DNA from: Candidatus Acidiflorens stordalenmirensis
GTDB taxonomy: Bacteria > Acidobacteriota > Terriglobia > Terriglobales > Acidobacteriaceae
Reading direction: 5' to 3'
NCBI GenBank assembly: GCA_003139995.1
Contig: PLIC01000132.1
Coordinates: 4,900-68,899, forward strand
Length of the DNA: 64,000 bases
Below the pieces are notes generated by a model. The model had not been told where the DNA came from and made no database searches. It saw nothing but the letters and a program-made list of their open reading frames with translations. Of this stretch, positions 1 through 64,000 are shown one piece after another (position 1 is the first letter of the stretch; each line of letters starts with the position of its first letter). Both the position numbers and the translations under genes were made by a program.

Positions 1-25
1 CTCAGGATTTCGGCAGCGGGCTCAC

Positions 26-52
26 CCCTTCGACTACGCTCAGGGTCACGCC
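26..52 (+). repeat. REP-like short palindromic unit CCCTTCGACTACGCTCAGGGTCACGCC
   Basis: Shares the CCCTTCGAC-N-GCTCAGGG core with copies at 1045, 17706 and 18423. Confidence 0.6.
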
Positions 53-424
53 CGCTAATCGCCTCAAGTTAGCTTGGTTTCCGGCCAATTCGACGCGCCC
101 TCGCTGGTGCCCGCCACGGGGAATCAATCACTTAGCGTGGGTTTTTTGGTGCGAATTACCAGTTAGCTTTCAAAGTATTCAAAGAAATGGAGTTATTCGC
201 TAGACGCCCGATAAACGGGTCGAAGAGGTGGGCCACTGAAAAATGAACGATGGCGGGTCGGATCAGTTGTCAAGGAGCAGGTTGTGCTGAGGCAAATGCT
301 TGTTTGCTATGAATTTATTTTAACAGGTGAGTCAAGAGCGCTTGCGGGGGAAGTTATTGGTGCATTCACAATACCGGAATCTCTGCACAGCTACACCAAA
401 CGAATCCTGAAGAGTCGTTAGAAG

Positions 425-718
425 CTACCGCGATTGCCAGCGCCTCGGATTGCGCCTGCCGTGGAAGCAGGCGATTACCATAATCCGATGCTCCTGAACC
501 TCGAAGAATATTCCGTATGGGGAGCGCCGCACTCCCGCACGCCGACGGCCCCGGTGGACGACAGGGAACTGCAATGGATTTTCTGCGATTGCCGCAACCG
601 CGGCTTCGACCGCCAGCGCGAAACGCTCCCCAAGCTGTGGGCGAATGTGGTCATACCAGGCCCGCGCTTCCAGCAAATCCTCATTTGCATCTGGTATCCA
701 GACGACCGGGAGAGTCAC
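425..718 (-). CDS. RelE/ParE-family toxin
   Basis: 97 aa, ParE-like sequence (WIPDANEDLLEARAWYD...RRSPYGIFFEVQEHRIMVIACFHGRRNPRRW); start overlaps the stop of the upstream antitoxin. Confidence 0.85.
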   Translation of the reverse strand: MTLPVVWIPDANEDLLEARAWYDHIRPQLGERFALAVEAAVAAIAENPLQFPVVHRGRRRAGVRRSPYGIFFEVQEHRIMVIACFHGRRNPRRWQSR

Positions 719-927
719 GGTCCCTTAAACAGGCCCGCCCTGACCTGCTCCCAGGGGATGACAGCGGAAGGATCTTGCTCATGCCGAGCGATGCGGTAAT
801 CAAGCTCCGCCCGTTGCGCGTCCGTCAGCGATACTGCGTCCGCTTCCAGGCTTTCCCAGACCGTATCCAGCAGATCTGCCTTCTCCGCAGCGGAGAGGCT
901 GTTGATCTGGTTTCGCAAATCGCTCAT
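715..927 (-). CDS. Addiction-module antitoxin (putative addiction module component family)
   Basis: 70 aa, LSAAEKADLLDTVWESLE...; overlaps the toxin by 4 nt. Confidence 0.85.
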   Translation of the reverse strand: MSDLRNQINSLSAAEKADLLDTVWESLEADAVSLTDAQRAELDYRIARHEQDPSAVIPWEQVRAGLFKGP

Positions 928-1044
928 ACGCCTATAACCCTAGCGCGGTTTCTTCGCACTGGCAAGCACGTGGCTAGTGACTCGATGCGTTATCATAGGT
1001 GCCCGCCAGACCTCCCAGGTTGGCGCCCAAAGAACGGGCGCGAA

Positions 1045-1068
1045 CCCTTCGACAAGCTCAGGGCAGGC
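1045..1068 (+). repeat. REP-like unit CCCTTCGACAAGCTCAGGGCAGGC
   Basis: Same core as the other REP-like copies. Confidence 0.65.
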
Positions 1069-1165
1069 TCTGGGGCACCGTGCACCGTGCATCACCTCGG
1101 CGGCCAAAGGGTGTGATGAAAAAAGTCAGGGGTCAGATTGCGGAAGTGAGGACGCCCGCGGCGGG

Positions 1166-1269
1166 CCACTTCTCGAAAGGCGCGAGAAGTGGCGCACCCC
1201 CAGTTATTTCGGTCGACGTTTCAAGGGCCAACCTCGTTATACTTCCCACGTAATGTGGCCCACCCGCCC
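1166..1269 (+). repeat. MITE-like dispersed repeat, copy A
   Basis: CCACTTCTCGAAAGGCGCGAGAAGTGG head hairpin, conserved body, GTGGCCCACCCGCCC tail; matches copies B, C and D. Confidence 0.8.
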
Positions 1270-1391
1270 GAGATGCAGCCTGCCTGGAGTTCAGCACTGA
1301 ACGCGGGAAAGGAACTATGAAACAGAAGAAGGCACAGGTCTGCGAGTGACGCGGGCTACTTCGGATTTATGTCAAGGACGGCAAAATTCAG

Positions 1392-1685
1392 ATGAACCGA
1401 ACGCAGAGAGTTGTTCTCATCGTCTACTGTGTGTTGCTCGCCTATTGCTGCGTCTGGGTGCCTTGGCATGTGGAGATGCACATATCACAAGACTTGAGTA
1501 GGCCGACATCGGTACGCATGGGCTACGGATGGCTTTGGGCTGGGCCGAGCGATAGTGACGTACAAAGACCTGCGTCCGCAACGCTAGATTTGCCTATCAT
1601 CGGCTTGCGATTCTTAGCTGTCACTGCTATCGCAGGAGCGGCATTTTTCGCAGGCGGGTGGGCCACATTTACGTGGCAAGTATAA
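1392..1685 (+). CDS. Small membrane protein, C-terminus formed by repeat copy B
   Basis: 97 aa with two hydrophobic segments; stop codon lies inside repeat copy B. Confidence 0.45.
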   Translation: MNRTQRVVLIVYCVLLAYCCVWVPWHVEMHISQDLSRPTSVRMGYGWLWAGPSDSDVQRPASATLDLPIIGLRFLAVTAIAGAAFFAGGWATFTWQV

Positions 1686-1757
1686 CGCCGGTGTGTCTTT
1701 AGAACGTTTGCCGAAACAAATGGGGGTGCGCCACTTCTCGCGCTTTTCGAGAAGTGG
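1654..1757 (-). repeat. MITE-like dispersed repeat, copy B (inverted)
   Basis: Reverse complement matches copy A from the tail GCGGGTGGGCCAC to the hairpin CCACTTCTCGCGCTTTTCGAGAAGTGG. Confidence 0.75.
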
Positions 1758-1874
1758 CTTTGGCCGCGATTGCCGGGCAGAATCTTTCATCACCATTTGG
1801 TGGTGCGCCCCGTTCGGGGGGCGGGCGTCCGCGTTTCGGTCGTCCCTACGGGACTTGGGTCATCGTTGCACGCT

Positions 1875-2195
1875 ACCCCGCGCTGAAGCGCGGGGCTAGG
1901 TTTGGACGCCCCTCCGGGGCTGCTCGGTAGAAGCGCGAGAAGTGGCGCCCCCCCGACGCGACCTCACCTCAGGCGCTAAAGCGCGGACACATTTTCAGAC
2001 TTAACAGCACGAGCAAACTCGTGCCCTTCCCGCTCGTGGAGAGGTCAGCTCTTGTTATCGCAGCGGTGAACCGCTGCGCCACCTAAAAGCAGGAATAAAA
2101 CCGAGTTTCTCCGCGCCGCAGCCTTACCTCGGCGGCTAAAGCCGGCATTGATTTGGCGGGACTTACGGCGCGGCTGAAGCCGCGCCCCTTCAAAA
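1875..2195. repeat. Cluster of distinct short hairpins
   Basis: CCCCGCGCTGAAGCGCGGGG, GCACGAGCAAACTCGTGC, GCAGCGGTGAACCGCTGC, CGGCTAAAGCCG, GGCGCGGCTGAAGCCGCGCC. Confidence 0.7.
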
Positions 2196-2288
2196 CAAAA
2201 TCAAAACCTGGGTTTTCCCGCAAGATGTGAAGTGCGCTTTCCACAAAGGCATTTATGTGGAGAGCTCTAATGGTCGATGCTGCGCGCT

Positions 2289-2690
2289 TCAGGCGGCCTC
2301 AGTGTGAATCGGACGTTCTTCGAAAGAAATATCCACCTGGTCGCCGACGACGGTCAGGGACTCGCGAACGGCGCCAGTGGGAAGCTCAAGCACGGAAGCG
2401 GCGTGGATGCGAACGGCAGCCAGTCGCCAAGGTTTGAGGTCCTCTTCAATGTGGATGACAATCCGTTCCCGGTCAAGGTAGACGGCGTCGATCGGGAAGC
2501 GCATGGCGAAGGTGTGGATGCCGTGGGAAGGGTTGATCCACAATCCCTGGCCGCGTGAGAAGCGGGACGAGTCGGTAGCCATGAGGCCGCGAAAGCGCGA
2601 CCAGTGGGTGTGCGCGATCAGGAGATCGGTCGCGAGATAGGTGGTGCGTGTACGGTTAAACGCGTATCCCTTGGGCCCGCGAGGAGGCAT
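2289..2690 (-). CDS. DUF192 family protein
   Basis: RFRGLMATDSS..GLWINPSHGIHTFAMRFPIDAVYLDRERIVI is the typical DUF192 core. Confidence 0.85.
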   Translation of the reverse strand: MPPRGPKGYAFNRTRTTYLATDLLIAHTHWSRFRGLMATDSSRFSRGQGLWINPSHGIHTFAMRFPIDAVYLDRERIVIHIEEDLKPWRLAAVRIHAASVLELPTGAVRESLTVVGDQVDISFEERPIHTEAA

Positions 2691-2726
2691 AACAACTTGG
2701 CTCAGGTGTGGAACTCCTTAGAGCGT

Positions 2727-2945
2727 TCAGAGAACGAATCCCGGTTCCCCGTCTTGGCAAGCTGGGCATTTGCGCTCGTAAATGTCCGATCCGTTTGCAC
2801 CGTAGTTATGACCGCATTTGCCACACGCAAGCTGATAGATGTATTGGGAGAGATCCACTCCACGGTGACCGGTATTCCGCACCACCACCTGCCCCTTCCT
2901 GTTCTTGAATCCAATTGCGGTGGTCACTACGCTTTGAGACCCCAT
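2727..2945 (-). CDS. Small zinc-ribbon protein
   Basis: CGKCG...CPAC cysteine pairs in 72 aa. Confidence 0.55.
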   Translation of the reverse strand: MGSQSVVTTAIGFKNRKGQVVVRNTGHRGVDLSQYIYQLACGKCGHNYGANGSDIYERKCPACQDGEPGFVL

Positions 2946-3000
2946 AACTCGATTTTATCAGAGTCGTTTGCGCCTCGACCTCTCAATTCGGATGAAAGAT

Positions 3001-3915
3001 TCACCGTTTCCCCCCGGCAGCCGGCATGAATATGTGCAACAACTGAATTACGGCCGGCCCGACGGTGACGAAAATCAGGGAGGGCATCACAAACAGGACG
3101 AGGGGAATGATCATTTTGACGGTAGTTTTGGCGGCCTGTTCTTCGGCGCGCTGGCGGCGCTCGGTGCGCAGGGAATCGGAATGGACGCGCAGGGCCTGGG
3201 CAACGCTGGTTCCGAAGCGGTCGGTCTGAATAAGGGTTGCGACCAGAGCGCGAATGTCATCGACGCCAGTGCGCTCGGCGAGATTGCGGAGCGCCTCGAC
3301 GCGAGGCTTTCCAGCGCGAGTTTCGAGATCGAAGAGATGGAATTCAGCGCTCAGTTCCGGGTGCGCGTGGCGCAGGTCCTCGCCCACCCTCATCATAGCC
3401 TGATCGAGAGACAAGCCCGCTTCCACGCAGATCACGGTCAAATCCAGTCCATCGGGAAGGCCGAGGCGAATCCGGCGCTGCCGTTCCTGGAGCTTCTTCT
3501 TCAGCAAGAATCGCGGGAGAAAAAAGCCGAACGCCATCATGCCGAAAAGCAGCAAGGGCGAGTTGAATCCGGTAAACAGAAAAACCGAGAAGAACCCAAT
3601 CGCGGCGAAGAGGACGCGCAAACCGCGATAGATGGTAACGTGTTGGGGGCTGCGATATCCCGCCTGAATCAGCCAGAGCCGGGTTTTCGAAACATCTGCG
3701 GGCGAGAGCGGCAAGGCGCGGCTGAGCGGATCGAGGGCCTGCTGCATGCGTTCGCGCATGACGGGTTTTGCCTGGGATTTGGGGCGCTGCCAGCCGATTT
3801 CGCGGAGGCGGGATCCGAGCACCGACGAAGGCGCAACTGCGGCCGCTCCAAAGGCGAACACGATCACCACGATGGTAAGAAAAACGACAATCGAGAGTGC
3901 CAGAGCCAGCGTCAT
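3001..3915 (-). CDS. tadC: Type II secretion F-family protein, TadC-like
   Basis: 304 aa, GLPDGLDLTVICVEAGLSLDQAMMRV plus C-terminal TM helices; in Tad gene order. Confidence 0.9.
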   Translation of the reverse strand: MTLALALSIVVFLTIVVIVFAFGAAAVAPSSVLGSRLREIGWQRPKSQAKPVMRERMQQALDPLSRALPLSPADVSKTRLWLIQAGYRSPQHVTIYRGLRVLFAAIGFFSVFLFTGFNSPLLLFGMMAFGFFLPRFLLKKKLQERQRRIRLGLPDGLDLTVICVEAGLSLDQAMMRVGEDLRHAHPELSAEFHLFDLETRAGKPRVEALRNLAERTGVDDIRALVATLIQTDRFGTSVAQALRVHSDSLRTERRQRAEEQAAKTTVKMIIPLVLFVMPSLIFVTVGPAVIQLLHIFMPAAGGKR

Positions 3916-3932
3916 AAATCAGACCTTGTTCA

Positions 3933-4898
3933 TCAGACTTGGATCCTGATAATTTTGCGAATGAAAAAGTAGCCGATCGTCTGCAAAGTGATGCCGCCGA
4001 CGATCAAAGCATGTCCCATCGGGTCGGTGAACAGCGGGCGAATGAATCCCGGGTTGAGGATCAGCATGATGACCACAATCGTGGGCGGCAGCGCCATGAG
4101 CAGAACCATGGTGAGACGACCTTGGGCGGTGTGGACGCGGACCTGGCGCAGGATTTTGAAGCGCTCGCGAATGACGTAAGAGAGGTTGTCAAGAATCTCG
4201 GCAAGATTGCCGCCGGTTTCGCGCTGCAACATCACTGCCGTCACGAAGAACTTGACGTCGACCAGAGGAACACGGTCGGCCAGGTTGAGCAGGGCGTCGC
4301 GTACCGGGAGCCCGAATTTCTGTTCTTCGTAGAGCTGGCGAAATTCTCCGGCAACGGGTTCGGAGACTTCGTTGGCAATCATTTCGAGCGCGGTGGTAAA
4401 TGCGTGTCCGGCGCGAACGGCGCGGGCGAGCGTATCGATGGCCTCGGGAAACTTCTCCTCAAATTTCTGGAAGCGCTTCGTCCGCATGTGCGAGGCATAG
4501 GCGTAGGGGACAAAAAACCCGAGCAGAGCGCCGGCCCAGCCGAACGCCACGTTGCCGCCGGCGATGAAAGCGATGGCTGCGATTACCACGGACGACACGG
4601 CGCAAAGCATCAGGAAGTTTCCGGCGCGAACATCGACGTGTCCCTGAGCCAGCATTTTTTGCAGAACAGAGACGCGCTCCGAGCGGCGCAGAAAGGTGTC
4701 GAAAGCGGGTATCCGGCTGAGCACTTCGTCGCGAAGAAGGGCCAAGTCCGGCGTGGGTTGTTCGGCTGGTTTCTGAACGGTGGAGAGGCGATCGCGGAGA
4801 ACGCGGGCCTGGGCCTTGCGCTGATCGAACAAAGACATGGCGGTAAAGACCGCCACCGTGACCACCACAAATACCAGCAAGGCGATAAAGAACGGCAT
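3933..4898 (-). CDS. tadB: Type II secretion F-family protein, TadB-like
   Basis: 321 aa, FPEAIDTLARAVRAGHAFTTALEMIANE...QRETGGNLAEILDNLSYVIRER. Confidence 0.9.
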   Translation of the reverse strand: MPFFIALLVFVVVTVAVFTAMSLFDQRKAQARVLRDRLSTVQKPAEQPTPDLALLRDEVLSRIPAFDTFLRRSERVSVLQKMLAQGHVDVRAGNFLMLCAVSSVVIAAIAFIAGGNVAFGWAGALLGFFVPYAYASHMRTKRFQKFEEKFPEAIDTLARAVRAGHAFTTALEMIANEVSEPVAGEFRQLYEEQKFGLPVRDALLNLADRVPLVDVKFFVTAVMLQRETGGNLAEILDNLSYVIRERFKILRQVRVHTAQGRLTMVLLMALPPTIVVIMLILNPGFIRPLFTDPMGHALIVGGITLQTIGYFFIRKIIRIQV

Positions 4899-4901
4899 CC
4901 G

Positions 4902-6197
4902 CTAGACCTCCATCCGGGACTTGAAGAGCGCGGGACTCAGGCGGCAACCGGCGGTGGCGAGGCGCTCCGCGAAATGCGGCGGTTGACCAGTGGAATGGAA
5001 GACGCCGCGCACCTTCCCGCTTTCGTCAATGCCGCTGCGGTCAAAGACGAAAATGTCCTGCAGCGTGATCATCTCTCCGTCCATTCCGGTGACCTCGGAA
5101 ATCGTGACCACCTTGCGCGAACCGTCGGAGAGACGCGCGACCTGAACTACGGCGTGCACAGCGTTGGCGATCTGCTGGCGAATCGCACGCTCGGGAATAT
5201 TCAGGTTGGCCATGGAAACCATATTTTCGATGCGGGCCAGGGCGTCACGCGGCGAGTTGGCGTGTACGGTGGTGAGCGAACCCTCGTGGCCGGTATTCAT
5301 GGCCTGAAGCATGTCGAAGGCTTCTTCGCCGCGCACCTCGCCCACCACAATGCGATCGGGACGCATGCGCAGGCTGTTGATGACGAGCTGGCGCATGCGG
5401 ACCGAGCCTTTGCCCTCGATGTTGGGAGGGCGGGTTTCCAGGCGAACCACGTGTTCCTGCTTGAGCTGCAATTCGGCCGCGTCTTCAATCGTTACGATGC
5501 GCTCCGAATTCGGAATGTAACCGGAAAGGACATTAAGAACCGTGGTCTTGCCGGCGCCTGTTCCTCCTGAAATGATCACGTTCAGGCGGCCCTTGACTAT
5601 GGCCGAGAGCAGTTCGAGCATGGGCTCGGTCATGGTCTGGTTGTCGAGCATGTTGCGCCAGGTCACCGGGTCACGGCCAAAGCGGCGGATGGAGAGGCAG
5701 GCGCCGTCGAGCGCCAGTGGCGGAATGATGGCGTTGACGCGCGAGCCATCCTGCAAGCGCGCATCCACCATCGGCGAAGACTCATCGACGCGCCGCCCGA
5801 TGCGGGACACGATGCGATCGATGATCTGCATTAGGTGCTGGTTGTCCTTGAACGACAAGCCGGTGATTTCAAGCTTGCCGGCGCGTTCGACGTACACGCG
5901 GTCGAAGCGGTTGACGAGAATGTCGGAAATCGTGGGGTCTTTGAGGAGCGGTTCGAGCGGGCCGAGGCCGAAGATTTCGTCGAGGATCTCGCGCGACAAC
6001 TGCTCGCGTTCGGCGAAACTGAGCGGGACCGCCTCACTGTTCACCGAACTGCGGATCAGGACGAGAACTTCTTCGCGCGCCGAATCTCCGGTCGTGCGGC
6101 CGAGTTTTTCCAGGTCGAGGCGATCGAGAATCTTGCGGTGCAGGTCCGCCTTGACCTGTTGGTACTCGGTCCGCTCGAAGGCTTGCAAATTTGCCAT
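4902..6197 (-). CDS. tadA: Tad secretion ATPase, CpaF/TadA
   Basis: Walker [58 protein letters not shown]. Confidence 0.95.
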
Positions 6198-6305
6198 AAT
6201 TTCTAAACCGTCGGTCGTTCGCTATTCGCTATTCGCTTTTCGCTAAGACCGGCGAACCGTAAAGAGCTGGCGATTAGCGAACGACGAACAGCGAACGACG
6301 CGTCA

Positions 6306-6337
6306 CTAGACCGTCTTAAACCTAGACCGTCTTAAAC
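6306..6337. repeat. Perfect 16-bp tandem duplication CTAGACCGTCTTAAAC x2
   Basis: 6306-6321 and 6322-6337 identical; includes the stop codon of the cpaE-like gene. Confidence 0.9.
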
Positions 6338-7494
6338 AGCGACCAGGCAGTGCGCTTCACTTCCAAATCGTCCTTGGTCAGATATTCCGCCAGACCGGAA
6401 ATGGAGCGGGCAATTTCGGTGGTCCCCTGCTGCATCAAGGGAACGCCGCGATCAATCGCGGTCGAGACCGCGAAGTACTGATTGGGAATCCGCCAGAGCA
6501 CCGGCGCGCCGATGGCGGCCTCGGCCTCCGCTTCATTGAAGCCCGCCACCTTGCGGTAACGGTTCAACACTAATGCAAAACGGTCCCGCGAGCCGCTCTC
6601 GCCGAGATACTGGGCCACTCTTCCTGCGCTAAACAGGGAAGCGACATCGGCGTGGGCGATCAGCAGAATTTTCGTTGACAGGTTGCTGACCAGGCGAGTC
6701 GCGCTGTCGAGGCGGGAGGAAGCGTCCACTACGATGTAGTGAAACAGGCCGGCGATCGAGTCAAAGAGGCGGGCAAAGTCGGAAGCCGGGGACTCGATGG
6801 CCGTGGGAGCCGTAGCCCCGGCCAGCACGTGCAAGCCTCGATCGTGACGCACCATGAAGCTATCGAGCAGCGACGAGTCCAGGCGGTGCAGATTCGTGAC
6901 CGCATCCGAGACGGTGAACGTTGGCTTCAGATTGAGATGCAAGGCGCAGTGACCCATGGGCGCCAAGTCCACCAGCGCCGTGCTGTGGTGAATCGACTGC
7001 AAGGCCAAAGCCAGGTTGACGGCGACAGTAGTGGCGCCGCTGCCACCTTTGGCGTTCACGATCGTGAACACCTTTCCCCGTGAACTTTCGCGCCCAGGCT
7101 TGCGGCGAGTTGCCGTCAGCCGGACGAAGGCTTCCAGCAGATCGGTTGTGGTGGTTGGGCGCTCAATGTATTCGCGCACACCCGCCCGCATGGCGCTGAC
7201 AATCAACTGGGGTTGAGTCATGGGGCCGACGGCGAACACGGCGGAATCGGGAAGTTCCTGGTGCAGCAACTCTATTGCCCGCAGCGCGGAAGTGATGCCA
7301 TCGGCGGCAATATCCACCAGAATCACCTCGGGCGCAAAGGCTTGAGTTCTACGGATGACCGGGTCGTTGACAGCCAGAGGCATGGTTGCGTTGCTGTACA
7401 CGGTGCGGGCAACGTTGGTGCCATCCACCAGAACCTGCAGCACCGCGCGCTGGTCATTGTCGGTGGCGAATACGGCTACTGACAATTCCGGCAT
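6322..7494 (-). CDS. cpaE: Pilus assembly protein CpaE/TadZ-like (receiver-like plus MinD-like ATPase)
   Basis: N-terminal receiver-like region; NAKGGSGATTVAVNLA deviant Walker A. Confidence 0.85.
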   Translation of the reverse strand: MPELSVAVFATDNDQRAVLQVLVDGTNVARTVYSNATMPLAVNDPVIRRTQAFAPEVILVDIAADGITSALRAIELLHQELPDSAVFAVGPMTQPQLIVSAMRAGVREYIERPTTTTDLLEAFVRLTATRRKPGRESSRGKVFTIVNAKGGSGATTVAVNLALALQSIHHSTALVDLAPMGHCALHLNLKPTFTVSDAVTNLHRLDSSLLDSFMVRHDRGLHVLAGATAPTAIESPASDFARLFDSIAGLFHYIVVDASSRLDSATRLVSNLSTKILLIAHADVASLFSAGRVAQYLGESGSRDRFALVLNRYRKVAGFNEAEAEAAIGAPVLWRIPNQYFAVSTAIDRGVPLMQQGTTEIARSISGLAEYLTKDDLEVKRTAWSLFKTV

Positions 7495-7556
7495 GACTCG
7501 TTCCCCACCGCCCTTTCTAAAGCTCCCAACTTCCGTCCCTGCGTACGAGCCAGTTC

Positions 7557-9020
7557 CTACTTGCCGCCCTCAGGTTTCTTGCCATCGAACTTGCCCTTAT
7601 CCAGATACGGCACCGGGTTCACAGGACCCGTCGGCGCCTGGACACTGGGCGAAACCCGGTGCACCGTGCACAGAACCATCAATTCCGAGTTGCTCTTTTG
7701 GTTGCTCTTGCTCTTGAAGAAATTGCCGAGGATCGGGATGTCGCCCAGTCCCGGAATCTTGTTCCCAACATTTGTGACCCGGTTATCCATCAGGCCGGCG
7801 ATGACGAAGCTTTGGCCATCCTGCAGCTCGAACTCGGTCTCCGCCTTGCGCGTGCTGATGGCGGGTATGGTAGTTCCGGCAACCGTGACCGCGTCCGCGA
7901 AGTCCAGCGTACTCACCTCGGGAGCCACGTGCAGGTGGATGCTGCCGTTCGGCTGAATCACGGGCGTGAACTTCAGGCGCACGCCAAACTCGCGAAACTG
8001 AATGGTGACGGTTGCAATTCCGCTGGCGTTTTGCTGCGCGACGGGAAACGGAAATTCTCCTCCGGCCAGGAAACTGGCTTCCTTGCCATTGACCGCGACC
8101 AGGTTGGGCTCGGCCAGAATCTGCAAAAGATTTTGTGTCTTAAGGGCCTCGATCACTGCGCCCAGATGGACCTGAGGGTTAAAGAAGAACATGTTGAGTA
8201 CGTTCGATACCGTCGCCGCACTGGGAAATGGGCTGTTCGATCCCGTATCGCTGATGGTCCCGAGGCCGGTGACTCCGCCGAACTGGCCGGTGGTCGTGCT
8301 GCCGATGGTATTTGCAGCGCCGGTCGAAAGCAGATTGATGCCCATTTGGGTCAGCGCGCTGCGATCGACTTCCGCGAACTTGACTTCGAGCAGCACTTCC
8401 TCTGCCCCGACTGGGCCGAACGTCAGCACGTTCACGACATTCTTGGAATACGCCGAGGCAAGCGCGCCAGCATGCTTGGAGACGTCTTCGGTGGTGACGT
8501 GTCCGGAAAGAACAATTGCGTTACGCGAAGGCGTCACGTTGATCTGCTCGTCCGGGAAAAGCCGGTGCATTTCTTCCGAGGCCGCGGTGATATCGACATC
8601 CACCCGAAGATCGAAGCTGCGAGAGCGCTCCAGTTCGTCCCAGATCAGCAGTGAAACCTCGCCCGGAGCCAGTCCATTGACCAGGACTTGCGTTGGTGTG
8701 ACGACCAGCGCATCCGCCACCGCAGGGTCTGTTACCGAGACGCGCTTCAGTCGTTCGGTAGTGTTAATCAGAAGGGACTTACCCACCATCACGCGCAGCG
8801 GAGCCGCACCCGCGGTAACGCTCTGGTTGGGTGCAGACGCGGCCGTGGTGGAGGATTGCGCGGCGGGCGCATTGTCCTGGTTTTGAGGAGGAGCGTTCTG
8901 AGAAGAAGCCGAAGCCGTTGCCGAAGCGGCCGTTGCATTGCCGTCGGGAGCCACGGTGCGCGCGAACATCAGTGTCGCGCCGAGAATTGAAGCGGCTGCG
9001 ATGAACGTAAGAGCTTTCAT
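7557..9020 (-). CDS. cpaC: Type II/III secretion secretin, CpaC/RcpA
   Basis: Secretin signature VAVNGKEASFLAGGEFPFPV...GIKLKFTP-type region; signal peptide from MKALTFIAAASILGATL; the listed longer start overlaps cpaB. Confidence 0.9.
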   Translation of the reverse strand: MKALTFIAAASILGATLMFARTVAPDGNATAASATASASSQNAPPQNQDNAPAAQSSTTAASAPNQSVTAGAAPLRVMVGKSLLINTTERLKRVSVTDPAVADALVVTPTQVLVNGLAPGEVSLLIWDELERSRSFDLRVDVDITAASEEMHRLFPDEQINVTPSRNAIVLSGHVTTEDVSKHAGALASAYSKNVVNVLTFGPVGAEEVLLEVKFAEVDRSALTQMGINLLSTGAANTIGSTTTGQFGGVTGLGTISDTGSNSPFPSAATVSNVLNMFFFNPQVHLGAVIEALKTQNLLQILAEPNLVAVNGKEASFLAGGEFPFPVAQQNASGIATVTIQFREFGVRLKFTPVIQPNGSIHLHVAPEVSTLDFADAVTVAGTTIPAISTRKAETEFELQDGQSFVIAGLMDNRVTNVGNKIPGLGDIPILGNFFKSKSNQKSNSELMVLCTVHRVSPSVQAPTGPVNPVPYLDKGKFDGKKPEGGK

Positions 9021-9096
9021 GAATTCGGACCTCTGCGAGGCTGCACGAGCAAATCCATCGAGGGCAGATCCATCATATGGAATGAGCGGCCGCGAA

Positions 9097-9951
9097 CTAT
9101 TGCGGTATTGCCGGCTCAAACTTGCTTTCTTCCCGTTTGCTGCCACGGATCATTTCTACCGCGTAGGGCGCTGGCGCAGGCGGCGGAACTTTCGCTGCCA
9201 CCTTGCGGACTTTCGACTTGGGCTCGGTCGCCACGGGTGTCTCGCCCAGGTACAGCGAACTTGTCCGCGTCGCGCTGATGCCTCCCTTTTTTGTGTCCAG
9301 CGGATTGCGCAAAGACAGCTGAATCCGTCCTTCCTGCGAAACCAGCGCCAGCTTCTGCGCGTCGTCCGGAGAAACCAGCAGCGTAATCACCGAGGCGGTT
9401 TGCGCGTCTGCAGAAGCGTTCCGGTCCAGGCTCTTGCCGGCGGCGATAACGGCGACGTTTTCGAGGACGGTGGTGGTTTGGCGCTCGTTGCCGCCGCCTT
9501 GATTACCGGTAGCCAGCACATCCACGCGCGTGCCCGGTTGCACGAAGCCCGCCACCGAAACCACGTCGTTGACGCGCACGGAAACCGCGCGCATTCCCTG
9601 CGGGATCATCGATGGCAGGCCAGCTCCCGCGTTCAACGCCGCCAGCTTGTTCGACAGAATAAATTCACCCTTGCTTATCGGCAGAACTGCGCCGCCGCGC
9701 TCCAGGACCTGCGATGTTCGGGAGAAGGCCCCAGGGGGAACCGCCGATTGCGGCAAAGTGATCACCCGGATATCGCGAGCATCCAACTTGGCTCCGACCT
9801 GAATATCGTTGGCAGCCACCACGACCGGAACTACGCGCTCATTGCTGCTTGAGCCTGGAGAGGTCCGCAGCTGGTTATAGACGGTAAAGGCGACGAGCAG
9901 GCCGACAGCCAGCGCCAAGCCTCCGATCATCAACAAGCGGCTTCGGTTCAT
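9097..9951 (-). CDS. cpaB: Flp pilus assembly protein CpaB/RcpC (SAF domain)
   Basis: MNRSRLLMIGGLALAVGLLVAF; VAANDIQVGAKLDARDIRV; GFVQPGTRVDVLATG. Confidence 0.9.
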   Translation of the reverse strand: MNRSRLLMIGGLALAVGLLVAFTVYNQLRTSPGSSSNERVVPVVVAANDIQVGAKLDARDIRVITLPQSAVPPGAFSRTSQVLERGGAVLPISKGEFILSNKLAALNAGAGLPSMIPQGMRAVSVRVNDVVSVAGFVQPGTRVDVLATGNQGGGNERQTTTVLENVAVIAAGKSLDRNASADAQTASVITLLVSPDDAQKLALVSQEGRIQLSLRNPLDTKKGGISATRTSSLYLGETPVATEPKSKVRKVAAKVPPPAPAPYAVEMIRGSKREESKFEPAIPQ

Positions 9952-10041
9952 TCCTCTCCTTCCGGACAACGCCGGACTCATTCGTCGCCACGGCGAACTT
10001 GTCTCTCCGCGTGTGCGACGTACTTCTAAGGTTGCGGCGTC

Positions 10042-10209
10042 CTACTGTGCGATTTGGCTGGCCACCGACGAAAACACATTGTTCGCATTGCCGCCGATCA
10101 GGCGGATGGTGCCGATCACGATCACCAAAATCACGGCCAGCATCACGGCGTATTCCGCGATGTCCTGCCCTTCCTCATTACGCCACAAAACCTTAGCCAA
10201 ATTAGTCAT
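10042..10209 (-). CDS. flp: Flp/Fap-type pilin, 55 aa (absent from ORF track)
   Basis: Hand translation: MTNLAKVLWRNEEGQDIAEYAVMLAVILVIVIGTIRLIGGNANNVFSSVASQIAQ*; GQDxAEYA prepilin motif plus TM helix; immediately upstream of cpaB. Confidence 0.92.
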   Translation of the reverse strand: MTNLAKVLWRNEEGQDIAEYAVMLAVILVIVIGTIRLIGGNANNVFSSVASQIAQ

Positions 10210-10281
10210 TCTAGACTCCTTCGGGCTTTGCGCTAGACACTCCCAATCTGGGACGAGCGTTGGAACCAGTTCCTATTCGCC

Positions 10282-11874
10282 TTAGTTTCGCAGATTCGGG
10301 ATGGCTCTGGGAAACATTTTTTCACTTTCGTAACCCCCACGGGCAATGGGCCTCTGGAAAATGCCAGCATTTTCAACGGCGGACTGCGTCCGGAGCAGGA
10401 GGATCGCCTTCGAATCGCTCAATGCAGCATGCCAATTGGGATCGAGAAGGAGGGCTTGCGCCAGCGCGCAGGCAGGGGGAACAAGCACCGCCTCAACTTT
10501 CCAACTGTCAAGAACTTCTCGCCAGCCGGTCCGGAGCTGCACCGCAGTCGTAAACTGGCCCAGGAGATCGTCGCCATAGAGGTCCGCGCGGCCGTCCACA
10601 AATACGCGATATTCGGGATAAAGCTTCCAGATCGCATAGCCTCCCCAGTCATAGTAAACAAAGATTCTTCCGGGATGGTCGCCGGTCTGCAAGAGCGCGA
10701 CCGCTTTTTGGGGATACTGCTCCGCCTCGCGAGCGTCTTGGCTGCGGGCAAGACTCACCCACTTCGCCAATGCAAACACTGCCATCAGAATGACAACCGC
10801 CCCGTTGAAAAGTCGCCGGAACCGCGAAGAGATGAGTGCCCCACGTCTCGCGTTTTCCGAAAGCCTGCCTGGAGCGCCAGTCGAAGGGTGGGTCTTTTCG
10901 CCGCAATCGCCTCTAGCCGCCGGGAGAGCCGCGGCGATCACCGGTATCGCCAGCAAAACGAAAATTGGAATGTGGCGGACGGCGTCCAAAGCCGCGAAAG
11001 AAGTAAGGATCAGGGGTACGATGACACGCCCCTTGGGCCGTGAGCGGGAACTGGCGAGTGCGGTCAGAACCAACAGCCATACCAATAAAAATGGGCGATA
11101 GAGCCATTCATGAAAATCCGGTGAGTGCCACTCGCCAATAAACGACCGCATCGCGGGCGAGCGCAAAGTATCGAACGGATAACGATAGAGTTGAGCGCCG
11201 CTGGGATTGAGAGGCACGAGCGCCAAACAAACCAGCAGAAGCAGTAACACTCGCAGGAGGACGGGCCGCGCCTGCCGCCAGGGCGTGTTGCCGACGGCTG
11301 TCTCCATAATTAGGCCGACACCATACGCCAACAACAGCGCCGGGCCGAGCGCGAATCCGGCGTGCAGGTTCACCCATAGGAGAAACAGCGGTGGTATCCA
11401 AAACAGGAGCGTGGGCCGATCCTCGCCACGTTCGACCAGCCATAGAAGCAGGCTAGCCAGCGTGAAGGTGAACATCTGCGGCCGCACGCCCCAGCAGGGA
11501 GCCGAAGCCAAAGCGCCGCAGACCGTCGCCGCGGCTGCCCACTGCCTCTTTCCGGGACAACGCAGATAGAGCAGCATAAAGCCAGCCGTCGTAACCATCG
11601 CGGAGAACACGATCAGCGCACGGGCGCCACCGTGTTTCCAGAGTTCGTAAAACACGACCTCCGACAACCACTCATGCGACACCCAGGCGTGCCCGGCACG
11701 AGTGAAGGAAAAAGGGTCGGAATGGGGAACGTAGCCGGTTTCCAATATCCACTGCCCGGTGCGCAGATGCCACCAGAGATCGGGAGCGACTGCCGGGCGC
11801 GCCGTCATGCCGAACAACCCGAGGAGTAACACGGCCGGGAAGACGTTTGATAGGGAAAGCTCGCGGGCTCTCAC
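10282..11874 (-). CDS. Polytopic membrane protein, possible membrane glycosyltransferase
   Basis: 530 aa, many hydrophobic segments, WWHLRTGQWILETGYVPHSDPFSFT typical of GT-C-like proteins. Confidence 0.7.
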   Translation of the reverse strand: MRARELSLSNVFPAVLLLGLFGMTARPAVAPDLWWHLRTGQWILETGYVPHSDPFSFTRAGHAWVSHEWLSEVVFYELWKHGGARALIVFSAMVTTAGFMLLYLRCPGKRQWAAAATVCGALASAPCWGVRPQMFTFTLASLLLWLVERGEDRPTLLFWIPPLFLLWVNLHAGFALGPALLLAYGVGLIMETAVGNTPWRQARPVLLRVLLLLLVCLALVPLNPSGAQLYRYPFDTLRSPAMRSFIGEWHSPDFHEWLYRPFLLVWLLVLTALASSRSRPKGRVIVPLILTSFAALDAVRHIPIFVLLAIPVIAAALPAARGDCGEKTHPSTGAPGRLSENARRGALISSRFRRLFNGAVVILMAVFALAKWVSLARSQDAREAEQYPQKAVALLQTGDHPGRIFVYYDWGGYAIWKLYPEYRVFVDGRADLYGDDLLGQFTTAVQLRTGWREVLDSWKVEAVLVPPACALAQALLLDPNWHAALSDSKAILLLRTQSAVENAGIFQRPIARGGYESEKMFPRAIPNLRN

Positions 11875-11970
11875 GTTGAGCGATCATACCCCAAACTCGA
11901 AAATGCTTCCGGTCGATCCCGAGATTTATTTTGTGCGTTTGCTGGCTGACGATAGAATCCAGGGTCAGCA

Positions 11971-13203
11971 ATGATGGGAAGCAAACTCAAGGCTCGCTAT
12001 CGCTTTGTCGCGGCTTTTCTGCTCGCCATGGTGGTCGCGAACGGAGTCGAATTCTGGCAACAGCGCGCCCGAATCGCGGCGGCGTACGGAGATTTTTCCG
12101 CCTTGTATACCTCTGGCTTAATGCTACGGCAGGGAAAGGGGAGGCTCCTCTACGACCGGCACGAACAGTGGAGGGTCCAGCAGGAGTTTGCCCCGAACGT
12201 TGACATTCGCCAAGGCCCGATGCCGTTCATCCGGCCTCCGTTTGAGGCGCTCGTCTTCCTTCCGTTGGCGTACTTTCCCTATCCCGTGGCGCTTGCGATC
12301 TGGTCGTTAGCCAAGTTCGTTCTATTGTGGCTCACCGCATGGGTATTGCCCCGCCAGCACCCCTTTACTCGAATCTATCCGTTATGGTTGGAAGTTGTGC
12401 TTTGTCTGGGATTCTTTCCCGTATTCCTCGATCTATTCCAGGGGCAGGACGCCATCCTCTTGCTGTTGATCGTTGCGGCAACCCTGAATCGCATGCAGTC
12501 CCGAAAAGACGTTGTTGCCGGCGTCATCCTTGCGTTAGGGCTCTTCAAATTTCACTTGGTGGTGCCGATCGCGATCATGCTTTGGCTTGCCGGACGAGCC
12601 CGCATCCTCGCCGGATTCCTGCCGGGGGCTGCCGCACTCGTGGCGCTTTCCTGCGTGATTTCGGGTGCGGATGTCCTGTCCGCCTACCCCGCGTACCTCC
12701 TCAACCTGAATCGCGCGACCGGCGTCGGAGTCGTGACGGCACAGAGTATGCCGAATCTCCGCGGCCTGCTCACCGCATTTCTCGGACGCGCGCCGTATCC
12801 CGGTCCGATCCACTGGCTGCTCTTGCCCGCCGCCGTTGCCGCCATCGTGCTCACGGCCCGCCTTTGGAGGCGCCTGATGAACACGGACTTTTCGGGTCTT
12901 GCGTTAGGTTACTGCCTGGCCTTGCTGATCGCTATCCTGACCAGCTATTACGCCTATACTTATGACATGACCTTACTGATAGTTCCGCTGCTTCTGCTCG
13001 GCGGCGGATTCCTCGATCAAGCCGGGTTGCCGCCCCTCCCGCGGCGCATGATCGCTGGTGGATTGCTGCTGGTGATCTTCACCCCCTTGTACTGGGCGCT
13101 GATCCTTCGACTCGATTGCCCCTATCTTCTCGTTGTTCCGATGTTCATTCTGGCGCTCGGAATCTGGAGTGTGATGCGGCAGTCTCTGCCCGCAACCACG
13201 TAG
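11971..13203 (+). CDS. DUF2029/GT87-family membrane protein
   Basis: DFSALYTSGLMLRQGKGRLLYD; polytopic; FQGQDAILLLLI. Confidence 0.75.
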   Translation: MMGSKLKARYRFVAAFLLAMVVANGVEFWQQRARIAAAYGDFSALYTSGLMLRQGKGRLLYDRHEQWRVQQEFAPNVDIRQGPMPFIRPPFEALVFLPLAYFPYPVALAIWSLAKFVLLWLTAWVLPRQHPFTRIYPLWLEVVLCLGFFPVFLDLFQGQDAILLLLIVAATLNRMQSRKDVVAGVILALGLFKFHLVVPIAIMLWLAGRARILAGFLPGAAALVALSCVISGADVLSAYPAYLLNLNRATGVGVVTAQSMPNLRGLLTAFLGRAPYPGPIHWLLLPAAVAAIVLTARLWRRLMNTDFSGLALGYCLALLIAILTSYYAYTYDMTLLIVPLLLLGGGFLDQAGLPPLPRRMIAGGLLLVIFTPLYWALILRLDCPYLLVVPMFILALGIWSVMRQSLPATT

Positions 13204-13300
13204 CTCAGAGCGGTCCCCGCTCCGCCGCAATGGCGAAATTTCCGATTGGACGAGAAATGTTTACGGGAGCGTTGTAATATCCAGATTCTCAGATTCCGCG

Positions 13301-14605
13301 ATGAGACCAAACATTTCCCACAAGCCGCTCTGGCTGGCTCTCGCTGCCGCGCTCTGCGCGGCGGGTATGTGGACTTACGTCAACCGCGTGTTGATCCCGT
13401 ATCAGATCTCCGATGCCGCTACGCGCGGCCGGCCGCGCGGCAATCTTTCTGATCTTTATCCTCGTTGGGTCGGCGCGAAGGAACTGCTCCTCCACGGACG
13501 CGATCCCTACAGCGCGGAAGTCACCTGCGAAATTCAAGCCGGCTACTACGGTCGTCCACTCGACCCGTCTCGTCCCAATGACCCGAGGGATGAGCAGGGG
13601 TTCGCCTATCCAGTCTATGTGGCTTTTTTCCTCGCCCCAACGATTGGATTGCCTTTCGCAATCGTCCAGAGAGCCTTCTTCTGGATACTGGTTGTTCTCA
13701 CCGCCGCCAGCACACTGCTCTGGCTCCGAGTCTTGCGCTTCTCTGCGCCGCCCTGGACCCAAATCAGCCTGCTTGCGCTGACGTTGGGCAGTCTGGGCGT
13801 GGTGCAAGGGCTAAAGCTCCAACAGATGGGCCTTTTAGTCGCCGGCCTGATGGCCATCGCGATCGCGCTTCTCGTAACTGATCACGCGGTCGCCGCCGGA
13901 GTCCTACTGGCTTTGGCGAGCATGAAACCGCAATTCGTATTGCTGTTACTGTTGGGGCTCGCCGTCTGGACCGTCCGGGATTGGCGGCACCGTTATCGCT
14001 GGGCTGTTTCATTTCTGGTCCCTATGACCATCTTGACGGCGGCCTCGGAGTGGTACCTGCCGCATTGGATTCCCAGCTTCTGGCACGCGGTTCGCGAATA
14101 CCAGGTTTACACCGGGGCAATATCGGTGCTGGACAGCTTGATTGGCACGCCCTGGAGCCGGGCTCTCGAACTTCTGGCGTTCGCAGCCATGATGGGAGTT
14201 TGCTGGAGAGAGCGTCGGCAAGGCGCGAGCACCGGCTCCTTTGCCTTCACGCTTAGCCTGGTGTTGGCCACGACCATCCTCCTGGTGCCCACCAGTTCCC
14301 CAAACTATCAGGTGCTCTTGATTCCGGCGTTGCTGGTACTGGCCAACGAGCGCCGGACGATTTGGCGGAGAGGTATCGCCAACCGCGTCCTCTTCGCGAT
14401 CACGGCCGGCACGGTTCTCTGGCCGTGGCTCGCGAGCACAGCCTTGGCGGGCCTGTCCTTCGTTTTGCCGCAGCAGACGGTCGAGCGAGCCTGGGCAGTT
14501 CCTTTCTGGACGGTCATCCAGATCCCGGTTGGAGTGGTTGCCTTAATGCTGATCCATTATTACCAAACGACTTTTGCCACTCGCCCAAAGCCGGACACGT
14601 CGTAG
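13301..14605 (+). CDS. DUF2029/GT87-family membrane protein
   Basis: DLYPRWVGAKELLLHGRDPYS; polytopic; paralogous in style to 11971-13203. Confidence 0.75.
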   Translation: MRPNISHKPLWLALAAALCAAGMWTYVNRVLIPYQISDAATRGRPRGNLSDLYPRWVGAKELLLHGRDPYSAEVTCEIQAGYYGRPLDPSRPNDPRDEQGFAYPVYVAFFLAPTIGLPFAIVQRAFFWILVVLTAASTLLWLRVLRFSAPPWTQISLLALTLGSLGVVQGLKLQQMGLLVAGLMAIAIALLVTDHAVAAGVLLALASMKPQFVLLLLLGLAVWTVRDWRHRYRWAVSFLVPMTILTAASEWYLPHWIPSFWHAVREYQVYTGAISVLDSLIGTPWSRALELLAFAAMMGVCWRERRQGASTGSFAFTLSLVLATTILLVPTSSPNYQVLLIPALLVLANERRTIWRRGIANRVLFAITAGTVLWPWLASTALAGLSFVLPQQTVERAWAVPFWTVIQIPVGVVALMLIHYYQTTFATRPKPDTS

Positions 14606-14663
14606 AATGCTTTGGAGCCCGTGTCACGTGTGGGCACGATGGCCGCAGGAGAATCCAGAGTAT

Positions 14664-16316
14664 ATGTCGGCTTCGTCGCATACGGGCATATCGAGCGTCT
14701 TTCCCATCGCGATCTTCGTGACGGGGAACGATCAGCAGACGCTGTCGCTGAATCACACTCCTTACACCGTGGGCCGCAAGGTGGATCGCGACCTGGTGAT
14801 CGCCGATCCGCGCGTGTCTCGCGAGCACGCTTCCATCGTTTCAGAAAACGGCGAGTTTTTTGTCGTAGACCTGGGCAGCAAACACGGCACCTTCGTCAAT
14901 GGCGAGAAGGTTGACCGCCACAAGCTGCAACGCAACGACCGGCTGGAATTTGGCGCGCGCGATGGGGCTTACCTGGTCTTCCACCCGCTGCAGACGACCT
15001 CGAACACGGCGCGGGAGTTCCTGAGCCAGATCTCGGGCATCCAGATCGCGCCGGAAGCCAGCGACTTCGAGAAGCTCACGCTGTTCATGGACGCGGCGCG
15101 CAAGCTCAACACCATCGGCGTGCTCGATGAAATCCTGGTTACGCTGCTCGACGCCACGCTGAAGCTAACCCGCGCCGAACGCGGATACATCTTCCTGCGC
15201 GACATCGACGGAAACCTGACGCTCGCCGCCGGGCGTAACTCGAAGGGCGAGCCGCTGCTCGACGACAAAACGATTTCTCGATCCGTCCTTGAAGGCGCCT
15301 TGAGCTCGAACTCCGAATATCTGGTCACCGACACAAGTCAGATGCTCGATGTGAAGGAGCGGCAAAGCATCGTCGCTTTTGACCTGCGAACCGTGATCTG
15401 TATGCCGTTGCGCAAGCCGCTCGTGCAAGCCACCCGCGCCGAGCAACCGGCCGGTGGGGAAGTAATGGGCGCGCTTTATGTCGATTCGCGCTTCGCCTCG
15501 CGCGATATCGCCGGCGTAAGCAAAGATATTCTGCGAGCGATCGCGACGGAAGCGGCCCAGTTGGTCGAGAATGCGCGCCTCGTGCAGGCCGAAGAAGCCG
15601 GTCGCCGTTATCAGCAGGAACTGTCGATCGCAGCGTCCATACAGCAGCGTCTGTTAGCGGTAACTCTGCCCGAAGTTTCTTTTGCGCGGGTGAACGGACG
15701 CAACCTGTCTTGTAAAGAAATCGGAGGCGACTTCTTCGAAGCCGTGAACACGCCCGAAGGCTTGGCCGTCGTTCTCGCCGACGTCAGCGGCAAGGGAGTC
15801 TCGGCCGCTCTGCTGGCTTCCATTCTCCAGGGCATGGTTTACTCGCAGCTCATTTCGGGTATGCCGCTCACGGAAATCGTCGCGGCGGTCAATCGCTTCT
15901 TCACCTACAAACACATCGGTGAGAAATACGCGACCATGATCATTACGCGCCTGCGCAACGACGGCGATCTCGAATACGTCAACTGCGGACATATTCCGCC
16001 GGTGTGGATCTGCGGCAATAATAATGAAGTGCTGCGGCCATCCCACGGCAACCTACCTGTAGGTCTACTGGCGGACGCGACTTACTCGAGCGATCGTTGC
16101 CAGATGAGGCCGGGGGATAGGATGATCCTGGTGACCGACGGCGTTACCGAAGCCGAGAACGCCGGCGGAGATATGTTCGACAGCGAACGCCTCGAACTTG
16201 TGGCCGGCAAGAGCGCTTCGATGGAAGACGTCTTCACCGCCGTCGCCGATTTTTGCGGAGGCACTCCGCTAAACGACGATTGCACCGTAGTCGAACTCTG
16301 CTATACGGGCAGCTAA
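14664..16316 (+). CDS. FHA - GAF - SpoIIE (PP2C) serine phosphatase, RsbU-like
   Basis: FHA: YTVGRKVDRDLVIADPRVSREHASI; C-terminal EIGGDFFEAV...VLADVSGKGVSAALLAS...DRMILVTDGVTEAEN. Confidence 0.9.
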   Translation: MSASSHTGISSVFPIAIFVTGNDQQTLSLNHTPYTVGRKVDRDLVIADPRVSREHASIVSENGEFFVVDLGSKHGTFVNGEKVDRHKLQRNDRLEFGARDGAYLVFHPLQTTSNTAREFLSQISGIQIAPEASDFEKLTLFMDAARKLNTIGVLDEILVTLLDATLKLTRAERGYIFLRDIDGNLTLAAGRNSKGEPLLDDKTISRSVLEGALSSNSEYLVTDTSQMLDVKERQSIVAFDLRTVICMPLRKPLVQATRAEQPAGGEVMGALYVDSRFASRDIAGVSKDILRAIATEAAQLVENARLVQAEEAGRRYQQELSIAASIQQRLLAVTLPEVSFARVNGRNLSCKEIGGDFFEAVNTPEGLAVVLADVSGKGVSAALLASILQGMVYSQLISGMPLTEIVAAVNRFFTYKHIGEKYATMIITRLRNDGDLEYVNCGHIPPVWICGNNNEVLRPSHGNLPVGLLADATYSSDRCQMRPGDRMILVTDGVTEAENAGGDMFDSERLELVAGKSASMEDVFTAVADFCGGTPLNDDCTVVELCYTGS

Positions 16317-16326
16317 GGTTTTGCTT

Positions 16327-16372
16327 GTGTGGGGACGGGCGCCTCGCCCGTCCAAGCCGAGTGCAGCTCGGC
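16327..16372 (+). repeat. GGACGGGCG hairpin repeat, uninterrupted copy
   Basis: GTGTGGGGACGGGCGCCTCGCCCGTCCAAGCCGAG; near-identical flanks at 18399. Confidence 0.7.
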
Positions 16373-16397
16373 GAGGTCTCGATCGCGTACAGCGATC

Positions 16398-17285
16398 TTA
16401 AGGTCGAGCGTTCGCGTGAATCTCAACCGTAGACCAAGTCTTGTCCGCCGCGTGACACAGCTTCTCCAGCGCACAATCGGCGCACTTCGGGCCGCGCGCT
16501 ACGCAAAATGTCCGCCCATGCTGGATCACTTCGTGAGAAAAGTCCGTCCACCGCTCGCGAGGAATGATTCGCATCAGATCCTCTTCAATTTTCTTTGCGT
16601 CTTCCTGCTTGGTCAGCTCCAGACGCCGCGAAATCCGCGTAACGTGCGTGTCCACGACGATCCCTTCATTCTTCTTGAACCATGTTCCGAGCACGACGTT
16701 CGCCGTTTTGCGAGCCACTCCGGGGAGGCTCAGCAACTCCTCCATCGTCTGCGGAACATTCCCACCAAAGTCGGCGACCACCTTCCGCGCCGCGCCCACC
16801 ACCGACTTCGACTTGTTGCGGAAGAAGCCGGTCGAGCGGATATCCGGCTCCAACTGTTCCGGTTCGAGCGCCGCGAAATCCTGGACGGTCGGATATTTCT
16901 CAAACAGCACGGGCGTGACCATGTTCACCCGCACGTCGGTACACTGGGCGGAAAGAATCGTCGCCACCAGCAATTCCCATGCGCTGCGGTGGGTGAGAGC
17001 ACAGGTCGCTCCGGGATAGAGATGGTCAAGGCCCGCGATGATCTGACGCACACGCTCAGGGGCCAAAGGGTCATATCCAGATGCAGAGGTCTTTCTCAGA
17101 ACCGCAGCCTTCGTTGACTTCCCGGCGTTGAGCGGCGCTCGACCGGCGGTGGGACGCGCGGCCGCATTTTTCGCTTGCGTACCCTTCAATGCTTGTGCAC
17201 CCTTCAATTGTGCACCCTTCACCCGGCGCGCACCTTCCTGTCGTCCGCTGCGACTCGGTTGACGCGGCATATTTCCGCGGGGCAT
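16398..17285 (-). CDS. nth: Endonuclease III
   Basis: LVATILSAQCTDVRVNMVTP, LPGVARKTANVVLG, DTHVTRISRRL, CADCALEKLC cluster. Confidence 0.92.
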   Translation of the reverse strand: MPRGNMPRQPSRSGRQEGARRVKGAQLKGAQALKGTQAKNAAARPTAGRAPLNAGKSTKAAVLRKTSASGYDPLAPERVRQIIAGLDHLYPGATCALTHRSAWELLVATILSAQCTDVRVNMVTPVLFEKYPTVQDFAALEPEQLEPDIRSTGFFRNKSKSVVGAARKVVADFGGNVPQTMEELLSLPGVARKTANVVLGTWFKKNEGIVVDTHVTRISRRLELTKQEDAKKIEEDLMRIIPRERWTDFSHEVIQHGRTFCVARGPKCADCALEKLCHAADKTWSTVEIHANARP

Positions 17286-17445
17286 CGGTTTCCTCCTGGG
17301 CAGAGGTTCATGGTAACAAAGCGGCTGGCTTGCGGCAGCCACACGTCACTCAGCCCCACCTTACTCAGCACTCGCCAAAGGTAACTCCGCTGCGATTGAC
17401 GGGTTGGCGGCCGGGTGAGTACTCTGGGAGCTAAAGGATAAACTT

Positions 17446-17670
17446 GTGGCAGTGAAGAGCATCAAACTCGGACAAGTCTGGCGCCAGGACGCAACCGGCC
17501 AGGATCACCTTGTCACCAAGGTGTACAGCGAAGTATTCACGCAATACGCGGTACTGCGGCCCGCCGAGGTCACCGCGCCCAACGCGCCCGTCGTGAAGGT
17601 GAAGGTCGCCAAATCGGCGGATGGCGTTACGTTGCCGGGCTTCAGCTTCACGCAGGAAGGGGCATTCTGA
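17446..17670 (+). CDS. Conserved hypothetical protein
   Basis: 74 aa compact ORF with GTG start. Confidence 0.55.
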   Translation: MAVKSIKLGQVWRQDATGQDHLVTKVYSEVFTQYAVLRPAEVTAPNAPVVKVKVAKSADGVTLPGFSFTQEGAF

Positions 17671-17705
17671 CCCTGGTTGATAGGCTTCCCCTTTTTGCTT
17701 GTCAT

Positions 17706-17730
17706 CCCGACCCTGAGCGAGCCGAAGGGG
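17706..17730 (-). repeat. REP-like unit
   Basis: Reverse complement CCCCTTCGGCTCGCTCAGGGTCGGG. Confidence 0.5.
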
Positions 17731-17767
17731 AGGAATCCGCAGTCCTTCAGCCCGGAACTCCGATCGC

Positions 17768-18394
17768 ATGACCGAGAAAATCCTCACCCTGCTTTTCGTC
17801 TTCATCAATTCCCTCGTGGCGGCGACCGGCTATGCCGGCATCACGCTGCTCATGGCGATTGAATCCGCGTGCATCCCGCTGCCTTCCGAATTGATCATGC
17901 CCTTCGCCGGCTACCTCGTCTTTACCGGCAAGATGAAGCTGGTCTGGGCGGCTACGGCCGGCGCGATCGGATGCAATCTGGGCTCGCTTGTCGCCTACGA
18001 AATTGGCTGCTACGGCGGACGCCCGCTGGTCGAGCGTTACGGACGCTGGATCCTGATGGGCCGCCGCGAACTGGACTGGGCTGACCGATTCTTTCAGCGC
18101 TGGGGATATATGGCCGTCTTCATTGCGCGCCTGCTGCCCGTGATCCGCACATTTATCGCGCTGCCCGCCGGAATCGCCCGCATGCCGCGCGGCAAATTCC
18201 ACGTCTATACCTTCCTCGGATCGTGGCCCTGGTGTTTTGCGCTGGCCTACTTCGGCATGAAACTCGGCGAGAACTGGCGCTCGCTCGGCAAGTACTTCCA
18301 TAAATTCGATGCGGCCATCGGAATCTTGCTGCTGGCCGGGGTCGTCTGGTTCCTGTGGTCGCACTGGCAGAACCGGTTGCGTCCCGCGGAATAG
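17768..18394 (+). CDS. DedA family membrane protein
   Basis: IPLPSELIMPFAGYL, F..RLLPVIRTFIALPAGIARM. Confidence 0.92.
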   Translation: MTEKILTLLFVFINSLVAATGYAGITLLMAIESACIPLPSELIMPFAGYLVFTGKMKLVWAATAGAIGCNLGSLVAYEIGCYGGRPLVERYGRWILMGRRELDWADRFFQRWGYMAVFIARLLPVIRTFIALPAGIARMPRGKFHVYTFLGSWPWCFALAYFGMKLGENWRSLGKYFHKFDAAIGILLLAGVVWFLWSHWQNRLRPAE

Positions 18395-18398
18395 AGCT

Positions 18399-18470
18399 CG
18401 TGTGGGGACGGGCGCCTCGCCAGCCTGCCCTGAGCGAGGTCGAAGGGTCCAAGCCGAGCGAAGCTTCGCC
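18399..18470 (+). repeat. GGACGGGCG hairpin repeat interrupted by a REP-like unit (18423-18447)
   Basis: Left part TGTGGGGACGGGCGCCTCGCC and right part GTCCAAGCCGAG match 16327 copy; AGCCTGCCCTGAGCGAGGTCGAAGG inserted between. Confidence 0.8.
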
Positions 18471-18515
18471 CCGCCGCATGCACTATTGCCATACACGGCG
18501 GAGAGCAGGACACTC

Positions 18516-18911
18516 TTACTCAGTTGGCCGCGCCAACTGCGACGCCACCAACTTCCACTCGCCGTCGCATTTCCGCAGGACATCGAGATAAACGTAGCGC
18601 ACGGCGAACCGCTTTCCGTTGACTTCCACTTCATCGGATTCCGAGCCGTGCACGACCGCGGTATCGCCGAACAGGCGAATCTTGCGCCCGGTTGAAACAA
18701 TCGACGGATAACGAATCGCCCCCGTCCGGAAATTGTTCAGCACATCCTGCTTCGTGAAAGCCTTGCCGGCCTCGTTGTACTGCACGTAGTCATCGGCAAA
18801 GATCCGCGCCAGCACGGCGAGATCTGCGCTCATCAGCGCCCGGTCTCCGGCCTCGTGCAGCGCCAGAATCTGTTGTTCATCGGTTGGTCTTTCATCTTTC
18901 AGGGGCGACAT
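18516..18911 (-). CDS. NTF2-like / DUF4440 protein
   Basis: LHEAGDRALMSADLAVLARIFADDYVQYNEAGKAFTKQDVL... Confidence 0.8.
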   Translation of the reverse strand: MSPLKDERPTDEQQILALHEAGDRALMSADLAVLARIFADDYVQYNEAGKAFTKQDVLNNFRTGAIRYPSIVSTGRKIRLFGDTAVVHGSESDEVEVNGKRFAVRYVYLDVLRKCDGEWKLVASQLARPTE

Positions 18912-19017
18912 CGTTGCTCCTCCGGTAACGCTCTACGCTAAAGCATGTTGGCGAACTCAGCTCGCGTAACTTTCGCCAACTCCGCCAAGTGTGTTATCTC
19001 TCGCTAAGGCACCAGAC

Positions 19018-19755
19018 ATGGGATTTCTGAGCTACCTTCTATATCCGTGGGGCATCATCCTCCAGGGACTAGCGATCGTGCACTTCATCCGGCGGCGGCC
19101 GGATACCTATTGGATTTTTATCATCCTGTTTCTCGGCCCGCTCGGCGCGATTATCTATCTTTTTGTTGAGGCGCTTCCCGACATTGGACTCGTGGGCCAG
19201 TCGTTCAAGGTGTTTCCGCGGCGCAAACGCATTGGCCAACTGGAAGCAGCCATTCACGACAATCCGTCGGCCGGGAACTATGAAGAGCTCGGCGACCTTT
19301 ACATGGACGATGGCAATTTACAGTCGGCGCGCGCCGCGTTCGACAAAGCCATTGCCGCCCGCGCCGATACGCCCGATCCCTTTTACCGGCGCGGCGTTTG
19401 CGCCATCCAGTTAGGCGACGCCGCGGCGGCGTTGCCCGACTTGGAGCGAGTGGTCGGGAAAGACCCCGATTACGATTTTTATCGCGCTGCTGGATTGCTC
19501 GCCCACGCCTACGCGCAAACCGGACAAAAAGAAAAAGCCGAGGCGCTCTTCCGGCAGGTAACGATCACGTCGACGTTGTCGGAGACTTACTTGAATTTTG
19601 CGGATCTGCTGGCCTCCGAGGGGCGCAACGCCGAAGCCCGAGAATGGGCGCAGAAAGTGCTTGATAAGAAGCCCACGATGCCCGGCTACTTGCGGCGGCG
19701 TGAGCGGCCTTGGTTTCGGCGGGCGAATGAGATGCTGAAGAGAGTGTCGGCTTAG
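19018..19755 (+). CDS. TPR protein with N-terminal membrane anchor
   Basis: Two N-terminal TM helices then TPR-like repeats (NYEELGDLYMDDGNLQSARAAFDKAIAA). Confidence 0.75.
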   Translation: MGFLSYLLYPWGIILQGLAIVHFIRRRPDTYWIFIILFLGPLGAIIYLFVEALPDIGLVGQSFKVFPRRKRIGQLEAAIHDNPSAGNYEELGDLYMDDGNLQSARAAFDKAIAARADTPDPFYRRGVCAIQLGDAAAALPDLERVVGKDPDYDFYRAAGLLAHAYAQTGQKEKAEALFRQVTITSTLSETYLNFADLLASEGRNAEAREWAQKVLDKKPTMPGYLRRRERPWFRRANEMLKRVSA

Positions 19756-21020
19756 GGAGCATCGGCACGTCGGCCAATCTCCCTTCGGAAGGTTCTTTTA
19801 GCGAACATAGCTCTGGCCTGCCGCTCGCGATATCGGACCACCTCCGCTAGACCACCTGGTGTTTGAGCGAGGTCGGCCGCGCTCCTGCCCCGAAACCGGG
19901 TTGTGTCATTCGCCCAGTTCGGACCGTTCGGATCTGGCCACATCTCTGACAGTAGGAAGGCTATTTCGGCAGTGTCCCCTCCTCTTCCACGGGACTCGGC
20001 CGCAAACCAGAGCGCGCGGTGCAGGACCGAGTCTGCAAGGTGTTGAGCTTCCATCGCCTCGAACATCGTTAAAGGGTTGCGCCTCCTTCGCTTCCCATGA
20101 GCGGCGGCTGCATCACGAGCCTCCTGAAGCCAGCGAATGCGATCCCCAAGCTTTTGCGTGCGCCGACCGGGGAAACCAACTCGCTCGTCGTAATCCATTT
20201 GCCACGTTTTAAGTCGGTCGCGGAATCTTCTCTCATTGCCCGGCTCACCGACGATCGCCTCGATCGTCCGGAATGATTGCAGGACAACGTTCTCCAGCCC
20301 CAGCCGTTGAGTTTCGTTCTCTGGCTCCTGTTTTGGTTCATGCAAAACCTCGTGAACCACTCCATCCATGAAGCTATATTCCGAGCAACTCGATTGGAAG
20401 AAGCTGCAGGCGTTGAACAGGTCTTCATTCTGAAGCACGAAAGGGAGCAGATAGAAGATGGCCGCCACGGAGGGACTAGGAATTACAACGAAGGATCCAA
20501 GCCTGCCGCGAATGCCAGCAGGGTGTGGTTCTCTACCAGTCAGGGCCTCTAGCTGCTCAAGAAGCTCTACCTTTATCTCGGTGCCTTTCAAGAGTTCCTT
20601 GGGAAATTGGTAGGGCGTTAAGTCGTGATAGGCGGTGTGGTGAACATGGGCAAACAACGCTCCTATCGCGCTAACGATCCTGTTTGCCGTGGCGACGCGC
20701 GTTTTGGGTGCTTGCCGCCCCTTCAGCTCGATACATAGCCGAGCATTTTCGTTATGCGACCAAATCCTCTCTTTACTTACCAGTCGAACAACCCTCAGCA
20801 GAGCGCTAGGCGTCGCGCAAGTGCAGAGTATCGCAGGAAGTGGGTTTTCTTCGCTCCCCAGCTGTGATCCCAATCCAAGAACCAAGAAGAAGCGTGACCT
20901 GCTGAGGCTCAAACGGGCGGCGTGTCGCTCTGCGAGCGAGTATCGAACCGGAGGAGTTATGTCTACGATGGCCATTATTCCTCTTAAGAATTCTAGCTGA
21001 AGGCCGCTATCCTCTCCCAA
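19752..21020 (-). CDS. Hypothetical protein, possible HEPN-like motif
   Basis: Intact long ORF with no recognised family; contains RDAAAAH (R-X5-H). Confidence 0.5.
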   Translation of the reverse strand: MGEDSGLQLEFLRGIMAIVDITPPVRYSLAERHAARLSLSRSRFFLVLGLGSQLGSEENPLPAILCTCATPSALLRVVRLVSKERIWSHNENARLCIELKGRQAPKTRVATANRIVSAIGALFAHVHHTAYHDLTPYQFPKELLKGTEIKVELLEQLEALTGREPHPAGIRGRLGSFVVIPSPSVAAIFYLLPFVLQNEDLFNACSFFQSSCSEYSFMDGVVHEVLHEPKQEPENETQRLGLENVVLQSFRTIEAIVGEPGNERRFRDRLKTWQMDYDERVGFPGRRTQKLGDRIRWLQEARDAAAAHGKRRRRNPLTMFEAMEAQHLADSVLHRALWFAAESRGRGGDTAEIAFLLSEMWPDPNGPNWANDTTRFRGRSAADLAQTPGGLAEVVRYRERQARAMFAKRTFRREIGRRADAP

Positions 21021-21202
21021 GATCTCCGGTTGTTAAGGCCTGCATTGTGCTTGGTACCGGCAACGGCTCGCACGGTTAGCCCCATTACCAGCAACTTCGC
21101 CGTTGACGCACACGATGGCTTCAGCCTCTCGACTGCCGCCCTGAGCGAAAAGCTAGGTGCTAGCGGCTGGAAGCCAACAGCCAAAGTGCTATTCTTCCCT
21201 CG

Positions 21203-22423
21203 ATGCGAATTTCTTACCTTGAATGCACTCATTGCAGAGAGCATCTTTCCGCTGATCGCCCCCAGAATACTTGCCCCAAAGATGGCGGCGTGCTTTACGT
21301 CCGCTACGATCTTGCCAGCTTGAAAGGGAAGTTGCGTCCCGAAAATTTATCAGGCCGCGTGGCCAGCATGTGGCGTTACGCCGAAGTTCTCCCAGACGCT
21401 AAGCCCGTCACGCTCGGCGAAGGATTCACGCCCATGCTCGCCAGCCGCGAGCACGCCAACGTCTTTATCAAAGACGAAGGCCTGAATCCAACCGGATCGT
21501 TCAAAGCCCGCGGCCTCTCTGCCGCCGTGACGATGGCGCGGCATTATGGGTTGAAGAAACTCGCCATTCCATCCGCCGGAAACGCCGGAGGCGCGCTGGC
21601 AGCCTACGCGGCAGCGGCGGGAATCGAGGCCCACATCTTTATGCCGAAAGATGTGCCCATGGCGAATCGCATGGAATGCGACTACTACGGCGCGCACGTC
21701 ACGCTGGTAGACGGCCTGATCGGCGACTGCGCCCGCATGGTTGCCGAACTCAAGGAGAAAGAAGGCTGGGTCAAAGAATTATGGTTCGATGTCTCAACCC
21801 TGAAAGAGCCGTTCCGCGTCGAAGGCAAAAAGACGATGGGTTACGAGGTTGCCGAACAGCTCGACTGGAAGCTTCCGCAAGGCATCATCTATCCGACCGG
21901 CGGTGGCGTGGGCATGATCGGCATGTGGAAGGCTTTCGATGAGATGGAGGAGCTGGGCTGGATCGGTCGCGAGCGTCCGAAAATGATTACCGTGCAGGCG
22001 GCCGGCTGCGCGCCGATTGTGAAGGCGTGGGAAGCGGGGAAGAGCGCATCCGAAATGTGGGCCGGCGCCGCGACCTTTGCCTCCGGCCTGCGCGTGCCTA
22101 AGGCGTATGGCGATTACCTGATTCTCGAGATCCTGAAGAAAAGCCGGGGCACCGCGGTCGCGGCGACGGACGAGGAAATTCTCGCGGCCACGCGGCACTG
22201 GGCCAGCGTGGAAGGCATCTTCGCCGCGCCGGAAGGAGCCGCGTCGCTGGTTGCGTATCAAAAGCTGCGGGCCAGCGGATTCTTCCGCGCCGAAGATACG
22301 GTCGTGCTCTTCAATACAGGCTCGGCCTACAAGTATCTCGACATGATCGAAGCGCAAGAAAGAAAAGTGCGGCCCGAACCGCCCGCTGCGCGCAATATTG
22401 GGGGAATCATTGGGCCGTACTGA
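21203..22423 (+). CDS. thrC: Threonine synthase
   Basis: FIKDEGLNPTGSFKARGLSAAVT; PSAGNAGGALAAYAAAAGI; PTGGGVGMIGMWKAF. Confidence 0.93.
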   Translation: MRISYLECTHCREHLSADRPQNTCPKDGGVLYVRYDLASLKGKLRPENLSGRVASMWRYAEVLPDAKPVTLGEGFTPMLASREHANVFIKDEGLNPTGSFKARGLSAAVTMARHYGLKKLAIPSAGNAGGALAAYAAAAGIEAHIFMPKDVPMANRMECDYYGAHVTLVDGLIGDCARMVAELKEKEGWVKELWFDVSTLKEPFRVEGKKTMGYEVAEQLDWKLPQGIIYPTGGGVGMIGMWKAFDEMEELGWIGRERPKMITVQAAGCAPIVKAWEAGKSASEMWAGAATFASGLRVPKAYGDYLILEILKKSRGTAVAATDEEILAATRHWASVEGIFAAPEGAASLVAYQKLRASGFFRAEDTVVLFNTGSAYKYLDMIEAQERKVRPEPPAARNIGGIIGPY

Positions 22424-22504
22424 AAACAAAAAACACGTAGGGACGGCCGCTCTCGGCCGTCCAGTCCGGCAAAAGCAGGGTAGGTCGTACACAACATAGA
22501 AGCC

Positions 22505-23167
22505 ATGGGCTTCCCATTCCAACACGATCCTTTTCAGGCGCGGCGCGAAGCAATGGTCCGCACGCAGCTTGCCGAGCGCGGAATCCGCGACCTTCGCGTG
22601 CTTGACGCCATGCGCTCTGTGCCACGGCACGAATTTGTCCCCGAGTCTTTCCGGCAGGACGCCTACGAAGATCACCCGCTGCCTATCGGCGAGGGGCAAA
22701 CTATCTCGCAGCCTTACATCGTGGCTGCGATGCTCGAGTACCTCGCTCTTCAGGCCACTGATCGTGTCCTCGAAGTCGGCACCGGTTCCGGCTACGTAAC
22801 GGCATTGCTTTCGCTGCTGAGCGCCGAGGTGTATTCCGTGGAGCGCCACGCGCCACTGGCGGCCTCGGCGGAAGCTACGCTGCAGCGATTGGAATATCGC
22901 AACGTGAAGATCAAAGTCGGCGATGGCAGCCAAGGCTGGGCAGAATACGCTCCGTTTGACGCTATTCTTGTTTCTGCCGCAACACCTGACATGCCGTCAG
23001 CTCTCTTTGATCAGTTGCGCGAGGGCGGACGCATGATGGTGCCGATTGGCCCTTCCTCCTGCCAGGAATTGCAGTTGATCCGCAAAGTCAAAGGACAGCC
23101 CGAGGTTAAGATTCTCGAAGGCTGCCGGTTCGTGCCGCTGGTGGAAGGAGCAGTGGATGGCGGCTAG
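22505..23167 (+). CDS. pcm: Protein-L-isoaspartate O-methyltransferase
   Basis: MRSVPRHEFVP, YEDHPLPIGEGQTISQPYIVA, VLEVGTGSGY. Confidence 0.95.
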   Translation: MGFPFQHDPFQARREAMVRTQLAERGIRDLRVLDAMRSVPRHEFVPESFRQDAYEDHPLPIGEGQTISQPYIVAAMLEYLALQATDRVLEVGTGSGYVTALLSLLSAEVYSVERHAPLAASAEATLQRLEYRNVKIKVGDGSQGWAEYAPFDAILVSAATPDMPSALFDQLREGGRMMVPIGPSSCQELQLIRKVKGQPEVKILEGCRFVPLVEGAVDGG

Positions 23168-23265
23168 TGGCCAGTGGTCAGTTGCTTGTGAGGCCGCTCC
23201 GCCGACGCTTTCGTTCTTCTGACCACTGCCCACTGACCAGCGACCACTATCCACTGACCGCTGCT
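23165..23265. repeat. Iterated-word inverted-repeat spacer (CCACTGAC/GTCAGTGG words)
   Basis: AGTGGCCAGTGGTCAG ... CTGACCACTGCCCACTGACCAGCGACCACTATCCACTGACC. Confidence 0.75.
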
Positions 23266-23279
23266 TTACAATCAAATTT

Positions 23280-24146
23280 GTGTCCCTCCTCCGAAATCTG
23301 AAGATGACGTTGGAGATGATCAAGTGGGAGCACTCGATCTTTGCGCTCCCGTTTGCGCTCTGCGGAGCCATGCTGGCCGCCGGAGGCTTGCCGGCGTGGC
23401 GGCAACTGGGCTGGATCGTCGTCGCCATGGTTTCGGCGCGTTCCGCTGCGATGGCCTTCAATCGCCTGGCCGACGCCTCGATTGACGCCGCCAATCCGCG
23501 CACCGCGACTCGCGCTTTGCCGGTTGGCTTGCTGACGCCATCGTTTGTGAGCGCATTCGTTCTGGCTGCGTGTGGAATTTTCGTTCTCGCCGCTTCGCAG
23601 TTGAACCGCTTGACGCTGATGCTTTCGCCGGTGGCGCTCGGGGTGATTCTTCTCTATTCCTATGCCAAGCGGTTCACGCGCTGGTCGCATCTCGTTCTCG
23701 GATTCGCCCTGGGCATTGCTCCGGCAGCCGCGTGGATTGCGGTTCGCGGCTCGCTCGATCCGCGGATACTGCTGCTCACCGCTGCGGTGACGTTCTGGGT
23801 CGGCGGATTCGACGTGATCTACGCCTGTCAGGACCGCGACTACGACCGCAGCCATGATTTGCACTCCGTGCCGCGGCATCTCGGGGTCAGGAATGCGCTC
23901 GTCATCGCACGCTTATTTCATCTTGTAATGCTCGGGCTGCTGGTCGCGTTGGTCGTTACTTTTGGGCTTGGCAAGCTGGCGGTCGCGGGAGTGATTGCGG
24001 TGGCTGCGCTTTTGCTCTACGAACACACGCTGATTCGTCACGACGACCTGAGCAAACTGAATGCGGCGTTCTTCACCATGAACGGAGTGATTTCGGTGGT
24101 GTTCTTTTTCTTTGTCGCGGGAGATCTGCTGCTGAGGCGCGGTTGA
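23280..24146 (+). CDS. UbiA-family prenyltransferase (MqnP-like)
   Basis: ARSAAMAFNRLADASIDAANPRTATRALPVG; YACQDRDYDRSHDLHSVP. Confidence 0.88.
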   Translation: MSLLRNLKMTLEMIKWEHSIFALPFALCGAMLAAGGLPAWRQLGWIVVAMVSARSAAMAFNRLADASIDAANPRTATRALPVGLLTPSFVSAFVLAACGIFVLAASQLNRLTLMLSPVALGVILLYSYAKRFTRWSHLVLGFALGIAPAAAWIAVRGSLDPRILLLTAAVTFWVGGFDVIYACQDRDYDRSHDLHSVPRHLGVRNALVIARLFHLVMLGLLVALVVTFGLGKLAVAGVIAVAALLLYEHTLIRHDDLSKLNAAFFTMNGVISVVFFFFVAGDLLLRRG

Positions 24147-24215
24147 ACTTCGGCGGTCGGGCCTGGGTACCCCCTCCCCCCTGTCTTTCTAAAGTCTTGA
24201 ATCTAAAAGGCCTTA

Positions 24216-24275
24216 TTTTCAAAGTCTTCAAAGCAAATGGGTTAGAGGCAAAGTATTGACAACAAATGAGTTAGT
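24216..24275. repeat. Tandem copies of an AT-rich motif CAAAGTNTTNA..AAATGRGTTA
   Basis: TTTTCAAAGTCTTCAAAGCAAATGGGTTA then GGCAAAGTATTGACAACAAATGAGTTA; third copy near 166-196. Confidence 0.55.
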
Positions 24276-24440
24276 AATATACCGAAATTCTTGGCTTCCT
24301 TTAGAATCAAGGAGTTGCGATTAGAAAATCTCTCAAAGTATTCATTTCAAATAACTTAGATCAAAATACTCTGCCGTCGCGCTGAGCGATGGCCTACTTT
24401 TATTATATCTCGGGGTGTCAAGTAGGAGGCTGCTTCGATT

Positions 24441-24755
24441 TTAGTTTGGCGGATATTCTCTTTTCCGCATTACTTCGGGAACGTCACGCGATCCGTGAAG
24501 GACGGCCAAGACTTGCAGCGCATCGTGACGTTCGCGGTAGACAATCAGATAGGAACCAGTTGGCCAGAAGCGCACGTCGCGCTCAGTTAGATCTAGGCGA
24601 CTGTGTCCCATCCGAGGTTGCCGGGCCAGCTTCTCAAATGCGTTGAAGAACTCGTCTTCGAGTTTGTCGGCGGCGTCGGCATTGTCGAGCGCGACAAAAT
24701 CCCAAATGTCCTGCAAATCCTGCAGCGCATCGGGAGAGAGCACATAGGCGGACAT
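24441..24755 (-). CDS. ParE-family toxin
   Basis: YVLSPDALQDLQDIWDFVALDN...FWPTGSYLIVYRERHDALQVLAVLHGSRDV. Confidence 0.92.
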   Translation of the reverse strand: MSAYVLSPDALQDLQDIWDFVALDNADAADKLEDEFFNAFEKLARQPRMGHSRLDLTERDVRFWPTGSYLIVYRERHDALQVLAVLHGSRDVPEVMRKREYPPN

Positions 24756-24760
24756 TACCG

Positions 24761-25012
24761 CTACTTTACGCTTCTCCGCTGCCGCAGTCGCGCTCTGGCC
24801 TCGGGGCCGGGAATGCCGAGGCCGCGATCCAATTGCTCGATCCCGCGATCAATTTTCCGGCGTACTTCGGCGAGCCGTAGCTGCTTCGTTTCATCCTGCT
24901 CTTCTAGCAGGCGCAGACCCTCGCGGACGACTTCCGAGGCCGAGGCGTATCGTCCAGTCTTTACCTTGTCGTCCACCAATCTTTCCAGTTCGGGCGTAAG
25001 AGAAATGTTCAC
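24761..25012 (-). CDS. ParD-family antitoxin
   Basis: MNISLTPELERLVDDKVKTGRYASASEVVREGLRLLEEQ. Confidence 0.95.
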   Translation of the reverse strand: MNISLTPELERLVDDKVKTGRYASASEVVREGLRLLEEQDETKQLRLAEVRRKIDRGIEQLDRGLGIPGPEARARLRQRRSVK

Positions 25013-25151
25013 TGAAAACTCCCGAGGATACTATGCCCCTCTTTTCAGAGAATGTCAAGAAATAGCATAAAATGTCATTTCCAAGTTTTAGTGCCAGTCG
25101 TATGGGCGGTATCGCTAAGGCGGAGTCGAACGGTGTCGGCTGCACTGCAAG

Positions 25152-25253
25152 CCACTTCTCGAAAAGCGCGAGAAGTGGCGCACACCCAGTTATCCCGGTC
25201 AATGTTAAAGGACAAACCCGCGTTATGCTTCCCCGTTAAGGTGGCCCACCCGT
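25152..25253 (+). repeat. MITE-like dispersed repeat, copy C
   Basis: CCACTTCTCGAAAAGCGCGAGAAGTGGCGCAC...GTGGCCCACCCGTC. Confidence 0.85.
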
Positions 25254-25297
25254 CGCGGAAATGAGAACAGATGGGAGTCGTGCTGGGGATGGGACTG

Positions 25298-25507
25298 TCA
25301 AAATCCCCGCCCTGTGTCTGCAAAGAACGCAGACACAAGGACGGGCCACCCTCGGGAGTTGAGATAGGGGAAAGGGTGGGCCAGCCCCCACTTCTCGGCG
25401 TGCCTGGGAGCTGCGGCGCGTATGCGTTCAAAGGCCGCATAGGCATCCGCTTCGGCAGGTGCGGCGAGACTAACGCGGTAGGCCATACTTGGTCCGCATC
25501 TCGTCAA
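25298..25507 (-). pseudogene. ParE/RelE-type toxin truncated by repeat sequence
   Basis: MAYRVSLAAPAEADAYAAFERIRAAAPRHAEKW start overlaps the antitoxin stop; remainder is repeat-derived with hairpin GTGTCTGCAAAGAACGCAGACAC. Confidence 0.6.
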
Positions 25508-25757
25508 AGACCTGAGCGGCGGGCTTCAGTTCGCCGCGTTCCGCGCTCGCCATTCCTTCCTGAATGGCCGCAAGGGTCTCCATGTAGCGCAAGCGGTTTT
25601 GCATTTGCTGGTAGCTGGCCGCGTCCTGGACAACGACTTCGGCCTTGCCGTTCACCGTGAGCACTTCCGGGGCTTGCGTCTTCTTGAGGCGCTTGACATG
25701 CGTTTTATGGTTGCGCAGGAAATCGGTCAAGGAGTGGATTTCACGAGTATCAAGCAT
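25470..25757 (-). CDS. Phd/YefM-type antitoxin
   Basis: SLTDFLRNHKTHVKRLKKTQAPEVLTVNGKAEVVVQDAASYQQMQNRL. Confidence 0.9.
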   Translation of the reverse strand: MLDTREIHSLTDFLRNHKTHVKRLKKTQAPEVLTVNGKAEVVVQDAASYQQMQNRLRYMETLAAIQEGMASAERGELKPAAQVFDEMRTKYGLPR

Positions 25758-25857
25758 GGAAGTCCTCGCTGATGATTGTCTGATAATTATATGTTGTCAT
25801 AGCGGAGGTGAAAGTCAATGAAATATTTTCAAACGGAGTTTCGGCAAAACAGGCTTT

Positions 25858-25953
25858 GCGAAAAGAGCGAGAAGTGGCGCACCCACAGTTATTTCGGTCA
25901 GTGTTAAAGATAAACCCGCGTTATACTTCCCCGTTAAGTGGCCCACCCGCCCC
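25858..25953 (+). repeat. MITE-like dispersed repeat, copy D (left hairpin arm degraded)
   Basis: GCGAAAAGAGCGAGAAGTGGCGCACCCACAGTTATTTCGGTCAGTGTTAAAGATAAACCCGCGTTATACTTCCCCGTTAAGTGGCCCACCCGCCCC. Confidence 0.85.
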
Positions 25954-25959
25954 AAAAAC

Positions 25960-26835
25960 CTAACCATCTTCATTGGCATCAGTGCTTATCGCCAGATTAG
26001 GCCCTTTGTCCGGGCTGTTCTCTTCCTTTTTTGTCGCGGTATTTGTTTCCGCAAGTTCTGCCAGCAGGAACACTAAACGAGTGAGGCTACTTCTCACCGG
26101 TTCGTAGCTCCGTTTAGCAAAATCCAAAGATTGAAAACATCCGGCGGTGATAAAGACGACAGAAGTTGCAACGAAATAGCGGTTCCGAAGCGCAGGACAA
26201 ATATACAGAGCCGAGATTTCAGCCAGTCCGCATCCGAGAAATGTACGCATCATCAGCAGTGCCTCCCGGAATACCGGCGGCTGCTTCCCGAGCACCAATA
26301 ACCAGACTTGCCATTCAAGATCAACCCAATCCCCAGGGCCTTTACTTGGATTAATTCCATATCGTCGGACCAGCAACTGTGTTGCCGCTAAACGCTGACA
26401 CTTCAGAACTGGTCTTATCTCGAACGGGAATCTCTTTTTCCTTCCCCACGTAACCATCCGTGAGAGAGATCTGATAAAAACATTCCGCTTGGGCGGGATT
26501 CCCTGCAGTTTCCCAAATGTCCGATAGAGCCAATCGGATCCAAAGGTAACCCGAATGAAATAACGCTTGAAACCGTATACAGAATTGATGAGTAGGCCGG
26601 CAAACCATGACAGAAGGAAGAAGGTTTGGCCAACTACAAGGCTCGAGACAACGAACAGGATGAGCAAGGCATATGGCTTAAACGCATATATTTGCTCTGC
26701 CCGATCGATCATCAGCCGGGCAAGGCGCGGATCACCGAAGGCGATGCTTAACTCGAATAGCAGGCCGGGTATTATCCCCAGCAGATACGTGCCAAGCCGC
26801 TTTGGAATGGCGTTTGATACATCGATCTTGATCAT
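25960..26835 (-). CDS. Hypothetical membrane protein
   Basis: 291 aa with several hydrophobic segments; no family recognised. Confidence 0.5.
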   Translation of the reverse strand: MIKIDVSNAIPKRLGTYLLGIIPGLLFELSIAFGDPRLARLMIDRAEQIYAFKPYALLILFVVSSLVVGQTFFLLSWFAGLLINSVYGFKRYFIRVTFGSDWLYRTFGKLQGIPPKRNVFIRSLSRMVTWGRKKRFPFEIRPVLKCQRLAATQLLVRRYGINPSKGPGDWVDLEWQVWLLVLGKQPPVFREALLMMRTFLGCGLAEISALYICPALRNRYFVATSVVFITAGCFQSLDFAKRSYEPVRSSLTRLVFLLAELAETNTATKKEENSPDKGPNLAISTDANEDG

Positions 26836-26962
26836 TGGAGTTCACGGCCATCTGGACTGTCCTCCAAAGGATAACTCCGCAGGCTCCCTTTTACACAGTC
26901 AGAATTGGGTAAGCCTGGTGCGAAATTCCCGGATGGTTGGCAATGCGGTATCATCAACATTG

Positions 26963-28093
26963 ATGCTCACCTCGCGCCCATTCCAAACGGACGACCCGCG
27001 CCTCGTCCCGATCAGAGATAAAGTTCTCGCGGGCGAACGCCTGAACGAGGGCGATGCGCTGGTGCTTTATGGGACGGGCGACATCCTTGCCGTGGGGTGG
27101 CTGGCTAACTGGGTCCGCGAGCGGATGCATGGCGACAAGGCTTATTTCAACGTCAACCGGCATATCAATCCGACGAATGTCTGCGTGGCGGCTTGCCGGT
27201 TGTGCGCTTATGGGCGCAAGAAAGACGCTCCGGGCGCTTACACCATGGCGCTTGAAGAAGCCTTCGAGACGGCCGCTTCCGGCTACACCGAGGCGGTCAC
27301 GGAGTTTCACATTGTCGGCGGGCTGCATCCGGATTTGCCGTTTCAATATTATCTTGACCTGATTTCCGGGCTGAAGGAGCGCTTTCCGCAAGTCCATATA
27401 AAGGCCTTCACGATGGTGGAAGTGGCGTATCTGGCGAAGCGGGCGAAGCTGACGATCCGCGAGACGCTCGAAAAGATGAAAGAAGCGGGCGTGGACTCGC
27501 TGCCGGGCGGCGGGGCGGAAATTTTTGCCGACCGCGTGCGGCACATTATTTGCGACCACAAAATCGACGGCGATCAATGGCTCGACACCGCGCGCCTGGC
27601 CCACCAGATTGGGCTGAAATCGAATGCGACGATGCTCTACGGCCACATCGAAAACGACGAAGACCGCGTCGACCACCTGCTCAAGCTGCGCGTGCTGCAG
27701 GATGAGACCGGGGGCTTCCAAACGTTTATTCCTCTCGCCTTTCATCCGGCGAACACGCCGCTGCAGCATCTTTTTACGACCACCGGCATGACCGACATCA
27801 AGCAGATTGCGGTCAGCCGCCTGGTGCTCGATAACTTCGCGCACATCAAATCTTATTGGCAGATGATGACGCCGAAGATCGCGCAGATCTCGCTGCGCTT
27901 CGGCGCCGACGATATTGACGGCACGGTGGTCGAGGAAAAGATTTACCACGATGCGGGAGCGACCACTCCGCAAGGCCTGCGGCGGCACGAACTGGTGCGC
28001 TTGATCGAAGAGGCCGGCCGCGAGCCCGTTGAGCGCGACACGCTCTACCGGCCGGTGACACGGACGGAAACATCGTTCACCGTGTCGGTGTAA
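26963..28093 (+). CDS. mqnE: Aminofutalosine synthase MqnE (radical SAM)
   Basis: NPTNVCVAACRLCAYGRKKD cluster; EFHIVGGLHPDLPFQYYLDLI; SLPGGGAEIF; start chosen at MLTSRPFQTDDPRL. Confidence 0.9.
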   Translation: MLTSRPFQTDDPRLVPIRDKVLAGERLNEGDALVLYGTGDILAVGWLANWVRERMHGDKAYFNVNRHINPTNVCVAACRLCAYGRKKDAPGAYTMALEEAFETAASGYTEAVTEFHIVGGLHPDLPFQYYLDLISGLKERFPQVHIKAFTMVEVAYLAKRAKLTIRETLEKMKEAGVDSLPGGGAEIFADRVRHIICDHKIDGDQWLDTARLAHQIGLKSNATMLYGHIENDEDRVDHLLKLRVLQDETGGFQTFIPLAFHPANTPLQHLFTTTGMTDIKQIAVSRLVLDNFAHIKSYWQMMTPKIAQISLRFGADDIDGTVVEEKIYHDAGATTPQGLRRHELVRLIEEAGREPVERDTLYRPVTRTETSFTVSV

Positions 28094-28099
28094 GGGCAA

Positions 28100-28260
28100 A
28101 GCTCTTGGCTCTTAGCTCTTGGCTTTTGGCCAAAAGCTAAGAGCCTGTGGTGGAACTCCAGCGCCCAAAGGCGTACAAAATACGGCACTTACGGTATGCC
28201 TAAAGGCATACCCTGATACAAATCTTACTTTCACCACGGGCTGCTAAGAGCTAAGAGCGT
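28100..28260. repeat. Iterated-word inverted-repeat spacer (AGCTCTTGGCT/AGCTAAGAGC) with nested GGTATGCCTAAAGGCATACC hairpin
   Basis: GCTCTTGGCTTTTGGCCAAAAGCTAAGAGC and a later GCTAAGAGCTAAGAGCG. Confidence 0.75.
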
Positions 28261-28309
28261 CCCTTGACACGAGCGCGGAACTTCCAGCCAACGTCGACAT
28301 CTAACGAGC

Positions 28310-28849
28310 ATGGCCAAAGAGCAAACGGCAGTTTTCGGCGGCGGGTGCTTCTGGTGTATTGAAGCGGTTTTTCAACGTCTCACGGGCGTAGGCCACGTCG
28401 AGTCGGGTTACATGGGCGGACACGCCGACCAGGCGACTTATCAGCAGGTGTGTAACGGGGACACCGGGCATGTGGAAGTGGTGCGCGTCAGCTTCGATCC
28501 CGACCGGATCAACTATCGCGAGCTGCTGGAGGTGTTCTTCGCGGTGCACGATCCGACCACGCTCAATCGGCAGGGAAACGACGCTGGCGAGCAATATCGT
28601 TCGGTGATTTTCTACAGCGACGAGGAACAGCAGAGGATCGCCGAGAATACCATTGCGGAGTTGACGGCAGCCAAGGCGTTCTCCGAGCCGATCGTGACCG
28701 CAGTCGAGCCGGCCGAGGAATTCCACGTGGCCGAAGACTACCATCAGAACTACTACAACGAAAATTCGCGCCAGCCTTATTGCATGTTTGTGATCTCGCC
28801 GAAGCTCGGGAAGTTGGAAAAGAAGTTTGCCGAAAAATTGAGAGCTTGA
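28310..28849 (+). CDS. msrA: Peptide-methionine (S)-S-oxide reductase
   Basis: [40 protein letters not shown]. Confidence 0.96.
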
Positions 28850-28892
28850 GTTGACGTGTGGCCCCGCTCGAATCGCGGCCGGAATCTACTCC

Positions 28893-29258
28893 TCAGAAGC
28901 CCGGTTCCTCAGGCTCCTCGTTACTCGGAATCGGGTCGAGGCTGGCTGCGGCGGGTTCAGACCGTTCGTCCAACAGAAGCCGGCGCAAGCTGCGCAGGTC
29001 GTTGAGCAGCCGGCCGCTGGTGGTTAGGTGCTGCTCCAGCTTATCTAACTTGAATTGCACGATGCGGAGGGCCTGTACGCGGCGTTGGGACTTGGCCGCC
29101 ACCGCCGCGCCCAGGTCGGCTTCGATCTCGCTTTTGGCTTCGGCGATGGCCTCGACCAGGAGCCGCACGTATTGCTGGGCATTCTCGACGCTGTCAAACG
29201 GGGTTTGGAGGGGGCTGTTCAAGGGCGAGAATTCCTCGGCAAATAGAAAGTCTGGCAA
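28893..29258 (-). CDS. Hypothetical protein
   Basis: 121 aa acidic coiled-coil-like ORF. Confidence 0.5.
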   Translation of the reverse strand: MPDFLFAEEFSPLNSPLQTPFDSVENAQQYVRLLVEAIAEAKSEIEADLGAAVAAKSQRRVQALRIVQFKLDKLEQHLTTSGRLLNDLRSLRRLLLDERSEPAAASLDPIPSNEEPEEPGF

Positions 29259-29833
29259 AGAGGGTGGGATTCTATTTTCCCTAAACTGCTATCTCTCTGC
29301 CTTTCAAGCACATCGCAAGTAACTCAAGCGATTACAATGCCTTACGTCGTGTTGCAGCTTGCAGCTGCCGTTGCATGCGTTGCTGTTGAATGCCTATTTG
29401 TCACTGTTTTCGGCATCGCTGGCATCACTACCTGGCAGCGTTGAGTTTATTGCCTCGCGTCGCAGCATGGTGATTTTCCTGCGCCGTTGAGTGACCGGCA
29501 AATTCACTCCGTCGCTACGCCGCACAGTCCTTGCGCTTTGTATTCTACCGCACGAGTGTGCTGCCTGTAATGCTCCCGGATGGGCTAGATCTTGGGTAGT
29601 GGGTTTGAAATCATTCAGTGCGGATTGGCAGACTTCCGGGGATTAAGAGTGAGACTCGTCCCACCACTGCGCGATTACGGCGGGATCAAAGCGGACGGCG
29701 GTGCCGATGAACCTGCACGGGACGACGTGCGCCTTCGCCTTGCGTTAAACCGTCTTTTCAAGTTTTGCCACCCATTAGCCAAGCGATTGCTCAGCAAAGA
29801 AGAGTAAGAATAGCCAGATGGAGGGGTAGGCAC

Positions 29834-30160
29834 TTATGGATTGATTTGGCTTCGCAGATGCTTGGAGAGTTTCTCGATCTGTCTCAGCTTCTCAATCGTG
29901 TCCTTGGGCAGAAGTCCTTTCTGAATGCTCGCGACATCGGGAGGGATGGTTTGGGCAATCCTGGCCAGTTCGTCGGCCTCCTGGCGGAGCTTGGCCAGGT
30001 CAAGATGAGCACGCTGCGTGATCGGAGGGGGGATGTTCTTGTCCGTCTGTGCCTCGACTTGATCAGCCTGCCGGATCCCGGGCGGTATCGGCTTTGCCTG
30101 CGCCAGAAGTAAAGATGTCGCAAGCAAAACGAAAGAAAGAGAGATAGCAGGGAGTTTCAC
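29834..30160 (-). CDS. Hypothetical secreted protein
   Basis: N-terminal signal peptide MKLPAISLSFVLLATSLLLAQA. Confidence 0.55.
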   Translation of the reverse strand: MKLPAISLSFVLLATSLLLAQAKPIPPGIRQADQVEAQTDKNIPPPITQRAHLDLAKLRQEADELARIAQTIPPDVASIQKGLLPKDTIEKLRQIEKLSKHLRSQINP

Positions 30161-30455
30161 GGCGGACCTCCTACCGTGGGAAGCAATTTCTCAACACATT
30201 GTACATCCAACATCAATATCGACAGCAGGGCCCTCGTCTCGATCCGGTCGGCACTCGCATCGCAGACCTTTGCGGGCGACCCAGACGGAACATGGTTCAA
30301 CCTACGTGCAGGGGGCCAAACGGGGTAGAGTCTTTGCCGTTTTCGAAGTCAAAAAGGAAATTCCGGCTAATAAGGTGCATAATGTGCTTTCTGATAGTCG
30401 ACGAGAGCGGGAGGGTCGCACCATCTCCGATTTGTTCGTCTGTGAAGGAGGGAAA

Positions 30456-31511
30456 ATGAACTGCTTCAGGGCCGCGCTGCATGTCTCCGTGGCGTCCCTC
30501 GCGGCGGCCTGTTTTTCGCAAACTGCGGGAAAGCCGCCAGAGAAGATCGTATTTGTGCGTCCCGATCCCATCATAACGACTTCGACATTGATGATGATGG
30601 AAACGCCACGCTATGTTGGGAGGGGTACGAATTCGGTAGAGAACCCGGAGAGGAAGTACAACTCCGTCTCTTACGCCAAGATGAATCTGCTCGCGTTCAT
30701 GAATCCGGACGGGACGGGAATTACGGATCTGCATGTGAACGGGTTTGACCCCTCCGTTTCGCCGGACGGTACCAAGATAGCGTTCTGCTCATTGCGGATG
30801 GAACAGTATTCGCAGATTTACGTGATGAATGCGGATGGCACGGGAGAAAAACGGTTGACCAACATCACCACAGGCGATGCCTGCGGTCCAGCTTGGTCGC
30901 ATGATGGCAAGAAAGTCGCTTTCTACGCGTTCGCGCTGACCCACCCCAGCCGCAATCCCGCGATTTGGCTTATGGATCCCGATGGAACCAACTTGAAGCG
31001 GCTCACGGAACATGCGGTGTCTCCTACATGGTCTCCAGACGACCGGCAGATCGCTTTCGCTTCTAACCGCGTGGGCAAATTCCAGATCTACGCCATGAAT
31101 TCCGACGGATCGAACGTGCGGCGGCTCACAAACGACAAGGGCGAGGACTCCTCGCCGGCGTGGGCCCCGGACGGCGCAGCCATCGCGTTCGTTTCCGACC
31201 GGGAAGGCGAGCATCCAGCGCTGTTCCTGATGGGTGCCGACGGTTCTGCGCAACGCCGGCTCGTATTTTCCAAACGCCAGGATTTTTGCTTTCCGGCGTG
31301 GTCGCTGGATGGCAGTACGATTGCGTTTTCAGCTTTGAATCGAGTGGCGACTCAATTCATACGGTTCGGCGAAGAGCGTCCGCGCTGCGAAATGTGGACG
31401 GGAGAGTATCAGCTATTCACCGTGGATAGCGAAGGCAAACTCCATCAGCTGACCAATACAAAGTACATGGCGATGAAGCCCACATATGGACGGCTGGTGA
31501 CAGCACACTAG
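30456..31511 (+). CDS. TolB-like beta-propeller (PD40 repeats) protein
   Basis: Repeated SPDGTKIAF / WSPDDRQIAFASNR / WAPDGAAIAFVSDR; start at MNCFRAALHVSV. Confidence 0.85.
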   Translation: MNCFRAALHVSVASLAAACFSQTAGKPPEKIVFVRPDPIITTSTLMMMETPRYVGRGTNSVENPERKYNSVSYAKMNLLAFMNPDGTGITDLHVNGFDPSVSPDGTKIAFCSLRMEQYSQIYVMNADGTGEKRLTNITTGDACGPAWSHDGKKVAFYAFALTHPSRNPAIWLMDPDGTNLKRLTEHAVSPTWSPDDRQIAFASNRVGKFQIYAMNSDGSNVRRLTNDKGEDSSPAWAPDGAAIAFVSDREGEHPALFLMGADGSAQRRLVFSKRQDFCFPAWSLDGSTIAFSALNRVATQFIRFGEERPRCEMWTGEYQLFTVDSEGKLHQLTNTKYMAMKPTYGRLVTAH

Positions 31512-31549
31512 TCGCCGCTCGCGGCTCGTGGCAAACCCAGCGCAGCTTC

Positions 31550-31684
31550 GCAGCCCGAGAAGCATATTGCTGATATCTGGTCACATCTCCGAGCATGGCG
31601 TAGAACTCTGTCAGCATGCCGATGACCTGCATTGGTGAGAACTCCGTGTCTCGTATTGCATCGAGGTACTGGGTGGCTCGATCC
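31550..31684 (-). pseudogene. Gene fragment, copy 1 of a ~134-bp duplication
   Basis: Encodes RATQYLDAIRDTEFSPMQVIGMLTEFYAMLGDVTRYQQYASRAAKL; near-identical at 34173-34306. Confidence 0.65.
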
Positions 31685-31844
31685 CCATGCTCGCAGCGAT
31701 CGCGGTACAATAAACGGGGTTACTGTTAAACGCGTATGTCCAATCTGATAGGCGCCAGGGGAAGAATTCGCCCTGGCGTTGTCGATTTTTCTCTTCAGCC
31801 AAGCACGCAGCAAAGCCGCGCTTTGCGGAATTGCTAAAAACGCT

Positions 31845-33431
31845 ATGAAAATTCTGCTCTATAACCCCGACAACGGCGTGACGCGTAATTTCATGCCGCA
31901 TCTATGGATGTTTCTCCTCCAGGCGCTCACTCCCTCGGGCCATGAGGTGCTGCTGGTGGATGGCAACGCGCAATCCATGGATGAAGCGGGGATCGCGCAG
32001 TTTGTGCGCGACAACAATATTGGATTGGTCGGCATCGGCGCCATGACTCGAATGATCGCCAAGGCGTATCGCATGGCGGATGCGGTCCGCGCCACGGGAG
32101 TTCCGGTGGTAATGGGCGGCCCTCACGTGACGGAGATGGCCGACGAGGCGCTCGGCCGAGATGGCGGGCCGCGGCACGCCGATGCTGTCGCCCTGGGGGA
32201 AGCCGATGCGACCTGGCCGCTGATTGTTGAGGATGCTGCCCGTGGCGAGCTTAAGGACGTTTACGCGCCTGTCGACGCCTTTGGCCAGGAGAGCAAGCCG
32301 TCGCTGAAGGAATATCCGGTGATTCCGTGGCAGTCGATCGATCTCGACCAGTTCAATCTGGTGCCGAAGGCCGCGAGCGCCATGCTCCAGAAAATCGCAG
32401 AAGGCTGGGGAACATTTCGCATCATCCCGGTCGAATCCGGACGAGGCTGCCCTTACGGCTGCGAGTTCTGCACTGTGACCGGATTTTTCGGAGACTCGAT
32501 TCGTTTCCGCACCAATGAGAGCGTGGTGAATGAACTGCTCTTGTTGAAGGCGCGGGCCCGCAGCGAGAAAGGACAGATGGCGGTTTTCTTCATCGACGAC
32601 AACTTCGCCATCAACATCAAGCGAACGAAATCGCTGCTGCGCGACATCATTGCCGCCGGCGCAAAGGTGCATTGGGTGGCTCAGATCAGCGCCAATCTAT
32701 TGCGCGACGAGGAACTGGTAGACCTGATCGCGGCTTCCGGAGGCAAGTGGATCTTTATCGGCATGGAGTCCATCGACCCGGCCAATCTGAAAAACGTGAA
32801 CAAGGGATTCAACAAGCCGGGCGAGTACCGGGCGGTGCTGGAGCGGCTGGCGCAACGCAATGTTTATGCTATCACGTCGTTTATTTTTGGCATGGACAAT
32901 GACACAGTCGGAGTCGCCGAGCGAACTCTCGAACAGGTTCGGACCTGGCCCCCGGGTCTCCCGATCTTTGGTCTGCTGACTCCTTTGCCCGCGACGCCGC
33001 TTTACAAGCGGCTGGAAACCGCCGGGCGGCTGACGCGGCCCAAGCACTGGCAGGAGTTCATCCCGTTTGCGATGGCCCACACGCCGTTGAAAATGACCAT
33101 CGAAGAAGCTCATGATGAAGTGAATCATGGGTGGGAACAGGCTTACAGTTCGGAGGCGCTGACGCATGCGGTCGAATCTTTGAAAGACCAGCCGCTGGGT
33201 TATCGCATCAACATCTTCCTTGCGCGCCTTTGTTTCCGCGGCATCTATTTCCCTATGATGGGGAAAATGGCATGGCTGAAGGTGATTGCGCAAAATCGGC
33301 GGACCATTTTCAAGCTGGTAAGGGAAGGGTTCAAGGCCGGCGCCTGGCGCGGCGCGCCTGCGAGGATTCCTGCCATCCCAGTGCCGCCGGTGGAGGCGGT
33401 CGAACCGATCGCACAACCAGCGAAGGGGTGA
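31845..33431 (+). CDS. B12-binding domain radical SAM protein
   Basis: N-terminal cobalamin-binding-like region; ESGRGCPYGCEFCTVTGFFG radical SAM motif. Confidence 0.9.
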   Translation: MKILLYNPDNGVTRNFMPHLWMFLLQALTPSGHEVLLVDGNAQSMDEAGIAQFVRDNNIGLVGIGAMTRMIAKAYRMADAVRATGVPVVMGGPHVTEMADEALGRDGGPRHADAVALGEADATWPLIVEDAARGELKDVYAPVDAFGQESKPSLKEYPVIPWQSIDLDQFNLVPKAASAMLQKIAEGWGTFRIIPVESGRGCPYGCEFCTVTGFFGDSIRFRTNESVVNELLLLKARARSEKGQMAVFFIDDNFAINIKRTKSLLRDIIAAGAKVHWVAQISANLLRDEELVDLIAASGGKWIFIGMESIDPANLKNVNKGFNKPGEYRAVLERLAQRNVYAITSFIFGMDNDTVGVAERTLEQVRTWPPGLPIFGLLTPLPATPLYKRLETAGRLTRPKHWQEFIPFAMAHTPLKMTIEEAHDEVNHGWEQAYSSEALTHAVESLKDQPLGYRINIFLARLCFRGIYFPMMGKMAWLKVIAQNRRTIFKLVREGFKAGAWRGAPARIPAIPVPPVEAVEPIAQPAKG

Positions 33432-33618
33432 ACGGAGCGGGTGGGCAATTGCGTTTCCCGTCAATTGAAAGTCGCTTAAGCGCTTTTCGACCGGGGAAAG
33501 CCGCCGCTGGTTGGTGGTGCCCGCGTCAAGCCATTTAAGATGTAACCTTGGGTTCGACCGTCGAGACATTGGAAATGTAACCGAAGACTCGCCGTCGTCG
33601 CGGCTGTGGGAAAGTGCA

Positions 33619-33681
33619 AATCGCGCTCTTTTTGCGCGATTGGCAAGCTCGGTGGAAAAGTCTGGGTTAGGACTTTTCCAC
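33619..33681. other. Two adjacent strong hairpins
   Basis: AATCGCGC-TCTTTTT-GCGCGATT (33619-33641) and GTGGAAAAGTC-TGGGTTAG-GACTTTTCCAC (33652-33681). Confidence 0.6.
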
Positions 33682-34128
33682 GGAGCGGCTTTTCCATGGC
33701 CGTTTCGCCGGCCGCGTTGTGTTTTTTCCTTCGCCTGCGCACGGCGGTTCTCCGGTGCCGCTTTCGGACTGAGCCGCCGGTTCGCCAGGCAGTAATTCAC
33801 GCGATCCGTCGTTGCTTCGTGGACCCAGCGGTCCCGATGACATCGTTACTCCTTGGCCGCCGGCAGCTCGCGGCGACAGCGCGCCGCACCGACACAACGG
33901 TTTCCGCTTCAGCCGGGCCTTTTCACCGCAAGACGGGCAAATAGAAGCGGGCTGTTAGGAAGAATTGGCCTGATTTTAGCATCCCCGGAGTGAGAGACAG
34001 CCAAAATTCGCAGGTTGCCGATGTTGTTTCGGGTACTCTGCGGAGTCACAGATCCGGCGAGACGGCTTCAGACGCGAGCCCGGATTGCCCGCCTTTGGAT
34101 ATGCCCTTCGGCTCTGGTCAACGCATCG

Positions 34129-34479
34129 TCAAGGTCGTCGGATGGTTCGTGGGAGTTCTCTTCTTTGCACTTTGCAGCTCGAGAAGCATATTGCTGATAC
34201 CTGGTCACATCTCCGAGCATGGCGTAAAACTCTGTCAGCATGCCGATGACCCGCATTGGTGAGAACTCCGTGTCTCGTATTGCCTCGTGGTGCTGGGTGG
34301 CCCGTCGATAAGAGCGAAGGCGCTGTCAAGGGCAAAGATGTCCTGTGCAGTGCCTGAGCACCGCTTGCTTTGCCAGAGAGGTTGAGGACCAAGGCTCTGG
34401 AAATCTCATACTCCGTGAGCGCTGGCATTTTTCCGTCGAAGAGCAAACCAGTTAAGGCAAAACTAATCGCTCGTGACAT
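34129..34479 (-). pseudogene. Decayed small gene containing copy 2 of the 134-bp duplication
   Basis: MSRAISFALTGLLFDGKMPALTEYEISRALVLNLSGKASGAQALHRTS, then reading continues in another frame as RATQHHEAIRDTEFSPMRVIGMLTEFYAMLGDVTRYQQYASRAAK. Confidence 0.5.
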
Positions 34480-34741
34480 CGCTAGTGTTCCCGTGGAGGT
34501 GCCCTGTTACCGAGTCCAGGGTCTTCATCAGACGTTCGAGATGACCGGTGCTCAACGCCTCGCCGGGGATTCCTTTGTTGAAAACAAAGGTACTTCTCGG
34601 GTTCGTTCGGTAAAACTCTGGTGCCGACCAAAAGGAACGCCACCTCAAGGACTCCCTCAATGTGCCGGGAGAGCCGAATCGCCAAAGAGCCCTTTATAAT
34701 TAAGAGATTGAGCGATTCGGGCCAGCAACAAAGCCGGAAGC

Positions 34742-36478
34742 ATGCAATTCAGAGAAGCGCTAAAGACGATCCAGGAGAACTCATCGACGAACCGGCCAAC
34801 TTGCCGGGTACTACTGGTCACCGGGTTCACCCCGCTCCACTTGCAGACGTTCCTCCAGGCTCATTTGCAGCGCTTACTGCCGACAAAGCAGCTTGTGGTT
34901 TCTACTCGGCTCTACGGTGACCTGGCGGAAACCTTATTCGGCATCGAGTCTTCAACTGCAGACATGTGTGCCGTTGCTCTCGAATGGCCAGACCTCGATC
35001 CACGCCTCGGCTTCCGTCAACTGGGAGGGTGGGGACCCAGGGAGATCGCCGATATCCTAGTCGGCGCAGAGTCAAGACTTGTCACGATAAGGGAGAGTCT
35101 GGCTGCAGTGCCGAGTCACGTTCCGTTGGCCTTTTCACTGCCGACCCTAGCCCTGCCCCCGATCTTTCACACTCCATCGTGGCAATTGAGCGCGGCTGAG
35201 ATACGTCTTCGAAATGCCGTGGGTGAGCTTGCTCTCCGGATTAGCGAGAAACCTAACATACGATTCATCAATGCCCACAGCCAACAAGTGGCTGAGCCCC
35301 CGGCGCCTATCTTCGACTTCAAGGGTGAGCTCCTGGCTGGTTTGCCATATACAAGCTCTCACGCCGATCGACTCGGGCAGCTTCTAGCGCAAATTCTTGT
35401 ACCGGCACAACCCAAGAAGGGGTTGATTACCGATTTGGACGACACGCTCTGGGCAGGCATTGCCGGAGAAATAGGTCCACAGTCAGTTTCCTGGGACCTC
35501 GCCAGCAATACTCAGCTGCATGGTCTGTACCAGCAGCTGTTGCGGGCTTTGGCCGAACAGGGAGTGCTGATCGGGGTAGCTAGCAAGAACGATCCAGATA
35601 TCGTCGAAGCGGCCTTTCGGAGGAATGACATTTTGCTTCCGCGCGACTATGTCTTTCCTGTCGAGGTTCACTGGAATGCCAAATCGGAGTCGGTGGCAAA
35701 AATTCTGGACACTTGGAACATCGATGCCGACAGTGTTGTCTTCGTCGATGATAGTTCCAGCGAAATCGCCGAAGTGCAGGCTGCGCATCCCGGCATGGAA
35801 TGCATTCGCTTTGATGCCCAGGACTACGCCGGAGCACACAGCTTGCTCTACCGTCTCCGGGATCTCTTCGCAAAACCAACCATTACCGAAGAAGATGGCA
35901 TGCGGCGTGAGAGCCTCCGCACGGGAGGTGTTTTTCGCGCCGGGGCCCAGCAGCACGGCGCATCCTACGAAAATTTCTTACGTGAGGCGGAGTCAAAGAT
36001 CACCCCCGATTTCAACAATGCGGCGGCGAACCGGCGAAGCCTCGAACTCGTTAACAAGACCAACCAGTTCAATCTTAACGGGATTCGGTACACTGAGAGC
36101 GAATGGCACAGCAAGCTCAGTCTGCCCGGTTCGTTCTCGCTCATGGTTAGTTATCGCGACAAGTACGGACCACTCGGCGTCATTGCAACTCTCGTGGGCC
36201 AGGCGACCGATGCCGCTTTGACGGTAAACACTTGGGTGATGAGCTGCCGGGCCTTCGGGCGTCGCATCGAGCACCAGTGTCTTAAGCTTCTTTTGGAGCG
36301 CTTTCCAGCACCAGAGATCTTGTTGGAGTTTGCCCCGACGAAGCGCAACGGATATTTGCGGGAGTTTTCGGAATCGTTCCTTGGACAAAAGCCTGATGGA
36401 CCATTCAAGCTGTCGCGAACTGTCTTTCTGGAGAAGTGCCCCATGCTCTACCATCAGGTCGAAATGGATCATGACTGA
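34742..36478 (+). CDS. FkbH-like HAD-IIIC family protein
   Basis: LITDLDDTLWAGIAGEIG, LIGVASKNDPDIVEAAF, DADSVVFVDDSSSEIAEVQ, C-terminal acyltransferase-like region. Confidence 0.92.
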   Translation: MQFREALKTIQENSSTNRPTCRVLLVTGFTPLHLQTFLQAHLQRLLPTKQLVVSTRLYGDLAETLFGIESSTADMCAVALEWPDLDPRLGFRQLGGWGPREIADILVGAESRLVTIRESLAAVPSHVPLAFSLPTLALPPIFHTPSWQLSAAEIRLRNAVGELALRISEKPNIRFINAHSQQVAEPPAPIFDFKGELLAGLPYTSSHADRLGQLLAQILVPAQPKKGLITDLDDTLWAGIAGEIGPQSVSWDLASNTQLHGLYQQLLRALAEQGVLIGVASKNDPDIVEAAFRRNDILLPRDYVFPVEVHWNAKSESVAKILDTWNIDADSVVFVDDSSSEIAEVQAAHPGMECIRFDAQDYAGAHSLLYRLRDLFAKPTITEEDGMRRESLRTGGVFRAGAQQHGASYENFLREAESKITPDFNNAAANRRSLELVNKTNQFNLNGIRYTESEWHSKLSLPGSFSLMVSYRDKYGPLGVIATLVGQATDAALTVNTWVMSCRAFGRRIEHQCLKLLLERFPAPEILLEFAPTKRNGYLREFSESFLGQKPDGPFKLSRTVFLEKCPMLYHQVEMDHD

Positions 36479-36716
36479 TCTTCGTCATCGACTCGCCCAG
36501 TGTTTTTCTCTGGTGTTCCCCGGCCTCAATGAGCCGGAAGTGTATTCCGCGAGTTCTGCTTCCGTTGCGGCATGGGATTCGATGGCAGCAATAATTTTGG
36601 CCAATGTGATCGAGGAGGAATTCCAAGTAAAACTCGATTATAACGTCTTGCCGGACCTTGTCTCCTTTGACCTGATCGAAGATTACTTGAAGAGTAATGG
36701 CAATGGGACCTCGTAA
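36471..36716 (+). CDS. Acyl carrier protein
   Basis: VYSASSASVAAWDSMAAIILANVIEEEFQVKLDYN; Ser in WDSMA is the phosphopantetheine site; overlaps FkbH gene. Confidence 0.88.
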   Translation: MTDLRHRLAQCFSLVFPGLNEPEVYSASSASVAAWDSMAAIILANVIEEEFQVKLDYNVLPDLVSFDLIEDYLKSNGNGTS

Positions 36717-37899
36717 CGCTGTCGTCCGTCCAGCCGCGGATCTTTGCGTAGGCTTGCGCGCGGAGTTCGAACGCGAGATTAATGAAGCCGACGTCCTGGA
36801 CTTTGCCCGTAACTGCGGCGACATGAACCCGCTTCATATTGATGTCGAATATGCGCGTTCGACTAACCTGGGAGCCCGCGTCGTGCACGGTGCTTACCAG
36901 GTTGCGCTGGCCTCCGCCATGGCCGGAATGTATCTACCCGGCAGGATCAGCTTCCTGGTTTCGTTCCATGCGCAGTTCATCCGTCCTCTGTATTTCCCTT
37001 GCCGGGCGGCGGTGCGAGGTGAAATTACGGCTTGGGACCCAGAGAACATGCGCGGTAGCCTGAGCGTTGTCGTTGCGGAGTTGCCTAGTGAAATCGTGAC
37101 AAGCCAGATTCACGTGGGCTTCACCTGCCACGAAGTTGCAACGAAGGTGCCCGGTCCTCGCACCAGCGCGGTTCGACCGTTACCCCATACCGATGCCAAG
37201 CTTGTGTTGGTCACGGGAGCCTCCGGAGGAATCGGCTCGTATTTGGTCGGAGAACTGGCCCGCGATTACTCGATTCTGGCAGTCGTGAATCGCCGCTCGC
37301 TCCCGCCGGAACTGCTTGCCCATCCTCGTGTTCTTCAGCTCAAGGTCGATCTTTCCGAACCTGAGTGCATCCCAAACATCGAGGAGATGCTGGGAGCGAG
37401 ATCTCTTTACGGAATTGTTCACGCGGCATGGCCTGGCCTTCTGCAAGGCGGTCTGCTCTCAGTTTCGCGGCAAGCGCTCGAACAGCAACTCTCCTTCGCG
37501 ACTTTCCGCACCATCGAACTGGCTCGTCTTCTGGCCAGCAGAAGCGAGAGCGAAGGTGGTCGGCTTGTAGTCCTGGGCTCTACCGCTGGTACCGAAAAGC
37601 CGTCCTTGAGCACGGCGGCTTACTCCCTAGCCAAGGCATCGCTGGAGCATACCGTAAAACTGCTGGCGCCGGAACTCGCTCTTAAGAAGATAACCATCAA
37701 TGCCGTCTCTCCCTCTCTTTTACCGGTCGGTATGAATCTCCAGGCGAACGAGCGCCAGCGTCTAATGGCAAAGGCGGCAGTGCCGCTCGGCCGGCTTTGT
37801 GAAACTACGGATGTGATGGGGGCCATCCGTTATCTGTTCTCAAGCGACGCTTCGTTTCTCACAGGTCAGACCATCGTGTTGTCGGGCGGGCAAATCTAG
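36697..37899 (+). CDS. MaoC-like dehydratase fused to short-chain dehydrogenase/reductase
   Basis: MaoC: FARNCGDMNPLHIDVEYARSTNLGARVVHGAYQVALASAM; SDR: LVLVTGASGGIGSYLV, GSTAGTEKPSLSTAAYSLAKASLE. Confidence 0.9.
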   Translation: MAMGPRNAVVRPAADLCVGLRAEFEREINEADVLDFARNCGDMNPLHIDVEYARSTNLGARVVHGAYQVALASAMAGMYLPGRISFLVSFHAQFIRPLYFPCRAAVRGEITAWDPENMRGSLSVVVAELPSEIVTSQIHVGFTCHEVATKVPGPRTSAVRPLPHTDAKLVLVTGASGGIGSYLVGELARDYSILAVVNRRSLPPELLAHPRVLQLKVDLSEPECIPNIEEMLGARSLYGIVHAAWPGLLQGGLLSVSRQALEQQLSFATFRTIELARLLASRSESEGGRLVVLGSTAGTEKPSLSTAAYSLAKASLEHTVKLLAPELALKKITINAVSPSLLPVGMNLQANERQRLMAKAAVPLGRLCETTDVMGAIRYLFSSDASFLTGQTIVLSGGQI

Positions 37900-37954
37900 G
37901 ACGCTGCTCAGGGCACCCGGCCCGAAGGACAATTCGCCAACGATCGACCTTGCA

Positions 37955-38968
37955 ATGAGCGCAACACTCAGAGCCACCGAACAACACGATCTTCCAGCCC
38001 TGGCGACGTTCCTCGTCCGCGTGTACAAGTTTGAGCCTTCAGATTTTCACACCGACCAGCAGCTGCTGCAGTGGAAGTACCTCTATCCCAGGCCCGGTTG
38101 GCAAGGTGGCCGCAGCTACTTGATTGAAAGGGACGGGGACATTGTTGCTCACGCTGGTGTCTCTCCAATGTCTTTTCGTCTACCCACTGGGCAAGTCGTA
38201 AGCAGCCTCACAATCATGGACTGGGCCGCCGACTCCACGATGCCCGGGGTCGGTGTCATGCTGTTGCGCAAATTAATGGGGATGGCTCCCACATCTTTTA
38301 TCATCGGGGGGGCTCCAATCACACGCCAGCTCATACCCCGCATAGGGTTTCGTCAGGTCGGAGACGCTCTGACGCACGCCGCCTGGTTACGCCCACGGCG
38401 GGAATTTCGGACGCGCCCCCGCACGGGGAGATCCATTCTCCGCTTGGTGCACGGGTTGGCGCATCCCGTACCTATTCAGAGTCGGCTCAGTAGGCGCTGG
38501 GAATTTGTCCCGGTGAGCGAATTCGATAATTCGCTCCAGCCGATATTGAGCGACGCAAGGCGCACTTGGACGATCTGCCAGCGAACCATTGCGGACTTGA
38601 ACTATCTGCTGAAGTGTCCTCACTTGGAAGTGCGGGGGTTTTTGCTTCGGCACCAAAGCCGCCTCGGTGGTTATTTCATCATGGGAAAATCTGGCTGGGA
38701 AGCACGGCTACTTGACTTTGTTGTTGACTCAGAGGATATGAACGATTGGAAACGCGCATGTGCTGCCGTTACGAACGCAGCTTTGCTTGACCCCGAAGTT
38801 TGCCGAATTCGTGTCCTCTCTACTGTGCCGATTCTGAGCCAAGCATTGGCGTGGAACGGGTACTGGTGTCAGTACAAGGAACCCATCGCGCTTCACGATC
38901 CAGCCGATGCCATGGGCCGAGCGTTCCCTGTAAGTTTCCAACTCTTCGACGGCGACTCTGGCTATTAA
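37955..38968 (+). CDS. GNAT-family N-acyltransferase (large)
   Basis: MSATLRATEQHDLPALATFLVRVYK; 337 aa GNAT-like arrangement. Confidence 0.7.
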   Translation: MSATLRATEQHDLPALATFLVRVYKFEPSDFHTDQQLLQWKYLYPRPGWQGGRSYLIERDGDIVAHAGVSPMSFRLPTGQVVSSLTIMDWAADSTMPGVGVMLLRKLMGMAPTSFIIGGAPITRQLIPRIGFRQVGDALTHAAWLRPRREFRTRPRTGRSILRLVHGLAHPVPIQSRLSRRWEFVPVSEFDNSLQPILSDARRTWTICQRTIADLNYLLKCPHLEVRGFLLRHQSRLGGYFIMGKSGWEARLLDFVVDSEDMNDWKRACAAVTNAALLDPEVCRIRVLSTVPILSQALAWNGYWCQYKEPIALHDPADAMGRAFPVSFQLFDGDSGY

Positions 38969-39066
38969 GACGAACCAGCGCCTCACTCACGCTGCAAGCA
39001 TTTGCGGGTAGCACCAGCGCCTGAGTCGTGAGATACAATTCTGCGGAACCTTTCAAGAGGTAACCC

Positions 39067-40158
39067 TTGAGATTCGTCAGTCCTGCTCTGAAGCACATCG
39101 TCTTTCCCGCCTTGTCCTGGAGCGGGTACCTCCGCTACACGGCAGGTGCTGGTCCAGCGGTCGTGACATACCATGGCGTGTTCCCAGCCAGATACGAGGT
39201 CAGGAATCCGGCTTTGGACGGCAACCTAGTGCATACCGATTCGCTGCGGCGCCAGCTGCAGCTTCTGAAGAAGCGCTACCGCGTGATCTCCCCCGAAGAC
39301 TTCCTCCGTTGGTCCGAGGAAGAGCTGTCACTTCCGCCGCATTCGATATTGCTGACTTGTGACGACGCGCTGCGGAACACGCTGACGGAAATGGTTCCCA
39401 TACTGCAGGAGCTTGGCCTGTCTTGCCTCTTCTTCGCCACCGGCGCGTCCGCCGAGGAGACGCCGTCCATGCTCTGGTATGAGGAACTCTATCTGATGTT
39501 GTTGGACGCCAGCGAGTCCATCACTGTCAGCATTCCCGAAGCCGGCGTTAGCATTGGCCCAATTGCGCCGAACAGGAAACACTCGTGTTGGTGGAACTTG
39601 GTCGAACGGCTTTCGCAGTTCGATAGAGAACTCAGACGCAGATTCCTCGATCAAGTCCGCGACCAGCTCGGGCTTTCAGAAGATTGGGGAACGCGCCTCG
39701 TCGAGAATTCAACCGTGGCCTGCAGATTTCTTACGTTAGATCGAGAGGGGCTACGGCAACTGGTCGCTGCGGGAATGACGATCGGCGCCCATTCTCTCTC
39801 GCACCCGATTCTCGCGCGGGCACCCGAAGGATTGGCTTGGCGGGAGATCTCCGAAAGCCGGAGTGTTCTTGAGAAGGCTCTGGGGCTGACGGTGTGGGCC
39901 TTTGGGTATCCCTTCGGCAATGCCGCTACGGTCACAGGACGAGATTTGCGGCTGGCGGAGGAGGCAGGTTTCCGCTGCGCCTTTATGAACATCGGAGGCG
40001 GGTTTGGCGCGAAGATCAATCGCTTCGCCGTGCCGCGCGTCCACGTGACCGCCGACATGAGCTTGTTTGAGTTTGAGGCCCACATCTCGGGTTTCTACCG
40101 CTCCATGCGCAAGAGGCTGCTGGGCGGCGATGAACTGGAAGCGGTCGTGGGCGCTTAA
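39067..40158 (+). CDS. Polysaccharide deacetylase family protein
   Basis: VTYHGVFPARYEV, SILLTCDDALRNTLTEMVPILQELGLSCLFFATG, IGAHSLSHPILA. Confidence 0.88.
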   Translation: MRFVSPALKHIVFPALSWSGYLRYTAGAGPAVVTYHGVFPARYEVRNPALDGNLVHTDSLRRQLQLLKKRYRVISPEDFLRWSEEELSLPPHSILLTCDDALRNTLTEMVPILQELGLSCLFFATGASAEETPSMLWYEELYLMLLDASESITVSIPEAGVSIGPIAPNRKHSCWWNLVERLSQFDRELRRRFLDQVRDQLGLSEDWGTRLVENSTVACRFLTLDREGLRQLVAAGMTIGAHSLSHPILARAPEGLAWREISESRSVLEKALGLTVWAFGYPFGNAATVTGRDLRLAEEAGFRCAFMNIGGGFGAKINRFAVPRVHVTADMSLFEFEAHISGFYRSMRKRLLGGDELEAVVGA

Positions 40159-40425
40159 GAGCAAGCGACAAACTTTGGGCGGCAGCGACGGGTTAACCCG
40201 GGCGAGAGGCGCAACTTTTTTCTTATGAGGGGTAGCCTGCAAAGTTAGTTTGGGCCGCGGGGAATCCTCAGCTATCGGTCTTCCTCAGCTATACTAGCCA
40301 GCACAAGAACTTATCCGAAAAGCGAAGATTCTTCTGATTCAGGAAGGGTCCGATTAGGGACCGTCAAGACTGGCAGTGTGGCGCCCCGCGCGTGACTCGA
40401 AAGAAGAGATTTCGAAGGGACAAGA

Positions 40426-41430
40426 ATGGTGAATTGGCCGCAGGAATCGATACTGGTAACGGGTGGAACGGGGTCGTTTGGGAAGAAGTTTGTGGAGATC
40501 ATGCTGCGCGACTACCATCCTCAACGACTGGTGGTTTTCAGCCGCGACGAGTTGAAGCAGCATGAGATGAGAACGTCGGGCTTTGATCATCCCAGCCTGC
40601 GGTATTTCATTGGAGACGTTCGGGACGTGGACCGCTTGAAGCGCGCTCTGGCGGGCGTGACGGTGGTGGTGCACACAGCGGCACTCAAGCAGGTGCCGGC
40701 TTGCGAGTACAACCCGTTCGAAGCGATCCAGACGAATATCATGGGTGGGCGCAACGTGATTGATGCGGCCATTGATCAAGGCGTGCGCCGCATTCTGGCG
40801 CTCAGCACCGACAAGGCGGTGAATCCGATCAATCTGTACGGCGCCACCAAGCTCTGCGCGGAAAAAGTGTTTGTGCAGGCCAATGCCTATGCGGGCGCGA
40901 AAAATACGCGTTTTAGCTGCGCGCGCTACGGGAACGTGGTGGGGAGCCGCGGTAGCGTGATCCCGGTTTTTCTGGAACAGCGCCGACGCGGGAAGATCAC
41001 GATCACGGATCCGCGAATGACGCGATTCTGGCTGACGCTGGAGCAGGGCGTGAAGTTTGTGATCCGGTGCATCGAGCAGATGCACGGCGGCGAGATTTTT
41101 GTTCCGAAGATTCCGAGCATGCGGCTGGTGGACCTGGCGGAGACCGTCGCGCCCGGATGTGAGGTGGAGTACATCGGGATTCGTCCGGGAGAGAAGTTGC
41201 ATGAAGTGCTGGTCTCTGAGGACGAGTCGCGGCAAACGCTCGAAACTGAAGACATGTACGTGATACAGCCATCGCATCCGTGGTGGAAATCGGAAAACTG
41301 GGTGAATGCCAAGCCGCTTCCGGAAGGCTTTCGTTATTCAAGCGACACGAACGAACGCTGGCTGACGCGGCGTGAGTTGGAAGATTTGGTGACGCCGGAA
41401 ACTGCGGAGGCGGTGCCGACGTCCGCCTAG
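40426..41430 (+). CDS. pseB: UDP-N-acetylglucosamine 4,6-dehydratase (inverting)
   Basis: ILVTGGTGSFGKKFVEIML, FSRDELKQHEM, LSTDKAVNPINLYGATKLCAEKVF. Confidence 0.95.
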   Translation: MVNWPQESILVTGGTGSFGKKFVEIMLRDYHPQRLVVFSRDELKQHEMRTSGFDHPSLRYFIGDVRDVDRLKRALAGVTVVVHTAALKQVPACEYNPFEAIQTNIMGGRNVIDAAIDQGVRRILALSTDKAVNPINLYGATKLCAEKVFVQANAYAGAKNTRFSCARYGNVVGSRGSVIPVFLEQRRRGKITITDPRMTRFWLTLEQGVKFVIRCIEQMHGGEIFVPKIPSMRLVDLAETVAPGCEVEYIGIRPGEKLHEVLVSEDESRQTLETEDMYVIQPSHPWWKSENWVNAKPLPEGFRYSSDTNERWLTRRELEDLVTPETAEAVPTSA

Positions 41431-41431
41431 C

Positions 41432-42652
41432 ATGAGCGCCTTACCCACAAAGCTGGAAACGCTCGCCATCCATGGGGGAACGCCCGTGCGGGAAACGTTG
41501 TTGCCCTACGGGCGGCAGAGTCTCAACGAAGAAGATATTCAGGCGGTCGTAGAAGTTTTGCGGTCCGACTGGCTGACGACCGGACCGAAAGTCGGCGAGT
41601 TTGAGGAGCGATTCGCAGCGTGGGTGGGAGCGAAGTGCGGGGTCAGCTTCAGTTCGGGCACGGCTGCGCTGCACGCGGCGGCCTTTGCAGCGGGACTCGG
41701 GCCGGGGGATGAGGCGATCACCACGCCCATGACTTTCTGCGCGACCGCGAATTGTGTGCTGTACCAGGGAGCGAAGCCCGTGTTCGCCGACGTGAGTGCA
41801 GACACACTGAATCTCGATCCCGGCGAAGTTGCAAAGAAGCTCTCTTCACGGACAAAGGCCATTCTTGCGGTCGACTATGCCGGGCACCCTGCGGATCTTG
41901 ATGCGCTGCTTGCGGTCACGCGGCAGCGTGGAATTCCACTGATTGAAGATGCCTGTCACGCGCTGGGCGCGAACTACCGCGGAAAGCGCGTGGGCGGCAT
42001 TTCGGATATGACCGTGTTCAGCTTTCACCCCGTGAAGCACCTGACCACCGGGGAAGGCGGTATGGTTACGACCAACGATGCGCGGCTGGCCGAGACGCTG
42101 CGGCGCTTTCGCAATCACGGCATCAGCAGCGAAGCGCGCGAGCGGCAGCAATCCGGGCAGTGGTTTTACGAGATGGTGCTGCTGGGCTTCAATTACAGGT
42201 TGACGGATATCGCTTGCGCGCTGGGACTGTCGCAGTTGGAAAAGCTGGATGTGAACCTGGCGCGGCGGCGAGAAATTGCGGCGCGATACACGGCGGCGTT
42301 CCGGGATTTGCCGGCGGTCATTGTCCCCACGGTGCGCGATGGCGTGAATCCGGCGTGGCATTTATATCCGATCCGGCTGAAACTGGAAATGTTGTTGGCG
42401 GGGCGTGGGGAAATCTTTCGAGCCCTGCGCGCGGAGAATATCGGCGTGAATGTTCACTACATCCCGGTGCATCGACATCCGTACTACCGCGAGCGCTTCA
42501 AGTCCAAGGAAGGTTATCCGGTGGCGGAGGGCACGTATGAGCGGCTGATCAGCCTGCCGATGTTTCATGCGATGACGGCGCAGGATGTGGAAGACGTGAT
42601 CCACGCGCTGCGAAAAGTTATGCTTCATTACGAAGGGGAGCGCTCGCATTAG
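41432..42652 (+). CDS. pseC: UDP-4-amino-4,6-dideoxy-N-acetyl-beta-L-altrosamine transaminase
   Basis: DegT fold, DACHALGANYRGKRVGGISDMTVFSFHPVKHLTTGEGGMVTTND; adjacent to pseB. Confidence 0.95.
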   Translation: MSALPTKLETLAIHGGTPVRETLLPYGRQSLNEEDIQAVVEVLRSDWLTTGPKVGEFEERFAAWVGAKCGVSFSSGTAALHAAAFAAGLGPGDEAITTPMTFCATANCVLYQGAKPVFADVSADTLNLDPGEVAKKLSSRTKAILAVDYAGHPADLDALLAVTRQRGIPLIEDACHALGANYRGKRVGGISDMTVFSFHPVKHLTTGEGGMVTTNDARLAETLRRFRNHGISSEARERQQSGQWFYEMVLLGFNYRLTDIACALGLSQLEKLDVNLARRREIAARYTAAFRDLPAVIVPTVRDGVNPAWHLYPIRLKLEMLLAGRGEIFRALRAENIGVNVHYIPVHRHPYYRERFKSKEGYPVAEGTYERLISLPMFHAMTAQDVEDVIHALRKVMLHYEGERSH

Positions 42653-42826
42653 CTCGAGACCCTGCGAAAAAAATAACTTCATGCCCCTGATTTCCGCGCA
42701 CGAGCAAAGTTGCGGGCGAGAAGGGAACTGCGCTACCTTGGAAACGAAAACAAGGATACCGCATTGCTTATCCGCTCAAAGGGAGAGCGGCTGTATGCGC
42801 ATTGGCCAATCCAGGCGGGAAGAGGC

Positions 42827-43555
42827 ATGAGGGTCATTGCCATTATCCAAGCGCGCATGGGCAGCACGCGGCTGCCGGGCAAGGTTCTCGAGGAGGTGGG
42901 CAGCCAAACGGTCCTGGCGCGAGTAGTCGAACGCACTCGCCGGGCAAAAAGGCTCGACGAAATCATGGTAGCGACCAGTGAGCTTCCGGCGGACGACGGG
43001 ATCTCGGCGACCTGTGCGCAGCGAGGATGGGCTTGTTTCCGAGGCAGCGAGAAGGATGTGCTCGACCGCTATTATCAGGCGGCACTGGTTTGCGGGGCTG
43101 AGGCAGTGGTACGAGTTACCTCGGATTGTCCGCTGATTGACCCGGAGGTCGTGGACTTGATTGTAGGCACGTTTCTCGATCAGCGAGTTGACTATGCCAC
43201 CAATGATTTTCCTCCTACATACCCTCGCGGCTTGGACGCTGAAGCATTCACCATGGCGGCGTTGACGCGTGCCTGGGGCAAAGCCAAAGAAACCTATCAG
43301 CGGGAGCATGTCACGCCGTTCTTCTATGAGAATCCGGAATTGTTTTCTGTGGCCTCGGTGCGCGCCGAGTCTGACTATAGCGGCTATCGTTGGACGCTGG
43401 ACACGCCGGAAGATTTGCAGCTAATACGCGAGATTTACCGGCGGTTTGATAACCGGGACGATTTCAGCTGGCGTGAGGTTCTGTCGCTCATGCAGCGTGA
43501 ACCGGAACTGGCCCTGATCAACGCACACGTGCTCCAGAAGTCCTATCAGGTCTGA
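42827..43555 (+). CDS. pseF: Pseudaminic acid cytidylyltransferase-like protein
   Basis: VIAIIQARMGSTRLPGKVLEEVG; between pseC and pseG; start at MRVIAII. Confidence 0.85.
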   Translation: MRVIAIIQARMGSTRLPGKVLEEVGSQTVLARVVERTRRAKRLDEIMVATSELPADDGISATCAQRGWACFRGSEKDVLDRYYQAALVCGAEAVVRVTSDCPLIDPEVVDLIVGTFLDQRVDYATNDFPPTYPRGLDAEAFTMAALTRAWGKAKETYQREHVTPFFYENPELFSVASVRAESDYSGYRWTLDTPEDLQLIREIYRRFDNRDDFSWREVLSLMQREPELALINAHVLQKSYQV

Positions 43556-44616
43556 TGCCTCCAGGAACTCTCATCATACGCGCGGATGCCAACGTCTCCA
43601 TTGGTATTGGCCACGTCATGCGCTGCCTTGGGATTGCCCAAGCTTGGCAGGATATTGGCGGCAAGTGTCTGCTCGCAGCCTATGATCTGAATCCATCCAT
43701 GGAAGGACGAGTCCGTTCGGAAGGAATCGCCGTAATCAACCCTAAAAAGGGTGACGGCGGATCGGAGGATGCCAGCGAGCTCGTGGAATTGGCACGACAG
43801 GAAAATGCTGAGTGGGTGGTCGTGGACGGATACCATTTCAACACCGCCTATCAGCGTGCTGTCAAAGCGGCGGGGTTCAAGCTTCTGTTCGCGGACGATT
43901 ATGGCCATGCCAGAAGCTATGTAGCCGACATTGTGCTGAACCAGAACGCAGGCGCGAGTGAAACGCTGTACCAACAACGAGAGCCTTATACCCAGCTCCT
44001 GCTGGGCCTGCATTATTTCGGGTTGCGTCGCGAATTTGAAAAATGGGGACGATGGGAGCGGAACATTCCGCAGGTAGCACGCAAGGTGCTAGTCAGCATG
44101 GGTGGTGCCGATCTCGACAACGTGAGTCTGCAAGTTCTGGAGGCGCTGCAAGCCGTCGAGAACGAGAATCTTGAGGTCGTTTTAGTGATTGGCGGGAACA
44201 ATCCACACCGTCAGTCTCTCGAACACGCAGCTTCGCTTTGCAACCTTCCCATCCGAGGGGAGACCAACCCGGCGCGTATGCCGGAGTTGATGGTTTGGTC
44301 GGAGTTTGCAGTTTCCGCAGGCGGCGGCACATGTTATGAGCTGGCTTTTTTGCAGGTGCCCATGTTGTTGATTACCATTGCCCAGAACCATGAGCACACC
44401 TGTCAAGTCCTTGCTGCGGAGGGTGCAGCGATTCATGCTGGCTGGTTTCATTCGCTTGACCGGAATCGGCTTGCGATGTCTATTCAAAAGGCCATCTTGG
44501 ACCGAGCCCTGCGCAAATCACTAATTGAGAACGGGCGCCGGCTGGTGGATGGCAAAGGAGCACAGCGTGTGGTGAAGAGTATGACGTCAGTGGGATCAAA
44601 CGGAATGTCCATGTGA
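43555..44616 (+). CDS. pseG: UDP-2,4-diacetamido-2,4,6-trideoxy-beta-L-altropyranose hydrolase
   Basis: IIRADANVSIGIGHVMRCLGIAQAWQDIGG; SMGGADLDN; SAGGGTCYELAFLQVPMLLIT. Confidence 0.93.
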   Translation: MPPGTLIIRADANVSIGIGHVMRCLGIAQAWQDIGGKCLLAAYDLNPSMEGRVRSEGIAVINPKKGDGGSEDASELVELARQENAEWVVVDGYHFNTAYQRAVKAAGFKLLFADDYGHARSYVADIVLNQNAGASETLYQQREPYTQLLLGLHYFGLRREFEKWGRWERNIPQVARKVLVSMGGADLDNVSLQVLEALQAVENENLEVVLVIGGNNPHRQSLEHAASLCNLPIRGETNPARMPELMVWSEFAVSAGGGTCYELAFLQVPMLLITIAQNHEHTCQVLAAEGAAIHAGWFHSLDRNRLAMSIQKAILDRALRKSLIENGRRLVDGKGAQRVVKSMTSVGSNGMSM

Positions 44617-44623
44617 GCCAACC

Positions 44624-45724
44624 ATGAGCATGCTAGAAGAAATGAATCCTCCGGAGCACATCTGGGAAGTAGGAAGCGAGTTTCATTGGTGTGATTTACC
44701 ACAGCCACCGTTTCTTCCCTGGCCTGCGGAAGTTCGCTGGTATTTGTTGGCGCGACACGGCATCGCCGCGCTGATACAGTTGCACTCCGCGAAGAAACCA
44801 GCTCTATGGTTGCCCTCCTACTTCTGTCCGGAAGTGGCCGAAGCCTGCCGTTCGATTTGTGAACTGTTTGAATACCGTGACGATCCTCGTTGGCCAGAGC
44901 CAGATTGGAGTTCTTTGCACCCCGCGCACCATGATCTCGTCTTGGCGGTCAATTATTTCGGAGTGCGGAGTGGTATTTCGTGGCAGAATTGGCGGGTTAC
45001 CCATGAGTGCTTCTTAGTGGAAGATCACACCCAAGATCCATTCTCTCCATGGTGTTTGAATTCTGCCGCCGATTATGCCGTAGCCTCTTTACGCAAGACC
45101 ATGCCCATTCCAGATGGCGCTGTGATATGGTCGCCACGCGCGCTGGAACTGCCCCAGCAACCGGACAGCGAAGCTGGAGAATGGTCCGGTAGTGCTCTCA
45201 AGACTGCTGCCATGCTTTATAAGACCGAATATCTGCGCGGACAGGGAGGCGATGAGCTGAAGAGTCGTTTCCGCGATCTCCAGATGCGCGGCGAGCAGCG
45301 TATGCGGAGTAGCTCGATTTCAGCCGTGTCGCCGTACAGCCGGGCTTACATCGAAAACGGAATGCCGGAACATTGGCGAGTGCAGCGGCTGCGCAATGCC
45401 CGCTATCTCCTGAACCAGCTTCCTAAGCTGAAGTATGCAGACTTACTTTTTCAGGAATGGCCTGAGGGAGCGGTTCCATTCGTGCTGTTATTACTCTTTC
45501 ATTCGCAAAACGAACGTGATAACTGCCAGGCATGCCTGCAACGTCAAAGAATTTACTGTCCTGTCCATTGGGCTTGCCAGACGGAGAACATCGAGGCAAT
45601 TGATTTGTGCGCGCGCATCCTGAGCCTACCCATTGACCAACGTTATGCGGAGAACGAAATGGAGCGCATTGCTGCTGCTCTTAACGCATATGCCGAGGCA
45701 AACGTGGCGGGCGCAATACTATAA
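44624..45724 (+). CDS. PLP-dependent aminotransferase-fold (DegT-like) protein
   Basis: LVEDHTQDPFSPWCLNSAADYAVASLRKTMPIPDGAVIWSP resembles a PLP-lysine loop; 366 aa. Confidence 0.6.
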   Translation: MSMLEEMNPPEHIWEVGSEFHWCDLPQPPFLPWPAEVRWYLLARHGIAALIQLHSAKKPALWLPSYFCPEVAEACRSICELFEYRDDPRWPEPDWSSLHPAHHDLVLAVNYFGVRSGISWQNWRVTHECFLVEDHTQDPFSPWCLNSAADYAVASLRKTMPIPDGAVIWSPRALELPQQPDSEAGEWSGSALKTAAMLYKTEYLRGQGGDELKSRFRDLQMRGEQRMRSSSISAVSPYSRAYIENGMPEHWRVQRLRNARYLLNQLPKLKYADLLFQEWPEGAVPFVLLLLFHSQNERDNCQACLQRQRIYCPVHWACQTENIEAIDLCARILSLPIDQRYAENEMERIAAALNAYAEANVAGAIL

Positions 45725-45735
45725 GCTGACGCGAT

Positions 45736-46482
45736 ATGAAGATCGCAATCTCCCAACCCACATACCTCCCATGGCTTGGCTATTTCGACCTGGTCGACCA
45801 GGTGGACAAGTTTGTGCTGCTGGACACGGTGCAGTTTGAGAAGCAGTCGTGGCAGCAGCGAAACCGGATCAAGACCCCTACTGGGTTGGAGTGGCTGACC
45901 GTACCGGTGAAGATCAAGGGGCGCTCGACACAGATCATTGAAGAAGTTGAGATCGCCGCGCCGGAATTTTACAAAAGGCACCTCAATTTGGTACACGCTC
46001 ACTACCGGACAACACACTATTTCAAGGATTGTTTCCCGCAACTTTCGGCGATCTTGGAAGAATCCTGCCGGGACAGGCTGGCCGTACTGAACTTTCGTCT
46101 TATCGAGTGGCTAATGGCGTCTCTGGGCATTACCGTTCCCTTGATATTGTCTTCAACCCTGAAGGTCGAGGGCACACGCTCAGCTCTTAACCTGGCTATC
46201 TGTGAACGGCTCTGTGCCACGAAATACCATTCCGCCATTGGCTCCGCAGTTTACCTCTTGCCAGACGTAGATTTATTTGCACGTAAGGGCATTGAAGTCT
46301 GTTTTCAAAACTATGCGCACCCGGAATATCGGCAGCTCTTCCCGTCTTTCTGCCCGTACGCGTCAACTCTGGACCTGATCTTCAATGAGGGGCCGCGCTC
46401 GCTGGAGATTATCCGTAGTGGCCGGGGCAATCCGTTATCGCCCGCACAGGTTGCGCTGCAGCAGAACCCGGCCCAGAGATGA
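45736..46482 (+). CDS. WbqC family protein
   Basis: MKIAISQPTYLPWLGYFDLVDQVDKFVLLDTVQFEKQSWQQRNRIKTP. Confidence 0.92.
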   Translation: MKIAISQPTYLPWLGYFDLVDQVDKFVLLDTVQFEKQSWQQRNRIKTPTGLEWLTVPVKIKGRSTQIIEEVEIAAPEFYKRHLNLVHAHYRTTHYFKDCFPQLSAILEESCRDRLAVLNFRLIEWLMASLGITVPLILSSTLKVEGTRSALNLAICERLCATKYHSAIGSAVYLLPDVDLFARKGIEVCFQNYAHPEYRQLFPSFCPYASTLDLIFNEGPRSLEIIRSGRGNPLSPAQVALQQNPAQR

Positions 46483-46664
46483 GCGACGTAGGGTATTGCT
46501 AAATTTCATATTTTTCCCACGCGACCAATGGTCCGGCTCAAGCAGAAGCCGAACTCGCACCTTATCGCGTACCTGCTATTGGCGCTCAGCCGCTGGGATG
46601 AAGATGTACAATATTGATTTTCCGGTCGAGGATTGAGTCGGTGGCTTGGATGGCAAAATTACCT

Positions 46665-47425
46665 ATGTCGACAAAACCCGAACCGAAGGTGGTTGCGCAG
46701 TCTACGCCAAAAGAGCTGGCGCTCCGTGAACGCCTTCATACTTTCTTCGACGAATGTCCCATCCCGAAAAATGAATTGTTCACGAACCTGGGGCTTTTCC
46801 TCAATTGACAGACCCTATCCCGCATTTTGTTCATGCACGAGCTGTACCAAAGAATTGTGAACGTCCACGGAATCGTCGTGGAATTTGGAACTCGTTGGGG
46901 CCAGAACCTGGCACTATTCTCTTCATTTCGCGGTATATATGAACCATTCAACTACACGCGAAAAATAGTTGGATTCGATACATTTGAGGGTTTGGGTCGG
47001 TTTCCGCGCAAGACAAGCGGTCAGAGGGTGTAGTTGTGGGAGGATACGGCGTTTCCGAGAACTACGAAGCGTATCTTGATGGCATCCTGAGCTATCACGA
47101 ACAAGAAAGTCCGCTCGCCCACATTCGCAAATACCAGCTCGTAAAAGGCGATGCGGCCGTAACCGCGCCCAAGTATCTTAACGACAACCCGGAAACCATC
47201 ATCGCCCTTGCCTATTTCGATTTTGATCTTTATGAGCCCACGAAGAAGTGTTTAGAGCTCATTAAGGACTACGTAACTCGCGGCTCCGTGTTGGCATTTG
47301 ACGAATTGAATCATCCGGCATTCCCAGGAGAGACAATAGCGCTTCGAGAAGTCCTCGGTTTACAAAAGTACAGGATCGTGCGTTCTCCCTTGGCGCCTAC
47401 GCCTTCTTATATTGTGATCGAGTAG
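46665..47425 (+). pseudogene. TylF/MycF-like methyltransferase, disrupted
   Basis: In-frame TGA at 46806-46808, then a frame change near 46990; frames join as ..LFLN*QTLSRILFMHELYQRIVNVHGIVVEFGTRWGQNLALF..GFDTFEGfGSVSAQDKRSEGVVVGGYGVSENYEAYLDGIL.. Confidence 0.85.
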
Positions 47426-47501
47426 TGGATTGCTTGGCGGAGCCATCGCATTAGTCCGAAGGGGCTCAACCCGAGGGGCGACGAACGGAGACTGCTGATC
47501 G

Positions 47502-47578
47502 ACATTGTGGCCGAGCTGTCGGCGAATCATCGCCAGGACTCCAGCGGAAGTTGCGCTCCAGCAGAACCCAGCCCAGAG
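47502..47578 (+). pseudogene. Mosaic scar: 5' fragment of pseI joined to 3' fragment of wbqC
   Basis: 47502-47540 identical to 48443-48481 in pseI; 47540-47578 nearly identical to 46441-46479 at the wbqC 3' end. Confidence 0.85.
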
Positions 47579-47595
47579 TTCCATCGCGGGCGGGA

Positions 47596-48297
47596 CTACT
47601 TTTCGACCGTGATCAGCCAGTTGGAATTTGTGCCGCTACGGTTTCCGAAGGTTGTCTCAGTTTTCTCGAAGCTTACTTGGGCAAACTTGGCGAAGTACAC
47701 GGGCACCTCATCCGCTGCAAGGAAGTGCTGAGTGCTGTGAAGTTCGTTGGTCTCGGTGATGCTCAGTTGAAACGTATTGTGTTCGAGTCGTACTCCCTTG
47801 CCAAAGCGGTAGTCGTCGGTGGTCCTCAAGACTACAAAAGCTTTTCCTCCGGGGATAAGGATTCTGTGTACTTCCGCAAGGGCTTGTTTCATTTCATTTG
47901 CAGTGCCGTAGTAGAACACTCCGTAACTTAAGACGATGGCAAAACTGCAATCCATATAGGGAAGAGCAAGCATCGAAGCTTGCGACAGGCTCGCCTGCAA
48001 ACCCGCTTTCAGCAGCCGTTCGCGAGCCCGTTGCAGACCGACGAAGGAAATATCCATGCCAAACGCCTCGAACTCCAGCTCGGCAGCAAGTTTCGTATGG
48101 CGGCCGGCTCCCAATCCAATATCGAGGAACTGCACCGGGTGGTGTTTCTCCAGCAGTTCACGATTGGTCATCAGAAAACGGACGACATGATCGTTTGGAT
48201 AAATGGGACGGAAACGGGGTTTTTCGTGGAGCTGGTCCCAGTGTGAGGAGGAATCGAACATGTCAGGAGCATAACCGATTAAATACTTAAGATGCAC
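47596..48297 (-). CDS. SAM-dependent class I methyltransferase
   Basis: VQFLDIGLGAGRHTKLAAELEFEAFGMDIS; LPYMDCSFAIVLSYGVFYYGT. Confidence 0.88.
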   Translation of the reverse strand: MHLKYLIGYAPDMFDSSSHWDQLHEKPRFRPIYPNDHVVRFLMTNRELLEKHHPVQFLDIGLGAGRHTKLAAELEFEAFGMDISFVGLQRARERLLKAGLQASLSQASMLALPYMDCSFAIVLSYGVFYYGTANEMKQALAEVHRILIPGGKAFVVLRTTDDYRFGKGVRLEHNTFQLSITETNELHSTQHFLAADEVPVYFAKFAQVSFEKTETTFGNRSGTNSNWLITVEK

Positions 48298-49443
48298 GCG
48301 GTGTGTTGCAAGTGCTCCTGGTTGCCGTTATCATCCAGGCTGAAGTTGAGAATCCCAACCAGGGAGTCAATTCTGTTCGAAGCAAAGTGTCCGCGGTCCC
48401 TCAAGCTCGCACACCGGGAGATCGGAAGCAATTGTCCAATTTACATTGTGGCCGAGCTGTCGGCGAATCATCGCCAGGACTTTGATCAGGCGGTCCGGAT
48501 TCTTCGAGCCGCCAAGGACGCTGGCGCGGATGCGCTTAAGCTCCAGACCTACACGGCCGACACGATCACGCTGCGCAGCGACAGAGAATGTTTTCGGATT
48601 GCGGGCGGCACGCTGTGGGATGGCCGCACTCTTCACGACCTCTACCAGGAGGCATTTACGCCCTGGGAGTGGCAGCCGAAACTGAAAGAGATCGCGGACG
48701 AACTGGGGCTGCAGTTGTTTTCGAGCGCGTTTGACGATAGCGCCGTCGACTTTCTCGAACAGATGAATGTTCCCGCGCACAAGGTGGCGTCGTTTGAACT
48801 GGTGGACATCGGCTTGATCCAGAAGATGGCCCGCACCGGGAAGCCGATGATTATGTCGACCGGCATGGCCAGCGAAGACGAAATCTCGGAAGCGGTCGAG
48901 GCGGCGCGCGGGGCAGGTGCGACTCAGATTGCGCTGTTGAAGTGCACGAGCGCCTACCCGGCGCCGCCGGAGGAAGCGAACCTGCTCACGATCCCAGAAC
49001 TGGCGCGCCGTTTTGATTGTCCGGTGGGGCTTTCCGATCACACGATGGGAATCGCGGTGCCAGTCGTTGCCGTGACGCTCGGAGCGTGCATCATTGAGAA
49101 GCATCTTTGCCTGCGACGGGCGGATGGGGGGCCGGACGGTGCGTTCTCACTCGAACCCCAGGAATTCAAGGCGATGGTAGAGGCGGTGCGCACAGCCGAA
49201 AAAGCTCTTGGCGCGGTCCAGTTTGCCTCCGGACCGCGGGAGGCCAACAGCCTCAAGTTTCGGCGCTCGCTGTTTGTGGTCGAAGATATAAAGAAGGGCG
49301 AGTCATTTACGAAACAGAATGTGCGTTCGATTCGTCCGGCGGATGGATTGCACCCGCGGCACTTCAAGGAAGTTCTGGGAAAGCGAGCGGCCTGCGACGT
49401 GGAGCGGGGAACTCCGCTGAGTTGGGCGCTGGTGGCGGGCTAA
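48292..49443 (+). CDS. pseI: Pseudaminic acid synthase (start uncertain)
   Basis: IYIVAELSANHRQDFDQAVRILRAAKDAGADALKLQTYTADTITL; GLSDHTMG; C-terminal SAF-like domain; N-terminal ~45 aa not convincing. Confidence 0.92.
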   Translation: MHAVCCKCSWLPLSSRLKLRIPTRESILFEAKCPRSLKLAHREIGSNCPIYIVAELSANHRQDFDQAVRILRAAKDAGADALKLQTYTADTITLRSDRECFRIAGGTLWDGRTLHDLYQEAFTPWEWQPKLKEIADELGLQLFSSAFDDSAVDFLEQMNVPAHKVASFELVDIGLIQKMARTGKPMIMSTGMASEDEISEAVEAARGAGATQIALLKCTSAYPAPPEEANLLTIPELARRFDCPVGLSDHTMGIAVPVVAVTLGACIIEKHLCLRRADGGPDGAFSLEPQEFKAMVEAVRTAEKALGAVQFASGPREANSLKFRRSLFVVEDIKKGESFTKQNVRSIRPADGLHPRHFKEVLGKRAACDVERGTPLSWALVAG

Positions 49444-49564
49444 GAATTGTCGACGCTGAACCCCTAAAGGTATCTGATTTCCCGTAGAGACGCGGCTTGC
49501 CGCCTCTGAGATGAGGCAAGCTCCGTCTTTACAGAGCGACACCCCGATGCGAAGCCGGCATCTT

Positions 49565-51379
49565 ATGCGAGTTCTCCTCTTACATCACGACGATGACTTC
49601 CTCGGTTCGTGGGCACGTCAGCATTGGGATTCGGTGATCGACCTGGGGCGAGCCCCAAAATCGCTTTATGACGAACGGAGTGCTGCGCTGGGCTGTCCGG
49701 TCTTCAGTATTTTCGACCTTGCCGTCGAAGTTGAGGACCTGCAGATTTGGCGTCACCTGCTTGAACCCGGCATGGGACGCGTTGTGGACCGATTGGGCAT
49801 CGACTGGTGGGACGTGATCAGTGTGATTCTGCAGCCGGAATTGCAGGACGTGCGGCTCGCGCTTCGGCTGGCCGAGAAACTCAAAGGATGTCGAACGCTG
49901 GTTGCAAGCCGGCCGTCGGTGACAGCGGAAGCTGTGCGACTTCAATTGGGAATACCGCTGCAGGTGATGCACCGGGAACTGCGGAAGCGTCTGCTGCGCA
50001 GCGTTCTGCGGCGCGGCAGTGCGCTAGCGAACCTTGGCTTCGAACAATTGCTGCAGGTGGTGTACGACAAGTACGATCCGCACTACCGCTGGCGAAGGAA
50101 ACTGGCGGGGGGACCGATGCAGTCGTCGGCGCAATCGTGGAAATGGAGATCGGAAGAAAAATGGGAGCCGCTAGTGCTGCTTCCGACGGCCTATTCCAAT
50201 GTCACGAAAACCGCGCTCAGTTACGCCGAAATCTTGCCCGGGCAGAAATTTCTCCTGGTTTTCGCCCGCGAGTCTGCAGCGGTCTCGCCGATTCCGTCGA
50301 ATGTTGAGACAGCGAGTCTGGCGGGTTTCGCAACGAAAGGGTGCGACAAGCATGAATTGCAGGAACTTGAAGCCAGCTGGAAACAGATGGAGCAGTTGCT
50401 CGAAGAACATCCGGCATTCAGATTGCCGGTTCAGCTCCGAATCTTGAAAAAAGGGCCGCGCTGGTTGCGGTGGGGGCTCACGGTTCGCGATGCCTGGATC
50501 CGGGTCCTGGAGACGCGTCCGGTGGTGGGCTGTCTGAGCGGCGACGATTCGAATCCATACACGCGGATTCCTCTGCTGCTGGCCGAGCAGCGGGGAATTT
50601 CGGCAGTTGCGTGTCATCACGGAGCGCTCGATTGCGGCATGGCATATAAGAATCTACGGTTTTCGAATTATCTGGCCAAAGGCGAGATGGAGCGTGACTA
50701 TCTGGAACGCATTTGCGGCGTCGATGCGGGCCGGATTCGGATCGGCGCGGCGTCGTCTCCACCGCGAGAGAATGCTTCCGTGTGGAGTGAACGCGCTCCC
50801 TCGATCACGTTTTTCACCGAGCCATATGAAACGGATTTGTGGCGGGTGGAGGCGATCTATCGAGAGGTGTTGCCACGCCTCTGTGCGGCAGCCCGCGGGT
50901 CGGGCAAGACTGTGGTTTTGAAGCTGCATCCGTTTGAGAGCGCCCGGCAGAGGCTGAGGTTGGTGAAAAGAGTTTTGAGCGAGGGCGACCGGAAGTTGGT
51001 GAGCTTGACGGATGCGCCACTGTCTCGCGAGATTTTTCAGCACACATGGTGCGCGGTGACGGTCGAATCGACGGTGGCTTTCGAATGTGCGTCGGTCGGG
51101 ATCCCCGCTTTTCTGTGCGGATGGTTGCGGCATGCTTACGCCGGATATGCTCCGCAATATGTGCGCTTCGGCGTGGGACGGATGCTTGAATTTCCGGATG
51201 ACCTGCTGCGCATTCCAGATATGTTGCGTGCGATTATACCCAACTCGGACACTGCATGCCGGCTGGTGCAGGCGATTTCTCCGGAGGCGCTGTCAGAAGT
51301 TCTCTGCCAGCCACAGGCGAGCGGTTTGAGGTCAGTATGCAAGAGTGCGATGTTCAAAGGCGGCGAAGCGAGGGTGTAA
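49565..51379 (+). CDS. Polysaccharide biosynthesis / glycosyltransferase-like protein
   Basis: Start MRVLLLHHDDDFLGSW; C-terminal SITFFTEPYE..VVLKLHPFES..CAVTVESTVAFECASVGIPAFLCGWLRH capsule-type signature. Confidence 0.65.
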   Translation: MRVLLLHHDDDFLGSWARQHWDSVIDLGRAPKSLYDERSAALGCPVFSIFDLAVEVEDLQIWRHLLEPGMGRVVDRLGIDWWDVISVILQPELQDVRLALRLAEKLKGCRTLVASRPSVTAEAVRLQLGIPLQVMHRELRKRLLRSVLRRGSALANLGFEQLLQVVYDKYDPHYRWRRKLAGGPMQSSAQSWKWRSEEKWEPLVLLPTAYSNVTKTALSYAEILPGQKFLLVFARESAAVSPIPSNVETASLAGFATKGCDKHELQELEASWKQMEQLLEEHPAFRLPVQLRILKKGPRWLRWGLTVRDAWIRVLETRPVVGCLSGDDSNPYTRIPLLLAEQRGISAVACHHGALDCGMAYKNLRFSNYLAKGEMERDYLERICGVDAGRIRIGAASSPPRENASVWSERAPSITFFTEPYETDLWRVEAIYREVLPRLCAAARGSGKTVVLKLHPFESARQRLRLVKRVLSEGDRKLVSLTDAPLSREIFQHTWCAVTVESTVAFECASVGIPAFLCGWLRHAYAGYAPQYVRFGVGRMLEFPDDLLRIPDMLRAIIPNSDTACRLVQAISPEALSEVLCQPQASGLRSVCKSAMFKGGEARV

Positions 51380-51394
51380 CCCACAAGAATCTTC

Positions 51395-51514
51395 ATGATC
51401 ACGGCATTCACTCCCTCGTTCGCGGATGAAGCGAACACGAACGCGCAGAACCTGACCGCGAAAGAGATCGTAAACCGTCTTCCGACATACACCCGCGAAG
51501 GAATTTGCGCATAG
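51395..51514 (+). pseudogene. N-terminal fragment of a glycosyltransferase
   Basis: MITAFTPSFADEANTNAQNLTAKEIVNRLPTYTREGICA*; resembles VDADNTNAQSLNVREIALRLD of the GT at 59032. Confidence 0.6.
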
Positions 51515-51662
51515 CGGTACTGAAGAACTACCGGAAGACGCCGAGTTGCGGCCGCGCTGGAACAAGGCTTTACTTATAGGTTCTCTTTGGGGCGCAAGCG
51601 ATTCCTCTTTCTGGATCAGGCGAAGGATTTAGCGATGTCCCCAGATCCTGCGAACGTAACCG

Positions 51663-53327
51663 GTGTACCTTCACGGTAACGGAAAAACTTTAGCTGGTCG
51701 ACGGAGATTGCCAAATTTGATGAAGGTTCCTTGCAGCGAGACCGATACCTCACCGCCCCCGAACTCGACCGGGATGGCGCCCGATGTTCTTCGCCTGGAG
51801 TTCCGGCGCAACCTTGGCCACATCTCCCGCCAGTCCGCCGTGTTCTTCGTCGGCACTCTCTTTACGATGGCGGCGGGTTACCTGGTCAAAATCTATGTGG
51901 CCCGTGTGCTGGGCGCCGAGCAGCTAGGGCTGTATGCGCTCGGCATGACACTGGTGAGCCTCACGCAACTGGTGGGCGTGTCGGGACTACCCGCGACCGC
52001 CGCGCGCTACGTCGCTGTCTACAACCGAACCGGGAGAATGGACGAATTGCGCGGATTCCTGACCCGGAGTGTCGGCACGGTAACCTCTCTGAACCTGGTT
52101 CTATCCATTGGCCTGGCATTCGGCGGATCCTGGATTGCGCGGACGTTCTACCACGCTCCCAACCTTGGACAGTACATGCCGCTCTTTGCGGCCCTCGTTT
52201 TTCTTGGCTCGCTTAACATCTTCTACTGCCAGATTCTCGGAGGCTTCAAGGATGTTGCCAAACGCACCGTGATCACCAGTTTCATCGGGAGTCCGCTGGT
52301 GATAGCTGTCACTGTGCTGTTGCTTGCCTTGGGCACGGGAATGTGGGGTTATCTCGCGGCCCAGATCGTCACTTCGTTGGTGGTGGTCGTACTGCTCGTG
52401 GTGGTCGCATCGAAGCTAACGCCCGCAGCCGCTCGTTTTTCCTTCTCCGCTTTGCCCCCGCTTGATCCCGAAGTCAGGTCTTTCGCGGCAGCAGCTTTCG
52501 GAATGGCCGCGCTCGATTTTCTCGTATCCCAGGCCGACAAGATCCTACTGGGACTTTACCTGAATCCGCGAGTTGTTGGCATCTATGTACTTGCTTCCAC
52601 CCTTTCGGCGTTCATTCCGATAGTTCTGCAGTCGGTGAATCAGATTCTTGCTCCCGTCATCGCAGACCTGCACGCGCAAGGGCGGCAGGACGTTCTGCAA
52701 AAGCTCTTCCAGACACTTACCAAGTGGATTTTGGGATCCACAGCCCCCTTGGCCTTCGTTGTTATCATTTTCGCTCCCAAGTTGATGCGTATTTTCGGGG
52801 CGGATTTCGAGGTGGGGTGGCCCGTGCTCGTCATCGGAGCAATCGGGCAACTGGTGAACTGCGGCGTCGGGTCCGTGGGAAACCTTCTGCTCATGTCCGG
52901 GAATCAGAGGCGGCTCATCAAGGTCCAGTTCGCGATGGCCATCGTCTCCGTTGTGGTGAACATCTCTCTCATCCCGATATTGGGTATGGTGGGAGCGGCT
53001 CTGGCGGCTGCCTGCGTCAACGTGGTCAGCAACCTGTGGAATCTCTCCGAGGTTCGCAAATCGCTGCGGATCTCCCCGTATAATCGAGGGTACTTCGCGC
53101 TCCTGATTCCAACCGCGGTCCTGGCCGTAGTGTTAGCAGCACTGCGTATGGTCACAGGTTCAATGGCTCATCAGTGGGCCGTGATTTTGTTCGCGTTGCT
53201 GCTGTCTTATTCGCTGTTCGGTAGGTTGGCCATTACATACGCGTTGGATTCTGACGACCGTATGATCGCGCGGAGCGCGTGGTCGCAATTGCGCGGTGGT
53301 TTGCGGAAACTGGGAGTGGAAGCGTGA
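51663..53327 (+). CDS. Oligosaccharide flippase (Wzx/MATE-like)
   Basis: FFVGTLFTMAAGYLVKIYVARVLGAEQLGLYALGMTLVSL; polytopic ~500 aa; start may be MKVPCSETD at 51720. Confidence 0.9.
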   Translation: MYLHGNGKTLAGRRRLPNLMKVPCSETDTSPPPNSTGMAPDVLRLEFRRNLGHISRQSAVFFVGTLFTMAAGYLVKIYVARVLGAEQLGLYALGMTLVSLTQLVGVSGLPATAARYVAVYNRTGRMDELRGFLTRSVGTVTSLNLVLSIGLAFGGSWIARTFYHAPNLGQYMPLFAALVFLGSLNIFYCQILGGFKDVAKRTVITSFIGSPLVIAVTVLLLALGTGMWGYLAAQIVTSLVVVVLLVVVASKLTPAAARFSFSALPPLDPEVRSFAAAAFGMAALDFLVSQADKILLGLYLNPRVVGIYVLASTLSAFIPIVLQSVNQILAPVIADLHAQGRQDVLQKLFQTLTKWILGSTAPLAFVVIIFAPKLMRIFGADFEVGWPVLVIGAIGQLVNCGVGSVGNLLLMSGNQRRLIKVQFAMAIVSVVVNISLIPILGMVGAALAAACVNVVSNLWNLSEVRKSLRISPYNRGYFALLIPTAVLAVVLAALRMVTGSMAHQWAVILFALLLSYSLFGRLAITYALDSDDRMIARSAWSQLRGGLRKLGVEA

Positions 53328-53524
53328 TGACTCAAGTTCGGACAGTGAGCCTGCCGCAGGATCTTTGCGCGGAAGCGGAAAGGCAGTTTGGAAGCCGCTT
53401 TGATAACTTCGAAGCCCTGCTGACGTTTGTACTGCAGGAGATCACGAAGGTCGATGCCAGCCTTCTGGATCAGGCTGAACAGCAGATAATCGAACAGCGG
53501 CTGAAAGATCTAGGCTACCTTTGA
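53327..53524 (+). CDS. Small conserved protein preceding sulfatase-like gene
   Basis: 65 aa MTQVRTVSLPQDLCAEAERQFGSRFDNFEALLTFVLQEI; overlaps end of flippase gene. Confidence 0.7.
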   Translation: MTQVRTVSLPQDLCAEAERQFGSRFDNFEALLTFVLQEITKVDASLLDQAEQQIIEQRLKDLGYL

Positions 53525-53594
53525 AGCGTCTGTGAAATCACGCGGGGGCCACTAACAGAGGAAACTGAGAGTCTAGTTGATCAAACACTAGCGA

Positions 53595-55070
53595 ATGAAG
53601 CCACGATCTCTTGTTCTCGTCACAGTGGACTGCCTGCGAGCCGATCATGTCGGCTTTCTTGGATATTCGCGGCCCGTCACGCCCTTCCTGGATTCTCTGG
53701 CCGCTGAAAGTTTCGTAGTTCCCAATGCGATCGTGGGTGGTGTCCCTACGTACTATTCCTTCCCAGCGATTCTCGCCTCGCGATATCCGCTGGCGATGGG
53801 ACGGGACCTGGTCGGCCTTGTACCCGATGAAGTTTCGCTGCCCTCATACCTGAAGCAATCGGGATATATGACGGCTTCCTTCGTCGCCGCCAATCCATAT
53901 GTTTCCCGCAAGTTCGGCTACGGCCAGGCATTCGACACCTTCTGCGACTTCCTCGACCAGGAAATGGCAGCCGAAGCTACTTTTTACAGCAAACAGTCCC
54001 GCACCTTTCGCGCGGTGTTGAATCGGTCGATCGAGCGATTGAGCCGCAACCTCGGGCCCGTGGGAACGTTGTACGATGAGCTCTACTTCCGGTATTGCCA
54101 GCTAGCGGGCCCTTCGGTCCAATCGCTGGATTCGCTGCGACCTTTTCCATCCGCCGATGCTATTGTCGACCGCGCGCTGGAATGGGTAGGGTCGGTGTGC
54201 CCAAGTCCGTTCTTCCTCTGGCTACACTTGATGGATCCTCACGCCCCTTACTATCCGGCGGAGGAAGCTCTACGTGCGATCGGAGCCACCGCCGTGAGCC
54301 CGTCGCGCGCAAGGTACCTAAACTCATATTGGAATCGTCGGGATCTCGGGTCGAACCGGCTGAGAAGCCTCAGGGACGCAGTGATCGAACTCTATGATGG
54401 AAGCATCCGCTGGGTCGATATGCAGATGGCCCGCCTGGTGGATACATTGAAGGGTCTGCAGGTGTGGGATCAATCAGCGCTCGTTTTCACTGCTGACCAC
54501 GGAGAGGAGTTCTTAGAGCATGGCGCTCGTTTCCATGGTCCTTGGACTATGAAAGAGGAGCTGATACGAGTCCCGCTGTTGGTACGCGTCCCTGGCGTTT
54601 TCGGTCGCGAAGTGAGCAAGAAACCTTTCAGCCACTTGGATCTTGCGCCTACGCTGTTACACGCACTTGACCTTGCAGTGCCTCGCGAGTTTCAGGGACG
54701 CAGTGACTGGGGCGAGTGGAATCGTCGGGAGGGCTGGGAACGTCCCGCGGTCGTAGAGAGCACAGAGTGCATCAATCCTGACCAGCCCGAAGATCGACTC
54801 GCCTCGCGAGTTCTCTGCATCCGCGATTCCCGCTACAAACTGATCCTGCGCTTCGGTTGCGGACAGGAACAGCTGTTTGATCTCCATAGTGATCCTTCAG
54901 AGATGGCTCCTCTCCCGGCGGATATCGAGAAGCCGGTGCGACGTCGCTTGCTGGAGTATGCTCGCAGGCACATAGAAGGCGCACAGCGAATCGATAGCCG
55001 CAAGCATCGACTTCGTGCGCGATCGCGGGAGCTTCGCATCGTGCTCTCAAAATCGGCTCCCGCGGACTGA
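53595..55070 (+). CDS. Sulfatase/alkaline-phosphatase superfamily enzyme
   Basis: LVLVTVDCLRADHVGFLGYSRPVTPFLDSLA; LWLHLMDPHAPY; VFTADHGEEFLEHG. Confidence 0.9.
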   Translation: MKPRSLVLVTVDCLRADHVGFLGYSRPVTPFLDSLAAESFVVPNAIVGGVPTYYSFPAILASRYPLAMGRDLVGLVPDEVSLPSYLKQSGYMTASFVAANPYVSRKFGYGQAFDTFCDFLDQEMAAEATFYSKQSRTFRAVLNRSIERLSRNLGPVGTLYDELYFRYCQLAGPSVQSLDSLRPFPSADAIVDRALEWVGSVCPSPFFLWLHLMDPHAPYYPAEEALRAIGATAVSPSRARYLNSYWNRRDLGSNRLRSLRDAVIELYDGSIRWVDMQMARLVDTLKGLQVWDQSALVFTADHGEEFLEHGARFHGPWTMKEELIRVPLLVRVPGVFGREVSKKPFSHLDLAPTLLHALDLAVPREFQGRSDWGEWNRREGWERPAVVESTECINPDQPEDRLASRVLCIRDSRYKLILRFGCGQEQLFDLHSDPSEMAPLPADIEKPVRRRLLEYARRHIEGAQRIDSRKHRLRARSRELRIVLSKSAPAD

Positions 55071-55135
55071 CAACAATGCTGCCGCCCCGGTCTCGGGTCG
55101 GCCCATTGATTATCGGGAATTGAAATCTTATCTAC

Positions 55136-56290
55136 ATGACGAAATCCGTGGAGCGAAAACTGGCCGTTGCAGTTCTACTTTCGGGCCGTGAGAAATTCAG
55201 CTCGTATTACGGCGGAGCCCTCGCCCGTTGGACCTATGAGGCCTACCGACACCTGACGAGTGAATTGGATGTCAAAGTCTTCGGTTTTCCGACGCCGGCC
55301 GAGGACCTCTATCCACTCCCGCACGAAACAAGCCATTCTTGGAGACTCTGCAAAATAGCCCAGCGGATTCCTGTGGTCCGCCGCTACGAGGATCGGCTGT
55401 GGCTGAGCTCCCTAAGCCGACGCCTTCAGCAGGTTGACGTTGTGCATATCCATAACCGGCCACAGTGGGCGTTCATTTTGCGCCAGCTGGGTTTGCAGGG
55501 CAGGATTGTGGTCCACTTACAAAACGATCATCTTGGCCACTGGACCACGCCCATGCTGGACGCGCTGGCACCAGCCGTGGACGCGGTGGTTACCTGCAGC
55601 ACCTATCTGCGGGATACGTTCGCGCCTCGTTCATCAAGTCTGGCTCGCAAAACCCACGTTGTCTTCAACGGCGTAAACACCGAGGTTTCTCGCCCCTGTG
55701 AAAATCTTCGCGAACCCAAAACGATCCTTTTTGTGGGGCGCTTTGATCCGGAAAAGGGAGTTCTTCAGCTCGTGCGGGCATACGCACTGGTTCTGAAGGA
55801 CCATCCTGACGCAAAGCTAATCATCGGAGGCGGGACCGGCTTCGGGACGCATCACGAAACGCCCTATGTCAGCCAAGTGCAGGCAATGGCGCGGTCGATT
55901 CAGCAAAACTGCGGGGCAGCGATTCAGTTTACCGGATACATTCATCATGACAGAGACCTGCCGGCATGCTTTCAAAGAGCCAGCGTTTTTGCGTGCCCAT
56001 CGTTGTTCCAGGAACCATTCGGCTTGGTGAATGCGGAAGCCATGGCGTGCGCAACTGCTATAGTCGGATCGAACCGAGGTGGAATCCCGGAGGTGCTAGG
56101 CGATGCTGGAAAGGTCGTTGACCCGGAGAACGTAGAAGGATTTTCCAGTGCTCTTTCGGAACTTTTGGCGAACCCGGAGCGCCGTCGACAGTTGGGACAG
56201 GCGGGTTATCAGCGGGCCATTCAGACCTTCGATTGGAGAGTTGTGGCACAGAACTGGGCCGGCCTGTTGCGGCAGCTTGTGTGTAAGTGA
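55136..56290 (+). CDS. Glycosyltransferase family 4
   Basis: TILFVGRFDPEKGVLQLVRAYALV; PSLFQEPFGLVNAEAMACATAIVGSNRGGIPEVLGDAG. Confidence 0.93.
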   Translation: MTKSVERKLAVAVLLSGREKFSSYYGGALARWTYEAYRHLTSELDVKVFGFPTPAEDLYPLPHETSHSWRLCKIAQRIPVVRRYEDRLWLSSLSRRLQQVDVVHIHNRPQWAFILRQLGLQGRIVVHLQNDHLGHWTTPMLDALAPAVDAVVTCSTYLRDTFAPRSSSLARKTHVVFNGVNTEVSRPCENLREPKTILFVGRFDPEKGVLQLVRAYALVLKDHPDAKLIIGGGTGFGTHHETPYVSQVQAMARSIQQNCGAAIQFTGYIHHDRDLPACFQRASVFACPSLFQEPFGLVNAEAMACATAIVGSNRGGIPEVLGDAGKVVDPENVEGFSSALSELLANPERRRQLGQAGYQRAIQTFDWRVVAQNWAGLLRQLVCK

Positions 56291-56331
56291 CGGCGAAAGC
56301 CTCCGAATTGCTCAGCTGCTCGGAGCAACTC

Positions 56332-57147
56332 CTATGGCTGTGCTAGGGTTTGCAGGATGTTCTCTTGCACATATACTGCGTCGGCGAACAGCGCTCGACC
56401 TCCCCGATGGTAGATGGAAGACAGCCGGTACAAGCCAAAGCCCCGTTGCATCATTGCTGCATGTAGATCGGGGAAGACGGCGTCGCGGTCGTAGTGAGGT
56501 GTAAAGTTGACCTCCATGATCACTGACTTAGTTTTGTCCAAGCCCTCAGTCGAATGACGAATGACATCCATTTCCGCCCCCTGAATGTCGAGCTTCAGCA
56601 CGGAAACCTCTTGCTCGGATTCGACAAGTTCGTCGTAGCCGATGGTGCGGACTTCCACGTCGCCGATCACTTCCCACGACTTGCGCTGATATTCTCTTCC
56701 GATATCGGTTCGCGGACGAAGAAGGGAAGAGCTCGCGGGATGTTGGAGCCGATGAAACGTGCTGGTTCCCGCACCCGCTGCCAGCGCGGCATCAACTACG
56801 GTGACACGCCCGGAGTTGAGGAATTTGCTTTTGAGCGCGTGCACCAGTTTCGGTTCGCACTCGACAGCGATGATACGTTCCGGAGCAAAGACATCGAGCA
56901 CGGCATTAGTCCAACTGCCTTCGTGGGCTCCCGCGTCGACGCAGGTGCGTAGCGATGAAGTGATCTCCTTCGGAAGGAGGTTGAGGCGGGCATCACAGAA
57001 AGCCCGATGTCTTCGCGAGGGAAGCGACATCCAGTTGGCTTGGGAAGCGGTAAAGCCCTGCCGCATAAAGTCATGTCTGCGCACCGAGTACTCGCAGAGT
57101 CCATGCGGTAATATCTGTTTCACAAGGGTCTTCAGCGAATCGTTCAC
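56332..57147 (-). CDS. FkbM family methyltransferase
   Basis: CVDAGAHEGSWTNAVLDVFAPERIIAVECEP; VSVLKLDIQGAEMDVIRHS; likely GTG start at VNDSLKTL. Confidence 0.85.
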   Translation of the reverse strand: MNDSLKTLVKQILPHGLCEYSVRRHDFMRQGFTASQANWMSLPSRRHRAFCDARLNLLPKEITSSLRTCVDAGAHEGSWTNAVLDVFAPERIIAVECEPKLVHALKSKFLNSGRVTVVDAALAAGAGTSTFHRLQHPASSSLLRPRTDIGREYQRKSWEVIGDVEVRTIGYDELVESEQEVSVLKLDIQGAEMDVIRHSTEGLDKTKSVIMEVNFTPHYDRDAVFPDLHAAMMQRGFGLYRLSSIYHRGGRALFADAVYVQENILQTLAQP

Positions 57148-57405
57148 TCCCCTGGAGTTTAGCGCATCCGAGATTGTGGACGAAAGCAGCGCGTGGACTG
57201 GCCTGTGGTGTCGGACATATCCCACATTTCTTCTTTGAGCTCTGGGCAAACTCGCCGTATGATGATGGCAACAGCCGGAGGCACGTGGCTCAGAGCAACA
57301 CAAACGCCGTGGAGGCCCCGACTCAGTGGGTAAGAAACACCATCAGCCCTCAGCTCACGCTTATTCCGTCTTTGAAGACTGATTTTCAAGCCTCTCGCGT
57401 CACCT

Positions 57406-57425
57406 CCGACCGTGGTCGGTTTTTT
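57406..57425 (+). terminator. Rho-independent terminator-like hairpin
   Basis: CCGACC-GT-GGTCGG followed by TTTTTT; no + strand gene ends directly upstream. Confidence 0.5.
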
Positions 57426-57682
57426 GGTGCGTGAGTGGATGAGCGTTTGGCAGTGGGTCTATTTATCGTCGAAAGCATCATGTAAGCTCGACGGCGCAAG
57501 AACGTCGAGTTAGGGCTGCCGGATCTGCTGCGACAAAGCGCCTAAAATCGCTTGGCAATGTCAGAAGTGGCGAGATGATTTCCTGAACGAACGAGCACAC
57601 GTGATTGTGATTCGGATGGGGATCGAGAGTTTGCAGACCAGCCTAGAATCTCCCGTACCGGAATGGAGACACTCATAGAGCC

Positions 57683-58707
57683 ATGAAGCGGATTTCCTCA
57701 TTAGAGATGGATTGCGTGCAATTTCCATTACGGCTGTAGTCGTAGGGCACATAGCGAAAGCACTTCATTCAACCGCTCTGTGGGGAGCATTCGGGAACAC
57801 CGGGGTGAGGATTTTCTTCGTAATCTCGGGATATTTAATTACGAAACTTCTAATCAGCGAGTATGGCCGAACATCAAGCATCAGCTTGCGTGAGTTCTAT
57901 ATTCGTCGTGCGTACCGTATATTGCCTGCCGGATTCGCGTTTATCGCTGTGGCCGTCATCATAGATTGGCACCAGATGACTTGGTATCACGTTGCATCGG
58001 TGGCCTTCTATTTGGCTTGCTACGACTATACCGCTCCTTGGATTTTCGGCCACCTCTGGTCACTGAGCGTAGAGGAGCAGTTCTACTTGTTGTGGCCCGG
58101 CGTGCTGAAGCGCTGGCACAGACACCGCATTGGAATTTTACTTGGTGTCATGGCGTTTTCGCCTCTTTTGCGCTTGGTACTCTATTACTTCAAGGTTCCT
58201 GCCGGAGGAGATGGTCTCTTTCCGGTGGTGGCCGACAACCTGGCGATCGGATGCTTGCTCGCGATACTCGAACCACGGATTCCAAAAATCCCCGGCTACG
58301 CTGCAATGGCCATGACACTGGCGGTTGTGTGTATTCCATTCTATCCGGCCCGAACGGTGCCTCGTACTGTGTTTGCGCTTTTCGTCCTGCACCCACTGTT
58401 CTACGCATCCGTCGCCGCTGTGACCTTGCACGTAACCCGACGACCTTATCGTTTTCTCAATTGCCGGCCGATCGAATGGCTAGGGCGGATCAGCTATAGC
58501 CTGTATCTTTGGCAGGAGCCCTTCTGCCCAAATCCAAGATTTCGACCCGGGTACGCGATACTGTTTGCACTTACTGCTGCTTGTGTGTCTTATTACGCGA
58601 TTGAGAGGCCGGCTCTGAATTTGCGTGATAGACGGACCAAGGGCGGCGGAACCCAGGTTCCAGAAACGGTCCTCGCCGAGCCTGCCTCGGGAGTTTCTGT
58701 CCGTTAA
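57683..58707 (+). CDS. Acyltransferase family 3 (OafA/YrhL-like), apparent 2-nt frameshift at 57704
   Basis: MKRISSL + DGLRAISITAVVVGH frames join if GA (57704-57705) is removed; VRIFFVISGYLITKLLISE; WSLSVEEQFYLLWP. Confidence 0.8.
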
Positions 58708-59031
58708 GACTGGCCGGAGATGTTTCGCATGGGAAGGGCGCTGGAACTCAACGGCTTTACCCTGCAAACAACCTTCAACAGCGTAGCAGGGTTTGTTCGA
58801 TCCCAATGGTAATGTCGGCAAATATGGTCGAAGAGAACCATCAGCCAAGCTTCGCAGGAAATCGAGATTTGTGGAGTCGCCGCGACTTGCGTGATCGGTC
58901 ATTGGGCTTCGCAGCCATCCAAATAAAGTGGAACAATCATTTTGAAACCCAGCCCCCGCTTGTCAAAGAGCATCGCAGAACGCAGAATGACTCAGGCGCT
59001 CTAGGAGGGAAATCCTTGAGATTGTCTCAAC

Positions 59032-60102
59032 ATGGATAAGGTTCGGATACTGTTCCTCCCTGGAGTGGATGCGGACAACACCAACGCCCAGAGTTTGAAC
59101 GTCCGTGAGATTGCGCTGCGTCTCGATCCCGAACGCCTCCAAAGCACTCTCTGGTACGAACAGGAACCCGACCCACGGTTACGGAACCGTGATGGCATCC
59201 GACTGCTACAATTGCCGGCTCGCGGCAAAACCCTTCGAATCGTAAGGGAACTCTTGGCTGGCTACGACATCATCGCCTACATGGACTACAGCCCAGCGAG
59301 CTACTTTTTCCTTCACCTGCCCCGCGCCGTGCGACAGCGCACGAAGGCAGTGTTGCACGCCGAAGCACCCCAGGCCCAGATTGTGAGCGCCTCGCGGGCG
59401 CTGCAGTTCCTCTATCAGGGTGTTGTCCGTCGCTGTGATGTCTACACTGGCATCACGGAATTCGTCGCCCGCGACATCTACAGCTCCGCAAGAAAGCAGG
59501 CGACCTATATTCTTCCGGTGGGGGTTGATACCAGCCTGTTCGCTGCTCCTTCGCAGCGAACGAGATCCGTCCCCACCGTGCTGTTCGCAGGAACGCTGAT
59601 GGAACGTAAGGGCCCCCAATACGTAATCGACGCGGCCGCGCTTTTCCGTGACGCGAATTTCAGGCTGGTAGGCGCCGGGCGGCAGGGATTCGAAACGGTC
59701 TTACAGGAGAAAATCACTCAGCTGGGCTTAAACAATGTAGCGTTGGAAGGTCCCAAAACCCAGTCGCAGATACTTGAGATCATGCGCACAAGCGATATCT
59801 TTATTCTGCCATCGCGGTTGGAGGGAATTCCCAAGGTCACGCTCGAGGCGGCGGCCACGGGCTTGCCGTGCATCGTGTTTCACGACTATGAAGCCCCGTC
59901 CGTCGTGGATGGAGTCACGGGTTTTCAGGTCTCAACTCTCGACGAGATGATGCAGCGCTTGGGACAACTGATCTCCGATCTTCCGTTGCGAGAGCAAATG
60001 GGACTTGCAGCGCGCAAGCATGTGTTGCAGTTCGATTGGGATCTGGTGAGCAGGCTGTGGCAGGACGCTTACCTCGGAATCGCTGCGGCGCGGCCGGCCT
60101 GA
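59032..60102 (+). CDS. Glycosyltransferase family 4
   Basis: TVLFAGTLMERKGPQYVIDAA; ILPSRLEGIPKVTLEAAATGLPCIVF. Confidence 0.93.
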   Translation: MDKVRILFLPGVDADNTNAQSLNVREIALRLDPERLQSTLWYEQEPDPRLRNRDGIRLLQLPARGKTLRIVRELLAGYDIIAYMDYSPASYFFLHLPRAVRQRTKAVLHAEAPQAQIVSASRALQFLYQGVVRRCDVYTGITEFVARDIYSSARKQATYILPVGVDTSLFAAPSQRTRSVPTVLFAGTLMERKGPQYVIDAAALFRDANFRLVGAGRQGFETVLQEKITQLGLNNVALEGPKTQSQILEIMRTSDIFILPSRLEGIPKVTLEAAATGLPCIVFHDYEAPSVVDGVTGFQVSTLDEMMQRLGQLISDLPLREQMGLAARKHVLQFDWDLVSRLWQDAYLGIAAARPA

Positions 60103-60164
60103 CCACGGAAAGAGTCGTCGCGTCTGAAACTCAAGGGATTCATGGCCATGGATCCGGCCACGCC

Positions 60165-61136
60165 ATGCAACCTGCTAGGATAAGCACAGTAAGTAATGGC
60201 AGCCACCGGAAAGCCCCTAACCATGTCCACCGGGAAGGCCACGCTGGAGGGAGCCAGACATTTGTGCTGAAGGTCGCGCAAGGCTTGATTTACCCAATTT
60301 CCAGTCTTTGGAACGAGGAATCCAACCAGGGTCAGCGAACCGTAAAACTGTGTACCTTTGTCGGCTGGCAGCTATGGAAGAGGATCGTTCGCAAACCAAT
60401 CACCGTTTCACTTTTCAATGGCAAGCGGTTTATCGCTTACCCGGACTGCCCTGTGTCTTCCGGAGTTTTGTACACGCGCGTCCCCAATAGCAGGAACATA
60501 CTCTTCGTCAGAAAGCATCTGTCGGGGGGAACACTGATCGATGTCGGAGCCAATGTTGGTTCAGTAAGCCTTTTGCTGGCCGACAAGATAGAAAACGCGA
60601 TTCTGTTTGAGCCGAACCCGGTGGCAGCCGCGCGCGCCCGGGAGAACCTTGCTCGGAATCAGCTTGGTTTCAAGGTTTACGAGTTTGCTCTTTCCGATAC
60701 CAACGGTGAGATCCGCTTTGAGTGCCATGGAGGCGTCGACGTGGGGGCGCACGTTGTTGTTAACGTTCCAGACAGCCAGACTGCCACCCGTGTGGTCCAA
60801 TGCATCATGTTCGATGAATTTCTGCGCCAGCATGGCGATCCCGACTTTCCAGTTTCTCTGGTCAAGATCGACGTGGAGGGTCATGAAAACTCGGTTCTTC
60901 GCGGGATGCGGCAGTTTCTTGCCGAGAAGAGGCCACCGCTGGTGATGTTTGAGTATCTGGAACGGACGAATCTTGAGCAGACGATCAGTATCTTCGCGGG
61001 AGTTGGATACCGGGTTTTCGAATTGGGGACGAATGGTCCGCTCGCTGTCACTGGTCGAGTGGAACCCCTGCAGGATTTGTTCGCATGTCCTTTGGAGCGC
61101 ATGCCTGAGATGGGCGTGGCCAGCGTAGGGTTATGA
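60165..61136 (+). CDS. FkbM family methyltransferase
   Basis: GGTLIDVGANVGSVSLLLADKIENAILFEPNP; VSLVKIDVEGHENSVLRGM. Confidence 0.92.
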   Translation: MQPARISTVSNGSHRKAPNHVHREGHAGGSQTFVLKVAQGLIYPISSLWNEESNQGQRTVKLCTFVGWQLWKRIVRKPITVSLFNGKRFIAYPDCPVSSGVLYTRVPNSRNILFVRKHLSGGTLIDVGANVGSVSLLLADKIENAILFEPNPVAAARARENLARNQLGFKVYEFALSDTNGEIRFECHGGVDVGAHVVVNVPDSQTATRVVQCIMFDEFLRQHGDPDFPVSLVKIDVEGHENSVLRGMRQFLAEKRPPLVMFEYLERTNLEQTISIFAGVGYRVFELGTNGPLAVTGRVEPLQDLFACPLERMPEMGVASVGL

Positions 61137-62284
61137 ACCGCAAAACTGTGATGCTTACGGAAATCATCGCCCCTTACCGCATCCCCGTGTTCAATGCGCT
61201 TGCGACCCACCAGGGGATCGATCTGAAGGTGATCTTTCTTTCGGAAACGCACCCTACCCTAAGGCAATGGCGCGTGTACAAAGATGAAATTCGCTTCTCA
61301 TATGAAGTGCTGCCCTCTTGGCGGTTTCGCGTCGGCCATTCGCACTTTCTGTTGAATGCGGGGCTTTCGGCGTCTTTGAAGAAGTTTTCCCCAGAGGCGA
61401 TTATTTGCGGTGGGTACAACTACATTGCCTCTTGGCAAGCGCTGATGTGGGCACGCCGCCGGGGGGTCCGGTTCATTTTGTGGTCGGAGAGCAACGCGCA
61501 AGAGGCGCGCGGCCAGCGCAAGCCGGTGGAATTCTTGAAGACACATTTCCGAAAGCGCTGCGACGGGTTTGTAGTACCGGGCAAATCAGCCTTCGAATAT
61601 CTGCGATTGCTGGGATCTCCGGCAGAGCGCATTTTTACCGCGCCCAACGCGGTCGATACCACTTTTTTTGCAACGCAGGCGGAGCAAGTGAAGCGCGAGC
61701 CGGCCGTATTTCGAGAGAAGTTCGGGCTTCCGCGGCGGTTCATCCTGTTTGTGGGAAGGTTGGTTCGGATAAAAGGTGTTTTTGATCTCCTCGAAGCGTA
61801 TGCCAAACTAGAGAGTGGCCTGCGATCGGAGGTGGGCTTGGTGTTTGCAGGCGATGGTGTCTCCAGAGAGGAACTGGTGCGACAGGCGAAACTGGTCAGC
61901 CCGGGGACGTTTTGTTTTCCGGGATTTGCGCAACGGGAAGATCTGGCGGGTCTATATGCGCTCGCGGAAACCTTGGTTCTACCGACGCACAGCGAAGTAT
62001 GGGGTTTGGTGGTGAATGAAGCGATGGCATGCGGGCTTCCGATCATCGTGAGCAGTGTCGCGGGATGTGTAGCCGACCTGGTCGAAGATGGGTGGAATGG
62101 TTATGTCGTGCCTCCCGGAGATTCGGAGAAACTCAGCGTGGCGATCAATTCTCTGGTGCGGCAACCTGAGCAAAGGCAGCGGATGCGCGCGCGCAGCTCG
62201 GAACGAATTCGAAACTACTCACCGGAAGCATGCGCCGATGGCCTAGCCGCGGCCGCGATCTCCGCTGCTACGGGGGCTCGATGA
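61133..62284 (+). CDS. Glycosyltransferase family 4
   Basis: FILFVGRLVRIKGVFDLLEAY; LPTHSEVWGLVVNEAMACGLPIIVS. Confidence 0.93.
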   Translation: MNRKTVMLTEIIAPYRIPVFNALATHQGIDLKVIFLSETHPTLRQWRVYKDEIRFSYEVLPSWRFRVGHSHFLLNAGLSASLKKFSPEAIICGGYNYIASWQALMWARRRGVRFILWSESNAQEARGQRKPVEFLKTHFRKRCDGFVVPGKSAFEYLRLLGSPAERIFTAPNAVDTTFFATQAEQVKREPAVFREKFGLPRRFILFVGRLVRIKGVFDLLEAYAKLESGLRSEVGLVFAGDGVSREELVRQAKLVSPGTFCFPGFAQREDLAGLYALAETLVLPTHSEVWGLVVNEAMACGLPIIVSSVAGCVADLVEDGWNGYVVPPGDSEKLSVAINSLVRQPEQRQRMRARSSERIRNYSPEACADGLAAAAISAATGAR

Positions 62285-63711
62285 ATTCCGTGAAACCGCT
62301 GCAGTGGGCTGGCATCGTGCTGGGCTTGAGCCTAGCACTGTATTTTATTTATCCCCATTTGCAATACTTCGGCAACGTTACTTTCTTAGGAGGGATCTTG
62401 CTGCTGGAGGTAATCATCGCCGGCCTCTGGGAATATGATCAACGTTTTTTTGTTCTGCTGATGATCGCCTTTGTTTGGGCTGGCATGCATGTCCCCCTGC
62501 GAGGCGCCTGGACAGGTGGACGCTGGGTCGTGCTATCTGCGGGAGCAGTCGTTGGTTACATTGTTTGGACGAAGACTCCCCGCAGGCCTTTCGGATCGTT
62601 ACATCTGATCGCTTTCTTTTGCGTCTGCGCCGCGTTTGTCTCCGCCACGGTTTCTCCGTTTATACAGATGGCGTTCCTCAAGGCTTTGAGCCTGTTCTTT
62701 CTTTTTCTATATTGTGCTTCGGGCGCGCGCCTGGCGGTTCTCGGCCGGGAAGACCGTTTTTTTCATGGTCTGCTCTGGGGAAGTGAGATAGCGGTCTATA
62801 TCACGGCAATCTGCTATTTCGGTTTGGGTGAAAGTATTTGGGGTAATCCCAACTCCCTCGGCGCGGCGATGAGCATCGGATTGTTCCCTATCCTGTTGTG
62901 GGGATGGCTCACCAGCGATGGGCCCGCGGTGAGGTTCCGCAGGTTGGTCGCCCTGCTTCTTTGCACGTACCTTGTTTATTTCAGCATGGCACGCGCTGGA
63001 ATGGTTTCGGTAGTGCTCGTCACACTCATCTGCTGTTTTTGCCTGCACCAGTACAAGTTGCTGGCGAAGGTAGTGGCACTGGTTCTGTTCCTGGTTGCTG
63101 TCGCTGGGATGTTAGCTCCGGGAACTTTAGACAAGTCGCTGGGAGACCTGAAGGATGCAGTGCTTTACAAGGGGCACAAGGAAGAAGGCATGCTGGGTTC
63201 GCGGCGGACGCCTTGGGAAAAGTCGATTGACTCGATCAAAGAGCATCCGTTGTTCGGAACGGGATATGGCACGAGTCCGACGGGCGAGGATCCCAGAATG
63301 GTTTTCGGAATCGGAACCTATAATACAAGATCGGAGACGGATCGCGAGCACGGCAGCAGCTACATAACCATTGCAGAGTGGGTGGGCCTGTTGGGTGTAA
63401 TGCCCTTCGTGGGGATACTGGGGGTGACGGTGTCGAACGTGTGGAAAGTCTGCGCCTGGATGAACCGAACCGCCGACCCACGCCATTACTCGATTCCGCT
63501 GGCCATGGTGATATTGGCGGGTCTGGTTCACGGCAGCTTCGAGGATTGGCTTTTTGCGGTGGGTTCTTATCTCTGTGTGTATTTTTGGGTTTTTGCATTT
63601 ATACTCGCGGACCTTGTTCCTGGCACCGTTGCGGTCCCATTAGACGGCGTTGTTTCCCGAGCTTCCCGTCCGTCGCCAGCCGGTTTTGGAGCGGTCGTGC
63701 CCAACCGATGA
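62281..63711 (+). CDS. O-antigen ligase/polymerase (Wzy/WaaL-like)
   Basis: Polytopic; HPLFGTGYGTSP...REHGSSYITIAEWVGLLGVMPFVGILG; start at MNSVKPLQW. Confidence 0.85.
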   Translation: MNSVKPLQWAGIVLGLSLALYFIYPHLQYFGNVTFLGGILLLEVIIAGLWEYDQRFFVLLMIAFVWAGMHVPLRGAWTGGRWVVLSAGAVVGYIVWTKTPRRPFGSLHLIAFFCVCAAFVSATVSPFIQMAFLKALSLFFLFLYCASGARLAVLGREDRFFHGLLWGSEIAVYITAICYFGLGESIWGNPNSLGAAMSIGLFPILLWGWLTSDGPAVRFRRLVALLLCTYLVYFSMARAGMVSVVLVTLICCFCLHQYKLLAKVVALVLFLVAVAGMLAPGTLDKSLGDLKDAVLYKGHKEEGMLGSRRTPWEKSIDSIKEHPLFGTGYGTSPTGEDPRMVFGIGTYNTRSETDREHGSSYITIAEWVGLLGVMPFVGILGVTVSNVWKVCAWMNRTADPRHYSIPLAMVILAGLVHGSFEDWLFAVGSYLCVYFWVFAFILADLVPGTVAVPLDGVVSRASRPSPAGFGAVVPNR

Positions 63712-64000
63712 TCAGATTGTTTATCAATGGCCTAGCCGCGAGTGCAGGTGGAGGCCTTACCTATCTGCGCAATGTGATTCCCCATCTCGCGCGGAGAGTG
63801 GACGCGGAAACTACGGTGCTGTTGAGCCCCGCGATTCGCCGGGAGTTTGGAGAGCTTCCGAACATTTCCTTTGTCGAGGACCTGGAGTCTTACAGCGCGC
63901 CTCGGCGTTTTGTTCGTGAGCAGACGACGCTGCCGAACTTGATCCGGCGCAGTGGCGCGCAGGTGTTGATTTCCGCGGGCAACTTTGCGCTTTGGAAATC
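63708..64000 (+). CDS. Glycosyltransferase, truncated by window end
   Basis: MIRLFINGLAASAGGGLTYLRNVIPHLARRVDAETTVLLSP..; ATGA overlap with preceding gene. Confidence 0.75.
   Translation, partial: MIRLFINGLAASAGGGLTYLRNVIPHLARRVDAETTVLLSPAIRREFGELPNISFVEDLESYSAPRRFVREQTTLPNLIRRSGAQVLISAGNFALWK

Follow-up and report, generated by a model that had tools for sequence, protein, structure and literature searches.

In the window analysed here, a 64,000-nucleotide stretch of a Candidatus Acidiflorens stordalenmirensis genome, genes for an FkbH-type protein, an acyl carrier protein (ACP), a MaoC-SDR fusion and a GNAT acyltransferase lie ahead of a pseudaminic acid (Pse) pathway. The question raised by this locus is whether the FkbH module serves that pathway, as the first-pass annotation had suggested, with the GNAT standing in for a missing PseH. 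On balance, the module appears instead to be part of a self-contained cassette of soil acidobacteria, FkbH-ACP-(MaoC/SDR)-tandem GNAT-CE4 deacetylase, which probably swaps one N-acyl group for another on an amino sugar. The pse genes would then be a neighbouring pathway, and the GNAT would not be the local PseH.

All genes concerned are on the forward strand. Profile matches and, for the GNAT, a structure model bear out the FkbH-type HAD-IIIC protein (34742..36478, 578 aa), the standalone ACP (36471..36716, 81 aa), the MaoC hydratase/dehydratase-SDR fusion (36697..37899, 400 aa; PF01575 and PF13561) and the GNAT (37955..38968, 337 aa) where the first-pass annotation had placed them. The tight packing described there is also seen: FkbH and ACP overlap by 8 nt, ACP and MaoC-SDR by 20 nt. 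The order read downstream holds as well. A CE4 polysaccharide deacetylase (39067..40158, 363 aa; PF01522, 61 bits) is followed by pseB, pseC, a pseF-like gene and pseG (40426..44616), which are orthologous to those of locus L104, then by orf44624 (366 aa, assigned to no family) and wbqC (PF08889) at 44624..46482, and by pseI (48292..49443; TIGR03586, 496 bits). Profile scores are 498 bits for pseB (TIGR03589), 486 for pseC (TIGR03588) and 204 for PseG (TIGR03590); the pseF gene matches TIGR03584 weakly (21.6 bits) and is called by homology to CTP transferases and by position.

The FkbH protein belongs to the TIGR01686 family (209 bits, cut-off 146.65), and its DLDDTLW (HAD) and SCRAFGRR (SCRxxGR) motifs are intact. 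The ACP carries the phosphopantetheine motif WDSM and scores low against Pfam (14.6 bits). An ACP gene is found ≤130 bp from FkbH in 29 of 38 acidobacterial loci, which together with the intact catalytic motifs agrees with the earlier view of the two as a unit. In the FkbH tree the window protein falls into a distinct six-member clade (support 100/100), and all six members adjoin an ACP and a tandem GNAT, so that the GNAT is tied to FkbH and ACP as had been claimed.

The GNAT is less easily recognised by sequence. A Pfam search at E≤0.05 returned PF13527 only, below threshold (23.8 bits, cut-off 25), and no NodA family match; a sequence search of the PDB gave nothing significant, and a search of plasmids was negative. 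An AlphaFold2 model built from 16 sequences (pLDDT 87.6) contains two GNAT folds in tandem, placing the protein in the superfamily; an earlier model from 4 sequences (pLDDT 60.5) was left out of the Foldseek search. The model resembles the double-GNAT folds of the amine-acylating N-myristoyltransferase and Eis enzymes (TM 0.56-0.65; for N-myristoyltransferase 1iyl, TM 0.64, E=3.8e-15), with which it shares the tandem fold, but at 8-14% identity and with different acceptors on their side. It is therefore a likely N-acyltransferase, judging by the model. PseH (TIGR03585) is also in the GNAT superfamily, and its activity, amino-sugar N-acylation, is the one proposed for the window protein, but PseH consists of one small GNAT domain, whereas the window protein is tandem and was not matched by the PseH profile at E≤0.001 when the whole genome was searched.

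The limits of the cassette are visible in a second genome (G396). By blastn, a block there (L012) consists of exactly FkbH-ACP-MaoC/SDR-GNAT-CE4, with 87% of its DNA identical. It lies in unrelated surroundings, flanked by RND efflux/AraC genes and a Ser/Thr kinase. The DNA in common begins 60 nt ahead of FkbH and ends 23 nt beyond the stop codon of CE4, which gives the window cassette its full extent of 34682..40181. Because the five-gene block is kept at this identity in another genome and at another site, its arrangement in the window is not due to chance. FkbH-ACP-GNAT-CE4 sets are also present in G289 (L008), G478 (L134) and G075 (L007), the last with an FkbH outside the window clade. The joining of FkbH-ACP to the GNAT is seen in no fewer than five distinct lineages (window/L012, L008, L134, L056 and L007), and in addition in L153, a second, diverged FkbH-ACP-MaoC/SDR-GNAT-CE4 set found within a polysaccharide cluster of G403. 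In hhalign the L153 GNAT aligned with the family over its full length and colinearly (96.4%, E=1e-9), a homology that could be at superfamily level only. Outside Acidobacteriota, a search of one flavobacterial genome was negative.

The first-pass annotation had kept the deacetylase apart from the module, and here the comparison contradicts it. A CE4 gene adjoins the GNAT in 11 of 11 informative loci, with about 7-12 CE4 matches per genome, making it the GNAT's most constant partner and, for that reason, part of the module. A point against is L056, whose CE4-like gene is only divergent, behind FkbH. The window CE4 has intact catalytic motifs (TCDDA and HSLSH). The MaoC-SDR fusion is an optional member. 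Its MaoC motif GDMNPLH and SDR motifs TGASGGIG and YSLAK are intact in an alignment with L012, L153 and L046; a scan of genome contigs with the fusion found one true relative, that of L012, and a plasmid search with it gave mostly partial SDR matches, some in genes annotated hsnC (host-specificity nodulation protein).

The absence of a PseH-type gene among the window pse genes was seen correctly at first reading: there is no TIGR03585 match on the window contig (C194), and the PseH domain of a congener, used as a tblastn query, found nothing in the window. The genome-wide profile check that had been suggested gave no match above cut-off, but it did give a candidate below it, a 182-aa protein on contig C150 (60.6 bits, cut-off 93.1). 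What had been made of this absence, that the GNAT takes over from PseH and N-acylates the 4-amino sugar in Pse synthesis with an acyl group supplied by FkbH and ACP, is highly improbable. In its favour, the cassette adjoins pseB in the window, the local cluster lacks pseH in a genome with only the sub-threshold candidate, and the GNAT-CE4 pair of G403 is also upstream of pseB. Campylobacter jejuni moreover has glyceric-acid Pse derivatives (PMC3068675), and its fkbH gene cj1302 is a pseudogene in one of two strains without them (PMC7099621). PseH absence does not track a linked module, however. Four congeners fill all combinations: linked without PseH (the window), linked with PseH (G403), unlinked with PseH (G396, where a separate pse cluster has PseH fused to PseG) and unlinked without PseH (G417, whose pse cluster has no linked cassette). 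G289 and G478 carry the cassette and have no PseI match. These patterns led to the rejection of the GNAT as a PseH replacement and leave Pse unsupported as its target. A better explanation for the lack of PseH is WbqC, whose gene lies, with orf44624, between pseG and pseI at the place of the PseH domain in congeners.

An FkbH system truly within a pse locus is found in G403, and it is a different one, AAC3-DUF2172-TylF-FkbH-ACP, with an FkbH of another clade; this too argues against the window GNAT acting in PseH's place. The set resembles that of the C. jejuni flagellar glycosylation locus, which contains the fkbH-domain gene cj1302 and also cj1295, the latter needed for a glyceric-acid Pse derivative (PMC3068675, PMC7099621). 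No DUF2172 or AAC3 match was found in the window. The cassette shares the fkbH-domain gene with the cj1295/cj1302 locus (di-O-methylglyceric acid pseudaminic acid), but that set is not known to include a tandem GNAT or a CE4. An FkbH in a pse-like cluster of G028 (L046) was considered as another link to pse and set aside, since a PseH-like gene is present within that cluster and the FkbH lies elsewhere in the tree.

Could the GNAT-CE4 pair act on a sugar or polysaccharide of the Pse pathway alongside acylation of the PseH type, for instance by replacing the acetyl on the C2 nitrogen, the later N5 of Pse? Its position immediately before pseB in the window and in the congener G403 would fit, but the other judgeable congeners and every other lineage have the pair away from pse, and three of those genomes (G289, G478 and likewise G409) have no PseI match, so this is quite unlikely. 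Doubtful, too, is the view of the GNAT as a common N-acetyltransferase that uses acetyl-CoA and forms a pair with CE4, with FkbH-ACP-MaoC/SDR as a separate activity co-transcribed by coincidence. GNAT-CE4 without an adjoining FkbH does occur in four congeners (the main copy of G403, G409, G415 and G417), and in G409 (88% complete) no FkbH was found genome-wide; the GNAT there would need another donor and might simply transfer acetyl, a point against the favoured exchange as well. On the other hand, FkbH-ACP meets GNAT in the lineages listed above, L153 included, and taking off acetyl merely to restore it would be senseless. The core of the first-pass proposal, an FkbH-fed N-acyl transfer by the GNAT, therefore remains the best guess, given the FkbH-ACP unit, the intact motifs and the tie of the GNAT to both; its Pse target does not.

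In the favoured N-acyl exchange, FkbH would load the ACP with glyceryl, a three-carbon unit drawn from 1,3-bisphosphoglycerate, as its family and intact motifs suggest. Where present, MaoC-SDR might then alter the ACP-bound acyl by dehydration and reduction, e.g. from glyceryl through pyruvyl to lactyl; this step is the least certain. CE4 would take the N-acetyl off the amino sugar and expose the amine, to judge from its family and constant linkage, and the tandem GNAT, from its fold and linkage, would pass the ACP-bound acyl to it. FkbH-like proteins with standalone ACPs also make the glyceryl-ACP units of polyketide pathways, e.g. Mad7/Mad8 and Mad14/Mad12 (PMC7489565); the cassette shares this pair but has no polyketide synthase, and its acyl would go to an amine. 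The overall scheme would be analogous to the rhizobial Nod factor pathway, in which NodB deacetylates and NodA N-acylates from ACP (PMC5080398), with a small hydroxyacyl replacing the fatty acid. As in that pair, a CE4 with catalytic motifs stands beside an acyltransferase and an ACP, and a deacetylase is proposed to expose the amine that the acyltransferase fills. Unlike it, the cassette has a GNAT with PF13527 as its only family match, no ketoacyl synthase and, presumably, three-carbon loading by FkbH.

No relevant paper that links FkbH with a GNAT and a polysaccharide deacetylase came out of a literature search. It is tentatively proposed that the cassette is a new bacterial route by which the N-acetyl of an amino sugar gives way to a hydroxyacyl made by FkbH (glyceryl, or lactyl once MaoC/SDR has acted), that it uses an ACP of its own, a CE4 and a tandem GNAT of NMT-like fold, and that it has spread in movable form among acidobacterial surface-glycan pathways. 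The comparison carries a caution on gene adjacency: a 5.5-kb block found at differing sites in related genomes had looked like part of the adjoining pathway. It also tells two FkbH systems apart in one genus, this cassette and the C. jejuni-like glyceric-acid set of the G403 pse locus. If the proposal is true, a five-gene set testable in vitro is named, and bacteria would have a dedicated means, independent of polyketide synthesis, of using a glycolytic intermediate to attach a small hydroxyacyl to a sugar amine.

The gene series described in the first-pass annotation is present, with genes for FkbH (34742-36478, passing TIGR01686), an ACP (36471-36716), a MaoC-SDR fusion (36697-37899) and a 337-aa GNAT (37955-38968). 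A CE4 deacetylase gene (39067-40158) lies 98 nt past the GNAT. The pse genes begin 267 nt further on, in the order pseB, pseC, pseF-like, pseG, orf44624, wbqC, a broken TylF-like methyltransferase, a reverse-strand methyltransferase and pseI; pseB, pseC, pseG and pseI pass curated cut-offs. The TylF-like gene (46540-47425) is in two frames with a break near 47000 (a pseudogene or an assembly frameshift), and the frame is open in its homologue in genome G403. A radical-SAM-like gene a short way upstream of the cassette is flanked by a 135-nt direct repeat (31546-31680 and 34170-34304, 93% identical).

Judging from comparative genomics, the cassette is a unit distinct from the pse genes. Its closest public relative is L012, in the Terriglobia MAG G396 (called a congener from 89-90% protein identity across the cassette). 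A single DNA block (window 34682-40181, 87% identity) is common to both, from 60 nt before FkbH to 23 nt after the CE4 gene, and L012 is flanked by RND efflux/AraC genes on one side and a Ser/Thr kinase on the other. The pse cluster of G396, orthologous to that of the window (PseB 80%, PseC 75%, PseI 72% identity), lies elsewhere in the genome with no adjoining FkbH cassette, and its PseG is fused to a PseH-like GNAT domain.

GNAT matches were found in 3/297 phylum genomes and 8/101 relatives (window genome counted in both). The CE4 gene directly adjoins the GNAT in all 11 judgeable loci (window, L012, L007, L008, L129-L134 and the diverged L153), and with only about 7-12 CE4 matches per examined genome, it is not credible that they are neighbours by chance in every case. 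In L056, which is not one of these 11, FkbH-ACP adjoins the GNAT and a CE4-like gene is divergent from FkbH. FkbH-ACP and the GNAT-CE4 pair occur together in the window, L012, L008, L134, L153 and L007; of these loci, the window, L012 and L153 alone also have MaoC-SDR. Four congener loci (L129, L130, L131, L132) have the pair without FkbH; L133 is truncated at a contig edge.

An ACP gene lies within 130 bp of FkbH in 29 of 38 examined phylum loci, counted with an ACP profile iterated on the same loci. A tree of 40 FkbH proteins places that of the window in a clade of six (with L012, L056, L008, L134 and L153; support 100/100), all with an ACP and the tandem GNAT nearby. The FkbH accompanying GNAT and CE4 in L007 falls outside this clade, which suggests that the combination was put together more than once, with the L007 placement unsure owing to long branches. 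At another locus, L074 (G249:C5), MBOAT, FkbH, ACP, MaoC and SDR are separate adjoining genes, a possible O-acylation counterpart.

The window GNAT has only a below-threshold Pfam match. Its AlphaFold2 model (16 homologues, pLDDT 87.6) contains two GNAT folds and resembles N-myristoyltransferases and Eis-type enzymes most closely (E down to 3.8e-15, TM 0.56-0.65). Because these are amine-acylating enzymes with the same double fold, the model supports N-acyl transfer; it does not discriminate between CoA and ACP as the donor.

The first-pass annotation described a pathway lacking pseH and had the GNAT transfer a hydroxyacyl or glyceryl-derived group to an amino sugar in place of, or in addition to, acetyl. 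The absence held up: neither the window nor the rest of its contig has a PseH-type gene, and the best match in the genome, a 182-aa protein encoded in another amino-sugar cluster on contig C150, scores 60.6 bits vs a cut-off of 93.1. A reading of the GNAT as a substitute for PseH did not. GNAT-CE4 lies beside pse in the window (PseH absent) and in G403 (PseH fused to PseG), and is unlinked to pse in G396 (PseH present) and G417 (PseH absent). No PseI match was found in the cassette carriers G289 and G478 or in G409, which has the pair. Because all four combinations occur among four congeners, and the cassette or pair also in these PseI-less genomes, the GNAT is by gene content neither tied to Pse nor following PseH loss, and was rejected as a PseH stand-in.

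By the same reckoning, PseH loss is tracked by wbqC and not the GNAT: wbqC lies between pseG and pseI, with no PseH domain, in the window and G417, and G396 and G403 have PseH and lack wbqC. Among congeners the two are mutually exclusive at this position (window 44624-46482; L150; L149; L104; L131). In G414 wbqC is ahead of pseI and the sequence is cut off upstream. GC is 52.6% from orf44624 to the methyltransferase vs 57-59% around, as expected for a swapped segment. A suggestion attributed to Pfam is that a WbqC-like protein may act as a glycine transferase. WbqC may, as a candidate role, supply the missing N-acylation. The neighbouring orf44624 (44624-45724) has no family match, a second copy in the same genome (L009:4312-5376 on C150, overlapping a PseH-like gene) and one distant match elsewhere among 297 phylum genomes.

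In Campylobacter jejuni, Cj1295 (DUF2172) is required for di-O-methylglyceric-acid Pse (PMC3068675, PMC6321876); two examined strains were without these sugars, one having the fkbH gene cj1302 as a pseudogene (PMC7099621). Much of this gene content recurs outside Campylobacter in the G403 pse locus (L131 and L152, G403:C89:120500-150100), where AAC3-like, DUF2172, TylF-like, FkbH and ACP genes lie downstream of the pse genes. The DUF2172/DUF4910 gene there is Cj1295-like, and the FkbH is outside the clade of the window. If the genus makes glyceric-acid Pse, this set would be a better candidate than the cassette. A further Pse-like cluster, L046 (G028:C47), has AKR, MaoC-SDR, FkbH, ACP, PseH-like, class III aminotransferase and PseG-formyltransferase fusion genes.

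The cassette genes are conserved and linked. In a comparable pairing, NodB exposes an amine, which NodA then acylates from an ACP (PMC5080398). MaoC-SDR might provide a lactyl route, which is our own suggestion and the weakest step. With amine exposure and ACP acylation of this type combined with FkbH, the cassette would most likely, through steps that are each putative, exchange the N-acetyl group of a sugar for an FkbH-derived C3 acyl group.
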